NCBI GenBank assembly: GCA_902760315.1
Contig: CACWFV010000005.1
Location: 62,001-126,000 of the forward strand
Length of the DNA stretch: 64,000 nucleotides
Reading direction: 5' to 3'
Origin: an uncultured Bacteroidales bacterium
GTDB taxonomy: Bacteria; Bacteroidota; Bacteroidia; Bacteroidales; Bacteroidaceae
The notes under the pieces were generated by a model. That model searched no databases and was not told the DNA's origin. It worked only from the letters and a program-made list of their open reading frames with translations. A program made the position numbers and the translations under genes. Shown piece by piece: positions 1-64,000 of the stretch; position 1 is the first letter of the stretch; the number at the start of each line of letters is the position of its first letter.

Positions 1-1
1 G

Positions 2-178
2 AAAGGTGCCACCGGCATTAGCAACATCACAGCCAGCGGACGACTCAGTCAGCAGTGTTACGACCTCTCCGGTCGTAAGCTGACGAGTGCTGGTGGTCAT
101 CGCGGCCTCGTCATCGAACAGTATATCGACGAGGACGGCGTCAAGCATAGCCGCAAGGTATTCGCAAGTAAAGAGTAA
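2..178 (+). CDS. C-terminal end of a secreted protein with Prevotella-type tail (partial)
   Basis: The reading frame is open from base 2 to a TAA at 176-178 and gives 58 residues; the start lies outside the window. The visible part contains YDLSGRKL, then a Gly-rich turn, GLVIEQYID, and a basic end with HSRKVFASKE. This is the short tail seen at the ends of several other secreted proteins in this window (GH30, GH10, CE6, the 128-residue protein, the LRR giant). Such tails resemble the last strands of type IX secretion C-terminal domains. The catalytic or binding part is not visible, so no function can be given. It is followed by a strong hairpin shared with the convergent GH30 gene. Confidence 0.7.
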   Translation, partial: KGATGISNITASGRLSQQCYDLSGRKLTSAGGHRGLVIEQYIDEDGVKHSRKVFASKE

Positions 179-202
179 AAGGTATAGTTATTCAGGATAC
201 GT

Positions 203-239
203 CAAACCCCAAAAGTCAATCAGCGGCTTTTGGGGTTTG
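203..239. terminator. Bidirectional rho-independent-type hairpin
   Basis: A perfect 13-bp inverted repeat (arms 203-215 and 227-239, CAAACCCCAAAAG / CTTTTGGGGTTTG) with an 11-nt loop lies between two convergent genes. It can end transcripts from both the partial gene (stop at 178) and the GH30 gene (stop at 270). Confidence 0.8.
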
Positions 240-269
240 TTGTTGATAGACTGAGATGTCAGCTTCGCG

Positions 270-1775
270 TCACATGATAACCTTGCGTGAGTGGCCACTG
301 GCGCTGCGCTCAATGCACAGTCCGTGAGGTTCTGTCAGCAGTCGTCCTTGCAGGTCGTAGTAGCTCTTGGGTGCATCGTCGTCCTCGTCGGTCTGTTTTA
401 CGTTGGCAATGGCTGTGCTGTTACGGTCAATCATAAAGATATAGGTGCTCAGACTACGAGCCGGCAGTTCGGTGACAAACTCATTGGTCGACTCTGGAAT
501 GTCCAGCGTCTGCTGTTGGCAGAGCTTATCAGGCTCGTTGCCGGTAGACAATACCAGTTCGCCGCTCTTTACGTGGTAAGGCAGCTTGATGGTCATGGGG
601 CGCGTAGTCTCTGCGGTGTCGATAGCCATGACGATGAGCGAGTCGCCTTTGATGTAGGCCGAAAACTCCAGAGCGTCACCCTCTCCGCTGGTCTTGTCCT
701 TCGAGGTTGTCAGACGGGTAGAGCCAGTGACGTGCTTGGAGAAGTGAGACATCACGAAAGCACGAGGCAGTAGTTCGTCCTTCTTGTTGCCGGGGCCATA
801 CTTCGTCTCACCCGTTCCGCAGAATGCCCAGTGAGCGCGCAGATACCAGTAGATATAGCCCGTGCAGCCGGATAGCATGCACTCGTTCAGCTCCTCGGCG
901 AATATCAGGTTCTCGTGCCATGTCGGCAGTCGGTCACCGATGTTGTCGGTCACTGAGTGCTCCGTCATCCATACCTCCTTGCCATACTTGGTAGGCAGCA
1001 CGGCAGCCGGTTTCATGTACTGCAGAGGAGCGTGACCGTAGAGGTGGCCTGCGATGATGTCCACCTGTTCGCGACACGTCTCATCCTGCATGAGCGGGTC
1101 GGTGTAGTTCTGTGTGAAGCCCAACGGTTCACCGCTAATCAGGCGTACGCCGGGATGGTTCTCGCGGTCCAGCATCCAGGCATGGTTCTTGACCAGTTTC
1201 ACCAGGTCCTGCGGGTCGTAGAGACAGCCTGAGTAGTTGACCCACCAGTCGGGCTCGTTCTGAATGGACACAGCGTCCATCTCGACACCATGGCTTTTCA
1301 TCCAGTCCAGGAATGTGTTCAGCCAGGGGAAGAACTTGTCGTAGCAGTCCTCGCGCAGCTTGCCGCGCTGGTTGCCCTGGTCGTCGGAATTGCCGCCCTG
1401 TGCTGTGCCGTTGGTCTTGTACTCTCCGGGAGGCGACCATGGCGTACCAAACACGATGCCGCCACGGTTCTTTACCAGTTGTGCTGATGGCAGCGAACCA
1501 TTCCAGTCGTAGTCGCCCCAGTTGTCACCCGTAAAGCTGGGCGAGATTTCCATACGCAGGATGTTCAACCCGATTTTAGAGCGCTTGCCATACAACCTGT
1601 TTACACAAAGGTTGTCGGTGCCAAAGGGTTTCATGGCACCATCGCAACAAGCGCCGCCAAAACCAGAGATGGTCTGTCTACGGACATCGTTCACTGTCAG
1701 GCTGTATCGAGGCTTGGCCGCCTGCGTGGCAGTCACTCCCAACAGTACGATGAGTGAAAAAATAATCTTTTTCAT
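270..1775 (-). CDS. GH30 endo-xylanase, probably glucuronoxylanase (subfamily 8-like)
   Basis: A 501-residue secreted (beta/alpha)8 glycosidase. Residues 1-19 form a signal peptide. The acid/base is Glu174 in SIQNEPDWW and the nucleophile Glu272 in VWMTEHSV; both sit where GH30 expects them, and the wording SIQNEPD is typical of subfamily 8, whose members cut xylan next to methylglucuronate branches. The beta8 region reads YIYWYLRAHWAF: one Arg (313) is present, but the RR pair known from glucuronate-dependent members is R-A here, so dependence on the branch is uncertain. The C-terminal beta domain is followed by a short tail (YYDLQGRLL ... SRKVIM). It is transcribed away from the three xylan operons but shares their substrate. 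ATG at 1775 is chosen because the signal peptide starts there. Confidence 0.85.
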   Translation of the reverse strand: MKKIIFSLIVLLGVTATQAAKPRYSLTVNDVRRQTISGFGGACCDGAMKPFGTDNLCVNRLYGKRSKIGLNILRMEISPSFTGDNWGDYDWNGSLPSAQLVKNRGGIVFGTPWSPPGEYKTNGTAQGGNSDDQGNQRGKLREDCYDKFFPWLNTFLDWMKSHGVEMDAVSIQNEPDWWVNYSGCLYDPQDLVKLVKNHAWMLDRENHPGVRLISGEPLGFTQNYTDPLMQDETCREQVDIIAGHLYGHAPLQYMKPAAVLPTKYGKEVWMTEHSVTDNIGDRLPTWHENLIFAEELNECMLSGCTGYIYWYLRAHWAFCGTGETKYGPGNKKDELLPRAFVMSHFSKHVTGSTRLTTSKDKTSGEGDALEFSAYIKGDSLIVMAIDTAETTRPMTIKLPYHVKSGELVLSTGNEPDKLCQQQTLDIPESTNEFVTELPARSLSTYIFMIDRNSTAIANVKQTDEDDDAPKSYYDLQGRLLTEPHGLCIERSASGHSRKVIM

Positions 1776-1832
1776 GATTGTTAGTTAGTTGATGATATGT
1801 TAGTGTAAAATCTACACAGTTTTCTTTGCTTG

Positions 1833-1840
1833 CAAAGTTA
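1833..1840 (-). promoter_or_regulatory. -7 box of GH30 gene
   Basis: Read on the minus strand this is TAACTTTG, a perfect Bacteroidota -7 box, 57 nt before the GH30 ATG. No TTTG -33 box lies at the usual distance of 19-20 bp. Confidence 0.6.
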
Positions 1841-1947
1841 CGAAAAATTAAAATAGATGTCTATATTTCTTGCGGTTCTTTTTGTTCGCTGATACATAAG
1901 AGAAACAAAATGCAACATTTCATGGTGGCTTTTGCCGATAATCTTCG

Positions 1948-1955
1948 TATCTTTG
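1948..1955 (+). promoter_or_regulatory. -7 box of xylan operon 1
   Basis: TATCTTTG matches the Bacteroidota -7 consensus. It lies 41 nt before the ATG at 1997. The expected -33 position has no TTTG, which suggests activator dependence. The leader is A/C-rich and has no Shine-Dalgarno sequence. Confidence 0.6.
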
Positions 1956-1966
1956 CAACGTAATAA

Positions 1967-3970
<2,004 letters not shown>

Positions 3971-3992
3971 TGATTCATAACATTTCAAATTA

Positions 3993-6503
3993 ATGATACA
4001 TTCCAAAACAATTCTCATCGCACTGCTGGCATTCATGGCATTTCTGCCCATGAATGCCGCAGAGCGTTTCGTAACTTTCCAACAACAGCAGGGAGCACTG
4101 TCACTGGCCGGTGCGACCATAGGCTATAGTGACCAGGAACCAAAGGCCGTGCAGATAGCTGCCGCCAGTCTGCAACAAGACGTGCAGCGCGTCATGGGCT
4201 TCACCCCTAAGACCGCAGACCAACCTACCATCCTGATTGGTACAGTGGGCTGCAATAAGCAGATTGACCAGTGGGTGAAGCAGAAAGTGCTGGCCGACCT
4301 GAAAGGCAAGCGCGAGAAGTTTATCATTACCACTATTGACGGTCAGCTCGTCATAGCCGGCAGTGACCGCCGCGGTACCGTCTATGGCATCTACGAACTC
4401 AGCCGTCAGATGGGTGTGTCGCCCTGGTACTGGTGGATGGACGTACCCGTCGAGAAGCGTGACTATGTCGGCGTGCTGCCCGGTGTGTTTACCGACGGCG
4501 AACCCGCCGTGGAGTTCCGCGGCTTGTTTCTTAACGATGAGGCACCCTGCCTGACGTCGTGGGTCAAGAACACCTTCGGCACCAATTATGGCGACCATCG
4601 TTTCTATGCCAAGGTTTTTGAACTCATTCTGCGTCTGAAAGGAAACATGCTGTGGCCTGCCATGTGGGGCTGGGCCTTCTATGCTGACGACCCGGAGAAC
4701 TCCAAGACTGCCGACGACATGGGCATCATCATGGGCACGTCACACCATGAGCCTATGGCTCGCAACCACCAGGAGTATGCCCGCAAGCGTGGCGAGTGGG
4801 GCCCATGGAACTACCAGAAGAACCAGCAGAAGCTGGACCAGTTCTTCCGTGAGGGCATTGAGCGCATGAAGGGCACCGAGGACATGGTGACCATCGGCAT
4901 GCGTGGCGACGGCGACGAAGCCATGAGTGCCGAGGCCGACACCAAATTGCTGCAGCGCATCGTGGAGAACCAGCGCAAGATTATCAAGGACGTCACCAAG
5001 AAGCCTGCCTCGAAGACCACCCAGGTATGGGCCTTATATAAAGAGGTGCTTGACTACTACGATGCCGGCATGCGCGTGCCCGACGACGTCCTCATCCTGT
5101 TGTGCGATGACAACTGGGGCAACGTGCGCCGCGTGCCAAATGCCCAGGAACGCAAGCACCCCGGTGGCTGGGGCCTGTACTACCATGTCGACTATGTCGG
5201 TGCGCCGCGTAACACCAAGTGGCTCAACGTCACCCAGACGCAGCAGATGTTTGAGCAGTTGTCGCTGGCCTACGACCACGGCATCCAGCGCATGTGGATT
5301 CTCAATGTTGGCGACTTGAAGCCCATGGAGTACCCCATCCAGCTGTTCATGGACATGGCCTGGAACCCGAAGGAGTATACCCAGCAGAACGTCACCCGTC
5401 ACACCAGTCAGTTCTTCCGTTCGGTGCTCGGTGACACCGCCGATGAGGACATCGTCACCGAAGTTTCCGACATCTACAACCGCAACTGTCAGTACATGGC
5501 ACGCGTCACACCGGAGATGCTCGATGCCAAGACCTATAACCTCGCCACCGGTGAGTGGCGTCAGGTGGCCGACGACTATGCCCGCCTGGAGCGCCGTGCT
5601 CTCCGCGTGTTGCCGGAGGTTCCTGCCGCGGCCCGCGATGCCTACTACCAGTCGGTGCTCTTCCCCGTACAGGCTATGGCCAACCTCTACGACATGTACT
5701 ATGCCCAGGCCATGAACCAGCATCTGGCCAGCGCCGGTTTGCCCGACGCTAATATCTGGGCCGGTCGCGTGAAAGACTGCTTCCGCCGCGACTCCCTGCT
5801 CTGTCGCAGTTATAACCAGGACTTAGCCGGAGGCAAGTGGGACGGCATGATGACCCAGAAGCACATCGGCTACAGAAGTTGGAACGATGACTTCCCCCGC
5901 GATATGATGCCGCGTACAACCACCGTTTCCGACGCATCAGCGTCGGGCGGCTACACCTTCACCGCCAACCACGGCTATGTAGCTATGGAGGCCGAGCACT
6001 TCTTTAGCAGCACGGCTGCCGCCGGTACCGAGTGGAGCGTCTATCCCTACTACGGCCGCACCCGCAGTGCCGTGGCACTGACGCCCTATACCAAGCCCGT
6101 CGATGGTGCCTCGCTGACCTACCGCTTCAGCAACGGGAAAGAACAGAAAGGCAGCGAGGCCAAGACTGTCACCATCCATGTGGTGGTGAAGTCTACGCTG
6201 GACTACCTGAACGTTGGCGGCCATGAGTATGCCGTCAGTCTGGATGGTAGCGAGCCGCAGGTGGTCAACTTCAACAAGACCCTCGTTGACCGCCAACCCT
6301 ATATGTACTCCGAGTTCTATCCCGCTGTGGCCCGTCGCATTGTCGAGAAGACTGTCACCCTGCCTCTGGGCAAGGCGGACATCCATGAGTTGACCCTCAC
6401 GCCCCGTCATCCCGGCATTGTCTTCGAGAAGATTGTCGTCGACCTCGGCGGCTATCAGCAGCAGTACCTGTTTGGCGACGAGTCACCCGTAACACGAAAA
6501 TAA
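3993..6503 (+). CDS. GH115 xylan alpha-1,2-glucuronidase
   Basis: An 836-residue protein with signal peptide (about 1-23, ending MNAA). The central part carries GH115 hallmarks: the EFRGLFLNDE stretch, GNMLWPAMWGWAF, MGTSHHEPMARN, and later DDNWGNVRRVP. The length and the C-terminal beta-sandwich region (from about 650) fit the family. GH115 enzymes remove 4-O-methylglucuronate from internal or terminal xylose residues of long xylo-oligosaccharides, usually in the periplasm. It follows the CE6-CE1 gene by 22 bp and precedes GH95 by 15 bp, consistent with joint side-chain removal. Confidence 0.9.
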   Translation: MIHSKTILIALLAFMAFLPMNAAERFVTFQQQQGALSLAGATIGYSDQEPKAVQIAAASLQQDVQRVMGFTPKTADQPTILIGTVGCNKQIDQWVKQKVLADLKGKREKFIITTIDGQLVIAGSDRRGTVYGIYELSRQMGVSPWYWWMDVPVEKRDYVGVLPGVFTDGEPAVEFRGLFLNDEAPCLTSWVKNTFGTNYGDHRFYAKVFELILRLKGNMLWPAMWGWAFYADDPENSKTADDMGIIMGTSHHEPMARNHQEYARKRGEWGPWNYQKNQQKLDQFFREGIERMKGTEDMVTIGMRGDGDEAMSAEADTKLLQRIVENQRKIIKDVTKKPASKTTQVWALYKEVLDYYDAGMRVPDDVLILLCDDNWGNVRRVPNAQERKHPGGWGLYYHVDYVGAPRNTKWLNVTQTQQMFEQLSLAYDHGIQRMWILNVGDLKPMEYPIQLFMDMAWNPKEYTQQNVTRHTSQFFRSVLGDTADEDIVTEVSDIYNRNCQYMARVTPEMLDAKTYNLATGEWRQVADDYARLERRALRVLPEVPAAARDAYYQSVLFPVQAMANLYDMYYAQAMNQHLASAGLPDANIWAGRVKDCFRRDSLLCRSYNQDLAGGKWDGMMTQKHIGYRSWNDDFPRDMMPRTTTVSDASASGGYTFTANHGYVAMEAEHFFSSTAAAGTEWSVYPYYGRTRSAVALTPYTKPVDGASLTYRFSNGKEQKGSEAKTVTIHVVVKSTLDYLNVGGHEYAVSLDGSEPQVVNFNKTLVDRQPYMYSEFYPAVARRIVEKTVTLPLGKADIHELTLTPRHPGIVFEKIVVDLGGYQQQYLFGDESPVTRK

Positions 6504-6518
6504 CAACTGAACTAATCC

Positions 6519-8975
6519 ATGCGTAAACTATTCATTATTCTTGCAGTCCTGTGCGGTAGCCTGACGCTGGCCGCACAGGATTATCAGCTATGGTACGACA
6601 AGCCTGCTGGCCACTGGCTGGAGGCACTGCCTGTCGGCAACTCCCAATTGGGTGCCATGATTTATGGCGGCACCGACACCGAAGAGATACAGCTCAACGA
6701 AGAAACCTTCTGGAGCGGGTCGCCTCACAATAACGACAGTCCTGCTGCCAAGGCACACCTGCAAGAGGTGCGCGACAGCATCTTTGCCGGCAAGGAAGAG
6801 GCAGCCCACAAAATCATCGACCAGTACTTCTTCAAGGGACCTCACGGCATGCGCTTCCTGCCGCTGGGCAGTGTCAAGCTGTCGTTGGGCCATAAGGAGG
6901 TGAGCGGTTACCGTCGCCAGCTGAGTCTGGGCGATGCGGTGAATACCACTCGCTACACCAGTAACGGCATCCGCTACGAGCGTACTGTCTTTGCCTCGTT
7001 AGCCGACCATGCTGTCATTGTGCGGCTGACGGCCTCGAAGAAGGGTGCCCTGTCATTTGGCGTGGCCTTCAACAGTCCGTTGGAGAACAACGTACAGACG
7101 GCTGACGGTTTGCTGACAGCCACCGTCAAGAATGCCGACCATGAAGGCATCAAGGGTGGACTCACCGCCGAGTGTCGTGTCCGCATAGAGAGCGATGGCC
7201 ATGTGAGCGGCACCACCGTCAGTGGTGCTACCACGGCAACGCTCTATATCGTTGCCGCTACCAACTTTGTCAACTACCACGACATCAGCGGTGACTACCG
7301 GCAGAAGAACAGCGCTACGCTGGCGGCACTTGGCGGAAAGAACTATCAGCAGTTGCTGAAACGACATCTGCAGAAGTACCACGAACAGTACGAGCGTGTC
7401 AGTCTGACACTGGAGCCCGCAGGAAAAACTGCGGGAACGGTGGCCAGTGGAACTGCTAATGGTGCGACACTGCCTACCGACCAGCGCTTGGCGTGCTTTG
7501 ACGGCAGTGACCTGGGACTGGTGGCGCTGATGATGCAGTATGGTCGCTATCTGCTGATATCGTCGTCGCAGCCTGGTGGTCAGGCTGCCAACCTGCAAGG
7601 CATGTGGAACGACAAAGTCTATCCCATGTGGGACTCGAAATACACCATCAATATCAATGCCGAGATGAACTACTGGCCGTCGCTGGTGGGTAACCTGGTG
7701 GAGAACCAAGAACCCCTGCTCACCCTGACTCGCGACCTCAGCGAGACAGGCCGTAAGACAGCCACTGATATGTATGGCTGTCGGGGCTGGGTAGCCCACC
7801 ACAATACCGACCTGTGGCGCGTGGCCGGACCTATCGACGGCACGTCGTGGGGCATGTTTCCCACCGGTGGTGCCTGGCTGACGACCCACATCTGGCAGCA
7901 ATACCTGTTTACGGGTGACAAACAACTGCTGCGGCAATACTATCCCGTCCTAAAGGGGGCTGCCGACTTCCTGCTCGACTATCTGCAACCTCACCCCAAA
8001 TACGGCTGGCTGGTCACGGCGCCTACCGTGTCGCCGGAACATGGTCCCGTGGGTAAGCACACCACCGTCACAGCCGGTTCTACGATGGACAACCAGATAG
8101 TCTTCGATGTGCTGAGCCAAACCGCCGCCGCCGCCAGGATAGTGGGCGAGGATACTTCATACATCAGCCTTCTTACATCAGCCATCGCCAAGCTGCCACC
8201 CATGCAGGTGGGTCAGTACGGCCAGTTGCAGGAGTGGCTGTGGGACGGCGACGACCCCAAGGATCAGCATCGCCATGTGTCGCACCTCTATGGACTGTAT
8301 CCCTCCAACCAGATATCGCCCTTCACCCATCCTGACCTTTACCATGCCGCTGGCACTACCCTGAAGCAGCGTGGCGACCAGGCCACCGGCTGGAGTCTGG
8401 GATGGAAGACCAATCTCTGGGCACGCATGCTCGACGGCAATCATGCCTTCCTGATTATCAAGAACATGCTGCGCCTGTTGCCCGACGACAGCAAGATGCG
8501 CCAGTACCCCGACGGACGTACCTATCCCAATCTGTTCGATGCCCATCCGCCGTTCCAGATTGACGGCAACTTCGGTGTTGCTGCCGGCATCTGTGAGATG
8601 TTGCTGCAGAGTCACGACGGTGCCGTCCACCTGTTGCCGGCACTGCCCGACGAATGGCAGAGCGGTGCGGTCAAAGGGCTGCGGGCTCGTGGCGGTTTTA
8701 TTGTCGACCAAGAGTGGAGCGAAGATAAACTTCGCTCGGCGACCATCCGCAGTACCATCGGTGGCACGCTGCGCCTGCGCTCCTATGTGCCTCTGAAGGG
8801 CAAAGGTCTGCGCCCCGCCAAGGGTACCTGTCCCAACCCGCTGCTGGCACCCGCCAATATCAAGCAGCCCTTGCGTGCAGCTGAGGTGAAGCCCGTGGAG
8901 CAGAAGACATTGCCGACCGTTTATGAATATGACCTTGACACCGAGGCAGGTAAAACTTATAAAGTGAAGATATGA
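6519..8975 (+). CDS. GH95 alpha-L-fucosidase / alpha-L-galactosidase
   Basis: An 818-residue secreted GH95 enzyme. After the signal peptide (about 1-19, LTLAAQ) the N-terminal domain shows [17 protein letters not shown] and the [13 protein letters not shown] block typical of the family; the (alpha/alpha)6 core has NLQGMWND and MNYWPSL. GH95 enzymes invert alpha-1,2-L-fucosides, but members found in xylan loci of human gut Bacteroides act as alpha-L-galactosidases on corn glucuronoarabinoxylan. Its position between GH115 and GH31 makes that role the more likely one; this is inference from context. The stop codon overlaps the next start. Confidence 0.85.
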
Positions 8976-11302
8976 TGCGAAAGACCCTGTTGACAACTGT
9001 GGCAAGCCTTCTGGCAGCGTGCTGTTTTGGCCAGGACGTGAGGGTAGAGTTTATGACACCCGCCATCGTCCATGTAGTAAAAGGCAAGCCGACAAAGACG
9101 TTGGTGGTGACCGCCACGCCTGAGCAAGTGGAAGTAGTACGGAAAGGTGCTACGTGGAAGAGTAGTGCGCTTACCGTGAAGCAGGATGCTCAGGGCAACC
9201 TGACATTTCTGACCGCTAAAGGACAGGTGTTGCTGAGAGAGAAGAATTGCGACGTGGCCGAGGCCCGCCAGACATTTATCTTGGACAAGGATGAGGCTGT
9301 CTACGGACTGGGCACCATCCAGAATGGCAAGATGAACCGCCGTGGCGAGCGGAAGCGCATGGAACAGTCTAACCTGGAGGATTTCCAGAACGTGTTGCAA
9401 AGCATCAAGGGCTGGGGACTCTATTGGGAGAACTATTCCCCTACGTTGTTTGAGGACAATGCCCAGGGCATGACCTTTGACTCAGAGACGGGCGAGGGTG
9501 TAGACTACTATTTCATGTATGGTGGCAGCGCCGACGGCGTTGTAGCACAGATGCGCCATCTGACGGGCGATGTACCCATGTTCCCATTGTGGACCTATGG
9601 CTATTGGCAGTCGAAGGAACGCTACAAGACGGCTGCCGAGACAGAGCATATCGTCGACCGCTACCGTGAGCTGAACGTACCGCTGGACGGCATCATCCAG
9701 GACTGGCAGTACTGGGGTTCCAACTATCTGTGGAATGCCATGGACTTCCTCTCCGAGGACTTTGTCAATGGTCAGCAGATGATCAGGAATGTCCATGCCA
9801 AGCATGCCCACTTCATGATTAGTATCTGGGCCAGTTTTGGTCCGCAGACCCAGCAGTACCGTGAACTGGCAGAGAAGAACCTGCTGCTGCCCTTTGAGAC
9901 CTGGCCACAGAGCGGACTGTCGCACATCTGGCCGCCACGCCGGGACTATCCCTCAGGCGTGAAGGTCTATGATGCCTTCAGTCCGGAGGCCCGTGCCATC
10001 TATTGGAAACACCTGAAGCGCCTCTATGACTATGGGACTGACGCATGGTGGATGGACTCTACCGACCCGGACTTCTTCAACCCCAGGGAGAGCGACTATG
10101 CGCACCCCGTCTATGGTGGCACCTGGCGCTCGCAGCGCAATGCCTTCCCGCTGGAAACGGTGCGTGGCATCTATCAGTCACAGCGCAAGGACGACAGGGG
10201 CAAGCGTGTCTTTATTATGACGCGCTCATCCTTTGCCGGTCAGCAGCACTATGGTTCCAACATGTGGAGCGGCGATGTCAATTCATCGTGGGACATGTTG
10301 CGCAAGCAGGTACCCGCCGGACTGAGTTTCTCGCTGACGGGTAACCCTAATTTCAATACCGATATTGGTGGCTTCTTCTGTAATGCCTATAACACGATGG
10401 GACCTGCTTCAGCGCCGCGCAATCCACAGTATCAGGAGCTTTATGTCCGCTGGATGCAGTACGGTCTGTTCTGTCCTGTGTTCCGCAGCCATGGTGCCGA
10501 CGCTCCCCGTGAGATATGGCAGTTTGGCAAGAAGGGCGAACCCGTCTACGACGCCATCGAGAAGCAGATTCGGTTGCGCTACCGTCTGCTACCTTATTTA
10601 TATAGCACGGCCTGGCAGGTGACAGCCGAGAATGCCAGCTACATGCGTCCGTTGTTTGCCGACTTCCCTCAAGACAAGAAGGTGTGGGACGTGACCGACG
10701 AGTTTCTATTTGGCCGCAGCATACTGGCCGCACCGATAGTCACCCCGCAATATACGGAGGAGAAGATTATCCGCACAGATGCCATGACCGGCTGGGACCG
10801 CAGTGACGTCAGAGGACAGAAGGATGATGTTAGAAGTGTTGACTGGACGGCCACGAAGACGACCACGAAGTATCTGCCGAAGGGTGCCCTTTGGTATGAC
10901 TACTGGACCAACCGACAGTACAAGGGAGGACAGCGCATTACCATTGAGACCACCTTCGACCGCGTGCCGATGTTTGTGCGTGCCGGCAGCATACTGCCTT
11001 TAGGTCCGGAGATGCAGTATGTGGGTGAGAAAGACTGGAGCCTGCTGGAGCTGCGCATTTACCCCGGTGCAGACGGTCACTTCCTGCTTTACGAAGACGA
11101 AGGTGACAGCTACAACTATGAAAAGGGTCAGTACAGCACCATCGCCTTCCACTGGAACGACCGTAGCCGCACGCTGACCATTGCCGACCGCCAGGGCTCC
11201 TATCCCGGCATGCTGCAGAAGCGCCAGTTCGTGGTTGTGCTACCCGACGGCAGACAACAAACTGTTCATTATGAAGGAAAGATGAAGACAGTCCGTTTTT
11301 AG
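8972..11302 (+). CDS. GH31 alpha-xylosidase/alpha-glucosidase family protein
   Basis: A 776-residue secreted GH31 enzyme with signal peptide (about 1-20), N-terminal beta-sandwich, (beta/alpha)8 barrel and C-terminal beta domains. The likely nucleophile is Asp362 in WWMDSTDPD, and the likely acid/base is Asp435 in WSGDVNSSW. The wording DSTDPD is closer to alpha-xylosidase and 6-deoxy/plant-cap-acting members than to starch glucosidases. Its ATG overlaps the GH95 stop by 4 bp, so the two are translationally coupled and probably act in sequence on the same side chain. Exact specificity (xylose, galactose or glucose) is open. It ends operon 1. Confidence 0.85.
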
Positions 11303-11350
11303 TAATATTCGACGGAATGCCCCGCCATGATACATATTCCAAAGAGTTTG

Positions 11351-11385
11351 TAACACCAGCCAATGCCGGTGTTACTTTCTTTTTG
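11351..11385 (+). terminator. Terminator of xylan operon 1
   Basis: Arms TAACACC (11351-11357) and GGTGTTA (11368-11374), with an inner GC/GC pair around loop CAAT, are followed by CTTTCTTTTTG. It lies 49 bp after the GH31 stop and directly before the operon 2 -7 box. Confidence 0.75.
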
Positions 11386-11393
11386 TATCTTTG
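11386..11393 (+). promoter_or_regulatory. -7 box of xylan operon 2
   Basis: TATCTTTG, 43 nt before the GH10-CE1 ATG. The place where a -33 box would sit (about 11362-11365) is occupied by the loop side of the preceding terminator and lacks TTTG. Confidence 0.6.
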
Positions 11394-11436
11394 CAAACGT
11401 AATTATTAATGCTATTAACTAACTAACTTCACACAA

Positions 11437-13632
11437 ATGAAACAGACTTTTAAGACAGTGTTGGCCATTGTGTTGGCCATGAACTGCTTGGGTTCGTGGG
11501 CTCAGTGGGGCGCACCTGCCGATCCTAATCCCAATGTGAAACTGAAGGATGCCTACAAGGACTACTTCATGATTGGCGTTGCCCTCAACCAGCGTAACGT
11601 CAGTGCTGACGACCAGGTGGCTCTGGTACAGAGAGAGTTTAACAGCATCACTGCCGAGAACGATATGAAACCGGGTATGCTGCATCCGAAAGAGGGTGTT
11701 TGGGACTTCGAGAAGGCTGACAAGATAGCTAATTTCTGTCGCCAGAACGGTATCAAGCTGCGTGGCCACTGCCTCTGCTGGCACTCTCAGTTTGCCGACT
11801 GGATGTTTACCGACAAGAAAGGACGCGAGGTCAAGAAGGAAGTCTTCTATGAGCGCTTGCGTGAACATATCCATACCGTCGTGAACCGCTATAAGGACGT
11901 TGTCTACTGCTGGGATGTGGTCAACGAGGCCATCAGCGACAATGGCGGTTGGGCGCGTCCCGGACAGCAGCCCAATCCCTATCGTGAGAGTCGTCACTAC
12001 AAACTCTGCGGCGACGAGTTCATTGCCAAGGCTTTCGAGTTTGCTCGTGAGGCAGACCCCAATGCCCTGCTGTTCTATAATGACTACAACGAGTGTGACC
12101 CCGGCAAGCGCGACCGCATCTACAACATGGTGAAGAAGATGAAGGACGCCGGTGTACCCATCGACGGCATTGGTATGCAGGGTCACTACAATGTCTATGG
12201 TCCTACAGAGGAAGACATCGACGCTGCCATCACCAAGTATTCCAAGATTGTGAAGCACATCCATGTCACTGAGCTTGACATCCGTATGAACACGGAGATG
12301 GGTGGTCAGCTGCGCTTTTCGCGTGGTGAGAACAAGCCTGTTCCGGGATATATGAACACCCTGCTGACCGACCAGTACAACCGCATCTTCAAGATTTTCC
12401 GCAAGCATAAGGACGTCATCGACTGTGTGACCTTCTGGAATCTCGGTGACCGCGACTCATGGCTGGGTGTCAACAACCATCCGCTGCCCTTCGACGAGAA
12501 CTACAAGCCCAAGCAGGCTTACTATGCCATCAAGAACTTTGATGCCAAGCTGGACAATGCCCAGCCCAAAGAGGACTTTGTGCCTAACCCCTGCAACCAG
12601 CCTGGCCAGCAGTACCCCATGGTCAACAGCGAGGGTTACGCCCGTTTCCGTGTTGAGGCTCCCGATGCCAAGTCAGTCATTGTCAGTCTCGGTCTGGGTG
12701 GCCGTGGTGGTACGGTGCTGCGCAAAGACAAGAACGGCGTGTGGACCGGCACGACAGAAGGTCCGATGGATCCCGGTTTCCACTACTATCACCTGACCAT
12801 TGACGGCGGCGTAGTCAACGACCCCGGTACACACAACTACTTCGGCTCCTGCCGTTGGGAGAGCGGTATCGAGATACCTGCTGCCGACCAGGACTTCTAT
12901 GCTCTGCGCACCGATATTCCTCATGGTACCATCAGCGAGGTGCTCTACTACTCGAAGAGCCTGGGCAAGATGCAGACCGCCATGGTCTATCTGCCTCCCA
13001 CGTACGGCAAACTCGTCGGCAAGGGTGCCAAGGCTACCCAGGAGCGCTTCCCCGTGCTTTACCTGCAGCATGGCTGGGGTGAGAACGAGACCAGCTGGAG
13101 CAAGCAGGGACATGCCGGACTCATCATGGACAACATGATTGCCGAAGGCAAAATCAAGCCCTTTATCATCGTGATGGCCTATGGTCTGACCAACGACATC
13201 AAGTTTGGTGGACTGCGCCGTGAGTTTACTGCCAAGGAGTTTGAGACGCTGCTGGTCGACGAGCTCGTACCTTTCATCGATGCCAACTATCTCACCAAAG
13301 CTGACAAGTGGAACCGCGCCATGGCCGGTCTGTCGATGGGTGGCATGGAGACGAAGCTCATCACGTTGCGTCGCCCGGAGGTCTTCGGCTACTGGGGACT
13401 GCTCAGCGGTGGTCAGTATGCTCCTGAGGAGATTAAGGACCCCAAGGCTGTCCGTGTGATTTTCGAGAGTTGTGGTTCCAAGGAGAACCCTGCCGGTATT
13501 AACAAGAGTGTGGAGGCGCTGAAGGCTGCCGGCTATAATGCCCACGGCTTTATCTCTGAGGGTACGGCCCACGAGTTCCTGACCTGGCGCCGCAGTCTGC
13601 GGGAGATGGCTCCACTGCTGTTTAAGAAATAA
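11437..13632 (+). CDS. GH10-CE1 bifunctional endo-xylanase / feruloyl or acetyl esterase
   Basis: A 731-residue secreted enzyme. The signal peptide (about 1-22, SWAQ) is followed by a GH10 barrel (about 35-375) with acid/base Glu164 in WDVVNEA and nucleophile Glu279 in TELDIR. A CBM48-like linker domain (about 395-480) leads to a CE1 domain with Ser633 in GLSMGG and His712 in GTAHEF. The architecture matches the known Prevotella Xyn10D-Fae1A type, which cuts xylan and releases ferulate. The CE1 half resembles that of the CE6-CE1 protein upstream, ending in the same HEFLTWRR pattern, so one domain was probably duplicated. First gene of operon 2; the next gene starts 2 bp after its stop. Confidence 0.9.
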   Translation: MKQTFKTVLAIVLAMNCLGSWAQWGAPADPNPNVKLKDAYKDYFMIGVALNQRNVSADDQVALVQREFNSITAENDMKPGMLHPKEGVWDFEKADKIANFCRQNGIKLRGHCLCWHSQFADWMFTDKKGREVKKEVFYERLREHIHTVVNRYKDVVYCWDVVNEAISDNGGWARPGQQPNPYRESRHYKLCGDEFIAKAFEFAREADPNALLFYNDYNECDPGKRDRIYNMVKKMKDAGVPIDGIGMQGHYNVYGPTEEDIDAAITKYSKIVKHIHVTELDIRMNTEMGGQLRFSRGENKPVPGYMNTLLTDQYNRIFKIFRKHKDVIDCVTFWNLGDRDSWLGVNNHPLPFDENYKPKQAYYAIKNFDAKLDNAQPKEDFVPNPCNQPGQQYPMVNSEGYARFRVEAPDAKSVIVSLGLGGRGGTVLRKDKNGVWTGTTEGPMDPGFHYYHLTIDGGVVNDPGTHNYFGSCRWESGIEIPAADQDFYALRTDIPHGTISEVLYYSKSLGKMQTAMVYLPPTYGKLVGKGAKATQERFPVLYLQHGWGENETSWSKQGHAGLIMDNMIAEGKIKPFIIVMAYGLTNDIKFGGLRREFTAKEFETLLVDELVPFIDANYLTKADKWNRAMAGLSMGGMETKLITLRRPEVFGYWGLLSGGQYAPEEIKDPKAVRVIFESCGSKENPAGINKSVEALKAAGYNAHGFISEGTAHEFLTWRRSLREMAPLLFKK

Positions 13633-13634
13633 AC

Positions 13635-15725
13635 ATGAGAAAAACTATATTATCAACTATTGTTCTGTGCTTGGCGGCTTCTGCTGCCCAAGCACAGAAC
13701 CCTATTATTCGTGACCAGTTCACTGCCGACCCTACGGCTCGCGTATTTAATAATAAGGTATATCTGTACCCGTCGCACGACATCGTGCCGCCTGCCGGTC
13801 AGCGTCAGGACTGGTTCTGCATGGAGGACTACCACGTCTTCTCCTCAGAGAACCTGACCGACTGGACCGACCATGGCGTCATTGTCACGCAAAACAAGGT
13901 GCCTTGGGTGCGTCCTGACTCGTACTCGATGTGGGCGCCCGACTGTGTAGAGCGCAATGGCAAGTACTATTTCTATTTCCCCTCAGCTCCCAAGGACGGC
14001 CGTGGCTTCGGCGTCGGTGTGGCTGTTGCCGACAGTCCTGTAGGACCGTTCATCCCCGAACCGGAACCCATCAAAGGCATCAATGGTATAGACCCCTGTG
14101 TGCTCCAGGCCTCTGACGGTAACGCCTACATCTTCTGGGGTGCCGGTCGCTGTGCCAAGCTCAAGCCTAATATGAAGGAGTTGGCTGACGACACGCCTAA
14201 GGAGAAGGTGAAGTGGGGTGACCGTGAGTTCGAGATGTTGGGCGTCAATTGTCTCAAAGGTCTGCCCAGTCGTCAGGCAGAGGGACCGTTTGCCTTTGAA
14301 TATAATGGCAACTACTACCTGACCTATCCCTACGTCAGGGAGAAGACCGAGGTACTGGCCTATGCCATGAGCAAGAACCCCATGGGTCCCTATGAGTATA
14401 AGGGACTGATTATGGCCGAGCAGCCCAATGGCTGTTGGACCAACCACCATAGCATCATCAACTATAAGGGCCAGTGGTACCTGTTCTATCACCATAACTA
14501 CCTGTCTCCCCGTGACGACAAGCGTCGCTCGGCCTGCATAGAGAAACTCTATTTCAATGCCGACGGCACTATCCAGGAGGTCAAGCAGACCTTGCGCGGT
14601 GTAGGCGTCAACAAGGCCACGGAGAAGATAGAGATAGACCGCTACAGTACTGCCGCCAATGACGTGACGACAGCCTTGATAGATACTGTCAACACGTTCC
14701 GTGGCTTCCAGGCCACCCTGCCGCAGAAAGGCAGTTGGCTGCGCTATGCCAATGTCGACTTCACCGGTGTTACCTCCACTGCTTACCTCATTGTCAACGC
14801 CATGGCTGCTGGTAACAGCGAGTTCTGCATTCGTGAGAAGACGGCAACAGGAAAAATCATTGCCCGCATCCCCATGAATGTGGTCAGTCAGATGGGACAG
14901 TGGCGCCGCGACCAGTCTGGTCAGTGGCTCACCCAGACAGTCGCTCTGGAGTACGTGCCCAAAGGTGTTACCGACCTTGTTGTCACCTGTGAGGGCGACG
15001 CTGCTGTCAGCATCAACTGGGTACAGTTCAAGAATCGCATCAACTATTTCCAGCCCGTCGCTGCCAGTGCTCCCGCTACCCAGCCTGACGCCAATGGTTT
15101 CATTCGTCGCTGGCTGCTGCTGGAGCCCATCGACTACAATGTGCGCTCCAATACCATCCTGACAGACACCTATCTGAACGAGAACCTTGCCAAGCAGTAT
15201 TTCAAGGGACAGTTTGACGATAAGCGTCTGCCTCGTGACGGCGAGAAGGTCACTGCTACCGGTATCGCCCTTGCCGGCGGACCGCGCGACACCCGCATGC
15301 AGGCTGGTCCTGCCCAGACCAAGGAGGTCAAGCAGACGCTGCGTTGGCATGCCTTAGAGAGTGAGAGTTATAATGTCAAGGTATTCCGCTTCGCTGAGGC
15401 CTATGGTTGCCAGCCTTACAACTCCCTCTTCTGGGGTGTTACCGTCATAAACTGTCCGGAAGAGATGGAAGGCGTACGCCTGGCCATCGGCTCCAATGGT
15501 GCCTCCATGTGGTGGCTGAATGGTGACCGTGTGCTGACACTCGACGGCGACCGCCGCATGGTAGAGGACGACTGCGTGTCGCAGCGTCTGACGCTGAAGA
15601 AAGGTCGTAATATCCTGCGCTTTGCCTTGGTCAACGGCCCCGGCCTCAGCGACTTGTGTGCCCGCTTTATTGACGAGCAAGGGAAACCTGTTACGGGCTA
15701 TGAGGTAACATTATTTTCGAAATAA
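13635..15725 (+). CDS. GH43 arabinofuranosidase/xylosidase with CBM6 and C-terminal beta domain
   Basis: A 696-residue secreted protein: signal peptide (about 1-20, AQAQ), five-bladed GH43 domain (about 22-330), CBM6-like module (about 335-460) and a C-terminal domain (about 485-696) containing WWLNGD and GLSDLCARF, which looks like a carbohydrate-binding beta-sandwich. The GH43 triad is visible: Asp32 (general base), Asp153 (IDPC) and Glu216 (AEGPF). Such enzymes remove arabinose from arabinoxylan or act as beta-xylosidases; the sequence does not decide which. It starts 2 bp after the GH10-CE1 stop. A degenerate octamer repeat follows the gene. Confidence 0.85.
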   Translation: MRKTILSTIVLCLAASAAQAQNPIIRDQFTADPTARVFNNKVYLYPSHDIVPPAGQRQDWFCMEDYHVFSSENLTDWTDHGVIVTQNKVPWVRPDSYSMWAPDCVERNGKYYFYFPSAPKDGRGFGVGVAVADSPVGPFIPEPEPIKGINGIDPCVLQASDGNAYIFWGAGRCAKLKPNMKELADDTPKEKVKWGDREFEMLGVNCLKGLPSRQAEGPFAFEYNGNYYLTYPYVREKTEVLAYAMSKNPMGPYEYKGLIMAEQPNGCWTNHHSIINYKGQWYLFYHHNYLSPRDDKRRSACIEKLYFNADGTIQEVKQTLRGVGVNKATEKIEIDRYSTAANDVTTALIDTVNTFRGFQATLPQKGSWLRYANVDFTGVTSTAYLIVNAMAAGNSEFCIREKTATGKIIARIPMNVVSQMGQWRRDQSGQWLTQTVALEYVPKGVTDLVVTCEGDAAVSINWVQFKNRINYFQPVAASAPATQPDANGFIRRWLLLEPIDYNVRSNTILTDTYLNENLAKQYFKGQFDDKRLPRDGEKVTATGIALAGGPRDTRMQAGPAQTKEVKQTLRWHALESESYNVKVFRFAEAYGCQPYNSLFWGVTVINCPEEMEGVRLAIGSNGASMWWLNGDRVLTLDGDRRMVEDDCVSQRLTLKKGRNILRFALVNGPGLSDLCARFIDEQGKPVTGYEVTLFSK

Positions 15726-15757
15726 CGGGATAACGGAATACTGGGATACCGGAATAC
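15726..15757 (+). repeat. Degenerate octamer tandem repeat between GH43 genes
   Basis: Four 8-bp units (CGGGATAA, CGGAATAC, TGGGATAC, CGGAATAC) run directly from the stop codon of one GH43 gene toward the next start. No function is known; it could be a slippage product or a protein-binding site. Confidence 0.55.
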
Positions 15758-15779
15758 CGACTAATTAACGACACAGATT

Positions 15780-17237
15780 ATGAAACGACTAATCATATAT
15801 TTTTCATTACTCATTACTCATTACTCACTCGGCGTTGCCCAAACGGGTGCTCCCTACATCCACGACCCTTCGACACTTGCCGAGTGCGATGGCAAGTGGT
15901 ACACCTTTGGAACGGGTGGGGGAGGCATCATCACGGATGACGGCTGGTCATGGCACAGTGGGGCTGAGCGCCCCGGTGGTGGCGCAGCTCCTGACATGCT
16001 GAAGATTGGCGACCGCTATCTTTGCATCTATGGTGCTACGGGTGGCGGCCTCTTCGGTGGCCATAACGGTCGCATTCTCACCATGTGGAACAAAACCCTT
16101 GACCCGAAGTCGCCCGACTTCAAATGGTCAACGCCTATCGAGGTGGCATCGTCCGACGGTATGGAGGACTGCGATGCCATTGACCCCTGTCTGTTGTTAG
16201 ACCCCACGACCGGAAGGCTCTGGGCTACTTATGGTACCTACTTCGGTAATATTCGTCTGATTGAACTCGACCCCAAGACCGGCGAGCGTGTCAAAGGTAA
16301 TGTCGAGAAGGACGTGGCCATCGACTGTGAGGCCAGTGCCCTGATGTATAAAGATGGCTGGTACTACCTGTTGGGTACCCACGGCACCTGTTGTGATGGT
16401 GTCAACAGCACCTATAACATTGTGGTGGGGCGCTCACGCTCCGTGGAAGGACCTTATGTGGATAATGTCGGTCGTGACATGTTCCATGGTGGTGGCCGTA
16501 TGGTCATCGCCGCCGGTGACCGTTGTACCGGTGCCGGTCACTTCGGCCGTTATATCATCGACGAAGGTGTTGAGGTGATGTCGTTCCACTGGGAGGCCGA
16601 CTTCGATATGGGTGGCCGCAGCGTGCTGGCTGTCCGCCCTATTGTGTGGAAAAACGGGTGGCCCGTTGCCGGCGAGCGTCTTCGTGGCGGCACCTTCGCC
16701 CTTTTGTCAGAGCGTCGTGGCTACTCTCTGGAGATGGCTGTCGACTTTGTTCGCCTCCAGCAGGAGCGCCAGCGTTGGAACAACCGTGAGCAGATGCAGC
16801 AAGCCCCGAAACCCGTTGCCAACCAGCGCCTGGAAGACGTGGTCGGCACATGGCCTGCTGCCGATGTCCCTGTGGCCGTGCGTTGCAGCGACTATATGTT
16901 CCGTCCCCACCAGTTGTGGACCATCACCCCTGTCACGGAGGCCGGCGGCTATCTGAGCAACCCCTATTTCAAGATTACCATTGCTGGTACTGACCGTGCA
17001 CTGACGGCCACTGCTGACAAGGAGTTGGCAACCGTGGCCTATCAGGGTGGCAATGAGCAACTGTGGCGCATCGAACAGCTCACCGACGGCACCTATCGCA
17101 TCATGCCGAAACAGATTCCTGGCGAGGAGGGCATCAATACCCGCTACTGCCTCTATTCGGCAGCTGACAGCACTCCGACCCTGGCCGTTTATGACTTTAG
17201 CAGTGACAACTCTAAGTGGAATATTCGTAATCACTAA
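15780..17237 (+). CDS. GH43 family glycosidase with C-terminal ricin-like domain
   Basis: A 485-residue secreted protein. The signal peptide (about 1-20, GVAQ) is partly encoded by a heptamer repeat. The GH43 domain (about 23-320) shows the arabinanase-like pattern with Asp29 (HDPS), Asp135 (AIDPC) and Glu184 (CEASAL). The last 120 residues (LWTITPV ... EQLWRIEQL ... WNIRN) look like a beta-trefoil/ricin-type sugar-binding domain, judged from the QxW-like spacing. It is probably an exo- or endo-alpha-L-arabinosidase on arabinoxylan side chains. The start at 15780 gives a complete signal peptide. It is followed after 12 bp by the tandem GH43 gene. Confidence 0.8.
   Translation: MKRLIIYFSLLITHYSLGVAQTGAPYIHDPSTLAECDGKWYTFGTGGGGIITDDGWSWHSGAERPGGGAAPDMLKIGDRYLCIYGATGGGLFGGHNGRILTMWNKTLDPKSPDFKWSTPIEVASSDGMEDCDAIDPCLLLDPTTGRLWATYGTYFGNIRLIELDPKTGERVKGNVEKDVAIDCEASALMYKDGWYYLLGTHGTCCDGVNSTYNIVVGRSRSVEGPYVDNVGRDMFHGGGRMVIAAGDRCTGAGHFGRYIIDEGVEVMSFHWEADFDMGGRSVLAVRPIVWKNGWPVAGERLRGGTFALLSERRGYSLEMAVDFVRLQQERQRWNNREQMQQAPKPVANQRLEDVVGTWPAADVPVAVRCSDYMFRPHQLWTITPVTEAGGYLSNPYFKITIAGTDRALTATADKELATVAYQGGNEQLWRIEQLTDGTYRIMPKQIPGEEGINTRYCLYSAADSTPTLAVYDFSSDNSKWNIRNH
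15804..15827 (+). repeat. Heptamer repeat TCATTAC x3 inside signal-peptide codons
   Basis: Three perfect TCATTAC units (15804-15824) plus a partial TCA lie in codons 9-16 of the GH43 gene. Three 7-bp units make exactly 21 nt, so the frame is kept now, but loss or gain of one unit would shift it. Confidence 0.8.
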
Positions 17238-17249
17238 TCAAACATAATC

Positions 17250-20123
17250 ATGAAACGACTTCTTTTATCATACCTCTTACCTCTTACCTCTTCCTTCTGT
17301 TTGGCGCAGAACCCTTTCGTACAGACCTGGTTTACCAGCGACCCTGCACCGCTGGTGCACAATGGTACCATGTATGTCTATACAGGTCATGACGAGGACC
17401 ATGCCGACTTCTTCTGGATGCAGGAGTGGCGCGTCTACTCCACCCAGGATATGGTCAACTGGCAGGACCACGGCAGTCCGCTGGCTCTGGAGAGTTTCTC
17501 GTGGGCTGACGACCGCGCCTGGGCTGGACAGACCATCGAGCGTGACGGTAAGTTCTATTGGTATATCTGTGCTCATAGCAAATTGTCTAACGGCATGGCC
17601 ATTGGTGTTGCTGTCAGCGACTCTCCCACCGGTCCATTCCGTGATGCCCTTGGCAAGCCTCTCTTTGAGAATGGCTCTTGGGACCACATCGACCCGACGG
17701 TGATGATTGACGACGACGGCCAGGCATGGCTGATGTGGGGCAATCCGCAGTGTTACTACTTGAAGCTCAACCGCGACATGATATCCTACAGTGGCGAGTT
17801 GGGACGGCTGGATATGACGGAAGAAGCCTTTGGCGGACCCATCATGAGCAAGCGCGAGCAGGGCAAGCAGTATAAAGACTCGTATGTGGAAGGCCCGTGG
17901 CTACGGAAAGTGGACGGCTCCAAGTTCAAGGTGGATAGTTCAAAGCGTTACCAGCTGCTCTATGCTGCCGGTGGCGTTCCTGAACATATCAGCTACAGCA
18001 CCGCTCCGCACCCCACAGGTCCGTGGACCTATGCCGGCGAGATTATGCCGCTGTGTGACACCAAGTCGTTTACCAACCACTGTGGTGTGGCCGACTACAA
18101 AGGTCACTCCTACTTCTTCTACCATACAGGTAAGTTGCCTGGAGGCGGCGGCTTTGGCCGTAGCGTTGCCGTCGAGGAGTTCAAGTATAATGCCGATGGC
18201 AGTTTCCCTACCATCATGCCTACTGACGAAGGCGTGAAACCTGTTGCCACATTCAATCCCTTCCGCAAGGTGGAGGCCGAGACAATGGCCTTCTCCAAGG
18301 GCGTGAAGACTGAGGGTAACAACGAGGTGGGTGTCTATGTATCCGACATCCATAACGGTGACTATATCAAGTTGCAGAACGTCAGCTTCGGCCATCGCAT
18401 ACCCCGTACGTTCCTGGCTCGTGTGGCCAGTGGTTTGCGTGGGGGACAGATAGAGTTGCGTATCGACAGCCTTGGCGGTCGTCTGCTCGGTACACTCAAC
18501 GTACCTGGTACGGGGGGCTGGGAGAAGTGGCAGACGCTGACGCTCGATCTGGACTACTCTAACATCACCGACTTGGATGCTCCTAAGCGCACACTCTCTG
18601 GCGTCACACTGCCAGAGACTACCGACCTCTACCTGGTTTTCAAGGGTCGCAAGGGTCCTAAGCTCTTCAACTTCGACTGGTGGGAAATGCGTGGCATAGA
18701 GCAGGTCAACATGCCTCTGTTCCAAACCAAGTATACGGCTGATCCCTCACCGATGGTTGTGGGCGACACCTTGTTCCTCTATACGTCGCACGACGCTTCT
18801 CCGGAGGATATTCCCGATCCGAACGAGCGCAGCTCTGCCGGATTCTTTATGTACGACTGGCTGCTGTGGTCAACCACCGACATGGTGAACTGGACTGAGC
18901 ACGGAGCCGTCGCCTCGCTGAAGGAGTTTAGTTGGCGTACTCGTGAGAATGGTGCCTGGGCTATCCAGACGATCGAGCGTAATGGCAAATACTACCTCTA
19001 TGCTCCGCTGCATGGCCACGGCATCGGAGTCCTTGTTGCTGATACGCCCTACGGTCCGTTCCGCGACCCGCTGGGCAAGCCGCTGGTATGGCAGAAGGAA
19101 CACTGGGACGACATAGACCCCAGCGTCTTTGTCGACGACAATGGTCAGGCGTATATGTACTGGGGCAATCCCCAGACCTATTGCGTCAAACTCAATGAGG
19201 ACATGATTTCCACCGAGGGCGACATCTTCGTACTCAACCCTAAGGACGGTGTCATGCGGCCGGTCAAGGAGCAGGGTGCAAAGATCAACCTCAGAGTACC
19301 CTACTCTGAGAAAGCTAACTGGGCTGTACAGCACTATCAGGAAGGCCCATGGTTCTACAAGCGTAATGGTCATTACTACATGGGCTATGCCACCACCTGC
19401 TGTCCGGAAGCGCTGGGCTACGCTATGAGCGACTCGCCCACTGGTCCCTGGCAGTGGAAGAACTACATCATGCGTCCCACGGAACGTGACCGTGGTAATC
19501 ACCCCGGCATCTGTGACTTCAAGGGACACTCCTATGTCTTCGGTCAGGACTACGACCTCATGCACCTGGAGACCTTCGTCCACCACGAACGTCGCTCGGT
19601 GTCGGCACAGGAGATTACCTATAATGCCGACGGCACCATCCAGGAGATTCCCTACTGGCTCGACCAGCAGCCCATGAAGCAGCTGCACTGGCTGAACCCC
19701 TACCGCCGTGTAGAGGCTGAGACCATGGCATGGGGCTTCGGACTGAAGACGGCCAAGATGGGTATCGAGAATACGGGTGTTGTCAAGGATATGCCGGAGT
19801 CTACAGGTAAACGAAACATGTATGTCTTCGATATTGACAATGGTGAGTACATCCGTTTGCGTGGCGTTGACTTCGGACAGGGCGCTCGTCAGTTCAGCAT
19901 TGTGGCTGCCGCTGCTGCCAAAGCCGGCTGTACGGTGACTCTGCGCATCGACAGTCAGGACGGTCCTGTTGTTGGTACCGCTGTTGTCAAGAGTACTGGT
20001 TCTGCGGAGAAATACAAGACGTTTACCGCCAAGGTAAATGGTGCTACAGGTGTTCACGACCTCTACCTCTGTTTCGACAACTCACAGGGTGACGTACGTC
20101 TTGACTACTGGCAGTTTAAATAA
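17250..20123 (+). CDS. Tandem GH43-CBM6-GH43-CBM6 arabinoxylan hydrolase
   Basis: A 957-residue secreted protein built from two copies of one plan. After the signal peptide (about 1-19, CLAQ) come GH43 copy 1 (about 22-325), a CBM6-like module (about 335-480), GH43 copy 2 (about 487-810) and a second CBM6-like module (about 825-957). Both catalytic triads are intact: Asp31, Asp148, Glu214 and Asp498, Asp623, Glu698. The CBM parts share VEAETMA openings and LRIDS motifs. GH43 double proteins can combine two arabinofuranosidase or xylosidase specificities. Codons 8-14 are made of a TACCTCT heptamer repeat. The gene sits 12 bp after the previous GH43. Confidence 0.85.
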   Translation: MKRLLLSYLLPLTSSFCLAQNPFVQTWFTSDPAPLVHNGTMYVYTGHDEDHADFFWMQEWRVYSTQDMVNWQDHGSPLALESFSWADDRAWAGQTIERDGKFYWYICAHSKLSNGMAIGVAVSDSPTGPFRDALGKPLFENGSWDHIDPTVMIDDDGQAWLMWGNPQCYYLKLNRDMISYSGELGRLDMTEEAFGGPIMSKREQGKQYKDSYVEGPWLRKVDGSKFKVDSSKRYQLLYAAGGVPEHISYSTAPHPTGPWTYAGEIMPLCDTKSFTNHCGVADYKGHSYFFYHTGKLPGGGGFGRSVAVEEFKYNADGSFPTIMPTDEGVKPVATFNPFRKVEAETMAFSKGVKTEGNNEVGVYVSDIHNGDYIKLQNVSFGHRIPRTFLARVASGLRGGQIELRIDSLGGRLLGTLNVPGTGGWEKWQTLTLDLDYSNITDLDAPKRTLSGVTLPETTDLYLVFKGRKGPKLFNFDWWEMRGIEQVNMPLFQTKYTADPSPMVVGDTLFLYTSHDASPEDIPDPNERSSAGFFMYDWLLWSTTDMVNWTEHGAVASLKEFSWRTRENGAWAIQTIERNGKYYLYAPLHGHGIGVLVADTPYGPFRDPLGKPLVWQKEHWDDIDPSVFVDDNGQAYMYWGNPQTYCVKLNEDMISTEGDIFVLNPKDGVMRPVKEQGAKINLRVPYSEKANWAVQHYQEGPWFYKRNGHYYMGYATTCCPEALGYAMSDSPTGPWQWKNYIMRPTERDRGNHPGICDFKGHSYVFGQDYDLMHLETFVHHERRSVSAQEITYNADGTIQEIPYWLDQQPMKQLHWLNPYRRVEAETMAWGFGLKTAKMGIENTGVVKDMPESTGKRNMYVFDIDNGEYIRLRGVDFGQGARQFSIVAAAAAKAGCTVTLRIDSQDGPVVGTAVVKSTGSAEKYKTFTAKVNGATGVHDLYLCFDNSQGDVRLDYWQFK
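17271..17291 (+). repeat. Heptamer repeat TACCTCT x3 inside signal-peptide codons
   Basis: Three perfect 7-bp units encode residues 8-14 (YLLPLTS) of the tandem GH43 signal peptide. As in the gene just upstream, three units equal seven codons, and a change of one unit would cause a frameshift. Confidence 0.8.
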
Positions 20124-20142
20124 CTCATTAACAAATCATACG

Positions 20143-21096
20143 ATGAAGAAAGTATTTACAACATTCGTGATGTGTCTGGCTGTTCTGGCTGCCGCAGCAC
20201 AACCGGCAGGTGGCTTTGGCGGTTTCCAGCAGCAAGTGAAGTTGGAGACTTCGCAAGAGTGGAAGGATGTTAACTATGCAGGTGACGACAAGGCTTACCA
20301 CACCTGCGATATCTACCTGCCTAAGAAACAGGCTGCCGTCTATCCCGTTGTCATCCATATCTATGGCAGCGCTTGGTTTAGTAACAGCAGCAAAGGAATG
20401 GCCGATTTGGGAACCATTGTCAAGACACTGCTCGATGCCGGCTATGCCGTGGTTTGTCCGAACCACCGTTCCAGCATGGATGCTGCCTGGCCTGCCCAGC
20501 TCCACGACATACGTGCCGTCATCCGTTTTGTACGTGGCGAGGCTAAGAAGTACCACTTCGATACCTCTTTCATAGCTACCAGCGGATTTTCCAGCGGAGG
20601 ACATTTGTCATCCACTGCAGCTACTACCAGTGGACTGAAAACGGCTACAGTCGGACAGGTAACACTCGACTTGGAGGGATCACTGGGTGCCTACACCAGT
20701 CAGTCGAGTGCTGTCAATGCTGCTTGTGACTGGTCTGGTCCTGTTGACCTCACCGCCATGGATTGTGGAGAGCACATGACGATGGGTGCCAATAGTCCTG
20801 AAGACCAGTTGCTGAGGTCAAAGCTGGACAAGGAACCGGACAAATATCTAGGACTCAGTGCTGTGCACTATGTCAACAAAAACAATCCACCTGTCATTAT
20901 CTTCCATGGCGAGAAAGACAATGTCGTTCCTGTCTGCCAGGGTAGAAAGTTCTATGAACTGCTGAAGGCTGCCGGTGTAAAGACCGAGGCTACATTCCCC
21001 GCAGAGGGAAACCATGGCGGACCTCAGATGTACACCGACGAGAACCTGCAGAAGATGGTCAAGTTCCTCAATGAAGTTAGAACTCAGAAGAAATAA
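20143..21096 (+). CDS. Secreted alpha/beta-hydrolase, feruloyl/acetyl esterase-like (BD-FAE type)
   Basis: A 317-residue protein starting at ATG 20143, where a typical signal peptide begins (MKKVFTTFVMC ... AAAAQ); upstream in-frame codons overlap the previous gene and were not used. The fold is alpha/beta-hydrolase: HIYGSAW near the oxyanion site, nucleophile Ser150 in GFSSGG, and an IIFHGEKDNVVP strand giving the acid residue, with His in EGNHGG near the end. This resembles bacterial feruloyl-esterase/acetyl-xylan-esterase proteins in xylan loci. It starts 19 bp after the GH43 gene and is followed by another GH43 after 19 bp. Substrate is inferred from context. Confidence 0.75.
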   Translation: MKKVFTTFVMCLAVLAAAAQPAGGFGGFQQQVKLETSQEWKDVNYAGDDKAYHTCDIYLPKKQAAVYPVVIHIYGSAWFSNSSKGMADLGTIVKTLLDAGYAVVCPNHRSSMDAAWPAQLHDIRAVIRFVRGEAKKYHFDTSFIATSGFSSGGHLSSTAATTSGLKTATVGQVTLDLEGSLGAYTSQSSAVNAACDWSGPVDLTAMDCGEHMTMGANSPEDQLLRSKLDKEPDKYLGLSAVHYVNKNNPPVIIFHGEKDNVVPVCQGRKFYELLKAAGVKTEATFPAEGNHGGPQMYTDENLQKMVKFLNEVRTQKK

Positions 21097-21115
21097 TTGC
21101 AATTACTGAAATATC

Positions 21116-23167
21116 ATGAAACGACTATTCCTACAACTCTTTGTAATGACTGCTGCTTTGGTGGTCAATGCACAGAATCCTTATCTCCCATTGTGGGAAC
21201 ACTTGCCCGACGGTGAGCCTCGTGTCTTTGAAGACCCTGATCAGCCAGGTAAGTATCGTGCCTATATCATTGGTTCACACGATGTGACCTATATCGCCTA
21301 TTGCGGTCCTGACATCCGCATGTGGTCGGCACCTGTCGAGGATCTCTCGCAGTGGCGCGACGAAGGCCCTATCTTTACGTGGTTCGTCAACGGACAGTGG
21401 GACACAATGTTTGCCCCCGACCTGGTAGAGACCGTCGACAAACTGACGGGCAAGAAGACCTATTGGCTCTATCCCCACAGCCGCGGCTGGCGCCGTGTGG
21501 CGATGGTCTGTAAGAGTGACCGTCCTGACGGTCCTTTCACCCCTGTCAACCTGACGGCCGACGGTACACAGTGTCTGCCGGGCTCACTCATCGATTTTGA
21601 CCCGTCAGTATTCATTGAGCCTGTTACCGATAAGAAAGACAAAGACTTCAGCAAAGGCTATCGTGCCTATGTCTTCTATGGCTTCCAACACTCTACGGCT
21701 GTAGAACTCGATCAGAACACGATGTACTCCAAGCGTGAGGGAACAGAACCCATCGACCCCTTCATCCCTGCCAGCAGTCGTGATGGCAAGTTGCTCGATA
21801 AGGAGGGTAGCGAGTACAAGGCACTCTATAAGGGTCAGAACCCGCTGGACTTCAATTTCTTCGAAGCCAGCAGCATTCGTCAGGTTGGCAATAAATATGT
21901 GATGGTGTTCTCCGGCTATTCCGGTAAGGAGTATGGGCTGGGCAATACCAACTCAGCCCTGCGCTATGCCTTTGGTGACTCTCCACTAGGCCCCTGGCGC
22001 TCCGGTGGCGTGCTGGTAGACTCGCGTGGTGTGGTGCTCAACGAGGATGGCTCACAACTCATCACCACCAATGCTGCCCACAATACCCATGGTTCGCTGC
22101 AGCAAATCAACGGCCAGTGGTATGTCTTCTACCACCGTCCGCCCCGTGGATTCGGCAATGCCCGTCAGCCCATGGTCGCTCCCGTGAAGATTACGTGGGA
22201 CAAGAAACCCGTTGCCAAGGGAGGCGTGGTGAAGATTACGGCCTACGACCCCTATACTAAAGATAATATTTGGACCGCCAAGGCTGCTGATGGCAATGAA
22301 TACACCGGTGCCGAGGTGACCAGCGAGGGTTTCCAGATTTTTGGTCTGCCTCCCTATGCCTATTACTCTGCAGGTCTGGCTTGTTTCATGTATGGTCCTG
22401 GCAGCAACAACTGGATGCAGGACAACCACGACGTGTGGAACAACTCCATGGACTTGGCCGGTATTCAGAACGGTGGCATCGTCGGCTTTAAATACTTCGG
22501 CTTTGGCGGTTTGGCTCAAGACACGAAGGGCGTGAAAGCTTTCGAGGGCATCAAGAAGGGTGACCAGGCGCGTCTCAGCATCAACCTGACCAACAGCGGC
22601 AAGGGCGCGTTCAAGATTCATGTGCTTCTGGATAATCCATGGAAAGGACAAGAGGTAGCAGTATTCAACATCCCGGAGAACTTCCCCAAGAATCAGCAAC
22701 AAACCATTACATTACCTGTTCCCGCCCTGGAAGGACTGACTGGCAAGCATGCCATCTATCTCGTGGCTGATGGTCCTGAGGTGAAGCAGCCCGACCAGCA
22801 AGGCCGTCCGCAGTGGGGGCGCCGGCAGGAACCTCAGCGTCCGCAGGGTCTCTTTGACCTTCACGGCATTGGCTTTACCAAGGGAGAGTCGGCCGTTCAG
22901 CCTGCGCTCGTTCCACAGATTAGTATTACCGTTGATGGTCAGAAACTGAATATCCCCGAACGTCCCATCATGTCGACCAATGCCAACGGATATACCGAGT
23001 GCAACCGCTACCAGCTCTACGCTCCGCTGAAGGCTGATTCCAAGGTAAAAGCATCGTGCGACAATGCTCCGCGTGCTGTCGAGTTCAGCATCAGTTCTGT
23101 CGTCGACGGCCGGGCCACGGTTCGGGCCATTTATAATGGCCAAGAGAAGTTATTCCTGATTAATTAA
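21116..23167 (+). CDS. GH43 family protein with C-terminal beta domains
   Basis: A 683-residue secreted protein: signal peptide (about 1-19, VNAQ), then a GH43-like propeller (about 22-370) opening with LPDGEPRVFEDPDQPGK and GSHDV, a phrase seen in large Bacteroidota GH43 proteins, and containing DFDPSVF. A CBM6-like region with YAYYSAG and FKYFGFGG follows (about 385-520), then a segment that is low in complexity (QPDQQGRPQWGRRQEPQRP) and a C-terminal beta domain. Likely beta-xylosidase or arabinofuranosidase. It closes operon 2; a clear terminator lies 50 bp downstream. Confidence 0.78.
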   Translation: MKRLFLQLFVMTAALVVNAQNPYLPLWEHLPDGEPRVFEDPDQPGKYRAYIIGSHDVTYIAYCGPDIRMWSAPVEDLSQWRDEGPIFTWFVNGQWDTMFAPDLVETVDKLTGKKTYWLYPHSRGWRRVAMVCKSDRPDGPFTPVNLTADGTQCLPGSLIDFDPSVFIEPVTDKKDKDFSKGYRAYVFYGFQHSTAVELDQNTMYSKREGTEPIDPFIPASSRDGKLLDKEGSEYKALYKGQNPLDFNFFEASSIRQVGNKYVMVFSGYSGKEYGLGNTNSALRYAFGDSPLGPWRSGGVLVDSRGVVLNEDGSQLITTNAAHNTHGSLQQINGQWYVFYHRPPRGFGNARQPMVAPVKITWDKKPVAKGGVVKITAYDPYTKDNIWTAKAADGNEYTGAEVTSEGFQIFGLPPYAYYSAGLACFMYGPGSNNWMQDNHDVWNNSMDLAGIQNGGIVGFKYFGFGGLAQDTKGVKAFEGIKKGDQARLSINLTNSGKGAFKIHVLLDNPWKGQEVAVFNIPENFPKNQQQTITLPVPALEGLTGKHAIYLVADGPEVKQPDQQGRPQWGRRQEPQRPQGLFDLHGIGFTKGESAVQPALVPQISITVDGQKLNIPERPIMSTNANGYTECNRYQLYAPLKADSKVKASCDNAPRAVEFSISSVVDGRATVRAIYNGQEKLFLIN

Positions 23168-23217
23168 GGGATGATGTAACTACTGAAATAGTCATCGGTG
23201 TTACATATAATAAAATG

Positions 23218-23250
23218 TGTGGAACGCGCTACAAAGTGCGTTCCACATTT
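23218..23250 (+). terminator. Terminator of xylan operon 2
   Basis: A 12-bp stem (TGTGGAACGC...GCGTTCCACA, arms 23218-23229 and 23236-23247, one G-T pair) is followed by TTTCTTTA. Its right arm ends 9 bp before the operon 3 -7 box. Confidence 0.8.
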
Positions 23251-23256
23251 CTTTAC

Positions 23257-23264
23257 TACCTTTG
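23257..23264 (+). promoter_or_regulatory. -7 box of xylan operon 3
   Basis: TACCTTTG, 41 nt before the GH10 ATG. The -33 position falls inside the terminator hairpin and has no TTTG, as at operon 2. Confidence 0.6.
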
Positions 23265-23305
23265 CAGCTGAAAACGCATTATAACTTAAAACAATAGAAA
23301 CGAAT

Positions 23306-25534
23306 ATGAAACTGAAGCAAAGTTTATTGCTGATGGCGGCAGGCTTCTTTGTTATGCCTGTTTCCGCTCAACTATCACAGAACCCTAATAAGTTTTTGGG
23401 TAACATTACAACCAGAGGCCAGGTAGAAGCCGGTGGCGGCGTGCCATCATATCACACATTGTGGAACCAGATTACTTGCGAGAACGAATCAAAATGGGCG
23501 TCCGTGGAGGGCACCCGCGGCTCATTCAACTGGAGTGGTGCTGACCGCGCCTTTAATTATGCACAGCAACACAATTTTACGCATAAGTTCCATGCCTTGA
23601 TATGGGGTGCTCAGTATCCGAATTGGTTGGAGAGTCTGTCTCCAAAGGAGCGTTTCTCAGCTATCACCAACTGGTTCGACCATGCCAAGGAACACTATAA
23701 GACGTTGCCCATGATTGATGTGGTCAATGAGGCCGTAGGCAACCACCAGCCTGGCAACCCCATGATGAAGGCCTCACTTGGCGGTGGCGGCAAGACCGGT
23801 TACGACTGGCTTATCAAGGCTTTCGAGATGGCTTACGAGCGTTGGCCGGATGCCATCCTCATCTACAACGACTACAACTCTATTCGTTGGAACGTCAATG
23901 AGTATATTGACTTGGTCAAGACGCTTCGCAATGCCGGTGCTCCCATCGACGCCTATGGCAATCAGTCGCACGAGTTGAGTGACATCAGTACCACAGAGTT
24001 GAGTCGTGTGCTGAAACAGCAGCAGGATGCGCTGCAGATGCCGATGTTTATTACAGAGTTGGATATAGCGAATGCTAACGATAATCAGCAGAAGGCACAG
24101 TATGAGGCTATCTTGCCACTGATGTGGGAGGCTCCCTATTGCGCCGGCGTGACCCTGTGGGGTTATGTCCTTGGTGCCACCTGGGTAGACAATACCGGAC
24201 TTTACCGCAATGGTACCGAGCGTCCTGCCATGACCTGGATTAAGGAGTACATGCAGACCGACGCCGCTAAGAATGCGGTAGGTCCTTTCCCCGGCACGAA
24301 GAAGGAGGCTTCTGTTTATATCCGTCCTGCCGCACTGAAGGTGGCCAAAGATGACCCGCTGCCCATCAAGGTACATGCCCGTCTGGCCACGAAGACCATT
24401 GAGAAGGTAGAGCTTTATGCCAACGACGAACTGGTGGCTACCATGACCGAGGCACCGTATGTCACTGACTACGTTGCTGCCACAACGGGTATGAAGAACC
24501 TAAAAGCTGTAGTGACCGCCACAGATGGCTCTACCTATGAGCGCTTCAGCACCATCACTGTTACAAGAGGTACGCAGCGCAGCCCCTATAACGACGAGAC
24601 ACCTAAGTTGCCCGGAGTTATCAATGCCAACGAATATGACAAGGGCTTGTCGGGTGTCGCTTTTAGCGCGAATGCTTCACGCAGTACTACCACAGCCACC
24701 AGCGATGATGCCTGGATGGAGTACACCGTCGATGTTCAGGAAGAGGGCTACTACTCAGTAGATGTGGAAGTGGCCTCTACCAAGGACGATGGACGCTTCC
24801 ATCTGTCAGAGTACACACTCGACAATATCATCTTCTATACAGACTTTACAGAGGTGCCCAACACTGGCAGTAAGGATACGTTCAAGAGTGTACATTGCCC
24901 GCTGAAGCAGTATCTTACTGCAGGACGCCACGTCTTCTGTATGAATGTCGACAAGGGTGGCTTCTATATCAAGACCATCACCTTCAAACATACGCCCACT
25001 TTCAGTCTCCCCGGTGTCGTTGAGGGCGAAGACTACTTGACTAGCGAGAATGTTGGCGCCGTCACTGCCGGCGATGGTTTTGCGTTAGGCAACACTGTTG
25101 CTGGTGGCTGGGCAGAATATGTGGTCAATGTTACACAGCCGGGTAAATATTCTTATGAGGCTACTGTGTCGTCAGCCGTTGACAATGCGTCATTCTCCAT
25201 GACACTCATCAACAACGATGGCAGTGAGAAGACGCTAGGCTCGCTCATAGTACCCAATACAGGTAGCAACGACACCTATACCATTAAGACGGCCAAGATT
25301 CGCAACACCCTCAAAGAAGCTGGCGAACACACCTTGCGCATCAAGGTTACCAATGCCGGCGGTAACATCGACAACATCAAATTCATTTGCACCGAGCCCA
25401 CCACCGGTATCAGCGATATAGAGGGTGACGACACTGTCGCTGCCGGCAACATGTATAACCTCTATGGTATGCCTGTCACTTCCGGCTATCGCGGTATTGC
25501 AATTCAAAATGGTAAAAAACTAATTATCAAGTAA
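23306..25534 (+). CDS. GH10 endo-beta-1,4-xylanase with Ig-like and two CBM6-like modules
   Basis: A 742-residue secreted xylanase. The signal peptide (about 1-22, VSAQ) is followed by a GH10 barrel (about 25-330) with acid/base Glu142 in DVVNEA and nucleophile Glu251 in TELDIA. Then come a bacterial Ig-like domain (about 345-425) with KVELYANDELVA, two related CBM6-like modules (about 435-565 and 570-700; LPGVI/VNANEYD and LPGVVEGEDY openings), and a short tail (YNLYGMPV ... NGKKLIIK). It differs from the operon 2 GH10 by lacking an esterase but adding binding modules, so it may act on insoluble or cell-wall xylan outside the cell. First gene of operon 3. Confidence 0.88.
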   Translation: MKLKQSLLLMAAGFFVMPVSAQLSQNPNKFLGNITTRGQVEAGGGVPSYHTLWNQITCENESKWASVEGTRGSFNWSGADRAFNYAQQHNFTHKFHALIWGAQYPNWLESLSPKERFSAITNWFDHAKEHYKTLPMIDVVNEAVGNHQPGNPMMKASLGGGGKTGYDWLIKAFEMAYERWPDAILIYNDYNSIRWNVNEYIDLVKTLRNAGAPIDAYGNQSHELSDISTTELSRVLKQQQDALQMPMFITELDIANANDNQQKAQYEAILPLMWEAPYCAGVTLWGYVLGATWVDNTGLYRNGTERPAMTWIKEYMQTDAAKNAVGPFPGTKKEASVYIRPAALKVAKDDPLPIKVHARLATKTIEKVELYANDELVATMTEAPYVTDYVAATTGMKNLKAVVTATDGSTYERFSTITVTRGTQRSPYNDETPKLPGVINANEYDKGLSGVAFSANASRSTTTATSDDAWMEYTVDVQEEGYYSVDVEVASTKDDGRFHLSEYTLDNIIFYTDFTEVPNTGSKDTFKSVHCPLKQYLTAGRHVFCMNVDKGGFYIKTITFKHTPTFSLPGVVEGEDYLTSENVGAVTAGDGFALGNTVAGGWAEYVVNVTQPGKYSYEATVSSAVDNASFSMTLINNDGSEKTLGSLIVPNTGSNDTYTIKTAKIRNTLKEAGEHTLRIKVTNAGGNIDNIKFICTEPTTGISDIEGDDTVAAGNMYNLYGMPVTSGYRGIAIQNGKKLIIK

Positions 25535-25542
25535 ATCATAAA

Positions 25543-27015
25543 ATGAAAAATATTTTCCTGACAGCAGTGATGCTGCTATGCACCATGATGGGTGCCAAGG
25601 CAGAGGTAGACCCTAACTTCTACATCTATATCTGTTTCGGACAGTCAAATATGGAGGGTAATGCCCAGTGGGAAGCTCAAGATGTGGGTAACGTTGACGA
25701 GCGCTTCCAGATGCTGGCCACGTGTAACTTCACCAATCCCCGTCGCACATTGGGCAATTGGTATAAGGCTGAGTGCCCCATTGTCAGTCCTGTCGGCAAA
25801 CTGGGTCCCACCGACTATTTCGGTCGTACGATGGTCCAGCGACTCCCCGACAAGAAGATTGGCGTCATTGCCGTCGCTATGGGCGGCAGTCCTATCGAGA
25901 TGTTCGACAAGGACCTGTATGAGCAGAAGTATCAGGACAACTATAATGAGTGGTGGGCACAGATTGCTCGCAACTATTATGGCGAAAATCCCTATGGTCG
26001 TATCATCGAGATGGCTAAGAAGGCTCAGCAGGTAGGTGTCATCAAGGGCATCCTCTTGCATCAGGGCGAGTCAAACAATGGTGACGAGAAGTGGCCTGGT
26101 ATGGTGAAGAAGATATATAAGGACATGTTGCGTGACCTCGGTCTGAGAGCCTCTGATGTGCCCATCTTTGTCGGCGAGACAGAGTATGCCGATCAGGGTG
26201 GCGGCTGTTCGTGGCACAACCATGTGGTGGCTAAAATTCCTGAGGTGATTCCCACCGGCCATGTGGTGTCTGCCGAGGGTATTCCCGGCAATGGCACTGA
26301 CCCCTGGCACTTCTCCGCTGCAGGCTATCGTGAGTTTGGTAAGCGTTATGCTGAGACTGCACTCGACGTGATGAACAATCCGGCACCTGTCAAGCAGTGG
26401 ACGATAGACGAGCGACTCACCGGTACACTGTCGAATCTTTCTAATAAGCATTTCGCCATCGTCAACGAGTCTGAGCAGAAAGCCTTCTATCTGTCTTTCA
26501 CACAGGACTTTAAGTTTGGTACATTCCAAGAGGCTTTCGACCAGTCCAATGAGGGGTATCTCTTTAAGTTAGGTAGAATTACAGGTGGACGCACACTGCG
26601 TCTCGTCACTCCCGACGAGGAAGACTACACCGTAGACGACGCATTGGTATATCTGAACTCACAGGCTGCTTCCGGTGATTGTTGCTTCTTCAATGGCTTG
26701 AATGGTCAGCGGGGCTATGATATTCCTGACGGTGCCGTATGGACACTGGAATATGTGGACGGCAAGGGCTGGTCCATCCAGAATGTCGGAACGGGCAAGT
26801 ACCTCAAAGACGCCTCTTCCGCCAAGTACGACGAGCCCACCTACTTCTCGTTGTGCACGCTGAAAGAGACCGAGACTACCGGTATTGCTGATGTCAACGT
26901 TAAGAGGGAGCCCGCAAGCAGTGGTGCCTATACCCTTGACGGCCGTCAGGTCAGAGCCGGTAACCTGCGTCCCGGCCTGTACATCATCAACGGCCGCAAG
27001 GTTGTCGTCAAGTAG
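25543..27015 (+). CDS. CE6 acetylxylan esterase with C-terminal sugar-binding-like domain and tail
   Basis: A 490-residue secreted protein starting 8 bp after the GH10 stop. Signal peptide (about 1-20), then a CE6/SASA domain (about 22-285): nucleophile Ser35 in [19 protein letters not shown], and the DPWHFS Asp-His pair. The CE6 part closely parallels that of the CE6-CE1 protein at 1997, so the two are paralogues. Residues about 300-455 form an unassigned beta-rich domain that could be a ricin-type or similar binding module; the last 35 residues are the Prevotella-type tail (YTLDGRQVR ... INGRKVVVK). Acts on acetylated xylan. Confidence 0.85.
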   Translation: MKNIFLTAVMLLCTMMGAKAEVDPNFYIYICFGQSNMEGNAQWEAQDVGNVDERFQMLATCNFTNPRRTLGNWYKAECPIVSPVGKLGPTDYFGRTMVQRLPDKKIGVIAVAMGGSPIEMFDKDLYEQKYQDNYNEWWAQIARNYYGENPYGRIIEMAKKAQQVGVIKGILLHQGESNNGDEKWPGMVKKIYKDMLRDLGLRASDVPIFVGETEYADQGGGCSWHNHVVAKIPEVIPTGHVVSAEGIPGNGTDPWHFSAAGYREFGKRYAETALDVMNNPAPVKQWTIDERLTGTLSNLSNKHFAIVNESEQKAFYLSFTQDFKFGTFQEAFDQSNEGYLFKLGRITGGRTLRLVTPDEEDYTVDDALVYLNSQAASGDCCFFNGLNGQRGYDIPDGAVWTLEYVDGKGWSIQNVGTGKYLKDASSAKYDEPTYFSLCTLKETETTGIADVNVKREPASSGAYTLDGRQVRAGNLRPGLYIINGRKVVVK

Positions 27016-27054
27016 CAGAAAACTATTCTAACTAACCATAACTTATTATTGACT

Positions 27055-28554
27055 ATGAAGAAACTACTGCTGTTAATGCCGCTGATGGCATTGTTGATGG
27101 GCTGCGCTGGCAATGACGACGAGGCGTTGAGCCCTGTGTTGACCGTAGAGGGCGGTCAGATTCAAGGTGTGCGGGCAGAGAATGCCGGTGTGTATGTGTT
27201 CCGAGGCATCCCTTATGCTGCCGCACCTATTGGTGAACTCCGCTGGCGTGAGCCTCAGGCTGTGGAACCGTGGGATAGCATCAGACTCTGCGACAAGTTT
27301 GGACACCCCGGCTACCAGGCTGTCCACTATCCCGGCTTCTATGCCTCCGAGTGGGGCTACGGCGACGAGGCTCCCTACAGTGAAGACTGCCTCTACCTGA
27401 ACGTATGGACCAAGGCTCCCGGCCAAACTGACAAGAAATTGCCCGTTGCTTTGTGGATCCATGGTGGCGGCTATCATGAGGGATGGGGCTCTGAGCCAGA
27501 GTTCGACGGACAGGAGTGGGCTGCCAAGGACGTGGTTCTCGTCACCATCAACTACCGCTTGGGTATCTTTGGTTTCATGACCTATCCGGAACTGTCTTCC
27601 GAAAGTCCACACCATGTCAGCGGTAACTATGGCATCCTGGATCAGATACAGTCGCTGAAATGGGTGAAGGAGAACATCGCCCAGTTTGGTGGCGACCCAG
27701 CCAATGTCACCATCTTCGGACAGAGCGCCGGTGCCGGCAGTGTGCGCACACTCTGTGAGAGTCCGCTGGCTCGTGGTCTGTTCCACAAGGCCGTCATCAT
27801 GAGTGGCGGCGGCATCAATGTGCCAGCCAAGGATGGTGAGGAAGCCAAGTCCGCAACCCCCGTCAACAAGTTCTTTACCTACAACCCCACGCTGGCTGAA
27901 AGTGAGGCCGAGACAAAGAAAGTGATGGATTGGGCCGGACTCACCGACTTGAAAGCGCTGCGCCGTGCCTCTACGGAGATACTCTACACTATCCCACAAC
28001 TGTACAACATGGTCAACAAGACCGATGTGTTCCTCATGCAGCGTCCTATTGTCGATGGTTACGTGTCGCTGAAAAACTTCGATGATGCCACCCGCGAGGG
28101 AACCATTGCCGACATACCTTATATGATTGGCTACACGCTGAACGACATGGGCTCGATGGGTCCCGGCATTGCCGAGTTCTGCAAGGTGCGCCAGAGTCAG
28201 GGCGAAGAGGCGTGGGCCTACCAGTTTGCACGTAAGTTGCCCGACGACGGCAAGCATCCCGAAATTACTGACCGTTTAAAAGGTGCTTTCCACAGCAGTG
28301 ACTTGTGGTTTGTCTTTAAGTCGTTGAAACACTGTTGGCGTCCCTGGACGCAGGGCGACTGGGATCTGGCCGAGAAGATGCTGACGGCTTGGACCAACTT
28401 TGCCAAATATAGTAATCCCAACGGTAAAGACGATGCCCTTGGCTGGGAGCCCTGCACTACGGAGAAACCTTACTTTATGCGCTTCCGTCTGGACGACAAC
28501 GACGTTGAGGCTTCCGACATGGGCGATTTCCTGGTAGATAATCCTGTCAAGTAA
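27055..28554 (+). CDS. Type-B carboxylesterase lipoprotein (CE10-like)
   Basis: A 499-residue protein of the carboxylesterase family. ATG 27055 is preferred over a TTG two codons earlier because it begins the signal MKKLLLLMPLM with lipobox LLMGC. The acidic residues just after the Cys (CAGNDDEA) resemble Bacteroidota surface-export signals, suggesting display on the outer face. Family motifs: FRGIPYAAAP, EDCLYLNVW, WIHGGGYHEG (oxyanion hole) and nucleophile Ser224 in GQSAGAGSV. Members hydrolyse various short acyl or aryl esters; in this operon a xylan-linked ester is plausible but unproven. Confidence 0.82.
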   Translation: MKKLLLLMPLMALLMGCAGNDDEALSPVLTVEGGQIQGVRAENAGVYVFRGIPYAAAPIGELRWREPQAVEPWDSIRLCDKFGHPGYQAVHYPGFYASEWGYGDEAPYSEDCLYLNVWTKAPGQTDKKLPVALWIHGGGYHEGWGSEPEFDGQEWAAKDVVLVTINYRLGIFGFMTYPELSSESPHHVSGNYGILDQIQSLKWVKENIAQFGGDPANVTIFGQSAGAGSVRTLCESPLARGLFHKAVIMSGGGINVPAKDGEEAKSATPVNKFFTYNPTLAESEAETKKVMDWAGLTDLKALRRASTEILYTIPQLYNMVNKTDVFLMQRPIVDGYVSLKNFDDATREGTIADIPYMIGYTLNDMGSMGPGIAEFCKVRQSQGEEAWAYQFARKLPDDGKHPEITDRLKGAFHSSDLWFVFKSLKHCWRPWTQGDWDLAEKMLTAWTNFAKYSNPNGKDDALGWEPCTTEKPYFMRFRLDDNDVEASDMGDFLVDNPVK

Positions 28555-28610
28555 CGCTTGTAAGCATTTTTGAAAGACACAGTACAACACACAAGACAAT
28601 AGATAGAACT

Positions 28611-30524
28611 ATGAAAAAACAGACCTTGTTATCCCTGCTGGCGCTGTTGCCTATGGCAATGGCCGCTCAGCCCCGCTGCAATGCCGACGGGACAGTCACT
28701 TTCCAGTATAAGAACGAGACGGCCAAGACGGTGCAGGTCGACGTGCAGTTTGCCGGCCGCAAAGACATGACACGCGGTGCCGACGGACAGTGGACCGTGA
28801 CCCTCGGTCCAGCCGCCCCCGACATGTACCCCTATTGCTTCATCGTTGACGGCATCAGCGTCATGGACCCTGAGAATCCACAGTACTTCCCCAACGAGGG
28901 GTTTAAGAACAGTTTGCTGGAGATACCTGCCCGTGATGGCCAGCTGGCTCACGATATTGCCAACGTGCCACATGGCAGGGTGGAGTATGTCAACTACTAC
29001 TCCAAGACTCTTGGTGCCACCAACCATGCCGTAGTCTATTTGCCACCCGGCTACATGCAGGACTTCCAGAAACGCTACCCGGTATTCTACCTCATCAGTG
29101 GTACTACCGATACCGAAGAGGTATATTATAAGGTAGGACGTGTCAACTACATCCTAGACAACCTGCTGGCTGCCGGTAAAGCCAAGGAGATGATAGTGGT
29201 CATGCCCTATGGCAACCCCATGAAACTGCTAGCCGGTGGTGCGCTGCCCGCTGCCGGACAGCCCCAGACTCGTTTTGGCGGCGACCCCTTCAGCAAGGAC
29301 CTCATAGAAGACCTGATGCCATACGTTGAGCAGAACTACCGCACCAAGGCTGACCGCGACCACCGTGCCATTGGCGGCTTCTCGCGTGGCGGCAACCAGG
29401 CACTCTATAATGGACTGTCCAACCTCGACAAGTTCTCCTACCTGTGCTCCTACAGCTCCTTCACCTCTACCGACATCCCTAATGTCTACGACCAGGCCGA
29501 CGACACCAACAAGAAGATACGCCTGTTCTGGCTGGGTGTAGGTACCGATGACTTCCTCTATGGCAATGCCCGCGACTATATGGCGTTCCTCGACCAGAAG
29601 GGCATCCGCAGCGTCAAGGAGTTTACCACCGACAAGTTCGGACATACCTGGATGAATGCCAAGTACTTCCTATCGAAAACCCTGCCGCTGCTCTTCAACA
29701 AGAAGGCAGCCGAGAACGCCATGAAGGACGGTCAGCCTGCCCCTGCCGCCACCGGCAAGGAACCTCAGTTTACCCCCAGCGTCATGGCACGCATGTTTCC
29801 GCGCCCCATCATCTCGCCGGAGTATTCCGAGCAGGGCATTGTATTCCGCTTCAAGGCTCCCGAAGCCCAGAAGGTAGAACTGGAGTGCGAGATACTGCCG
29901 GAAAACATTGCCATGGAGCGCGACTCCAGCGGCGTGTGGACTGCCACACTCACCGAGTATCTCTTTGAGACGTTCAAGTACTGCTTTGTCGTTGACGGCA
30001 CCCGTGTGGCAGACCCCAACAACATGTATCTCTCGCCAGACCGTGGCTTTAAGTACAGCGTCTGCGACAATCCGCGCTCACCCTTTAACTTTGCCTCGCA
30101 GAAGGACATTGCCCATGGCCGTGTAGCTTACGACCTGGATCGCATGGAGGCATGGTATACCTCACCCATGCCGCAGCGTGGACAAGGCATGACGATGCCC
30201 GTTATGATACAACTGGTGCCCGGCGAGGGCGACACCATGGAGAGCTGGTTCAAGGTGGGTGGTGCCGATGCCATCGTAGATCGCCTCTTGGCTGACGGTC
30301 ATACTAAGCCGTGCATCCTGACTACCAGCGCTTTGGACTTCATGGACGGCATGCCACAGATGCCAGGCTTCAAGGTACGCACACTGCGTGCCGACGACTA
30401 TCCCACGTGGAGCCAGCGACGCAGGGCACTGGCTAAGTTGCTGCTGGCCATCGGCAAGGAACCTGCTCCACAGATGCCGGCCTTTGGCGGCGGTGGTTTC
30501 GGCGGCGGTGGCTTTGGTATGTAA
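28611..30524 (+). CDS. CBM48-CE1 esterase followed by CBM48 and a truncated, probably dead CE1 unit
   Basis: A 637-residue secreted protein with two CBM48-CE1 units. Unit 1: CBM48 (about 20-115) and a complete CE1 domain (about 120-370) with Ser258 in GFSRGG and His345 in FGHTW. Unit 2: CBM48 (about 395-500), then a region (about 505-620) that starts like CE1 (IAHGRVAYD ... WYTSP, then ESWFKVGGADAIVDRLLADG, matching unit 1 YYKVGRVNYILDNLLAAG) but stops after the beta strand TKPCILTTSALDF. It has no GxSxGG and no catalytic His. The protein ends in a Gly/Phe-rich tail (FGGGGFGGGGFGM). Two-CE1 proteins with both halves active are known from Dysgonomonas xylan loci; here one half seems lost. Confidence 0.82.
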   Translation: MKKQTLLSLLALLPMAMAAQPRCNADGTVTFQYKNETAKTVQVDVQFAGRKDMTRGADGQWTVTLGPAAPDMYPYCFIVDGISVMDPENPQYFPNEGFKNSLLEIPARDGQLAHDIANVPHGRVEYVNYYSKTLGATNHAVVYLPPGYMQDFQKRYPVFYLISGTTDTEEVYYKVGRVNYILDNLLAAGKAKEMIVVMPYGNPMKLLAGGALPAAGQPQTRFGGDPFSKDLIEDLMPYVEQNYRTKADRDHRAIGGFSRGGNQALYNGLSNLDKFSYLCSYSSFTSTDIPNVYDQADDTNKKIRLFWLGVGTDDFLYGNARDYMAFLDQKGIRSVKEFTTDKFGHTWMNAKYFLSKTLPLLFNKKAAENAMKDGQPAPAATGKEPQFTPSVMARMFPRPIISPEYSEQGIVFRFKAPEAQKVELECEILPENIAMERDSSGVWTATLTEYLFETFKYCFVVDGTRVADPNNMYLSPDRGFKYSVCDNPRSPFNFASQKDIAHGRVAYDLDRMEAWYTSPMPQRGQGMTMPVMIQLVPGEGDTMESWFKVGGADAIVDRLLADGHTKPCILTTSALDFMDGMPQMPGFKVRTLRADDYPTWSQRRRALAKLLLAIGKEPAPQMPAFGGGGFGGGGFGM

Positions 30525-30582
30525 AATAAACGGACGTTTTCAACGTTATTAAATAAATGAGTAAGAATACAACGAAACAATT

Positions 30583-31485
30583 ATGAAGAAGATTCTCTTT
30601 TCAGTATGTATGCTCGCTGTGGCTGTTCTGGCTATAGCTCAGAGCGAGACGTTGAAGTCGAAAGTAGTGGAAGACGGAGGCACGGGACCTTACAAGGCTC
30701 TGATGACCGAGGTGCCAGGATTGCAGGCGCATACCGTATTTGTACCGCAAGATTTGTCGAAGTTCGGCAAGCAGAACCCGCTGCCGGTACTGGTGTGGGG
30801 TAATGGCGCTTGTACCAATTCACCGTGGGAACACTTCAAGTTCCTGAACGAGATAGCCAGCCACGGCTTCCTGGTGGTGGCTACAGGCTACATTCCCATG
30901 GAGGAAGAACCCTATCGCGGCCCGATGTCGACCACTCAGCAACAAATAGAAAGCCTTGATTGGGTGATAGCTCAGAATGCCGACAAGTCGTCACCTTATT
31001 ATAATAAGATAGACACCCGCCACATCTGTCTGTCGGGCATGTCGTGCGGTGGCCTGCAGACGTTGTTCAACTGTGCTGACGAGCGTGTGTCGGCCCTGAT
31101 GATTTGCAACAGCGGACTCTTCAACCACCAGAATGCAAGTCAGGCTGTTGGTGGCATGCCCATGCCCCCGAAGGAGAAACTCAAGGAGATTCATACACCG
31201 GTGATGTACCTGCTTGGCGGCAAGACCGATATAGCCTACGAGAATGGTATGGACGACTTCCACCGCATCAGCCATGTGCCGGCCTGCGCTGTCAACTTCC
31301 CCGTGGGGCATGGCGGCACCTATCGTCAGCCTCATGGTGGCGAGTTCAGCGTGGTGGCCCTGGCTTGGCTGCAGTGGCAGCTGAAGGGCGACCAACAGGC
31401 TGCCAAGATGTTTCGTGGCAAGGACTGCGAAATCCTGAAACGCAAGGATTGGACCATAGAGAAGAACGAACTGTTTGACAAATAA
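30583..31485 (+). CDS. Secreted alpha/beta-hydrolase (chlorophyllase/cutinase-like esterase)
   Basis: A 300-residue protein with signal peptide (about 1-19, AIAQ). The fold is read from VLVWGNGAC (oxyanion strand), HGFLVVATGY, the nucleophile elbow GMSCGG with Ser154, a YLLGGKTDIAY strand carrying the acid, and His in VGHGGTY. The layout resembles the chlorophyllase/dienelactone-type hydrolases often seen in Bacteroidota glycan loci. It lies 58 bp after the CBM48-CE1 gene and 7 bp before GH3. No substrate can be assigned from sequence; an aromatic or acetyl ester on xylan is the likely target by context. Confidence 0.7.
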   Translation: MKKILFSVCMLAVAVLAIAQSETLKSKVVEDGGTGPYKALMTEVPGLQAHTVFVPQDLSKFGKQNPLPVLVWGNGACTNSPWEHFKFLNEIASHGFLVVATGYIPMEEEPYRGPMSTTQQQIESLDWVIAQNADKSSPYYNKIDTRHICLSGMSCGGLQTLFNCADERVSALMICNSGLFNHQNASQAVGGMPMPPKEKLKEIHTPVMYLLGGKTDIAYENGMDDFHRISHVPACAVNFPVGHGGTYRQPHGGEFSVVALAWLQWQLKGDQQAAKMFRGKDCEILKRKDWTIEKNELFDK

Positions 31486-31492
31486 ATAACCA

Positions 31493-33898
31493 ATGAGAGG
31501 ATTCATCATGACGTGCATGGCCGCACTGTTGGCAGGCTGCCACTCAGCCCCCGACAAGAATATAGAACAACAGGTAGACGCACTCTATCAGAAGATGCCC
31601 CAAGAGGAGCGCATCGCCCAACTGAAGAGTATGTATATGGAAGAGCTCTTCGACGAGCAGGGACAGCTGGACACCGCAAAGTGTCGCCAACTGATACCCT
31701 ACGGCATTGGCCATTTCTCGCAGTATGCCTTCCAGAAACCTCGCAATCCGAACCGCGTGCGCGACATGGTGGCTGCTCTCCAGGACTGGCTGATGCACCA
31801 CACACCCAACGGCATTCCGGCTCTCTTCCATGAGGAGGTGCTGTCGGGTGTCAACACGCAGGGTGCTACCATCTACCCACAGCAGATAGGCCAGGCCTGC
31901 TCGTTTAATCCCGAACTGGCTGAGCTGAAGACGCGCCAGACCAGTACCCAACTGCGCCGCATGGGTGGCGTGCTGTCGCTCTCGCCCATGGTCGACGTGT
32001 GTCGGAACCCCTCGTTCAACCGTCTGGAGGAGTCGTATGGCGAGGATGCCTACCTCTCTGCCGTTATGGGCGTGGCCTTTGTCCGTGGCTTGCAGCAGGG
32101 CGACCTGCGCAAGGGCGTGGGTGCCTGTTCCAAGCACTACCTGGGCTATGGCGGCGGTGGCGACGCTGACGAGAAAGAACTGATGGAGGAAATCCTGCTG
32201 CCTCACGAGGCGATGATTCGTGTGGCCGGCAGCCGTGCTGTCATGCCTGGCTATCATGCCATGGGCAGTGAGAAGTTGAAAACCAAGAGCGACAAGTCCT
32301 ATGCGCCGTTGACCTGTGTGGCTGACAGTACCATCCTGAACGATATCCTGCGTGGCTACCTCGGCTTCGATGGCATGGTGGTCAGCGACTATACGGCCAT
32401 CGACCAGTTGCCGGCAAAGTTGTCAACAGTCGAAAAGGCGGCTCTGGCCATCAATGGCGGCAATGATGTCGACTTCCCCTTCGGTGCCAACTACAAACAT
32501 CTGCAGCAGGCTCTTGACTCCGGACTGGTGGCTCCTCAGGCTTTTGAGCGTGCCGTCAAGGACGTGTTGCGCTATAAGTTCCGCTGCGGACTGTTTGACA
32601 AGCGACCTTATCTGTATAGCACGGAGAAGATAGTTCTTGACACCCCGGAGGAGCGCCAGACGGCCTACGACATTGCCACCCAGTCGGTGGTGCTGCTTCA
32701 AAACGACAGCTGTGTGCTGCCTTTGGTGCAGATGGAGGGCGACAGCCTTCCTGCTAAAAAGATATTGCTCACCGGACCCAATGCCAACTCCATGTGGGCT
32801 ATGTGTGGTGACTATTCGTTCCCGGCCATGACATACTTCTGGAAGAAGGTGACCACGGATCTTGACCACCCGCATGTCGTCACGCTGTTGGAAGGCATGC
32901 GCAATCACAAGCCTGACAGTGTTGAGGTACTCTATTCGCGAGGCTGCGACTGGACAGAGGAGATAGAGACGAAGTTCTCCGAACTGGGCGACGCCCGTGC
33001 CTGGGAGTACGAACTGCTGCACCGAAAGGTGGATGCCGGCGAAGAAGCCAACCCTGCCGAGGCACTGGCCATGGCCGACTCTGCCGATGTCATCGTGGCT
33101 GCCATGGGCGAGAACGTGATGCTCTGTGGCGAGAACCGCGACCGACGTGGACTGCAGCTGCCCGGCAAGCAGCGCGAGTATGTCGAGGCGTTGCTTGCTA
33201 CGGGCAAACCCGTTGTGCTGGTGCTCTTCGGGGGTAGGGCACAGGTTCTTGGCGACCTGGCCGAGCGCTGTGCCGCTGTCATCCAGGCTTGGTATCCCGG
33301 CGAAGAGGGTGGCCATGCCGTGGCCGATATTCTCTATGGCCTTGTCTCGCCCTCGGCCAAACTCTCTGTCAGTTATCCGCGCGAGGAGATCTACGAGCCC
33401 ATCTGCTACAATTACGGCCATGACCAATTGTCAAATAGTAAATTACAATGGCCTTTCGGATACGGCCTGACCTATACCACCTTTGAGTATAAACACTTGC
33501 TCCTAGACCAGTCGGCACGCATCAGCGCCAACTACGTAGAACTCTCCTTCGAGGTGAAGAATACCGGCAAGCGGGCAGCTACCGAGATTGCCCAGGTCTA
33601 TCTGTCGCCTACTGCCGACAGCCAGCCGCTGCGGCCCATTCAGTTGCAGGGCTTTGCCCGTGTCACGCTGGAACCCGGCCAGACCAAGCGGGTGGAGATG
33701 AAACTCTATACCGACCAGTTTGGCTACTACTCCCACGACGGCCAGCGCCAGTGGAACATCCTGCCGGGAACGTACACCGTCCGCGTGGGTGCGTCGTCGG
33801 CTGACATCCGTCTGGAACAGGACATCACGCTGAAGGGGCAGAAGGTTACCAAGTCCCTGCGCGATCACTACTTCTCAGCCGTCGAGGTAACCAACTGA
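31493..33898 (+). CDS. GH3 beta-xylosidase/beta-glucosidase lipoprotein
   Basis: An 801-residue GH3 enzyme. The N terminus has a lipobox (LLAGC, Cys16) and no acidic run after the Cys, which suggests a periplasm-facing lipoprotein. The GH3 barrel has the FNRLEESYGEDAYL and SKHYLGYG blocks, and the nucleophile is Asp299 in GMVVSDYTAID. The (alpha/beta)6 sandwich domain shows GENVMLCGENRDR and LVLFGGRAQ, and the protein ends with an Fn3-like domain (EVKNTGKRA). With GH10, GH43 and esterases in the same operon it most likely releases xylose from short oligosaccharides. It starts 7 bp after the preceding gene. Confidence 0.87.
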   Translation: MRGFIMTCMAALLAGCHSAPDKNIEQQVDALYQKMPQEERIAQLKSMYMEELFDEQGQLDTAKCRQLIPYGIGHFSQYAFQKPRNPNRVRDMVAALQDWLMHHTPNGIPALFHEEVLSGVNTQGATIYPQQIGQACSFNPELAELKTRQTSTQLRRMGGVLSLSPMVDVCRNPSFNRLEESYGEDAYLSAVMGVAFVRGLQQGDLRKGVGACSKHYLGYGGGGDADEKELMEEILLPHEAMIRVAGSRAVMPGYHAMGSEKLKTKSDKSYAPLTCVADSTILNDILRGYLGFDGMVVSDYTAIDQLPAKLSTVEKAALAINGGNDVDFPFGANYKHLQQALDSGLVAPQAFERAVKDVLRYKFRCGLFDKRPYLYSTEKIVLDTPEERQTAYDIATQSVVLLQNDSCVLPLVQMEGDSLPAKKILLTGPNANSMWAMCGDYSFPAMTYFWKKVTTDLDHPHVVTLLEGMRNHKPDSVEVLYSRGCDWTEEIETKFSELGDARAWEYELLHRKVDAGEEANPAEALAMADSADVIVAAMGENVMLCGENRDRRGLQLPGKQREYVEALLATGKPVVLVLFGGRAQVLGDLAERCAAVIQAWYPGEEGGHAVADILYGLVSPSAKLSVSYPREEIYEPICYNYGHDQLSNSKLQWPFGYGLTYTTFEYKHLLLDQSARISANYVELSFEVKNTGKRAATEIAQVYLSPTADSQPLRPIQLQGFARVTLEPGQTKRVEMKLYTDQFGYYSHDGQRQWNILPGTYTVRVGASSADIRLEQDITLKGQKVTKSLRDHYFSAVEVTN

Positions 33899-33956
33899 CG
33901 GCCGCACTGTTCAGAACTCATAACCGACAATACTTATACCTACACGACGTAAAACT

Positions 33957-35144
33957 ATGAAAAAGACCATGATGACCTTGCTGGCGCTGCTGCCCATGAC
34001 TGTTGCGTCGGCCCAGGAACGCACTGTTTCTTACGTTTATAACGTAGAACACACTGGCAGCCACTTTGCTGCGCCACAGATGCCGGCTCCCGATGAGTTG
34101 CCCGTAGTCCGTGAACTGCCTGATGCCCTGCAGGGCGTACAGTCGTTCAGCGACTGGGCGCGGCGGCGTAGTGACATCTCCCACCTCATTCAACACTACG
34201 GCATCGGCACCAAACCGGCTGTCGAGCCTGGGCAGGTGGCAGCCCGCATGGACGGCGACACGCTCATTGTCGATGTCACCGTGGGTGGCCAGGTGCTGAC
34301 GCTGAAGTCGCATCTGCGCTACCCCAAGGTGGGACAGCCGCCCTATGCGCTGATGATTGGCACAGACATGATAGCCCTGCCGCGCCAACTCTTCGAGGAA
34401 CGTCCCATTGCCACTGCTACCTTTACCTCGGCTCAGGTCAACGACTACAAGCAGTTCGGACCTCATCACGACCGCGGCGGCCACCACTTTGACCGACTCT
34501 ATCCGCAGCTCAAGGACAATGGAGCCTATAGCGAGTGGGCGTGGGGCATGAGCCGACTGATTGACGGCCTGCAGCAGCTGGGGCCTGAGGTGACGAAAAT
34601 TGACGTGAAACATATCGGTGTGACGGGATGCTCCTATGCCGGTAAGATGGCTCTCTACTGCGGTGCCTTCGACGAGCGCATTGCCCTGACCATTGCCCAG
34701 GAGCCTGGCGGCGGCGGTGCTGCGGCCTGGCGTAAGTCGCACGAGGCTACCCTGGCCGGCAAGAACCTGGAGGATCTCGACAAGACCGACTACCACTGGT
34801 TCCTGGAGAGTCAGAAACTGAATTTCCACGGTGACAGCGTCTACCGCCTGCCTTACGACCAGCATGAGCTCTGTGCCATGGTGTGTCCGCGTGCCCTCCT
34901 GCTGTTGGGCAATCCCGACTTCGAGTGGCTGGCCGACGGTTCCATGCTGCCTTCTGCCGAGGCTGCCCGAAAGGTTTGGCAGCGCTTCGGCATTGCTGAC
35001 CGCATGGGGTGGAGCATCGTCGGCAAGCATGGTCATTGTCAACTTCCGCAGACGCAGTGGCCTGAGGTCCAGGCCTTTATAGACCGCTTTCTGCTGGAGC
35101 GACCTGTCCGGACAGACCATATTCAAAGGGTAGAGGATTTGTAA
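33957..35144 (+). CDS. CE15 glucuronoyl esterase-like protein with altered motif
   Basis: A 395-residue secreted protein with signal peptide (about 1-20, ASAQ). The nucleophile motif is VTGCSYAGKMAL with Ser226; the CE15 consensus is GCSRxGK, so the Arg that helps form the oxyanion hole is Tyr227 here. Other CE15 features remain: the EPGGGGAAAWR stretch and a C-terminal KHGHCQLP segment with the likely catalytic His. CE15 enzymes cut ester bonds between glucuronate on xylan and lignin alcohols. Last gene of operon 3. Its stop codon lies in the loop of the terminator hairpin. Activity on classical substrates is uncertain because of the substitution. Confidence 0.8.
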   Translation: MKKTMMTLLALLPMTVASAQERTVSYVYNVEHTGSHFAAPQMPAPDELPVVRELPDALQGVQSFSDWARRRSDISHLIQHYGIGTKPAVEPGQVAARMDGDTLIVDVTVGGQVLTLKSHLRYPKVGQPPYALMIGTDMIALPRQLFEERPIATATFTSAQVNDYKQFGPHHDRGGHHFDRLYPQLKDNGAYSEWAWGMSRLIDGLQQLGPEVTKIDVKHIGVTGCSYAGKMALYCGAFDERIALTIAQEPGGGGAAAWRKSHEATLAGKNLEDLDKTDYHWFLESQKLNFHGDSVYRLPYDQHELCAMVCPRALLLLGNPDFEWLADGSMLPSAEAARKVWQRFGIADRMGWSIVGKHGHCQLPQTQWPEVQAFIDRFLLERPVRTDHIQRVEDL

Positions 35145-35158
35145 GTCCTCTACCCTTT
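35125..35158 (+). terminator. Terminator of xylan operon 3, overlapping the CE15 stop
   Basis: A perfect 13-bp stem (AAAGGGTAGAGGA, 35125-35137; TCCTCTACCCTTT, 35146-35158) with an 8-nt loop holding the CE15 TAA (35142-35144). It lies between convergent CE15 and gyrB, so it may act in both directions. Confidence 0.78.
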
Positions 35159-35238
35159 ACTATGTTTATCTTGCTTGTGCATTTTTGACGTTGCACAGGC
35201 ATGTTCTCAAAAACGAACTCAGCCCACCGTCGGCTATG

Positions 35239-37323
<2,085 letters not shown>

Positions 37324-37394
37324 TTACGAAAAAAAAGCCGCAAACCCGGACGGGCGTGCGACTCTTAATTGTTATTTGTTGTAAACTACACTGC

Positions 37395-37646
37395 TTACAA
37401 ATTGCTGATGTGATTGCACAGGCTTGACTTGATGTTGGCAGCCTTGTTCTTGTGGATGATGTTGTTCTTAGCCAACTTGTCCAGCATCTTCTGTACTGCA
37501 GGGTACAACTTTACAGCCTCTTCCTTGTTGGTCATGGCGCGCAGCTTGCGTACTGCGTTGCGCATGGTCTTTGCGTAATAGTGGTTGTGCTCTGCTTTTT
37601 TCTTGTCCTGACGAATTCTCTTCAGGCTTGACTTGTGATTTGCCAT
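37395..37646 (-). CDS. rpsT: 30S ribosomal protein S20
   Basis: An 83-residue basic protein, the normal length for S20. It begins [17 protein letters not shown] and has the helical Lys/Arg-rich pattern ([23 protein letters not shown]) of this protein, which binds 16S rRNA early in 30S assembly. It lies downstream of tRNA-Glu on the same strand with no promoter of its own visible in the 153-bp gap, so co-transcription with the tRNA is likely. Confidence 0.95.
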
Positions 37647-37799
37647 TTTTGTTTTTGTTGTTAAAATGATTAATGTAAAAGCTTAAGGGTCTTGCGTCGC
37701 TTGCGGACTGCCCCGGGCGGACTCTTCTCGGAGAGCCCTCTGGCACCGTGTCCCCACTGACTGGTAGCACTTGGCTGTGCAGATGCCAGATTTTTTTGT

Positions 37800-37874
37800 T
37801 GGTAGTCCCTAGGAGAGTCGAACTCCTCTTTAGAGAATGAAAATCTCTCGTCCTAACCGATAGACGAAGGGACC
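37800..37874 (-). tRNA. tRNA-Glu (anticodon TTC)
   Basis: Read on the minus strand the gene begins GGTCCCTTCGTCTATCGG, has the anticodon stem-loop GAGATTTTCATTCTC with anticodon TTC, a T arm with GTTCGACTC, and ends AGGGACTACCA. The acceptor stem pairs throughout (first pair G-U). The CCA end is encoded (37800-37802). Cloverleaf arms were checked by eye. Confidence 0.93.
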
Positions 37875-37928
37875 GTTTTCGCTTGCGATTTGGCAATTTG
37901 CAATTTGCTATTTCGCTAAAAGCGGGTG

Positions 37929-37959
37929 CAAAGGTACGTTAAATTTTTCGTTTATCAAA
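37929..37959 (-). promoter_or_regulatory. Promoter of tRNA-Glu (and probably rpsT)
   Basis: Minus strand TTTG (37956-37959), a 19-bp spacer and TACCTTTG (37929-37936), 54 bp before the tRNA 5' end. Confidence 0.7.
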
Positions 37960-38013
37960 ATTTTCTGAGGGAAAAATGCTGTTTTTCAATGATTTTTGTG
38001 TAATTTCGCAGTC

Positions 38014-38739
38014 GTGATAGTGAAAACAGAGGCTCTTGTGCTCCATTCCTTCAAGTATGGCGAGACGCGGCTGATAGTGGATATGTTTACCCGCGAGGCA
38101 GGCCGCCTGTCGGTTGCCGTTGCCATTCCGAAGACCTCCAGGGGGCGCTTGAAGAAACAGTACTTCCAGCCCATGACGCTGCTGGAGGTGGAGTGCGACC
38201 TGCGCCAGCGCCTGCAGTTGCAGAAGTTGAGGGACGCCCGCCTGCTGACGGCCTACACGTCGATACCTTTTTCTCCCGAAAAACTGGCCATCACGCTCTT
38301 TGTGGCCGAGTTTCTGTATTATGCGCTCCGCTCTGAGCAGCAGAACGAACTGCTGTTTGCCTACGTTGCTGACTCCATGCAATGGCTCGACACGGCCTCT
38401 ACGGGGTATTCCAATTTCCACCTGACGTTCCTGATGCGACTCAGCCGCTTCCTGGGTTTCTATCCCAACCTCAGCGACTATACCGAGGGTGCCGTCTTCG
38501 ACATGCGCACCGCCACCTTCTCATCCGTGGTGCCCACTCACCGTGAGTTTCTTGGCGCCAATGAAGCCCGCCTCATCCACACGCTGATGCGTATGGACTT
38601 CCCCACCATGCATCTCTTCCGATTATCCCGCCATGAGCGAAACAGCATCACCGAAGCTCTGCTGCAATACTACCATCTCCACATTCCCCAATTTCCTGAG
38701 CTCAAGAGCCTTAGCGTACTGAAAGAATTGTGGGAGTAG
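38014..38739 (+). CDS. recO: DNA repair protein RecO
   Basis: A protein of 241 residues when started at GTG 38014 (MIVKTEALVLHSFKYGE), which matches the usual RecO N terminus; an earlier in-frame TTG (37996) would add residues not typical of the family. The OB-fold N-terminal part has KYGETRLIVDMFTRE and the helical C-terminal part follows; the zinc-binding Cys cluster of some RecO proteins is absent, as is common in Bacteroidota. RecO loads RecA with RecR/RecF and anneals single strands. A TAATTTCG sequence at 38001-38008 could be a weak -7 box only 5 bp before the start, which would give a leaderless mRNA. Confidence 0.9.
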   Translation: MIVKTEALVLHSFKYGETRLIVDMFTREAGRLSVAVAIPKTSRGRLKKQYFQPMTLLEVECDLRQRLQLQKLRDARLLTAYTSIPFSPEKLAITLFVAEFLYYALRSEQQNELLFAYVADSMQWLDTASTGYSNFHLTFLMRLSRFLGFYPNLSDYTEGAVFDMRTATFSSVVPTHREFLGANEARLIHTLMRMDFPTMHLFRLSRHERNSITEALLQYYHLHIPQFPELKSLSVLKELWE

Positions 38740-38772
38740 GAGTACAAGAACATAAAGGAATTTGCCGTTCAC

Positions 38773-39342
38773 CTACTTGATGAGTGTTAGCATACGCTTC
38801 GCATCCTCGTCGCCATCCTTGGCGTCGTCCTTGATTTTCTGGAGTATCTTGTCACCACCCTTCTCGTTCTTGACGGCTTTCTTCAGGTACGAACGGGCCT
38901 TCTTCTCGTCGGCAGTCACGCCCTTGCCCTTCATATAGGCCTTGCCCAACTGGTACTGCGCATCGGCATTCTCTTGGCGTGCGGCCTGTTCGAACAGAAC
39001 AATGGCCTTCTTGCGGTCTTTTTCCACGCCTTCGCCATCCTTGTAGGCCTTGCCCAACTGGTACTGAGCCTTGTGGTAACCCTGATTGGCGGCCTTCTGA
39101 TACCACACCACGGCCTGGGCATCGCTCTCAGCCACGCCGCGCCCTTTCTCGTAGCAGCGCCCCAGCCGGTACTGGGCCTTCTTGTGACCTTTCTCGGCGG
39201 CAGCCTTCAGCTTTGGGAAAGCCTGTTCATACTTTTTAGCGTCATACAAGGCCTTGCCCTCACGATAGAGTTTCTCGGCCGATTGTGCCGTGGCCGTCAG
39301 TGCGACAACAGCCAGCAGCAGCGTCATAACTATCTGTTTCAT
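38773..39342 (-). CDS. Secreted Sel1-repeat protein
   Basis: A 189-residue protein with signal peptide (MKQIVMTLLLAVV ... TATAQ). ATG 39342 is chosen for the signal peptide; ATG 39351 (adding MIR) is equally possible given the promoter, whereas longer forms would begin upstream of it. A TPR-like lead (YREGKALYDAKKYEQA) is followed by three Sel1 repeats: AQYRLGRCYEKGRGV, AQYQLGKAYKDGEGV and AQYQLGKAYMKGKGV. Such proteins are scaffolds for protein contacts; partner unknown. It ends in an acidic/basic stretch (KIKDDAKDGDEDAKRML). Its promoter shares a two-copy GCTGA operator with the two operons to its right. Confidence 0.85.
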   Translation of the reverse strand: MKQIVMTLLLAVVALTATAQSAEKLYREGKALYDAKKYEQAFPKLKAAAEKGHKKAQYRLGRCYEKGRGVAESDAQAVVWYQKAANQGYHKAQYQLGKAYKDGEGVEKDRKKAIVLFEQAARQENADAQYQLGKAYMKGKGVTADEKKARSYLKKAVKNEKGGDKILQKIKDDAKDGDEDAKRMLTLIK

Positions 39343-39365
39343 CCTTATCATTTTTTTGTACGCTG

Positions 39366-39397
39366 CAAAGGTAACGCTTTTCCACTGTTCCGCCAAA
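39366..39397 (-). promoter_or_regulatory. Promoter of the Sel1-repeat gene
   Basis: Minus strand TTTG (39394-39397), a 20-bp spacer and TACCTTTG (39366-39373). The -33 box is directly preceded by GCTGAAATCA, part of the shared operator. Confidence 0.75.
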
Positions 39398-39428
39398 TGA
39401 TTTCAGCAGAATTCGGGATTTTCTCAGC
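39398..39428 (-). promoter_or_regulatory. Two-copy GCTGA operator, Sel1 promoter
   Basis: On the minus strand GCTGA occurs with its first base at 39428 and again, as GCTGAA, at 39407: a 21-bp period. The second copy starts 34 bp before the -7 box, as at the two other promoters of this region. Confidence 0.55.
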
Positions 39429-39450
39429 GAGGCGTGCATAACTAATTATA

Positions 39451-39490
39451 GGTACACACATTATTAAATAGGTATACACCTTATTGAAAG
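39451..39490 (+). repeat. Imperfect 20-bp direct repeat
   Basis: Two adjacent 20-mers starting GGTACACACATTATT (39451) and GGTATACACCTTATT (39471) share 15 of 20 bases. They lie midway between the two divergent promoters and could be a second regulator site. Confidence 0.5.
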
Positions 39491-39571
39491 AGGCGCACGT
39501 ATGAGCGAAAAAACAATAGTACTCTAAGGGGTAGCGTAACGGTTCTGAGACGAAAGGGCCTGATGGCTTTT

Positions 39572-39600
39572 GCTGATAAAAACAGGCTGTTGGCTGAATA
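39572..39600 (+). promoter_or_regulatory. Two-copy GCTGA operator, small-protein/beta-helix operon
   Basis: GCTGA at 39572 and GCTGAATA at 39593, 21 bp apart. The second copy starts 34 bp before TACCTTTG, the same distance as at the Sel1 and VTC promoters. The stretch from 39561 (TGATGGCTTTTGCTGA) also resembles the sequence before the VTC promoter. Confidence 0.55.
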
Positions 39601-39602
39601 AA

Positions 39603-39634
39603 GTTGGCCGCCGGGCACCAAAACACTACCTTTG
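39603..39634 (+). promoter_or_regulatory. Promoter of the 39689 operon
   Basis: GTTG (39603-39606) as a weak -33 box, a 20-bp spacer and TACCTTTG (39627-39634), 54 nt before the ATG. Confidence 0.7.
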
Positions 39635-39688
39635 CAAGTAAGAACACTATAACAAGAACACGTAGAACAAATCCAAACTACACGCACT

Positions 39689-40075
39689 ATGAAACAATTC
39701 CTCGTATTTTGCGTCGTGAGCCTTCTGAGTGTCTCACATAGCCGGGCTACCGACTTCGACTACCCCTACCTGACGTTTGTCACCACCGACGGCACCAAGA
39801 CCTCGGTCAGCGTGGCTTCGCTCACCATCAGCCTGGCCGACGGCACGCTGACGGCCGGCGGAAAGACCTTCAGCCTGGCCGGACTGGACAAGATGTACTT
39901 CTCGGCATCGGGCGAGACAACAGGCATCTCGGTCGTCCAGAACTCGCAGCTGGTCATCGACGACGAGGCCGAGATATTCGACCTGCAGGGCCGCAAGGTC
40001 AGCAAGAGTCAGATGCAGCACGGCATCTATGTAGTGAAGACAAAGAACGGAACCTTTAAAGTGAACATGAAATGA
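39689..40075 (+). CDS. Small secreted protein with C-terminal tail, unknown function
   Basis: A 128-residue protein with signal peptide (about 1-20). Residues about 25-70 (LTFVTTDGTKTSV ... TLTAGGKTFSLAGLDKMYFS) form a short beta-rich module that reappears in altered form at the start of the next protein (TDGTTLTVMGKSFTLADVASIAV). The end is the Prevotella-type tail (IFDLQGRKVSK ... HGIYVVKTKNG). It consists almost only of this module plus the tail, so it may be a small surface or outer-membrane-associated partner of the beta-helix protein. Its stop overlaps the next start (ATGA), implying coupled translation. Confidence 0.75.
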   Translation: MKQFLVFCVVSLLSVSHSRATDFDYPYLTFVTTDGTKTSVSVASLTISLADGTLTAGGKTFSLAGLDKMYFSASGETTGISVVQNSQLVIDDEAEIFDLQGRKVSKSQMQHGIYVVKTKNGTFKVNMK

Positions 40076-41934
40076 AAAAGATACTAACCATACTATCCGC
40101 CCTGTTGACCATCACGGCCGGAGCACAAACCCTGAACGTCACGGTAGGCAATGTGGTCTACCAGTTTCCTGCCACCCAGACGGGCGACATGACCTTTACC
40201 GACGGCACCACACTGACCGTCATGGGCAAGTCGTTCACGCTGGCCGACGTCGCAAGCATCGCTGTTGACGACAGCGAAGTGACTGATAATCTGGTGAGCA
40301 TCGTCTACGGCGCCTCATCAGCTACGGTCTACGTGGCCGGCAACGTGGCACAGTACGTGACGCCCTCCGTCAGCGGTGCCCACGTCACCATTACGCAGTC
40401 GAACACCGACGCCGTCGACAACGACGAGATAACCTACCAGCTCTCCGGTTCCACCACCGACGGTTCGCTGGTGCTCGGCGGCTCCTACAAGTGTACCGTG
40501 GCGCTGGCCGGTGTCACGCTGACCAATCCCAGCGGTGCAGCCATCAACATCACCAACTCCAAACGCATACAACTGAGCGCCAAGAAAGGCACCACCAACA
40601 CGCTGGCCGACGGCAGCGGCTCGCAGAAGGCCTGCATCTACAGCAAAGGGCAGTTGCAGCTGCAGGGCAACGGCACGCTGAACGTCGCGGGCAACTACAA
40701 GCATGCCATCAAGTCGGCATCGTATATAGAGATGAAGAACCTGACGCTGAACATCACTGCTGCCGTGGGCGACGGCATCAACTGCGAGGAGTACCTGCTC
40801 CTGAAGAGCGGCACCGTGACCATCAGCGGTGTGGGCGACGATGGCATCCAGTGCGACTTGGGCGGCACGGCGTCTACCGGCCAGACCACCGACCACGAGG
40901 ATGAAGACACGGGCAACATCTACATAGAGGGCGGCACGCTGACGGCCACCATCACGGCGGCAGCCTCGAAGGGACTGAAGGCCGAAGGCGACTTGCTAAT
41001 CAGCGGCGGCACCCTCAACGTCACCACCACGGGCACGGGCGCTTACGACAGCGACGAGCAGGACGCCAAAGGCTGTGCGGCACTGAAGAGCGACGGCAAC
41101 ATGACCATCGCGGACGGCACGCTGACGTTGAAGTCGACAGGCTCCGGCGGCAAGTGCGTCAAGTGTGACGGCGCGCTGACCATCAGCGGTGGCACCATCA
41201 CGGCCCAGTCCACGGGCTCGCAGTATAAGTACAGCAGCAGCGCCACGGCCTCGCCCAAGTGCATCAAGAGCGACGGGGCCATGACCATCAGCGGCGGCAG
41301 CATCACGGCCTCGTCCTCTAACCACGAGGGCATCGAGTCGAAGAGCACGCTGACCATCAGCGGCGGCTACGTCTACGTCACCTCCAAAGACGACGCCATC
41401 AACTCAGCCGGCGACCTGACGATAACAGGCGGCTACGTCATGGCCAGTGCCAGCGGCAACGACGGCATCGACGCCAATGGCAACTGCTACATCAAAGGCG
41501 GCAACGTGGTGGCCATAGCCTCCGTTCAACCGGAAGTAGGCATCGACGCCAACACCGAGGGCGGCAAGCAGCTCTACATCACGGGCGGCAACGTGGTAGC
41601 CATCGGCGGTTTCGAGAGCGGTGCCAGCATCACGGGCGGCACGGCTAAGTCGGCCAGCTACAGCAAGAGTACCTGGTACGGACTCTCCAATGGTTCCGAG
41701 CAGGCCTTTGCCTTCAAGGTTCCCTCCAACAGTTCCATGGGTTCCACCATGGCCGTTTACACCACTGGCACCGCGGCGCTCAGCAAGGGCGTGACAGGCA
41801 GCGGCGACAGTTTCTGGAGCGGCAATGGCTACGCGGCGTTCAGCGGTGGCAGCAGCGTAACGCTCAGCAGCTACTCCGGTGGCGGTGGCCAGCCCGGTGG
41901 CGGAGGCCCCGGCGGTGGCGGCCGCGGCTGGTAG
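40072..41934 (+). CDS. Cthe_2159-type beta-helix carbohydrate-binding protein with Gly-rich tail
   Basis: A 620-residue secreted protein. Signal peptide (about 1-18, GAQ), a short N-terminal module shared with the preceding small protein (about 20-65), then a long right-handed beta-helix (about 85-540) made of repeats such as TISGGTI, TISGGSI and TISGGYV. This pattern fits the Cthe_2159 family, named after a Clostridium thermocellum protein that binds polygalacturonate. After about residue 545 there is a beta domain and a Gly-rich end (GGGGQPGGGGPGGGGRGW). It is homologous to the lipoprotein at 44298. No enzyme motif was recognised; a ligand-binding or scaffold role is likely. Confidence 0.82.
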   Translation: MKKILTILSALLTITAGAQTLNVTVGNVVYQFPATQTGDMTFTDGTTLTVMGKSFTLADVASIAVDDSEVTDNLVSIVYGASSATVYVAGNVAQYVTPSVSGAHVTITQSNTDAVDNDEITYQLSGSTTDGSLVLGGSYKCTVALAGVTLTNPSGAAINITNSKRIQLSAKKGTTNTLADGSGSQKACIYSKGQLQLQGNGTLNVAGNYKHAIKSASYIEMKNLTLNITAAVGDGINCEEYLLLKSGTVTISGVGDDGIQCDLGGTASTGQTTDHEDEDTGNIYIEGGTLTATITAAASKGLKAEGDLLISGGTLNVTTTGTGAYDSDEQDAKGCAALKSDGNMTIADGTLTLKSTGSGGKCVKCDGALTISGGTITAQSTGSQYKYSSSATASPKCIKSDGAMTISGGSITASSSNHEGIESKSTLTISGGYVYVTSKDDAINSAGDLTITGGYVMASASGNDGIDANGNCYIKGGNVVAIASVQPEVGIDANTEGGKQLYITGGNVVAIGGFESGASITGGTAKSASYSKSTWYGLSNGSEQAFAFKVPSNSSMGSTMAVYTTGTAALSKGVTGSGDSFWSGNGYAAFSGGSSVTLSSYSGGGGQPGGGGPGGGGRGW

Positions 41935-41949
41935 GGCGACAAGGAATTC

Positions 41950-41980
41950 GCTGAGCAATGATGGTTTTTCGCTGAATAGA
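41950..41980 (+). promoter_or_regulatory. Two-copy GCTGA operator, VTC operon
   Basis: GCTGA at 41950 and GCTGAATA at 41971, 21 bp apart, touching the -33 box. Geometry is identical to the two other promoters in this region. Confidence 0.6.
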
Positions 41981-42012
41981 TTTGCTCCTTTTGAAAGAAA
42001 AGATTACCTTTG
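41981..42012 (+). promoter_or_regulatory. Promoter of the VTC-DUF4956-DUF2490 operon
   Basis: TTTG (41981-41984), a 20-bp spacer and TACCTTTG (42005-42012): a complete Bacteroidota promoter. It lies 14 bp before ATG 42027, giving a very short leader, and shows that an in-frame TTG at 41982 cannot be the start. Confidence 0.8.
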
Positions 42013-42026
42013 CACCCGCTAACAAG

Positions 42027-42788
42027 ATGAAACAGAAAACAAGTATGACTGACCTACTGAACAGTTTTGCACCCATATCGCTGGAACAGATGTCGAGCGT
42101 GAAGCTGATGAACCGTACCGACACGAAGTTCGTCACCACCACCGAGCGGCTGCGGCAACTGCTGCAGATGGCTCTCAAGGACTACTACATTCAGGAGATT
42201 GACGGCCAGCGCAACCTGGAGTACGACACGACGTACTTCGACACCACCCAGTTCGACATGTACAGCGAGCACCAGCACAACCACGCCAACCGGCAGAAGA
42301 TTCGCTTCCGCACCTACTGCGTTTCAGGGTTGCAGTTCATGGAGGTGAAAACCAAGAACAATCACGGCCGCACCAAGAAGAAGCGCATCGAGGTAAGCGA
42401 CATGGATTTGCACGACAACGACAAGCGCAACTTTATCGGCCAGCACCTACACTACGACGTCGACACGCTGCAGCCGGCCCTGCACAACCACTTCTCGCGC
42501 ATCACGCTGGTGAACAAGGCCAAGACGGAGCGGCTGACCATCGACAGTCACCTCAGTTTCTACAACCTGGTGAACGGCCAGGAGAAGGACATGGGCAAAC
42601 TGGTCATCATCGAACTGAAGCGCGACGGCCGCATGCCCTCCCCGGTACTCGACATGCTGCGCCAACTGCACATCCACCCCCACGGTTTCTCGAAATACTG
42701 CATGGGGTCGGCACTCACCAATCCGCAGTTGCCCTGCAACCGGTTCAAGCGCAAACTCATTGAAATCAGGAAAATTCTGGCAGCATGA
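42027..42788 (+). CDS. VTC-domain protein (polyphosphate polymerase-like)
   Basis: A 253-residue cytosolic protein without signal peptide. The VTC fold (triphosphate-tunnel family) is read from MNRTDTKFV, then YFDTTQFDMY, the basic strand RQKIRFRTY, EVKTKN, and ELKRDGR near the end: alternating Arg/Lys and Glu on strands that would line the tunnel. Eukaryotic Vtc4 makes polyphosphate from ATP, and bacterial VTC proteins are assumed to act on triphosphate or polyphosphate; no direct proof exists for this subgroup. First gene of a four-gene operon with DUF4956, DUF2490 and a beta-helix lipoprotein. The start is fixed by the promoter 14 bp upstream. Confidence 0.85.
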   Translation: MKQKTSMTDLLNSFAPISLEQMSSVKLMNRTDTKFVTTTERLRQLLQMALKDYYIQEIDGQRNLEYDTTYFDTTQFDMYSEHQHNHANRQKIRFRTYCVSGLQFMEVKTKNNHGRTKKKRIEVSDMDLHDNDKRNFIGQHLHYDVDTLQPALHNHFSRITLVNKAKTERLTIDSHLSFYNLVNGQEKDMGKLVIIELKRDGRMPSPVLDMLRQLHIHPHGFSKYCMGSALTNPQLPCNRFKRKLIEIRKILAA

Positions 42789-42854
42789 CAAGCGCCAGCA
42801 CTATCTATAAAAAAACAACACACAACGACTACACACACAAAAAACGGAATAATT

Positions 42855-43538
42855 ATGGAGAATTTGTTTTCTATCACCTTTGGTGACACCATGATAAGGT
42901 TTCTTATCTGCCTCATCGTCAACTGGTTTATTGTCCACTTCCTGTACTTCAGGAAGGCCAACCGCCGCGACTTCTACTTTACCTTCGTCATCATCTCGGT
43001 AGCCATCTTCTTCCTCGTCTACCTGATGATGGGCATGGACCGCGGCAAAGCCACGATGGGCGTAGGCCTGGGACTCTTCGGCATCTTCAGCATCATGCGT
43101 TACCGCACCGACACGATGCCTGTCCGCGAAATGACCTATCTGTTTGTTGTCGTCTGCCTGTCAGTAGTCCACGCCATGGCCGACAATCTGGGTGTCGACG
43201 ACTTGGGCAAGATGATCGGCACACCACTGGCCGAACTCGTCACCATCGACATTGTCATCATCGGCGTCATCTACGCATTTGAGAGACTGCTGAAGGTCGA
43301 CGCCTCAAAACTCATTCAGTATGACCGCATTGAACTCATCAAGCCAGAGAAGCGCCAGGAGCTCATCCAGGACATTGAAGAGCGCACGGGGCTGAAGGTC
43401 ACCAAGATTGACGTGGGCGCCATCGACTTTCTGCGCGACATGGCCATGCTGCGCGTACACTACGAGGCTGACGGCACGGCCGACAAGGAGGTTGACAACA
43501 AGATAAAAATAAAGAACTCGGAATATGAACACGTTTAA
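42855..43538 (+). CDS. DUF4956 inner-membrane protein
   Basis: A 227-residue protein with about four to five hydrophobic helices in its first 150 residues (IRFLICLIVNWFIVHFL, FTFVIISVAIFFLVYL, the 70-90 region, YLFVVVCLSVVHAMA, IDIVIIGVIYAF) and a soluble C-terminal domain (about 155-227). The block GLGLFGIFSIMRYRTDTMPVREM is the DUF4956 signature. DUF4956 genes accompany VTC genes in many bacteria, so the protein is probably the membrane partner of the VTC enzyme. Function is not established. It overlaps the DUF2490 gene by 14 bp. Confidence 0.85.
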   Translation: MENLFSITFGDTMIRFLICLIVNWFIVHFLYFRKANRRDFYFTFVIISVAIFFLVYLMMGMDRGKATMGVGLGLFGIFSIMRYRTDTMPVREMTYLFVVVCLSVVHAMADNLGVDDLGKMIGTPLAELVTIDIVIIGVIYAFERLLKVDASKLIQYDRIELIKPEKRQELIQDIEERTGLKVTKIDVGAIDFLRDMAMLRVHYEADGTADKEVDNKIKIKNSEYEHV

Positions 43539-44274
43539 ACTGCTTGTGGTAGCCGCGCTGACAGCGATGAGTCTGCCCATGACAGCCCAGAGCGAAACCG
43601 GCCTGTGGATGGAGCTGGGCGCAGAGAAGAAGCTGTCGAAAAAATTCAGCGTAGGACTGGAAGCCGACCTGCGCACGCGCAACGACCTGAAAACGATGGA
43701 CCGCTGGAGCATTGGGCTGAACGCCGAGTATAAACCGGTGAAGTATCTGAAGCTGGACGCCGGCTACACCCTGCTCAACAACAACTTCCGCGAGGACGTG
43801 AGTTACAATGCCGACGGGTCGTACAACAACTGGCGCCCCTCTTACTGGGGCATCCGCCACCGCGTGAACGCTTCTGTCACCGGCACGTACAAGTTTCAGA
43901 ACAACCTGCGCATTTCGCTGCGCGAGCGCTGGCAATACACCTACCGCCCGGAGAAGACCGTCACACGCTGGGACTTCGACAACTCCTGGTGGGAAGACAA
44001 GGTGCGCGGCGGCAAGGGCAAGAACCAGTTGCGCTCCCGTCTGCAGCTGGAGTACGACAAGAAAGGGGCGCTCTTCACCCCATACGCCAACGTGGAGCTG
44101 TACAACTCGTGGGCCGTGGAAAAGATTCGCTACACCATTGGCACCGACTACAGTCCGTCAAAGCAGCATACGTTCAGCCTCTTCTACCGCTATCAGAACA
44201 TGAAGAATGTAGACGTTGACGAGTACGACCCCGACATGCACTATATCGGTGTGGGCTATAAGTTCAAATTCTAA
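43525..44274 (+). CDS. DUF2490 predicted outer-membrane beta-barrel
   Basis: A 249-residue protein with signal peptide (about 1-19, MTAQ) and then repeated amphipathic beta strands (GLWMELGAEKKL, FSVGLEADLRTRND, LRISLRERWQYTYRP, LRSRLQLEYDKKG) ending MHYIGVGYKFKF, a terminal aromatic residue typical of barrel proteins. This fits DUF2490. It may be a pore or anchor in the outer membrane for the product or proteins of this operon. Overlap with the DUF4956 frame implies coupled translation. Confidence 0.8.
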   Translation: MNTFKLLVVAALTAMSLPMTAQSETGLWMELGAEKKLSKKFSVGLEADLRTRNDLKTMDRWSIGLNAEYKPVKYLKLDAGYTLLNNNFREDVSYNADGSYNNWRPSYWGIRHRVNASVTGTYKFQNNLRISLRERWQYTYRPEKTVTRWDFDNSWWEDKVRGGKGKNQLRSRLQLEYDKKGALFTPYANVELYNSWAVEKIRYTIGTDYSPSKQHTFSLFYRYQNMKNVDVDEYDPDMHYIGVGYKFKF

Positions 44275-44297
44275 ACACAGCAAAAACAGATTACACG

Positions 44298-45434
44298 ATG
44301 AAGAAAACACTATTTTGCCTCATGGTTGCGATAGCACTCGTCGGTTGCCAGAACGACGACAGCGACTTCAGCGCATATACTGACGGAGAGGCTACGGCTG
44401 ACAACGCCATCTACATCCATTATAATGGTACGAGCGTCAGCGTCACAGGCGACACCAACGGCTATGTCAGCACCAGCGGAGCCGATGTCATTGTCAACAC
44501 GGGGTCGGCCACCGACTCACTGCTGCTGGTGCTCAGCGGCACGACCAGCGACGGTTCGCTCCTCGTCTACCGCCAGCGCAAGTTTGGCATCCGGCTGAAC
44601 GGCGTCAGCATCCATAACAGCGACGGTCCTGCCATCAACAACCAGTGTGGCAAGTCGCTTTACGTCGAAGTGGCTGCGGGCACTACCAACACGCTGACCG
44701 ACGGCTCCAGCTACGCTGACGTGACCGACAACGACGGCAATGCCATTCAGCAGAAGGGCGCCCTGTTCAGCGAGGGACAGCTCTACTTCTCAGGAACGGG
44801 AACCCTGAACGTGACCGGTTCCACGAAGAATGCCATTGCCTGTGACGACTACATCGTCATCGACGACGCCACCATCACCGCGACCTCATCGACGGGTCAT
44901 GGCATTTCGGTGAACGACGGTTTCCAAATGAACAGCGGTACGTTGAACATTGACGTCACCGGTGACGGCTGCAAGGGACTAAAGAATGACTCCACCACTT
45001 TCATCACTGGGGGCACGCTAAACATCAGCACTACTGGTGGCTGCGTCTATGACGAGGACGCTGCTGACTATAGCTCGGCAGCCTGCATCAAAGGCGATTA
45101 CGCCATCAACATCAGCGGGGGCAACATCACACTGACCAGCTCAGGCGACGGCGGCAAGGGCATCAACTGCGACCGGGACGTGGTGTTCAGTGGGGGCTCG
45201 ATGACAGTAACAACAACGGGGTCCAACAACGACGCTAAACCCAAGGGGGTGAAAAGCGACACGGGCATCATCGTCAGTGGCGGTTCATTCCATGTCACGG
45301 TGAAAAAGAGCTGGGCATGCGACAATGGCTACGAGAGTGCTGACGAGACTGACCAGGCAGCCAACTGCGTAACCATCGTGGGCACACCCGCCACCCAGAG
45401 TCTTGCTAAGAAGTCGGTGACTATCGTCTTCTAA
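44298..45434 (+). CDS. Cthe_2159-type beta-helix lipoprotein
   Basis: A 378-residue protein with lipobox (LVGC, about residue 17) and an acidic run right after it (CQNDDSDFS), which resembles the Bacteroidota surface-export signal, so it is probably on the outside of the cell. The body has beta-helix rungs (FITGGTLNIST, INISGGNITLTS, VVFSGGSMTVTT, IIVSGGSFHVTV) homologous to the 620-residue protein at 40072; both share GTTNTL(A/T)DGS and GTLNV. It is the last gene of the VTC operon, 23 bp after DUF2490, and overlaps murF tail-to-tail by 4 bp. Confidence 0.82.
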   Translation: MKKTLFCLMVAIALVGCQNDDSDFSAYTDGEATADNAIYIHYNGTSVSVTGDTNGYVSTSGADVIVNTGSATDSLLLVLSGTTSDGSLLVYRQRKFGIRLNGVSIHNSDGPAINNQCGKSLYVEVAAGTTNTLTDGSSYADVTDNDGNAIQQKGALFSEGQLYFSGTGTLNVTGSTKNAIACDDYIVIDDATITATSSTGHGISVNDGFQMNSGTLNIDVTGDGCKGLKNDSTTFITGGTLNISTTGGCVYDEDAADYSSAACIKGDYAINISGGNITLTSSGDGGKGINCDRDVVFSGGSMTVTTTGSNNDAKPKGVKSDTGIIVSGGSFHVTVKKSWACDNGYESADETDQAANCVTIVGTPATQSLAKKSVTIVF

Positions 45435-46792
45435 AGCAGAGCGGGCAACTCGTAGAGTTTGACGCTGTTAGAGCCTTTTATCAAGATATAGTACTGCTGC
45501 GGTTGCTGTTCGGCAATCGCAGCTTTTACTTCCTCTGTGCTGGCAAAGACGCGGAAGCATGGATACTCGCCGGCCGACGACATTTCGCTGACAGCTTTCT
45601 GGAATTCAGCACCCACCAGCCAGACTTTGTCAAAACGGGCTTCTTCCAGCATGCGCACCACCTTGCGGTGCTCCTCCTGACTGACGTCGCCTAGTTCGCC
45701 CATCTGTCCGATAATTGCCATCTTAGGCTTCACCTCCATCAGGCGGAAGTTGTCAATAGCGGCCTTCATGGAGGTGGGATTTGCGTTGTAGGCATCAACG
45801 ATGAGGTGGTTATGTTCTGTCTCCGTCAGTTGCGAGCGGTTGTTGGTAGGCACGTAGTTCGACAGGGCGTGGTTAATCTGCTCAAAGGGAATATTATTGA
45901 CGTAGCCCACGGTGATGGCGGCCAGCATATTGTCCAGATTGTAGGCGCCAATCAGGTGTGTCTGCACTTCCATCCATTCGCTTTGGTAGCCGGTATCGTG
46001 GTCTTGCTCTCTCCAGCGAAACTTCAGGAAGGGCGCGCACGAGACGACCTCGCCACGTATCAGAATGTCCTCAGAGTCGCTTTGGCCATAATAGTAGATG
46101 TCGGGCTGAGTGTTTCTGTCCGTGATACGCTGGCGGAGCATCTGCATGAGATGTTCATTGTCGCGGTTGACAAACAGCGGACAGTCGTGGCCGAGCAGGA
46201 AGTCGTATAGCTCACCCTTGGTCTTGCAGACACCCTCAAACGAGCCGAACCCCAGCAGATGGGCTCTGCCTACATTGGTAATAAGACCACATGTAGGTTC
46301 TGCCGTCTCCACCAGCGTCTTGATGTCACCGGGATGCGATGCTCCCATTTCCACCACGGCAATATCAGCCATGTCGTCTAGCCGGAACAGCGTCTTGGGC
46401 ACACCCACGTCGTTGTTGAAGTTGCCCTCAGTGGCCATCACGCTATAGCACTCTGACAGCACGGCACGAATCAGTTCCTTGGTCGTTGTCTTGCCGTTGG
46501 TGCCTGTAATGCCCACCATTGGCATGTCAAACTGCCGGCGGTGCTCGCGCGCCAAATCTTTGAAGGTCTGCAGACAGTCGTCCACGCGGATAATCCTGTC
46601 GGAGTCTGAAGCCACCGCTTCGTCTACGATGGCATAGGCACACCCTTTCTGGAGTGCGGCCTCGGCAAACTGGTTGCCATTAAACGTGGCACCCTTTAGT
46701 GCCAGGAAGATGCTGCCCTGCGGACAGTTACGGCTGTCGGTGGTGATGCACGGATGCTGCTGATACAGCTTATAGAGTTCTTTGATGTCCAT
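45431..46792 (-). CDS. murF: UDP-N-acetylmuramoyl-tripeptide--D-alanyl-D-alanine ligase
   Basis: A 453-residue Mur ligase. The N-terminal domain has TDSRNCPQGSIFLALKGATFNGNQFA, typical of MurF; the central ATPase domain has the P-loop GITGTNGKTTTKEL and NFNNDVGVPKTLFRL; the C-terminal domain has LIVDAYNANPTSMKAAI. It adds D-Ala-D-Ala to the UDP-MurNAc-tripeptide in peptidoglycan synthesis. It stands outside any visible mur/dcw cluster. Its stop overlaps the beta-helix lipoprotein stop by 4 bp. Confidence 0.93.
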   Translation of the reverse strand: MDIKELYKLYQQHPCITTDSRNCPQGSIFLALKGATFNGNQFAEAALQKGCAYAIVDEAVASDSDRIIRVDDCLQTFKDLAREHRRQFDMPMVGITGTNGKTTTKELIRAVLSECYSVMATEGNFNNDVGVPKTLFRLDDMADIAVVEMGASHPGDIKTLVETAEPTCGLITNVGRAHLLGFGSFEGVCKTKGELYDFLLGHDCPLFVNRDNEHLMQMLRQRITDRNTQPDIYYYGQSDSEDILIRGEVVSCAPFLKFRWREQDHDTGYQSEWMEVQTHLIGAYNLDNMLAAITVGYVNNIPFEQINHALSNYVPTNNRSQLTETEHNHLIVDAYNANPTSMKAAIDNFRLMEVKPKMAIIGQMGELGDVSQEEHRKVVRMLEEARFDKVWLVGAEFQKAVSEMSSAGEYPCFRVFASTEEVKAAIAEQQPQQYYILIKGSNSVKLYELPALL

Positions 46793-46812
46793 CTTGTTCT
46801 AATAATTTGGGG

Positions 46813-46820
46813 CAAAATTA
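46813..46820 (-). promoter_or_regulatory. -7 box of murF
   Basis: Minus strand TAATTTTG, 20 nt before the murF ATG; divergent to the folP promoter, with no clear -33 box. Confidence 0.5.
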
Positions 46821-46864
46821 CAAAATAATTATCAATTATGTACGAAACATAACAAATTATTTCG

Positions 46865-46872
46865 TAACTTTG
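46865..46872 (+). promoter_or_regulatory. -7 box of folP-cdaA
   Basis: TAACTTTG, ending only 8 bp before the folP ATG at 46881, which implies an almost leaderless transcript. Confidence 0.65.
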
Positions 46873-46880
46873 CAACTATT

Positions 46881-47609
46881 ATGGAATATACGCTGAATTG
46901 CAACGGGAAATTGCTGGAGCTGACAACGCCACAGGTGATGGGCATACTGAATGCTACGCCCGACTCGTTCTATGCTGGTGGCGCCTGTTCGACGCGTCCT
47001 GACAGCGAGCCAGCGACAGAGGCCGAGGAGATGGAGCGACTGCGGCTGGCGCTGGCTGTGGTGCGTCGCGAGGCTCCGCAGGCTGTAGTCAGCGTCGACA
47101 CCTACCGTCCTGACGTGGCACGCATGGTGGTCGAGGAGTTTGGCGCTGACATCATCAACGACGTGGGGGCACCGGTTAATGCTTCTGCCAACAGCCTGCA
47201 GGCTATGTTCCGCATGGTGAGCCGGCTGGGAGTACCCTATGTCTACATGTCGCGCAAAGCCACCATGACAGACATTCTGCTTGACTGTGCCGAGGCAGTC
47301 GACACGCTGCGCTCCATGGGACAGAAAGATATTGTGCTGGACCCAGGTTTCGGCTTTGGCAAGACGCTGGAACAGAACTACGCTGCTGTGCGGGAATTGG
47401 AGCGCATGCAGATGCTGCGCCTGCCCCTGCTGGTGGGTGTCAGTCGCAAGAGCATGATATGGCGACTGTTTGCTACTACGCCAGCTGAGGCCCTGAACGG
47501 TACTACGGTGCTCCATACGGTTGCTTTGATGAAGGGTGCTGCCATTCTGCGGGTGCACGACGTCCGTGAAGCAGTAGAAACGATAAAATTGGTAAGCTAT
47601 GTTTTTTGA
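46881..47609 (+). CDS. folP: Dihydropteroate synthase
   Basis: A 242-residue TIM-barrel enzyme of folate synthesis, joining dihydropterin pyrophosphate with p-aminobenzoate. Motifs: PQVMGILNATPDSFYAGG, SVDTYRPDVA, IINDVG, DPGFGFGKT and GVSRKSM. Slightly shorter than most DHPS proteins, with a compact N terminus; ATG 46881 is fixed by the promoter just upstream. The gene overlaps cdaA by 11 bp, a pairing that recurs in Bacteroidota. Confidence 0.93.
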   Translation: MEYTLNCNGKLLELTTPQVMGILNATPDSFYAGGACSTRPDSEPATEAEEMERLRLALAVVRREAPQAVVSVDTYRPDVARMVVEEFGADIINDVGAPVNASANSLQAMFRMVSRLGVPYVYMSRKATMTDILLDCAEAVDTLRSMGQKDIVLDPGFGFGKTLEQNYAAVRELERMQMLRLPLLVGVSRKSMIWRLFATTPAEALNGTTVLHTVALMKGAAILRVHDVREAVETIKLVSYVF

Positions 47610-48375
47610 ATTCGGTATCAAGGATATTATCGACATCGTACTCGTCGCCCTGACGCTGTTCTATGTCTACCGGCTGATGAAGGAGTCGCGCTCGCTGAAC
47701 GTCTTCATGGGCATCCTGATGTTCATAGTCTTTTGGCTGGTCGTCTCGCAAGTGCTGGAGATGAAGCTACTGGGCAGCATTCTCGACAAGCTGGTGTCGG
47801 TGGGTGTCATCGGACTCATCATCCTGTTCCAGGAGGACATCCGCAAGTTTCTCTACAACATTGGCGGCCACCAGCGCATGAGGGCCTTGAGACGCCTCTT
47901 TTCCAACAACGACAGAAAGCAGAATGCAGAGCAACTGAAGCGTACCATCATGCCCATCGTCATGGCCTGCATGTCGATGAGCAAGAAGAAGGTGGGTGCC
48001 CTGATAGTCATACAGCGCGCCACACCGCTGGACGATATCGTGGCTACGGGTGAGGAAATCGATGCCCGCATCAGCCAGCAGCTCATAGAGAACATCTTCT
48101 TCAAGAACTCGCCGCTCCACGACGGTGCCTTGGTGGTTGTCCGCCAGCGTATCCGTGCTGCTGGCTGTATCCTGCCCGTCAGCCACAACCTCGACATCCC
48201 TAAGGAATTGGGATTGCGCCACCGTGCCGCTTTGGGCATCACCCACGAGAGCGACTGCATAGCCATCGTCGTCAGCGAGGAGACGGGTAGCATCTCCGTA
48301 GCCATCCGTAGCGACTTCCAGCTCCGCCTCTCGGCAGAGAAGCTGGAGAGCATCCTGACCCAGGAGCTTATGTAA
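47599..48375 (+). CDS. cdaA: Diadenylate cyclase CdaA (c-di-AMP synthase)
   Basis: A 258-residue membrane enzyme making c-di-AMP from two ATP. Three N-terminal hydrophobic segments (about 8-24, 36-52, 60-78) precede the DAC domain with the DGALVVV (DGA) and GLRHRAALG (RHR) catalytic motifs and EETGSISVA. The frame starts inside folP (11-bp overlap), so the two are co-translated. c-di-AMP usually controls potassium and osmolyte balance and cell-wall stress. Confidence 0.92.
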   Translation: MFFEFGIKDIIDIVLVALTLFYVYRLMKESRSLNVFMGILMFIVFWLVVSQVLEMKLLGSILDKLVSVGVIGLIILFQEDIRKFLYNIGGHQRMRALRRLFSNNDRKQNAEQLKRTIMPIVMACMSMSKKKVGALIVIQRATPLDDIVATGEEIDARISQQLIENIFFKNSPLHDGALVVVRQRIRAAGCILPVSHNLDIPKELGLRHRAALGITHESDCIAIVVSEETGSISVAIRSDFQLRLSAEKLESILTQELM

Positions 48376-48390
48376 ACGTATACGCTAAAT

Positions 48391-48425
48391 AATTGATAAT
48401 TGATAATTGATAATTGATAATTAAT
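48391..48425 (+). repeat. Heptamer repeat AATTGAT x4 upstream of pta promoter
   Basis: Four perfect AATTGAT units (48391-48418) and a variant AATTAAT (48419-48425). The last perfect unit ends exactly 10 bp before the -7 box of pta. Confidence 0.8.
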
Positions 48426-48428
48426 TTG

Positions 48429-48436
48429 TAACTTTG
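48429..48436 (+). promoter_or_regulatory. -7 box of pta-ackA
   Basis: TAACTTTG. The expected -33 position lies inside the AATTGAT repeat (nearest match ATTG at 48406-48409). Confidence 0.65.
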
Positions 48437-48447
48437 CAGACAAGTAA

Positions 48448-49398
48448 AACATTATTGAAGAGGAGCGTACACTGTGTGCAGCCGACAGAGCATTGGCTGA
48501 TGGTCTGGCAGATATCATCCTCATTGGCAATCCTGCCAAGGTGGAGGCGCTGGCCAGGGAGAAGGGCCTGCAGCATGTCGGAAAGGCTACCCTCATCGAC
48601 CCTGAAAACTATGAAAAGAGTGAGGAACTGGCCGAGAAACTGGCTGAAATCCGCAAGTCAAAGGGCATGACCATCGAGCAGGCCCGCGAATTGGTGAAGA
48701 ACCCGCTCTACCTGGGTTGCATGATTATCAAGACCGAGGGTGCCGACGGTCAGATCAGCGGTGCGTTGTCTACCACTGGCGACACGCTGCGCCCCGCCCT
48801 GCAGATTATCAAGTGTCAGCCCGGCATTACCTGCGTCAGCGGTGGCCTGCTGCTCATCTCTAAGCAGAAACAGTATGGCGAGGACGGTGTGCTCGTCGTA
48901 GGCGACGTGGCCGTAACCCCCATGCCCGATGCTGCCCAGCTCTCTCAGATTGCCGTCTGCACCGCCCAGACCGCTAAGTCTGTGGCTGGTTTTGCTGACC
49001 CCCGCGTGGCTATGCTGAGCTTCTCTACCAAGGGTTCTGCCAAGCACGAGGTGTGCGACAAGGTTATCGAGGCTACCCGTCTGGCCAAGGAACTGGCTCC
49101 CGACCTGAAGATTGACGGCGAGTTGCAGGCCGATGCAGCCCTGGTGCCCTCAGTAGGTGCTAAGAAGGCTCCCGGCTCCGACATTGCCGGCAAAGCCAAC
49201 GTGCTGGTATTCCCCAACCTGGAGGTTGGCAACATTGGCTACAAGATGGTGCAGCGCCTGGGCGACGCCATCGCCATCGGTCCTATCCTGCAGGGTATTG
49301 CCCGTCCGGTCAACGATCTCTCTCGTGGCTGCTCTGTTGACGACATCTACTATATGATTGCCATTACCGCTTGTCAGGCCATGGATGCTAAGAAGTAA
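48448..49398 (+). CDS. pta: Phosphate acetyltransferase lacking N terminus and a normal start codon
   Basis: The frame is open from 48448 (after TAA 48445-48447) and gives the Pta sequence from ERTLCAADRALADG onward: IILIGNPAKVEAL, the GCMIIKTEGADGQISG core, and LVFPNLEVGNIGYKM near the end. Pta makes acetyl-phosphate from acetyl-CoA for acetate and ATP production with AckA. The usual first 20-30 residues, including the RIVLPEG strand, are missing; there is no ATG or GTG upstream, and promoter and repeats occupy the space. Possible starts are ATT (48451, 48454), CTG (48472) or TTG (48493). Either a small deletion removed the start, the assembly is wrong here, or an unusual start is used. The rest looks fully conserved. 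Confidence 0.8.
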   Translation, partial: NIIEEERTLCAADRALADGLADIILIGNPAKVEALAREKGLQHVGKATLIDPENYEKSEELAEKLAEIRKSKGMTIEQARELVKNPLYLGCMIIKTEGADGQISGALSTTGDTLRPALQIIKCQPGITCVSGGLLLISKQKQYGEDGVLVVGDVAVTPMPDAAQLSQIAVCTAQTAKSVAGFADPRVAMLSFSTKGSAKHEVCDKVIEATRLAKELAPDLKIDGELQADAALVPSVGAKKAPGSDIAGKANVLVFPNLEVGNIGYKMVQRLGDAIAIGPILQGIARPVNDLSRGCSVDDIYYMIAITACQAMDAKK

Positions 49399-49427
49399 AA
49401 AGTGAATAATTTGCTACCGCATAGATT

Positions 49428-50618
49428 ATGAAGATATTAGTATTGAATTGTGGTTCGTCCTCTATCAAGTACGCACTGTACAACATGGACGATAAGAGTG
49501 TGATGACCAGTGGCGGCGCCGAGCGCGTAGGCTTGGACGGTGCCTTTGTCAAGGTGAAGCTGGCTAACGGCGAAAAGAAACAGATTATGCACGACATCCC
49601 AGAGCATACGGAGGGCGTGAAGTTCATCTTCTCCCTGCTCACCGACCCCGAGATTGGTGTTATCAAGGATCTTAAGGAGATTGACGCCGTAGGCCACCGC
49701 ATGGTGCACGGCGGCGAGAAGTTCAACAAGTCTGTAGTGCTCACCGACGAGGTGCTCAAGGCCTTCGAGGAGTGTTCCGACCTGGCTCCGCTCCACAACC
49801 CCGCCAACCTGAAGGGTGTCAATGCCGTCAAGGAGCTCATGCCCGGTCTGCCCCAGGTGGGCGTTTTCGACACCGCCTTCCACCAGACCATGCCCGCCAA
49901 GGCCTATATGTATGCCATCCCCTACGAGCTCTACAAGGAGTATGGCGTGCGCCGCTATGGTTTCCACGGCACGTCTCACCGCTACGTCTCTGCCCGCGCC
50001 TTGGAGTTCCTGGGCATGCAGGCCGAGGGCACCAAGATGATTACCTGTCACATCGGCAATGGTGGCTCCGTGGCTGCTGTCGTCGACGGCAAGTGCGTAG
50101 ACACCTCTATGGGTCTTACCCCGCTGGAGGGTCTCGTCATGGGTACTCGCTCTGGCGACATCGACGGTGGCGCCGTTACCTTCCTGGAGAAGAAACTGGG
50201 TCTGGATGCTGACGGCATGTCAAACCTACTGAACAAAAAGTCGGGTGTAGCCGGCATCACTGGCGGCTCAAGCGACATGCGCGACGTGGAGAATGCTGCC
50301 AAGGCTGGCGAGGAACGCGCTATCCTAGCTCAGGAGATGTACTTCTACCGCATCAAGAAGTACATTGGTGCCTATGCTGCCGCCATGGGTGGCGTCGATG
50401 TCATCGTCTTCACTGCCGGCGTTGGTGAAAACCAGATCTCAATGCGTTCTGAGGTTTGCAAGGGACTGGAATTCCTGGGTGTCAAGTTTGACGAACAGAA
50501 GAACCAAGTGCGTGGCGAAGAGGCCGTCATCTCTGCCGATGACTCCAAGGTCAAGGTTGTTGTTATCCCCACCGACGAAGAACTGATGATTGCCACCGAC
50601 ACGATGAATCTGCTGTAA
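49428..50618 (+). CDS. ackA: Acetate kinase
   Basis: A 396-residue enzyme that makes ATP and acetate from acetyl-phosphate. It starts MKILVLNCGSSSIKYALY and has HGTSHRYVS, CHIGNGGSV, TGVGEN-like FTAGVGEN and MGLTPLEGLVMGTRSGDID, all typical. It lies 29 bp after pta and should share its promoter, so any loss of pta expression would also affect it unless an internal promoter exists. Confidence 0.95.
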   Translation: MKILVLNCGSSSIKYALYNMDDKSVMTSGGAERVGLDGAFVKVKLANGEKKQIMHDIPEHTEGVKFIFSLLTDPEIGVIKDLKEIDAVGHRMVHGGEKFNKSVVLTDEVLKAFEECSDLAPLHNPANLKGVNAVKELMPGLPQVGVFDTAFHQTMPAKAYMYAIPYELYKEYGVRRYGFHGTSHRYVSARALEFLGMQAEGTKMITCHIGNGGSVAAVVDGKCVDTSMGLTPLEGLVMGTRSGDIDGGAVTFLEKKLGLDADGMSNLLNKKSGVAGITGGSSDMRDVENAAKAGEERAILAQEMYFYRIKKYIGAYAAAMGGVDVIVFTAGVGENQISMRSEVCKGLEFLGVKFDEQKNQVRGEEAVISADDSKVKVVVIPTDEELMIATDTMNLL

Positions 50619-50646
50619 GCGCTCCTATACCTTACTACTAAATAGC

Positions 50647-50682
50647 TGTCGCCGACTCATCACGAGTCGGCGACATTTTTTT
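50647..50682 (+). terminator. Terminator of pta-ackA
   Basis: A perfect 12-bp stem (TGTCGCCGACTC 50647-50658, GAGTCGGCGACA 50664-50675) with loop ATCAC, followed by seven T (50676-50682). Confidence 0.9.
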
Positions 50683-50790
50683 ATCACTCATCAACGCATT
50701 TTTTTGAAATTGCAGTATGAGGTTTTTAGTACCATTGGCAATAAATAGCGTAGTGATGCGTTTTAAGATAAACAAAACAGTAGTAACAGT

Positions 50791-52224
50791 ATGATACCTA
50801 CAACAGAACGTGTGTTCCAGATATTCAAGGAACTGAACCAGATTCCCCGTCCGTCGCACCACGAAGAGCGTGTGGCCGACTATCTCTGCCAGTTTGCTGA
50901 GCGCCTAGGACTGGCTTACCAGCGTGACAAGGAAAACTGCGTCGTCATACGCAAACCGGCAACGCCGGGACATGAGGACGCTGAGCCCATCGTGCTGCTG
51001 AACCACATGGACATGGTCTGTGTGGGCATGGCCGACCCGCTGAACACCCCTATTGACGCCTATGTGGAAAACGGGTGGATGAAGGCCCGCGGCACGTCGC
51101 TGGGTGCTGACAACGGCATCGGTCTGTCTATGGCCCTGGCCGTATTGGAGAACAACGACATTGTGCATGGTCCGCTGGAAGTCATCACCACCACCAACGA
51201 GGAGGACGGCATGTCGGGAGCCTCGCAGCTGAGCCGGGACTTCTTGAAGGGACGCAAAGTCATCAACCTCGACTCAGAAGACTACGATACCATCACCACT
51301 GGGGCTGCCGGCGCCTGTCTGCAGTTTCACCGCATCCCCATAGTGCGCCAACCCGCTCCCGGCGGCAAGCGCCGCTGGTACTGCATCCGCATTGAGGGCG
51401 GACTGGGCGGCCATTCGGGTGTTGACATCAACAAAGGCCGCTGTAGTGCCGTCATTCCGGCATGGGCTGTGCTGGCTGCCATTTATAATGAGTATGCCTT
51501 CGACGTGGCCTCCATCAAGATAGGTGAGGCCAACGCCTCTATTGCCTCCTCTGCCGAGATAGTGCTGTGCATTGCCTCCGGCGAGGGCGCAGAATTCGTG
51601 AAGCAGCAAGAACAGATGCTGAACGACTGGCTGCGCGAGGAGTATGGCGACAGAGACCCCAACATCCACTGCGTCATCAGCAAGTGCGAGCGCCAGGAGA
51701 CGGTTGTCAACACCGAGGCCCTTGAAGCCTTGATGGGGTGTCTGGAGCAGATTCCTCAGGGAGTGGTGAAGATGAGCGACACCATGAAGGACACGGTGGA
51801 GACATCGAACAACGTGGGGCGCATCGTGACAGAGGAAGACTGTTTTCTGGTTTCCACCCATACCCGCAGCTTCATTGACAGCGAGATGGAGTCACTCAGC
51901 AAGGACATCGCCAACGTCTTCAGCAGCTACGGCGGCAAGAGCGAACTGGTGATGTCAGCTCCGGCATGGCAGGAAGACCAGCAGTCGGCGTTTCTGCAGC
52001 TGACGTCAGACACCTTCCTCGACGTGCTGGGCTGGCGCCCCCGCATGGTAGCCATGCACTTTGTGCTGGAGGCCGGATTCTTCGTGCAGCACTATCCCGG
52101 CATCCAGATGGCCAGCATCGGTCCGCGCATTGTGGAGCCCCACTCCACCAGCGAGCGTATCGAACTGTCTACCATCGAGGACATCTGGCAGGTACTCATC
52201 GAACTGCTGAAGAGACTGGCCTGA
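50791..52224 (+). CDS. pepD: Aminoacyl-histidine dipeptidase (M20 family)
   Basis: A 477-residue cytosolic metallopeptidase. The metal-binding motifs are LLNHMDMV (His-x-Asp), GADNGIG and TTNEEDGMSGA (with the catalytic Glu pair), and EPHSTSERI gives the last His. The long lid domain fits PepD, which cleaves Xaa-His and other dipeptides. The start ATG 50791 follows a 172-bp gap with the ackA terminator; only a weak TACCATTG (50730-50737) is seen as a possible -7 box. Confidence 0.9.
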   Translation: MIPTTERVFQIFKELNQIPRPSHHEERVADYLCQFAERLGLAYQRDKENCVVIRKPATPGHEDAEPIVLLNHMDMVCVGMADPLNTPIDAYVENGWMKARGTSLGADNGIGLSMALAVLENNDIVHGPLEVITTTNEEDGMSGASQLSRDFLKGRKVINLDSEDYDTITTGAAGACLQFHRIPIVRQPAPGGKRRWYCIRIEGGLGGHSGVDINKGRCSAVIPAWAVLAAIYNEYAFDVASIKIGEANASIASSAEIVLCIASGEGAEFVKQQEQMLNDWLREEYGDRDPNIHCVISKCERQETVVNTEALEALMGCLEQIPQGVVKMSDTMKDTVETSNNVGRIVTEEDCFLVSTHTRSFIDSEMESLSKDIANVFSSYGGKSELVMSAPAWQEDQQSAFLQLTSDTFLDVLGWRPRMVAMHFVLEAGFFVQHYPGIQMASIGPRIVEPHSTSERIELSTIEDIWQVLIELLKRLA

Positions 52225-52229
52225 GAAGA

Positions 52230-52261
52230 TTTGGCCGTTTGCCCATAATTTCGTACCTTTG
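52230..52261 (+). promoter_or_regulatory. Promoter of dgt
   Basis: TTTG (52230-52233), a 20-bp spacer and TACCTTTG (52254-52261), ending 5 bp before ATG 52267. The mRNA would be leaderless or nearly so. Confidence 0.75.
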
Positions 52262-52266
52262 CACCC

Positions 52267-53610
52267 ATGATGGACTGGAAACGACTCATATCTAATAAGC
52301 GACTCGGCCAGGAGCAGCGCCACACCGAGCGCCACGACGACCGCTCAGAATTCAAGCGCGACTACGACAGACTGATATTCTCGGCCCCCTTCCGGCGGCT
52401 GCAGAACAAGACACAGGTGTTCCCCCTGCCGGGCAGCATCTTTGTGCACAACCGGCTGACCCACTCGCTGGAGGTGGCCAGCGTGGGCATGTCGCTGGGC
52501 AACGACGTGGCGCAGCGCATCGTCAGCGAGCGCCGTCCGGAACTGCGTGGCACGTTGTTTGAGGAGATAGGTCAGATAGTCTCCACGGCATGCTTGGCCC
52601 ACGACCTGGGCAATCCGCCGTTTGGCCACTCCGGTGAGAAGGCCATCCAGACGTTCTTCACCGAGGGTCCCGGCAATGCGTTGCAACAGCAGGTGTCGCC
52701 CGCCTTCTGGGACGACATCACCCACTTTGAGGGCAATGCCAATGCTTTCCGCCTGCTGACCCACCAGTTTAAGGGGCGTCGCCCCGGTGGTTTCGTCATG
52801 ACCTATTCCACCATTGCCAGCATCGTGAAGTACCCCTATGCCTCTTCTGCCGCCAGCAAGAAGGGCAAGTTCGGATTCTTCAGGAGTGAGCAGTCAACCT
52901 ACCAACGAATTGCCAGCGAAATGGGCATTATGTGCCTCTCCAAGCCCGGTGAGCCGTTGCGCTACGTGCGCCATCCGCTGGTCTATCTCGTGGAGGCCGC
53001 CGACGACATCTGCTATGAGATTATGGACCTGGAGGATGCCCATAAGCTGAAGATTGTGTCCTTTGAAGAAGCCTCCAGGCTGATGCTCGACTTCTTTGAC
53101 GCGGAGACCCAGCAGCACATCCTGCAGCGCATAGCCAGCGAACAGCTCACCGACAAGAACGAGCAGATAGTCTATCTGAGAGCCTGCGTCATCGGTAAAT
53201 TGGAGAATGAGTGTGTCAACACCTTCATAGAGCATGAGGACGAGATACTGAGCGGCACGTTCACGGGCAGTCTCATTGACCACATCAGTCCCCTGCAGCG
53301 CGACGCCTACCGGCGCTGTGCCAAGGTCTCCGTGGAGCGCATCTACCGCAGCCGCCCGGTGCTGGACGTGGAACTGTCGGGTTACAAGATTATGGAGACG
53401 CTGATGCAGCAGATGGTCGAGGCCGTCATGCACCCAGACCGCTACTACTCGCAGCAGCTCATTGGGCGCGTGTCCAGCCAGTACCACATCGACGACCCCG
53501 ACTTGGAGGTGCGCCTCATGTCCGTCATTGACTACATCTCAGGCATGACCGACGTCTACGCCCTCGATGTGTACCAGAAGATTAACGGCATCTCGCTGCC
53601 CATCATTTAG
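52267..53610 (+). CDS. dgt: Deoxyguanosinetriphosphate triphosphohydrolase (dGTPase)
   Basis: A 447-residue HD-domain enzyme that hydrolyses dGTP to deoxyguanosine and triphosphate. Motifs: RRLQNKTQVFPL, NRLTHSLEVASVG, CLAHDLGNPPFGHSGE (HD pair) and VEAADDICYEIMDLEDA. ATG 52267 or 52270 both fit the promoter just upstream. The 3' end overlaps the convergent transporter gene by 8 bp. Confidence 0.92.
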   Translation: MMDWKRLISNKRLGQEQRHTERHDDRSEFKRDYDRLIFSAPFRRLQNKTQVFPLPGSIFVHNRLTHSLEVASVGMSLGNDVAQRIVSERRPELRGTLFEEIGQIVSTACLAHDLGNPPFGHSGEKAIQTFFTEGPGNALQQQVSPAFWDDITHFEGNANAFRLLTHQFKGRRPGGFVMTYSTIASIVKYPYASSAASKKGKFGFFRSEQSTYQRIASEMGIMCLSKPGEPLRYVRHPLVYLVEAADDICYEIMDLEDAHKLKIVSFEEASRLMLDFFDAETQQHILQRIASEQLTDKNEQIVYLRACVIGKLENECVNTFIEHEDEILSGTFTGSLIDHISPLQRDAYRRCAKVSVERIYRSRPVLDVELSGYKIMETLMQQMVEAVMHPDRYYSQQLIGRVSSQYHIDDPDLEVRLMSVIDYISGMTDVYALDVYQKINGISLPII

Positions 53611-54460
53611 TAGCGGTCTTGGTCTTGCTGACGGCCACGTAGGTCAGCAGGATGACGTTCATCATCAGCGCATAGACAATGGCAGGAATGGCCATGACGT
53701 CGTTGCCGAAGACGAAGGGACTGCTGGCAATGGAGATGGCCTGGGCAGCATTCTGCATACCTATTTCTATAACAATGGTGCGGCGCTCTCGCCCGCTGAG
53801 GCTCATCAGCCGCGACAGCAGACCGCCGGCAGCCATGGCCACCAGGATGAGTACCGTCATGGCCAGTCCCAGGCGGGGAAACTCGCGGACGATGGTCTCG
53901 CGATTCTGGATGAAGAAGATGGTGGCCAGCAGTATCAGGGCCGGAAAAGCCAGTTTCTTCAGCACGCCGTGCATCCGCCGGGCCAGTTCCGCGCGCCACA
54001 TGGCCACGGCCAGTCCCATCACGATGGGCACCAGCATCAGTACCAGGTTCTGCACCAGCAGATTGCCCACCGGCAGCGTGATGGACTGGTTCTCGCCCAC
54101 CAGTCCGGTGGCATAGCTCATCACCAGCGGTCCGGTGAACAGCGTGACGATGCTGCTCAGCATGGTCAGCGACACCGACAGTGCCACGTCGCCACCCGCC
54201 AGCATGGAGAACACGTTGCTGGAACTGCCGCCGGGACTGCACGCTATCAGCATGACACCTAAAAAGAACACGGCCTCCATCTGGAAGCCATAGCCAATGG
54301 CCAAACCAATGAGCGGCAACAGGACAATCTGTCCCACAAAGCCCACCAGTACAGCCTTGGGGCGCTCCATTACCAGCCGAAAGTCGGCAGGGCGCAGCGT
54401 CAGTCCCAGGTCGAACATCAGCAGGACCAGGATGGGTAAAACAATAAAAATTGTATTCAT
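53603..54460 (-). CDS. Bile acid:sodium symporter (BASS) family transporter
   Basis: A 285-residue membrane protein with about nine hydrophobic segments, e.g. TIFIVLPILVLLMFDLGLTL, ERPKAVLVGFVGQIVLLPLIG, FFLGVMLIACSPGGSSSNVFS and LVPIVMGLAVAMW. The ACSPGGSSSNVFS stretch is the conserved sodium/substrate crossover region of the family. Members carry bile acids, organic anions or keto acids with sodium; substrate is unknown here. Divergent from the GH127 gene across a heptamer repeat. Confidence 0.87.
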   Translation of the reverse strand: MNTIFIVLPILVLLMFDLGLTLRPADFRLVMERPKAVLVGFVGQIVLLPLIGLAIGYGFQMEAVFFLGVMLIACSPGGSSSNVFSMLAGGDVALSVSLTMLSSIVTLFTGPLVMSYATGLVGENQSITLPVGNLLVQNLVLMLVPIVMGLAVAMWRAELARRMHGVLKKLAFPALILLATIFFIQNRETIVREFPRLGLAMTVLILVAMAAGGLLSRLMSLSGRERRTIVIEIGMQNAAQAISIASSPFVFGNDVMAIPAIVYALMMNVILLTYVAVSKTKTATK

Positions 54461-54468
54461 ACGAGGTG

Positions 54469-54476
54469 CAAAGATA
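54469..54476 (-). promoter_or_regulatory. -7 box of the BASS transporter gene
   Basis: Minus strand TATCTTTG, 8 bp before the ATG at 54460. A -33 box at 20-bp spacing would fall at 54497-54500, inside the heptamer repeat. Confidence 0.65.
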
Positions 54477-54482
54477 GCAAAT

Positions 54483-54510
54483 AATTCTTAATTCTTAATT
54501 CTTAATTCTT
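54483..54510. repeat. Heptamer repeat AATTCTT x4 between divergent promoters
   Basis: Four perfect AATTCTT units. The array ends exactly 10 bp before the GH127 -7 box, the same distance as the AATTGAT array before the pta -7 box. Confidence 0.8.
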
Positions 54511-54520
54511 AATTTTTTTG

Positions 54521-54528
54521 TACCTTTG
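54521..54528 (+). promoter_or_regulatory. -7 box of the GH127 gene
   Basis: TACCTTTG, 22 bp before ATG 54551. It shows that an in-frame TTG at 54518 is not the start. Confidence 0.7.
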
Positions 54529-54550
54529 CACTCAGACTAACGAACATTCT

Positions 54551-56860
54551 ATGAGACAACTATTTATTCTGGGCCTCATGGCCGTCACCTTAACCGCCAG
54601 TGCCGAACCGGCACAGCGCATTGAGACATTCCCCATCAGTAGTGTGAAACTGGGCGACAGCCAGTTTCTGAAGAACCAGCAGGCCGACATCTATTACCTG
54701 CTCGGACTGGACGCTGACCGACTGTTGGCACCCTACCTGAAAGGAGCCGGACTGACACCTAAGGCCGACAACTATACCAACTGGGAGAACACCGGACTGG
54801 ACGGTCACATCGGTGGCCACTACCTGTCAGCACTGAGCTATATGGCCGCCGCCACCAGCAACCAAGAGATTAGCCAGCGCCTGGACTACGTGCTCAGCGA
54901 ACTGAAGCGCTGCCAGGACGCCCGCAAGGACGGCTATCTGGGTGGTGTGCCCAATCCGGACCAAATATGGAGCCAGATAGCCAAGGGCGACATCCGCGCC
55001 AACAGCTTCGGACTGAACGACCGCTGGGTGCCGCTGTATAACATCCATAAGATTTACGCCGGACTGCGCGACGCCTACCTCATTGCCGGCCGCCAGGAGG
55101 CCAAAGCCATGCTCATCAAGCTGACAGACTGGATGATACACGAAGTGAGCCAGCTCAGCGACGACCAGATACAGCAGATGCTGATCAGCGAACAGGGCGG
55201 ACTGAACGAGACCTTTGCCGACGTCTACGCCATAACGGGCGACAAGAAGTACCTTCGCCTGGCTCATCAGTTTAGTGACCAGAAGATGCTGCAGCCACTG
55301 TTGAAGAAAGAAGACAACCTGACTGGCAAGCATGCCAACACGCAGATACCGAAGGTCATCGGCTACAAGCGCATAGCCGACCTGGAGGGACTCAGCGACT
55401 GGGACGCTGCCGCCAAGTTCTTCTGGGACGTCGTCGTCGGCCAGCGCAGCGTCAGCATTGGCGGCAACTCCATGCGCGAGCACTTCAACCCCACCGACGA
55501 CTTCAGCGGACTGCTGGCATCGGAGCAGGGCCCTGAGAGTTGTAATACCTATAACATGCTGCGACTGACCAAGATGTTCTACCAGACCACGGCCGACAAG
55601 AGCTACATTGACTACTATGAGCGGGCGCTCTATAACCATATCCTCTCTATCCTCAACCCCGTGCAGGGCGGCTTTGTCTACTTCACCCCCATGCGTGCCG
55701 GCCACTACCGCGTCTATTCGCAGCCCCAGACCAGCATGTGGTGCTGTGTGGGTACGGGACTGGAGAATCCTGCACGCTACGGCGAGATGATTTATGCCCA
55801 CGAGGGCCGCGACCTCATTGTCAACCTCTTCATTCCCTCTCAGCTGACGTGGGACGACCTGACCGTCAAGCAGGAGAACCGCTTCCCGCAGGAACCGTCT
55901 ACCACCATTACGCTGAACATGAAGAAGGCCCGCCAGTTTGCCCTGAAGATTCGCAAACCTGCGTGGGCCACCACTGTGCAGCTAGCGGTCAACGGTTCCC
56001 CCGTTGACTACCGGATAGCTGCCAACGGCTACCTCGTCATAGACCGCCGTTGGCAGGACGGTGACCAGATTCACCTGGACATGCCAATGCACCTCACCGC
56101 CATGACGACCCCTGACGGCAAGCCTCAGTACTCATTCCTCTATGGTCCCATCGTGCTGGCTGCCAAGACTGGCACCGACCGCCAGGACGGACTCTTTGCC
56201 GACGACAGCCGTGGTGGGCATATTGCCAACGGTCCGAAAATACCGCAGGCCCAGATGCCCGCCATCATCGGTACTGCCGACGAGGTGCTGTCACACCTGC
56301 ACGCCGTAGAGGGCAAACCGCTGACATTCTCCTTGACAGGACTGTCGACACCGGCCTATGAGGGCATCCAGCTGGTACCGTTCTATCAGCTCTATGAGTG
56401 TCGCTACCAGATATACTTCCCACTGTATTCGCAGGCAGAGTGGACTGCCAAGCAACAGGAACTGGCCGCTGCAGAAAAGGCAAAGATGGAGTTAGAGGCC
56501 AATACCGTCGACAAGGTGTTCTGTGGTGAGCAGCAGTCCGAGAGCGACCACTTCTTCAAGGCAACAGCAGCATGGAACGGCTACGACGAGGGTATGCAGT
56601 GGCGCCAGACGCGCGGCTCGTTCTCTTACCAGCTGAAGGCTCAGGGTGCCAAAACCGTCCGACTTAAAGGTTTTGCCGCTCATGAGCGTATCGTGGTCAG
56701 CATTGACGGCCAGCAGTTGGACATCGTCCGTCTGAATGGCCAGGGACTTGCCGTCGTCACTCTGCCTGCAGTCCTCCAACAGACGACAGTTACCCTTACT
56801 CTCGCCGCAGAGTCTGGTCGGCAGACACCACGCATCCACGAGGTACGCCTGTGCAGATAA
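54551..56860 (+). CDS. GH127 beta-L-arabinofuranosidase
   Basis: A 769-residue secreted enzyme; signal peptide about 1-19 (TASAEP). The (alpha/alpha)6 core carries the zinc/nucleophile pattern of GH127: Glu329 and Cys331 in PESCNTYNM, and the Cys398-Cys399 pair in MWCCVGTGLENPARY, which align with the Glu, Cys and paired Cys of the Bifidobacterium HypBA1 enzyme. The HIGGHYLSA and WVPLYNIHKIYAGL blocks also fit. GH127 acts on beta-linked L-arabinofuranose in plant glycoproteins and pectin side chains, or possibly related sugars. A beta-sandwich end with FYQLYECRYQIY follows. It stands alone, away from the xylan operons. Confidence 0.88.
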   Translation: MRQLFILGLMAVTLTASAEPAQRIETFPISSVKLGDSQFLKNQQADIYYLLGLDADRLLAPYLKGAGLTPKADNYTNWENTGLDGHIGGHYLSALSYMAAATSNQEISQRLDYVLSELKRCQDARKDGYLGGVPNPDQIWSQIAKGDIRANSFGLNDRWVPLYNIHKIYAGLRDAYLIAGRQEAKAMLIKLTDWMIHEVSQLSDDQIQQMLISEQGGLNETFADVYAITGDKKYLRLAHQFSDQKMLQPLLKKEDNLTGKHANTQIPKVIGYKRIADLEGLSDWDAAAKFFWDVVVGQRSVSIGGNSMREHFNPTDDFSGLLASEQGPESCNTYNMLRLTKMFYQTTADKSYIDYYERALYNHILSILNPVQGGFVYFTPMRAGHYRVYSQPQTSMWCCVGTGLENPARYGEMIYAHEGRDLIVNLFIPSQLTWDDLTVKQENRFPQEPSTTITLNMKKARQFALKIRKPAWATTVQLAVNGSPVDYRIAANGYLVIDRRWQDGDQIHLDMPMHLTAMTTPDGKPQYSFLYGPIVLAAKTGTDRQDGLFADDSRGGHIANGPKIPQAQMPAIIGTADEVLSHLHAVEGKPLTFSLTGLSTPAYEGIQLVPFYQLYECRYQIYFPLYSQAEWTAKQQELAAAEKAKMELEANTVDKVFCGEQQSESDHFFKATAAWNGYDEGMQWRQTRGSFSYQLKAQGAKTVRLKGFAAHERIVVSIDGQQLDIVRLNGQGLAVVTLPAVLQQTTVTLTLAAESGRQTPRIHEVRLCR

Positions 56861-56887
56861 GATACCTTATATAATAGGTAAAACAAC

Positions 56888-56922
56888 TGTCGCACCTAAT
56901 ACTATCGGTATTAGGTGCGACA
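56888..56922. terminator. Bidirectional terminator after GH127
   Basis: A perfect 15-bp stem (56888-56902 and 56908-56922, TGTCGCACCTAATAC) with a 5-nt loop, followed by ATTTAT. It lies between GH127 and the minus-strand remnant. Confidence 0.85.
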
Positions 56923-56942
56923 ATTTATGATGGCAGCAAGGT

Positions 56943-57032
56943 TTAGCGTGTGCTGACGTACTTATGTAACGTAGTACGTAAGGCACCTTTGCCGGCATAG
57001 AGCTCTTTGACCATGCCCTCTATCTGTTTGCG
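56943..57032 (-). pseudogene. C-terminal remnant of an unknown gene
   Basis: On the minus strand 29 codons read RKQIEGMVKELYAGKGAL then RTTLHKYVSTR and a TAA stop (56943-56945). Codon use (GCC, GGC, CTC, AAG) is like that of real genes here, and the stretch ends abruptly at 57033, where very AT-rich DNA begins. A shared hairpin follows its stop. It looks like the 3' end of a gene whose front was lost. A 23-residue peptide from the internal ATG (57012-57014) is possible but unlikely. Parent family not recognised. Confidence 0.5.
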
Positions 57033-57105
57033 CAAACATATTTAAAATAAGTTAATTTTTAAATAATCACACATTAATATATATATGATTTTCAATTTAA
57101 AACAT

Positions 57106-57113
57106 TAAATTTG
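57106..57113 (+). promoter_or_regulatory. Possible -7 box of the LRR giant
   Basis: TAAATTTG fits TAnnTTTG, but the region is AT-rich and no -33 box is seen, so this is weak. Confidence 0.35.
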
Positions 57114-57188
57114 TGAAATCAATATGTATACTACTAAATGTATGTATAGCCGGACAACCGCTTAAAGCAAATATAAATTACTATATAT

Positions 57189-60100
57189 ATGAAACAAACG
57201 AAAGTTCTATTGACCCTTTGGCTGACGATAGCTGCTACGGGCGTATGGGCTGAGAAAAGCCCCGAAACAGTGGCCGACAACATCCCTGCCGATGAACTAG
57301 TGCAGATGAGCGACGGCCGCACTGTGAAGGCGATGCAGGTGCCCCGACGCGCATCAAGCGAAGACTACACCTACACTTACAAAGGTGTGAAGTACACATA
57401 TATTTCGGAGAACAACTGGAATCGCTACTTCGATACCAACATGCACACGCCTACCAGCTACGGATGGTGGGTGACTGAAGACGGCTGGTATGTCGATCCC
57501 AACGGCAACTACCTCGTGGCCGCCTCGATCGACGAAGAAAGCGTGCCCGAGAACGGTGAGGTGTATATCCTGAACGACCTGGTGGGCTACTTCACCAGTC
57601 ACACCCATCTGGGCTGTGTGGCCGATCAGGGCTTTACCGGCGAGTCGAAGGTGAAGCGCATCTACTTCCAGGATGCTGATGCGCAGGCCTTTAACGCCAG
57701 TTCTCTCTTCCAGTTCTTCATCGGTCACAAGGCCTTTGCCAATGCGCCGAACCTGGAGAAGATCGACATGATGCAGTACACCACGCGCGGCACCAACCAC
57801 TGGGAGCCCATGCCTGTAACGGCTGTCAAACTGGCCTGGGGCACCATGCTCGACGGCTCACCCAACGCCATGATCCGCGTGGCCACCTCGACACTCGACG
57901 ACTACCGCAACAGCAGTGTGTGGGCCAAGCACCGCGACCGCATCATCAGCTACGAGCCTTCGGGTTACGAGATCAAGGAGTACGGTGCCCGCTACAAGTG
58001 TATGCTGGCACAGGACGGCAAGACCTATCTGACCAATGACGGCGAACAGCGCGAGGAGGTGAAGAACCAGCTGCGTCTGTGGAATGCCGACTACCAGAGC
58101 TTTAACGCCACTTCGCTGATGGCACCTGCCGACAACGGCGCTACCATATATTACACCACCATCGAGGGAGCCGATGCCGACTATCTGAAAAGTCACGACG
58201 GCGTGCTGAGGGTCTATAACGACGTGGGCTCGTATTATAACTACAAGAACATCGCCATCCGCCGCGGTGCCTTTGCCAACTGCGAAGACCTGAAGGCCGT
58301 GGAGTTCTGGCAGACCAACGGCCGCAGCGGCAACTCGTATAGCGACCTGAAGGTCTGCATTGAGAATGGCGCCTTCCGCGGCTGTAAAAACCTGAAGGAA
58401 ATCCGTTTGTTCTACTTTGTGGAGGACGGCGATGATCGCTGGGAGGTGCTCGGGCCTGAGAACGTAATCCCTGGTCCCGACATCTTCGGAATCGACGAAC
58501 AATACGAGGACTTTCTTGAAGGGAAAGCAGAAGCCACATCGCCGGTCATCATCGTTTCGCCTGACCGTTACCTCGACTTCTGCGAAGACCCCAACTGGAT
58601 ACCCTACCTAGACCTGCTGCGGCCTGCCGACTACGTGCCTTCCACTAAAAAAGACATCTTGAAAGACGGCATCACCTACGCCTTTGCTGCCACATCGGCC
58701 GGCGCTCATCTCACCGATCAGGTGGTGATGCAGGGGCTGTCGTGGTGGAATGTGCCCCTTATCCTGGCTGAGATAGCCGTCATGGTTGCCACCTCAGGCG
58801 GTAGTAGCGGAGCCTCCGAAGCAGGTGGTGAAGCCTTGAAGGTGGAACTGGCAGAAACCACCAAGACGTTGACTGAAGTAACGGCACTTAAGACCTCGAT
58901 AAGATCCTCTTATGGCGAGACGCTAAAAAAGGTGTTAGTACGATTGTGCGGTAAAGACCTTGAAAGGTGGACTACTGCCGGCACGAAAAGATTCTACAGC
59001 GAAGTGACTGAACAACTTGCGGAAAAAGGATACGCGACTGTTGGCACTTTTCTCTCTACGGCCGATTTTTTGAAACTCACCAATATTGAGGTCAGAGAGC
59101 TGGCCTCACTCGTGCTTCAGCTGTGCAATGATCTGATTCCCGACATTGTCGCTCATCAAACCGTCTTGAAAGAGATGGTGAAGGGCTCCATCATTGAAAA
59201 ACTCCAGTCAACAATCTTCCAGGAAGCATTTCTGAAAGCTGCGGGCAAGAGTCTCATGAAAACGACTGCCATGAATTCGGCGATCGCTGCCGGAGTCAAT
59301 GGCAGCTTCCAGGCTTTCTGTGCACTCGGCGACCAAGTGAGTCCGGATAAGTTCCGTGATGGTATGCGTGCCAACATCGCATCCAACATGACACAAGTCG
59401 GCATGGTGGGCGGTACCTTAATCACCACACCATCGAAAGAACTGATCTATCATACTTGTATCAAAGCCGTTGATGACGACGTGAAGACTGCCATCATCAG
59501 ATACAGCCCCGACAGCGATACACGCTTGGTGGGCTTTGGCAGCCGGGCCTTCCAGAATAAGAAAAATCTGGAGAGCGTCGTCTTCATGGAGAACGAAGAT
59601 GTGCACAGTCATAACATGAGCATCGGTACTATTGCCATTCCCGACTCGGCCTTCGTGGGCTGCACCGGACTGCTCACCTTCGACCTGCGTCTGAGGACCA
59701 AGGAGAACGGCACCCGTGCACTGGGCCCGGAAAACTTTATCCTCTGTGGCGACAGCATCTTTGCAGGACTCGACTCCACAAAGTTGTGTATCATCATTGC
59801 CGAAGAGCGCAAGGAAGACTTCCTGGCCGACAAGCAGTGGGCGAAATATAAGCGGTTCTTTGTTTATGAACCCATCGAAGAAACAGTCTGTCAAGATGAC
59901 TTTGGCGTGCACTATGCATACACCTATTCCGGAGGCGTACAGCTGGTAGAGAAGGTGGGTGGCCACAAGGTGGAACATCTGATAGCTGTGGGCGACGACG
60001 TTTCTGAGATCAGAAAATGCGGAGGCGAGTTGGCACTGTTTAATGATGTGGGTATCTGGAACAACTACAAGCTGGACGGCGTCAAGAGGGATGCCTACCG

Positions 60101-63100
60101 TGGCCACGGAGAAGTGACGAGCGTGACGTTCTGGGACGTTCAGGGACTCGGTCCCTTCGGTAAGACTTATCTCGACTTCGACATTACCTTGCAAGAGGGC
60201 GCTTTTGCCAGCAACTACCAGCTGAGAGACTTCAACCTGATTTACTTGCGCACAGAGGGTAAGGGAGAGGCTGAATTATTCAATCCGGGCTCGTGGGAGT
60301 TTGGCAAGAACTATGCCCAACCCCTGAGACCAGAGCAGATCAAATTGGGCAACTACGTGTTTGCGGATTGTCCTAATGTCCGCTTCAAGATGCAGCCCCA
60401 GCAGGTAGCCTGGTTCGAGGCCGACTCCGCATGGGCTGTCTATAAGGATCAATTTTTGCCCTGTTTCATTATTCCTGGCGACCAGGCGGTGAGAAAGGTG
60501 TTGAAAGACCTGTGCTTCACTTCCAGTGCCGCTTTTATCTCCAAGAAATGGTCGGATCTCATCGATATGAGCCAGCTGGAAGACAAAGGCTTCGACTGGC
60601 TCGACGACAGATTCTCCAGAAACACCGACATCCAGCAGTTCCCGGAATTCAAATGGTTTGAAACAGCTGGCCTCGACTATGTAGGCGGCTCGTGGTTCGT
60701 GGCCTGTAAGAACCTGACAGCCATCGAACTGCCTTCTACCATCAAGAGCATCGGCGGCTATGCCTTCCAGGATTGTGACCTGCGCGAGATAGAAATCCCT
60801 GTTGCCGTGGAGCAGATAAAGGAATATGCCTTTGCAAACAACCTTCACATGAAGACTGTGCGCTGTCTGGGTAGTGAGCCCGCCACACTCGGAAAGGATG
60901 CTTTCGGATATACCAAAATGGAATTCGTGAACCACGTGCCTGTAGCGCATTTGGCACTTCCTGAAGGCTTTAAGATCTATGTGCCTGCCGAAGCTGTGGA
61001 TGCCTACAAGGAGAAATGGAGCGATTATAAGGATTACATCGTGGCTGACGAAGGCCAGACTGCCTTCCCGAAGGTAGTGACCACCACTGCCCCAGGACAA
61101 CTCGCGCAGAAGCTCGGCCTGGAGACCGTGATGGACGGCAAATACCTGGCAGGCCTGAAGGGTGCTTATTGGAATATCGACTCGCTCACCGTGAGCGGTC
61201 CGCTCAATGGTCTCGACATCGGTGTGCTGCGCTTCCTGGGCGGTGCTGACGTCAACAATAGCGACCCCACCTGTGGTCAGCTGCGCTACCTGAATCTCTA
61301 CAATGCCGAACTGAAACGGGACATGACGTACCCCTTCCAGTGTCACGGATTCAACAACTACCTGGATAAAGATAATGAAACGGGCAGTTTCATGTTCTAC
61401 TATTGCGACAAGTTGGAAACCGTCATCCTGCCGCGTTCGGCCACTTACATACAGGAGAGCTGCTTTGAGCACGCCACCAATCTGAAGAAACTGGTGGTGA
61501 GTGATGAGACGCGTGGTTACGACGATGAGATAACCCGGTATGTACACGGCCTCTCGGAACTGGTATTCCTCACGCGCCAGAGTGCTAAGAGCGATGCCCT
61601 TGGCGGACTGATGAACTACGACTCATGGGAGACGCCTATCGAGGCTGTCTTCGTGCCCAATTCACAAATCGGTGACTATGTCAACGAACCGGCTATCACT
61701 CAATATACCAGCAATATCGTCGCCCCGTTCAAGGATGATGCCGTCCTCCGTGCCTTTGCTGCCAAGGGGCATTTCTTCCCCTCAGAGTATTTCCAGCTGA
61801 GCAGCATCGACGGCATCCTCGAAGGCAGCAATATACAGACCTTCGACGAGTTGAGTTCCTTCAACAAACTCACTTCGCTTGGAGCTGCCCTTGCCGGTTG
61901 CGACAAGTTGCGCCGCACGGTGCTGCCCGACTCGTTGCGAGAGATGGGCTATGACGCCTTCCGCGGATGTGCCAGCCTGGACAGCATCTATGTCTACTGC
62001 GACAGTGTTCCGACGATGGAACAGGGTGCGCTGCGCGACCTGCCAGCATCGTTCAAGATTTTCGTACCAAAGACCCTGGCCAAACGCTATCGTGCCGAGT
62101 GGGCTGAATATGCCGACCATATCGTGGGCAGTGCCAACCAGTATAAAAGCGATCTCATCGAGATTACCACCACCGGATATGGTCAGGTGGCCGAGAAACT
62201 GGGGCTGCGCACAGAGCGGGTCCTCTATAGCAATGGTCAGACAAAGTATGTGCGTGGTGTCTTCGGAGATATTAACACCATCAGACGGCTGAAAGTCAGC
62301 GGTCCCATCTCGGGCGAGGATTTCGCAGTGCTACGTTTCCTGGCTGGCTACAGCGAATGGAAAGACGCACGTAACTGCGCTGCTAAACTGGAATATCTTG
62401 ATTTGTACGACGCACAGGTGGTGAAGAGCGATGCCATCTTCGCTGAAGACCGATGGTTTGCCACCGACGACAAGGTGAAGGAAGACAATGTGCTGCCGCC
62501 GTTTGCCATGCGTCGCGCCTACGCCCTGAAGACGATCATCCTGCCAAAGACGCTCAAAACCATCGACACCCGCTCGCTCATGGAGTGCCTGGCACTGGAG
62601 ACGGTCGTTGTCGGCGACGACATTGAGACAATCAACTGGAGTGCCTTCGATGACGACGCTGCACTTACGCGCATGTACATCCTTGCTACAAAGAAGCCGA
62701 AGATGGATGCCGACAACTGGTTCTGGCGCAATATGTGCAACAACTATAACCCGACGTTCGATGCCTTCTATGTGCGCCCGAGTATCTACAAAGACTACAT
62801 CGGCGATAGTGACTACGTAGGCTCGTCATGGCAGCGCACCAACAACATCTCTACTGGTATCTTCAAAGATGACGACTCGTTTGGAGCCTTTGCATCACAT
62901 GCCGCAGCTACCGAGGACGACCTGGTAGGCGTTACCAATGTCGACGGATGGTTCCGCGATTATAAGGACATCACCGACCTCTCACTGCTGCGCTACACAC
63001 AGGTAGACTCGCTGAAAGCTGCCGATTTGCAGCCGCTGACCAAATTGGAACGGATTGCCATGCCGTTGCCATTGAGAAGCCTCGATGACAATAGCTTCAG

Positions 63101-63965
63101 CAATGCTACGAATCTGCACTGGGCCGATTTCATGATGTGCGAAAACACGGATTTGATGTCACAGCTGCAGAACGGTGGCTTGCGCAAGAAGGGACTCACA
63201 GAGAACATACTGTGTTTTATGCCGAAACTTTACGGACAGACTGACGAGGTGAACGTGGTGATAGGCGACACCACCGGCGTGATGAACTGCGCCAACTACA
63301 GGCTGATTGACGGTCAGGACTACGACGTGCCTTACAAGTTCAATGCCGCAAAGGTGGAGAATACCCGCACACTGACCAAGAGTGCTGCACCCTACACCAT
63401 CTGTCTGCCTTACAGCATGCAGATACCAAACGGCGCCAAGGCTTACAGACTGTCGGGCCGCAGCGCCAATGAGCTGATCTTCACCCAGACAACGGAGACG
63501 CTGCAGGCGCTGCAGCCATACCTCATCTGGACAACCAGTGGCGACGCTTCGCTGAATGCCGATGCGGCTGAGATTCCTGCCAGCGGCGGAAACACCTTCG
63601 GTAAGCAGAACGATGCTCCAGGCTTCTCAATGCGCGGCACCCTCTACGGCATCAGCAATGCTGAGGCTGCCGGGCTGGGCGCCTATACCCTGCAGCAGGA
63701 CGGCAAGTGGCACCCCGTGATGTCTGACAGTGACGAGCACCGTGCCGCCCGCATCCTGCCCTTCCGTGCCTATCTGTTGCAGAACCGTGGTGTAGCAGGT
63801 GCCCGTGCTATCGGCATGACGCTGGAAGACGTAACCGGTATCGAGCAGCTGCGCACCATCGACAGCGATGGCACAGAGCGCATCTACGACCTGAACGGTC
63901 GCCAGTTGTCAACTCCGACAACGGGAATCAATATTATCAATGGTAAGAAAGTTATTAATAGATAA
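57189..63965 (+). CDS. Giant BspA-type leucine-rich-repeat surface protein
   Basis: A 2258-residue secreted protein. Signal peptide about 1-21 (GVWAEK). Most of the length consists of LRR_5/BspA-like units (FANCEDLKAVEFW, GAFRGCKNLKEIRLF, YAFQDCDLREIEIP, AFRGCASLDSIYVY) each often closed by a segment such as KIYVPAEAVDAYKEKWSDY. Two copies of a separate module start GQLAQKLGLET (about 1300) and GQVAEKLGLRT (about 1665). Residues about 487-767 do not fit the repeats: a hydrophobic stretch (VPLILAEIAVMVATSGG) and long helices. The end is a beta domain plus a tail (IYDLNGRQLS ... INGKKVINR). BspA-like proteins bind host or bacterial surfaces. The next gene starts 6 bp after the stop. Confidence 0.82.
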   Translation: MKQTKVLLTLWLTIAATGVWAEKSPETVADNIPADELVQMSDGRTVKAMQVPRRASSEDYTYTYKGVKYTYISENNWNRYFDTNMHTPTSYGWWVTEDGWYVDPNGNYLVAASIDEESVPENGEVYILNDLVGYFTSHTHLGCVADQGFTGESKVKRIYFQDADAQAFNASSLFQFFIGHKAFANAPNLEKIDMMQYTTRGTNHWEPMPVTAVKLAWGTMLDGSPNAMIRVATSTLDDYRNSSVWAKHRDRIISYEPSGYEIKEYGARYKCMLAQDGKTYLTNDGEQREEVKNQLRLWNADYQSFNATSLMAPADNGATIYYTTIEGADADYLKSHDGVLRVYNDVGSYYNYKNIAIRRGAFANCEDLKAVEFWQTNGRSGNSYSDLKVCIENGAFRGCKNLKEIRLFYFVEDGDDRWEVLGPENVIPGPDIFGIDEQYEDFLEGKAEATSPVIIVSPDRYLDFCEDPNWIPYLDLLRPADYVPSTKKDILKDGITYAFAATSAGAHLTDQVVMQGLSWWNVPLILAEIAVMVATSGGSSGASEAGGEALKVELAETTKTLTEVTALKTSIRSSYGETLKKVLVRLCGKDLERWTTAGTKRFYSEVTEQLAEKGYATVGTFLSTADFLKLTNIEVRELASLVLQLCNDLIPDIVAHQTVLKEMVKGSIIEKLQSTIFQEAFLKAAGKSLMKTTAMNSAIAAGVNGSFQAFCALGDQVSPDKFRDGMRANIASNMTQVGMVGGTLITTPSKELIYHTCIKAVDDDVKTAIIRYSPDSDTRLVGFGSRAFQNKKNLESVVFMENEDVHSHNMSIGTIAIPDSAFVGCTGLLTFDLRLRTKENGTRALGPENFILCGDSIFAGLDSTKLCIIIAEERKEDFLADKQWAKYKRFFVYEPIEETVCQDDFGVHYAYTYSGGVQLVEKVGGHKVEHLIAVGDDVSEIRKCGGELALFNDVGIWNNYKLDGVKRDAYRGHGEVTSVTFWDVQGLGPFGKTYLDFDITLQEGAFASNYQLRDFNLIYLRTEGKGEAELFNPGSWEFGKNYAQPLRPEQIKLGNYVFADCPNVRFKMQPQQVAWFEADSAWAVYKDQFLPCFIIPGDQAVRKVLKDLCFTSSAAFISKKWSDLIDMSQLEDKGFDWLDDRFSRNTDIQQFPEFKWFETAGLDYVGGSWFVACKNLTAIELPSTIKSIGGYAFQDCDLREIEIPVAVEQIKEYAFANNLHMKTVRCLGSEPATLGKDAFGYTKMEFVNHVPVAHLALPEGFKIYVPAEAVDAYKEKWSDYKDYIVADEGQTAFPKVVTTTAPGQLAQKLGLETVMDGKYLAGLKGAYWNIDSLTVSGPLNGLDIGVLRFLGGADVNNSDPTCGQLRYLNLYNAELKRDMTYPFQCHGFNNYLDKDNETGSFMFYYCDKLETVILPRSATYIQESCFEHATNLKKLVVSDETRGYDDEITRYVHGLSELVFLTRQSAKSDALGGLMNYDSWETPIEAVFVPNSQIGDYVNEPAITQYTSNIVAPFKDDAVLRAFAAKGHFFPSEYFQLSSIDGILEGSNIQTFDELSSFNKLTSLGAALAGCDKLRRTVLPDSLREMGYDAFRGCASLDSIYVYCDSVPTMEQGALRDLPASFKIFVPKTLAKRYRAEWAEYADHIVGSANQYKSDLIEITTTGYGQVAEKLGLRTERVLYSNGQTKYVRGVFGDINTIRRLKVSGPISGEDFAVLRFLAGYSEWKDARNCAAKLEYLDLYDAQVVKSDAIFAEDRWFATDDKVKEDNVLPPFAMRRAYALKTIILPKTLKTIDTRSLMECLALETVVVGDDIETINWSAFDDDAALTRMYILATKKPKMDADNWFWRNMCNNYNPTFDAFYVRPSIYKDYIGDSDYVGSSWQRTNNISTGIFKDDDSFGAFASHAAATEDDLVGVTNVDGWFRDYKDITDLSLLRYTQVDSLKAADLQPLTKLERIAMPLPLRSLDDNSFSNATNLHWADFMMCENTDLMSQLQNGGLRKKGLTENILCFMPKLYGQTDEVNVVIGDTTGVMNCANYRLIDGQDYDVPYKFNAAKVENTRTLTKSAAPYTICLPYSMQIPNGAKAYRLSGRSANELIFTQTTETLQALQPYLIWTTSGDASLNADAAEIPASGGNTFGKQNDAPGFSMRGTLYGISNAEAAGLGAYTLQQDGKWHPVMSDSDEHRAARILPFRAYLLQNRGVAGARAIGMTLEDVTGIEQLRTIDSDGTERIYDLNGRQLSTPTTGINIINGKKVINR

Positions 63966-63971
63966 ACGGCA

Positions 63972-64000
63972 ATGAAGAAGATACAGATAATGAATATGCT
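63972..64000 (+). CDS. Start of a further gene (partial)
   Basis: ATG 63972 opens a frame MKKIQIMNM that runs off the window. The beginning (MKKIQ) looks like the start of a signal peptide. It lies 6 bp after the LRR giant stop, so it is probably co-transcribed with it. Nothing more can be said. Confidence 0.5.

Follow-up and report, generated by a model that had tools for sequence, protein, structure and literature searches.

The locus examined here, in a 64,000-nucleotide stretch of DNA from an uncultured Bacteroidales bacterium (contig CACWFV010000005.1; the whole stretch is called the window), raises the question of what a VTC-domain protein of the polyphosphate polymerase type does beside genes for proteins of the inner membrane, the outer membrane and the cell surface. 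An earlier note on this DNA hypothesized that a phosphate-rich polymer is coupled to beta-helix proteins. Seven window proteins were scanned against Pfam, and the locus reads as follows.

38773..39351, minus strand: Sel1-repeat protein, divergent (PF08238, E = 4.2e-29; start placed by eye, scanned ORF 38773-39357)
39366-39397, minus strand: Bacteroidota-type promoter before Sel1 (consensus match)
39604..39634, plus strand: promoter-like site of the second unit, before ORF128 (TTGG variant match)
39689..40075, plus strand: ORF128, a short exported protein whose C-terminus resembles a sorting tail (Por_Secre_tail at E = 0.032, under the cut-off)
40072..41934, plus strand: larger Cthe_2159 beta-helix protein, 620 aa, exported (PF14262, E = 2.2e-66)
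41981..42012, plus strand: Bacteroidota-type core-operon promoter (exact match, TTTG-N20-TACCTTTG)
42027..42788, plus strand: predicted polyphosphate polymerase, a soluble VTC-domain protein of 253 aa (PF09359, E = 3.8e-31)
42855..43538, plus strand: DUF4956 inner-membrane protein, predicted translocator (PF16316, E = 2.5e-49)
43525..44274, plus strand: DUF2490 outer-membrane barrel, predicted exit pore (PF10677, E = 8.7e-27; OMP_b-brl, 8.1e-7)
44298..45434, plus strand: lipoprotein with a Cthe_2159 beta-helix, predicted to act at the surface as acceptor or binder (PF14262, E = 3.1e-46)

The VTC, DUF4956, DUF2490 and Cthe_2159 lipoprotein genes form one tight unit (42027-45434), as the earlier note had claimed: VTC and DUF4956 are 66 nt apart, DUF4956 and DUF2490 share 14 nt, 23 nt separate DUF2490 from Cthe_2159, and an exact promoter lies upstream. 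The Bacteroidota-type consensus, which we take to be TTTG-N19..21-TANNTTTG, is matched 6 times across the window (0.22 expected), and the TTGG variant 3 times (0.26 expected). Since a listed TTG start at 41982 falls inside the promoter, the ATG at 42027 is the likely VTC start. For comparison, we used 80 named loci chosen by DUF4956 alone and 119 unnamed VTC loci fetched separately. Of the 78 named loci with enough upstream DNA, 52 have the TANNTTTG box around the start of VTC and 27 have the full promoter, compared with the box at 9 of 146 DUF4956 and DUF2490 starts. ORF128 and the larger Cthe_2159 gene, which overlap by 4 nt, make up a second unit with its own promoter-like site, and Sel1 is divergent with a site of its own; gene content and separate sites thus agree with the adjacent second operon and divergent Sel1 gene described before. 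Terminator-like sites are not in excess in the window (7 versus 6.5 in shuffles), and none of those listed lies between the two plus-strand units, so transcription from the second unit may read through into the core operon. The other large ORFs of the window look, by eye, like housekeeping genes.

Not all of these genes travel together. Relatives of Sel1 were found at 8 of the 80 named loci, all within the 24 nearest, and those of ORF128, which has no Pfam match over a cut-off, at 5; neither has a relative at any of the 119 unnamed loci. Sel1 and ORF128 are therefore local neighbours, not conserved parts.

The VTC protein lacks a transmembrane domain (its highest 19-residue hydropathy mean is 0.52), and the Pfam scan gave a VTC domain alone on its 253 residues, with no SPX domain; the match is full length (profile positions 1-233 of 235) at 108.9 bits versus a cut-off of 23. 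On profile comparison with the solved Vtc4 it gives only a weak match (E = 4.9e-4), in which the two blocks carrying R361, E426 and K458 are insignificant alone (i-Evalues 760 and 8100). Residues equivalent to those of Vtc4 are R30, K34, R93, R95, K108, R158, E196, S222 and K223. Of these, R93, R95 and E196 correspond, by sequence only, to yeast Vtc4 R264, R266 and E426, whose joint substitution served to inactivate VTC in the available text of PMC9911596. Across 194 VTC proteins, these three positions are kept in 193, 191 and 193, and those of K200, K281, R361 and K458 in 191, 193, 194 and 194, while the K455 position is K in just 16. In the N-terminal strand the motif is RxDxK or RxExK, as at Vtc4 R196 and K200. 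The tunnel residues, which the earlier note had named beforehand as one of the points on which its idea could fail, are thus present by alignment and near-universal at the R264, R266 and E426 positions. The protein probably makes polyphosphate.

DUF4956, with four to five hydrophobic segments followed by ~80 soluble residues, is the constant companion of VTC. In a phylum sample of 198 genomes, it is present in all 37 that carry VTC, and 41 of 42 VTC matches have it no more than 5 kb away, so that co-conservation beyond close relatives, also set as a test in advance, holds phylum-wide. The same 3 of 14 named control genomes hold both genes (Bacteroides ihuae, Corynebacterium glutamicum and Methanosarcina acetivorans). 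VTC is found at 79 of the 80 named loci, with the order VTC-DUF4956-DUF2490 at 65; any other same-strand neighbour within 2.5 kb occurs at 5 at most. The pair is on the same strand at 194 of 200 loci, and gaps of 60 nt or less separate VTC from DUF4956 in 171 of 179 cases and DUF4956 from DUF2490 in 96 of 106, counts that use script-called starts biased to overlap. VTC and DUF4956 tree distances correlate at 0.936 over 129 loci, with a maximum of 0.132 in 500 permutations. In multi-copy genomes, a locus's own VTC/DUF4956 pair averages 0.91 (18 loci) versus 0.49 for swapped copies (20 swaps), although in 5 of the 20 comparisons the swapped copies fit equally well or better. Together, these patterns make it very likely that VTC is coupled with DUF4956. 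Because 22 phylum-sample genomes have DUF4956 without VTC, DUF4956 may move something else. Among 20 loci fetched for DUF4956 without an adjacent VTC, 13 have an adaptor-like gene after DUF4956, which suggests that DUF4956 is an inner-membrane exporter; at one, the gene between DUF4956 and CotH is related to phosphate-selective porins O/P (E = 2.5e-7).

The window DUF2490 scores 94.5 bits versus a cut-off of 29.8; in the available text of PMC4827864, its family appears as a putative porin family (TC 1.B.81) of function not established. It is the recurrent third gene, at 71 of 80 named and 46 of 119 unnamed loci. A MacA/HlyD-type adaptor is present at 36 of the unnamed loci, 35 of which lack DUF2490; the adaptor profile matches MacA at 2e-9, but when five adaptor-type proteins of neighbour cluster 5 were scanned one by one, only one gave a match to an HlyD family. 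TolC was labelled at only two of the 119 (L110 and L114; OEP, 8.1e-27 and 2.3e-35). The window locus itself, over a 13.5 kb stretch, has no gene labelled as a periplasmic adaptor or TolC-type channel. The outer-membrane partner, DUF2490 or adaptor, follows the VTC tree, with 19 label changes versus 52-64 in 60 shuffles. Neither an outer partner nor a surface protein is found in the fetched stretch at 26 of the 119 unnamed loci. On these gene patterns, we consider the chances of polyphosphate export beyond the inner membrane to be evenly balanced.

At the surface, the smaller Cthe_2159 protein has a lipobox (VGC, by eye) and a pI of 4.3, and the larger has a signal peptide, also by eye; the larger scores 224.3 and the smaller 158.2 bits versus a PF14262 cut-off of 25.8. 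Their closest solved structure is 4peu/4phb (E = 1.5e-11 for the larger and 5.7e-9 for the smaller), a chain that we take to be Cthe_2159 of Clostridium thermocellum. Cthe_2159 occurs at 38 of 80 named loci but, as a correction to the earlier note, is not a fixed part of the module, since only 7 of the 119 unnamed loci have it and 41 have a CotH kinase instead. The surface part is exchangeable between the two. No unnamed locus has both, a weak observation with only ~2.4 expected. In the phylum sample, CotH is found in each of the 37 genomes with VTC and in 44 of the 161 others (both, VTC only, CotH only, neither: 37, 0, 44, 117; p = 8e-18) and, in an order sample of 149 genomes, 74 with VTC, the corresponding figures are 63, 11, 30 and 45 (p = 1.2e-8); all these counts are raw and ignore the kinship of genomes. 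In the order sample, PPK1 showed no link with CotH (p = 0.30), and 8 of the 74 VTC genomes have no match to either CotH or Cthe_2159. CotH lies within 27 of 79 order loci versus ~1.2% expected under random placement; in the window's genome, it is present elsewhere, not beside VTC. A family of ~1000-residue proteins adjoining VTC-DUF4956 has members with a CotH domain and members with a beta-helix; the two are combined in L117 and also in L087, where the helix is below cut-off. That the surface proteins use polyphosphate is possible, though doubtful.

We propose, with slightly less than even confidence, that the operon serves to make polyphosphate in the cytosol and to carry it out across the envelope. 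The sequences show which genes are present, their order, promoter sites, co-occurrence and conserved residues; from these, activity, contacts and export are inferred. Soluble VTC would make the chain from ATP at the cytosolic face, as its homology and conserved residues suggest, and hand it to DUF4956, which would move it through the inner membrane; this step is suggested by the pairing and co-inheritance of the two and by the relatives having DUF4956 with an adaptor. VTC and DUF4956 would then be a split version of the single assembly of the eukaryotic VTC complex. Exit would be by the outer-membrane partner, DUF2490 here and a MacA/HlyD-type adaptor, rarely TolC, in relatives. In the weakest step, exchangeable surface proteins would bind or use the polymer: Cthe_2159 here, and CotH kinases elsewhere in the genome and at many related loci.

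CotH proteins occur extracellularly, for instance in cellulosomes, and their role is not clear in the available text of PMC12484212. Extracellular CotH kinases, working where ATP is absent, might conceivably take their phosphate from exported polyphosphate, with Cthe_2159 proteins as CotH substrates or as a polyphosphate-binding alternative to CotH. This idea is rather unlikely, and a limited literature search found no paper proposing it. It would explain why all 37 phylum-sample VTC genomes have CotH, why CotH and Cthe_2159 are never joint at the 119 loci (weakly, given the low expectation) and why the ~1000-residue proteins carry either domain or both; the 11 of 74 order-sample VTC genomes without a CotH match count against it. 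If true, it would amount to an ATP-free surface phosphorylation system, and a polyphosphate supply would make the CotH donor question testable.

We regard the operon as a variant of VTC-type polymerase systems with outer-membrane and surface parts added. The eukaryotic Vtc1/Vtc3/Vtc4 complex, as described in the available text of PMC9911596, likewise has a TTM polymerase domain with R264, R266 and E426, a multi-pass membrane partner with conserved basic residues and a model in which cytosolic synthesis is coupled to membrane passage. Unlike that complex, the window has a soluble polymerase without SPX or transmembrane domains, a membrane protein, DUF4956, that is encoded separately and comes from a different family, and an added barrel and surface proteins. 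Gram-positive Pel clusters (CotH, polyphosphate polymerase, DUF4956 and DUF4832, beside pel genes) share the core pair, but have CotH and DUF4832 where the window has DUF2490 and Cthe_2159; the co-occurrence of VTC, DUF4956 and CotH in other phyla, which the earlier note had mentioned, is in print for these loci (PMC7112168, available text). For Cthe_2159 with VTC, literature searches aimed at other combinations of terms turned up no publication. Tripartite efflux and type I secretion resemble the relatives in which an adaptor, and twice TolC, adjoins VTC-DUF4956, but the window locus lacks both, and in place of an ABC, RND or MFS pump it has DUF4956 in the inner membrane. C. thermocellum Cthe_2159 belongs to the same PF14262 beta-helix family; the window genes differ in adjoining VTC-DUF4956-DUF2490, and plant polysaccharide binding is only putative for them.

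Phosphate could instead be placed on a surface polysaccharide or glycoprotein, polyphosphate not being the exported material: VTC would make a cytosolic phosphate donor, DUF4956 and the outer-membrane partner would serve the glycan, which CotH or Cthe_2159 would then modify or bind. In favor are the Pel polysaccharide genes adjoining CotH, polyphosphate polymerase and DUF4956 in streptococci, clostridia and bifidobacteria (PMC7112168, available text), the binding of cellulose and polygalacturonate by Cthe_2159 proteins (PMC6712302, available text) and a glycosyltransferase-like neighbour cluster (cluster 8, by eye) near VTC at 9 loci. However, a Pfam scan of eight recurrent neighbour clusters found no constant polysaccharide synthase, and we consider this reading unlikely. 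An intracellular phosphate store, with DUF4956 a membrane anchor only and DUF2490, CotH and Cthe_2159 habitual neighbours, would suit the VTC homology and the 26 loci without outer or surface partners, but is quite unlikely given the co-inheritance of outer partners with VTC (19 changes), the frequency of CotH at order loci (27 of 79) and the fact that no PPK2 or Ppx/GppA to draw on a store was found in the window's incomplete assembly.

TTM-fold enzymes include phosphatases and cyclases, and VTC might be a tripolyphosphatase-like enzyme or nucleotide sensor forming a membrane signalling pair with DUF4956. A histidine kinase at 11 and LytTR at 14 of the 80 named loci would fit, as would the lack of any reported activity for a bacterial VTC protein in the available parts of the literature searched; the Vtc4-like RxDxK or RxExK strand, unlike the CYTH phosphatase motif ExExK, and the polymerase positions kept in nearly all 194 proteins, K455 excepted, make this very unlikely. 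Local coincidence has next to no chance as an account of the arrangement. Cthe_2159 and CotH are indeed common gut-bacterial genes (25 and 93 of the 149 order genomes), but chance neighbours would hardly recur in the order VTC-DUF4956-DUF2490 at 65 of 80 loci, and for the VTC-DUF4956 pair coincidence is ruled out by the presence of VTC at 79 of 80 named loci and by the mirror-tree (0.936 versus 0.132) and swap (0.91 versus 0.49) tests. The surface genes may yet owe their place to chance.

If polyphosphate export is correct, the operon would add to PPK1 and PPK2, the two named for bacteria in the available text of a review (PMC10657179), a further family of bacterial polyphosphate polymerases, plus a route out of the cell. 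PPK1 likewise makes polyphosphate from ATP, as predicted for VTC, but VTC is of another family, and in the order sample the presence of the two is independent (p = 0.50). PPK1, PPK2 and Ppx/GppA were not found in the window's genome, absences that are soft because the assembly is 84.6% complete; the sole other order-sample genome of its family (G256) has PPK1 and lacks VTC, CotH, Cthe_2159 and DUF2490. Among Bacteroidales of the rumen and gut, the operon is common. A locus with it (L241) is present in Bacteroides cellulosilyticus DSM 14838, and B. thetaiotaomicron has a DUF4956-DUF2490 pair (BT3498-99), so genetic work on laboratory strains looks possible.

A VTC-DUF4956 system is real and widely conserved, consisting of a core pair, an inherited outer-membrane partner and a swapped surface part. 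In the window, the earlier note had placed its VTC, DUF4956, DUF2490 and Cthe_2159 genes in one operon; this assignment holds, with gaps of 66, -14 and 23 nt and one upstream promoter. All seven genes that it had described were recovered at the same positions, including a second unit on the strand of the core and a divergent Sel1 gene with its own promoter. Open reading frames were called with a simple script, and start positions are approximate.

39689-40075, plus strand: ORF128, second unit
40072-41934, plus strand: larger Cthe_2159 gene, second unit
41981-42012: exact Bacteroidota-type promoter preceding the four-gene core unit
42027-42788, plus strand: VTC
42855-43538, plus strand: DUF4956
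43525-44274, plus strand: DUF2490
44298-45434, plus strand: Cthe_2159 lipoprotein

Sel1 was rejected as a part of the system, being present at 8 of 80 named and 0 of 119 unnamed loci, as was ORF128 (5 of 80 and 0 of 119; both strands were counted for each gene). Among named relatives, Prevotellaceae stand closest, many of them labeled as rumen samples, and the window DUF4956 is 76% identical to that of locus L183 (isolate RUG062). The sole tRNA gene found in the window, a tRNA-Glu (ttc) at 37800-37874 on the minus strand, lies near the operon.

VTC was found in 37 and DUF4956 in 59 of the 198 genomes sampled across the phylum, and all VTC genomes also had DUF4956. For 41 of the 42 VTC matches in this sample, DUF4956 lay within 5 kb; the exception is a 54-position fragment. 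The 80 named loci were selected by DUF4956 alone; VTC was present in 79 and DUF2490 in 71 of them, the order VTC-DUF4956-DUF2490 was found in 65, and each remaining same-strand neighbor occurred in at most 5. VTC and DUF4956 were paired on the same strand, at most 3.5 kb apart, at 194 of 200 loci, comprising the window, the 80 named loci and 119 others that represent all distinct VTC-match loci except the window's own and a fragment (G022:C160); the six loci lacking such a pair are L077, L163, L174, L188, L241 and L249. In L077 (G135:C10), the VTC match falls within an open frame of ~780 residues, a possible fusion. Distances on the VTC and DUF4956 trees gave a correlation of 0.936 over 129 loci (117 unnamed or from the window and 12 of the 80 named), with VTC frames longer than 420 aa reduced to the C-terminal 270 or 300 residues. 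In multicopy genomes, own VTC-DUF4956 pairs averaged 0.91 and swapped pairs 0.49, with the swapped copy fitting equally or slightly better in 5 of 20 comparisons, mostly where the copies are alike. Among 14 named control genomes, VTC and DUF4956 were present in the same three, one of which is an archaeon. Genome counts, gene order at the named loci, gaps, and the tree and swap tests lead us to reject a chance neighborhood of VTC and DUF4956.

The outer partner is inherited with VTC, and the surface part is swapped. The outer-partner label (DUF2490, adaptor or neither) changed 19 times on the VTC tree, versus 52 to 64 times in 60 shuffles. The surface label (CotH, Cthe_2159 or neither) changed 40 times, versus 42 to 52 times in shuffles; surface genes are therefore exchanged nearly freely, which weakens the case for any fixed role of Cthe_2159. 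Among the 119 fetched VTC loci, 41 had CotH, 7 had Cthe_2159 and none had both, but mutual exclusion is only suggestive, since independence predicts only ~2.4 joint loci. CotH was present at 27 of 79 loci of the order sample, versus ~1.2% expected under random placement; at the named loci, which are closer to the window, the preference is reversed (Cthe_2159 in 38 of 80 and CotH in 2 of 80). Beside the VTC-DUF4956 pair in L117 (7939-10962), a 1007-residue protein has a CotH domain joined to a right-handed beta-helix, and beside that in L087 (7162-9861), a 900-residue protein has a CotH domain with a beta-helix under the cutoff. In L120 (10369-13042), CotH and the VTC core adjoin genes for an arylsulfotransferase and a propeller protein, each carrying a type IX sorting tail. 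Proteins of group 40 were considered as CotH and rejected, having no match.

The best solved match to a profile of 29 VTC relatives was Vtc4 (3g3q), a weak one (E value of 4.9e-4) in which the first block had an i-Evalue of 0.012 and the other blocks were individually nonsignificant. Vtc4 numbering was obtained by counting along the alignment blocks, with chain position 15 as K200, which yielded K455 and the positions tabulated here.

Residues of the window VTC protein, corresponding Vtc4 positions and number of 194 VTC proteins that keep them
R30; R196; 188
K34; K200; 191
R93; R264; 193
R95; R266; 191
K108; K281; 193
R158; R361; 194
E196; E426; 193
S222; S457; 189
K223; K458; 194

We take R196, K200, K281, R361, S457 and K458 to be Vtc4 positions that matter. 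The K455 position is a lysine in 16 of the 194 proteins. Judged by its sequence, the VTC polymerase looks intact. PMC9911596 gives R264, R266 and E426 as the inactivating set of Vtc4 and names a construct, 189-480, with which the numbering used here agrees.

DUF4956 has four to five hydrophobic segments followed by a soluble C-terminal part. An alignment of 63 proteins shows no variation at R84 and R91 and very little at K34, R37, R38 and R82; R84 is still invariant in a wider set of 28. An adaptor protein was found at 36 of the 119 loci, and a profile of seven adaptors matched MacA (E value of 2e-9). Scanned singly, however, only one of five adaptors of group 5 (that of L114) matched HlyD families; a second adaptor group (15) matched HlyD_3, and L110 and L114 additionally carry TolC-type genes. 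DUF4956 with no VTC gene beside it was examined at 20 loci, from 19 of the 22 DUF4956-only genomes plus L284, whose genome has VTC elsewhere. Thirteen of these had the following arrangement, with no VTC nearby.

L265-L276 and L282, at roughly 5-9 kb of each locus: DUF4956, then an adaptor-like gene, then a ~410-codon gene

The third gene was not established as TolC: an OEP match of 0.0019, under the cutoff, was obtained for one of three proteins scanned, a PDB profile search returned no TolC, and the hhalign probability was 1.6. In L284 (6015-8801), DUF4956, a relative of phosphate-selective porin O/P (E value of 2.5e-7) and a CotH kinase stand in a row; the porin relative was found in L284 only and was rejected as a widespread partner. 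DUF4956 thus accompanies export parts even without VTC, and it looks like the inner-membrane exit. L279-L281, from genomes without VTC or CotH matches, encode short DUF4956 proteins (185-186 aa) adjoining a gene of 625-631 codons that appears similar by eye; in L283, the script labeled no DUF4956.

Compared with the VTC complex, the operon may be read as a split, envelope-spanning counterpart. A polymer, probably polyphosphate, would be synthesized in the cytosol, pass the inner membrane via DUF4956 and the outer membrane via DUF2490, and perhaps be used by the exchangeable surface proteins, the weakest of the four steps. On the boldest reading, extracellular CotH kinases would take their phosphate from the exported polymer. 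In the phylum sample, CotH was present in 37 of 37 VTC genomes versus 44 of 161 others and in 55 of 59 DUF4956 genomes versus 26 of 139 others. In the order sample (149 genomes), where CotH was counted by genome from a complete genome list, it was present in 63 of 74 VTC genomes versus 30 of 75 others, and CotH or Cthe_2159 in 66 of the 74; PPK1, the control, had no link to CotH. With genomes counted without regard to relatedness, here and in all these association tests, VTC was also linked in the order sample to DUF2490 (43/31/16/59, P = 5e-6) and Cthe_2159 (20/54/5/70, P = 9e-4). VTC as a PPK1 replacement was rejected, there being no association in that sample (44/30/49/26, P = 0.50).

PMC7112168 reports that Gram-positive Pel genes are accompanied by those for CotH, polyphosphate polymerase, DUF4956 and DUF4832 and proposes regulation through phosphorylation, and PMC2879425 has one Clostridium locus with VTC, a "tubulin/FtsZ" neighbor and CotH. 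Likewise, DUF2490 is a putative porin family in PMC4827864, PMC6712302 provides a description of Cthe_2159 and mentions rumen fungal CotH, and PMC12484212 reports CotH in cellulosomes. PMC10434189 lists BT3498-99 of Bacteroides thetaiotaomicron; their iron regulation was not used (listed change of -7.6, P = 0.175). A search of a literature collection with few subscription papers and no preprints found no study that addresses the function of a bacterial VTC-DUF4956 operon.

In the window's own genome, PPK1, PPK2 and Ppx/GppA were not found, an absence that is suggestive only, because the assembly is 84.6% complete. The order sample contains one further genome of this family, G256, in which PPK1 was found but VTC, DUF2490, Cthe_2159 and CotH were not. 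Three CotH genes are present in the window's genome, none at the VTC locus: one encodes a lipoprotein and two are large, with lamin-tail matches, one over the cutoff and one just under. The two large genes are in tandem (L263:2771-8139, contig C18), and their products have sorting-like C-terminal tails by eye. On contig C32 of the same genome, a further Cthe_2159 gene precedes genes for a histidine kinase and a LytTR regulator (L179:8507-12240), families that also occur at some VTC loci.
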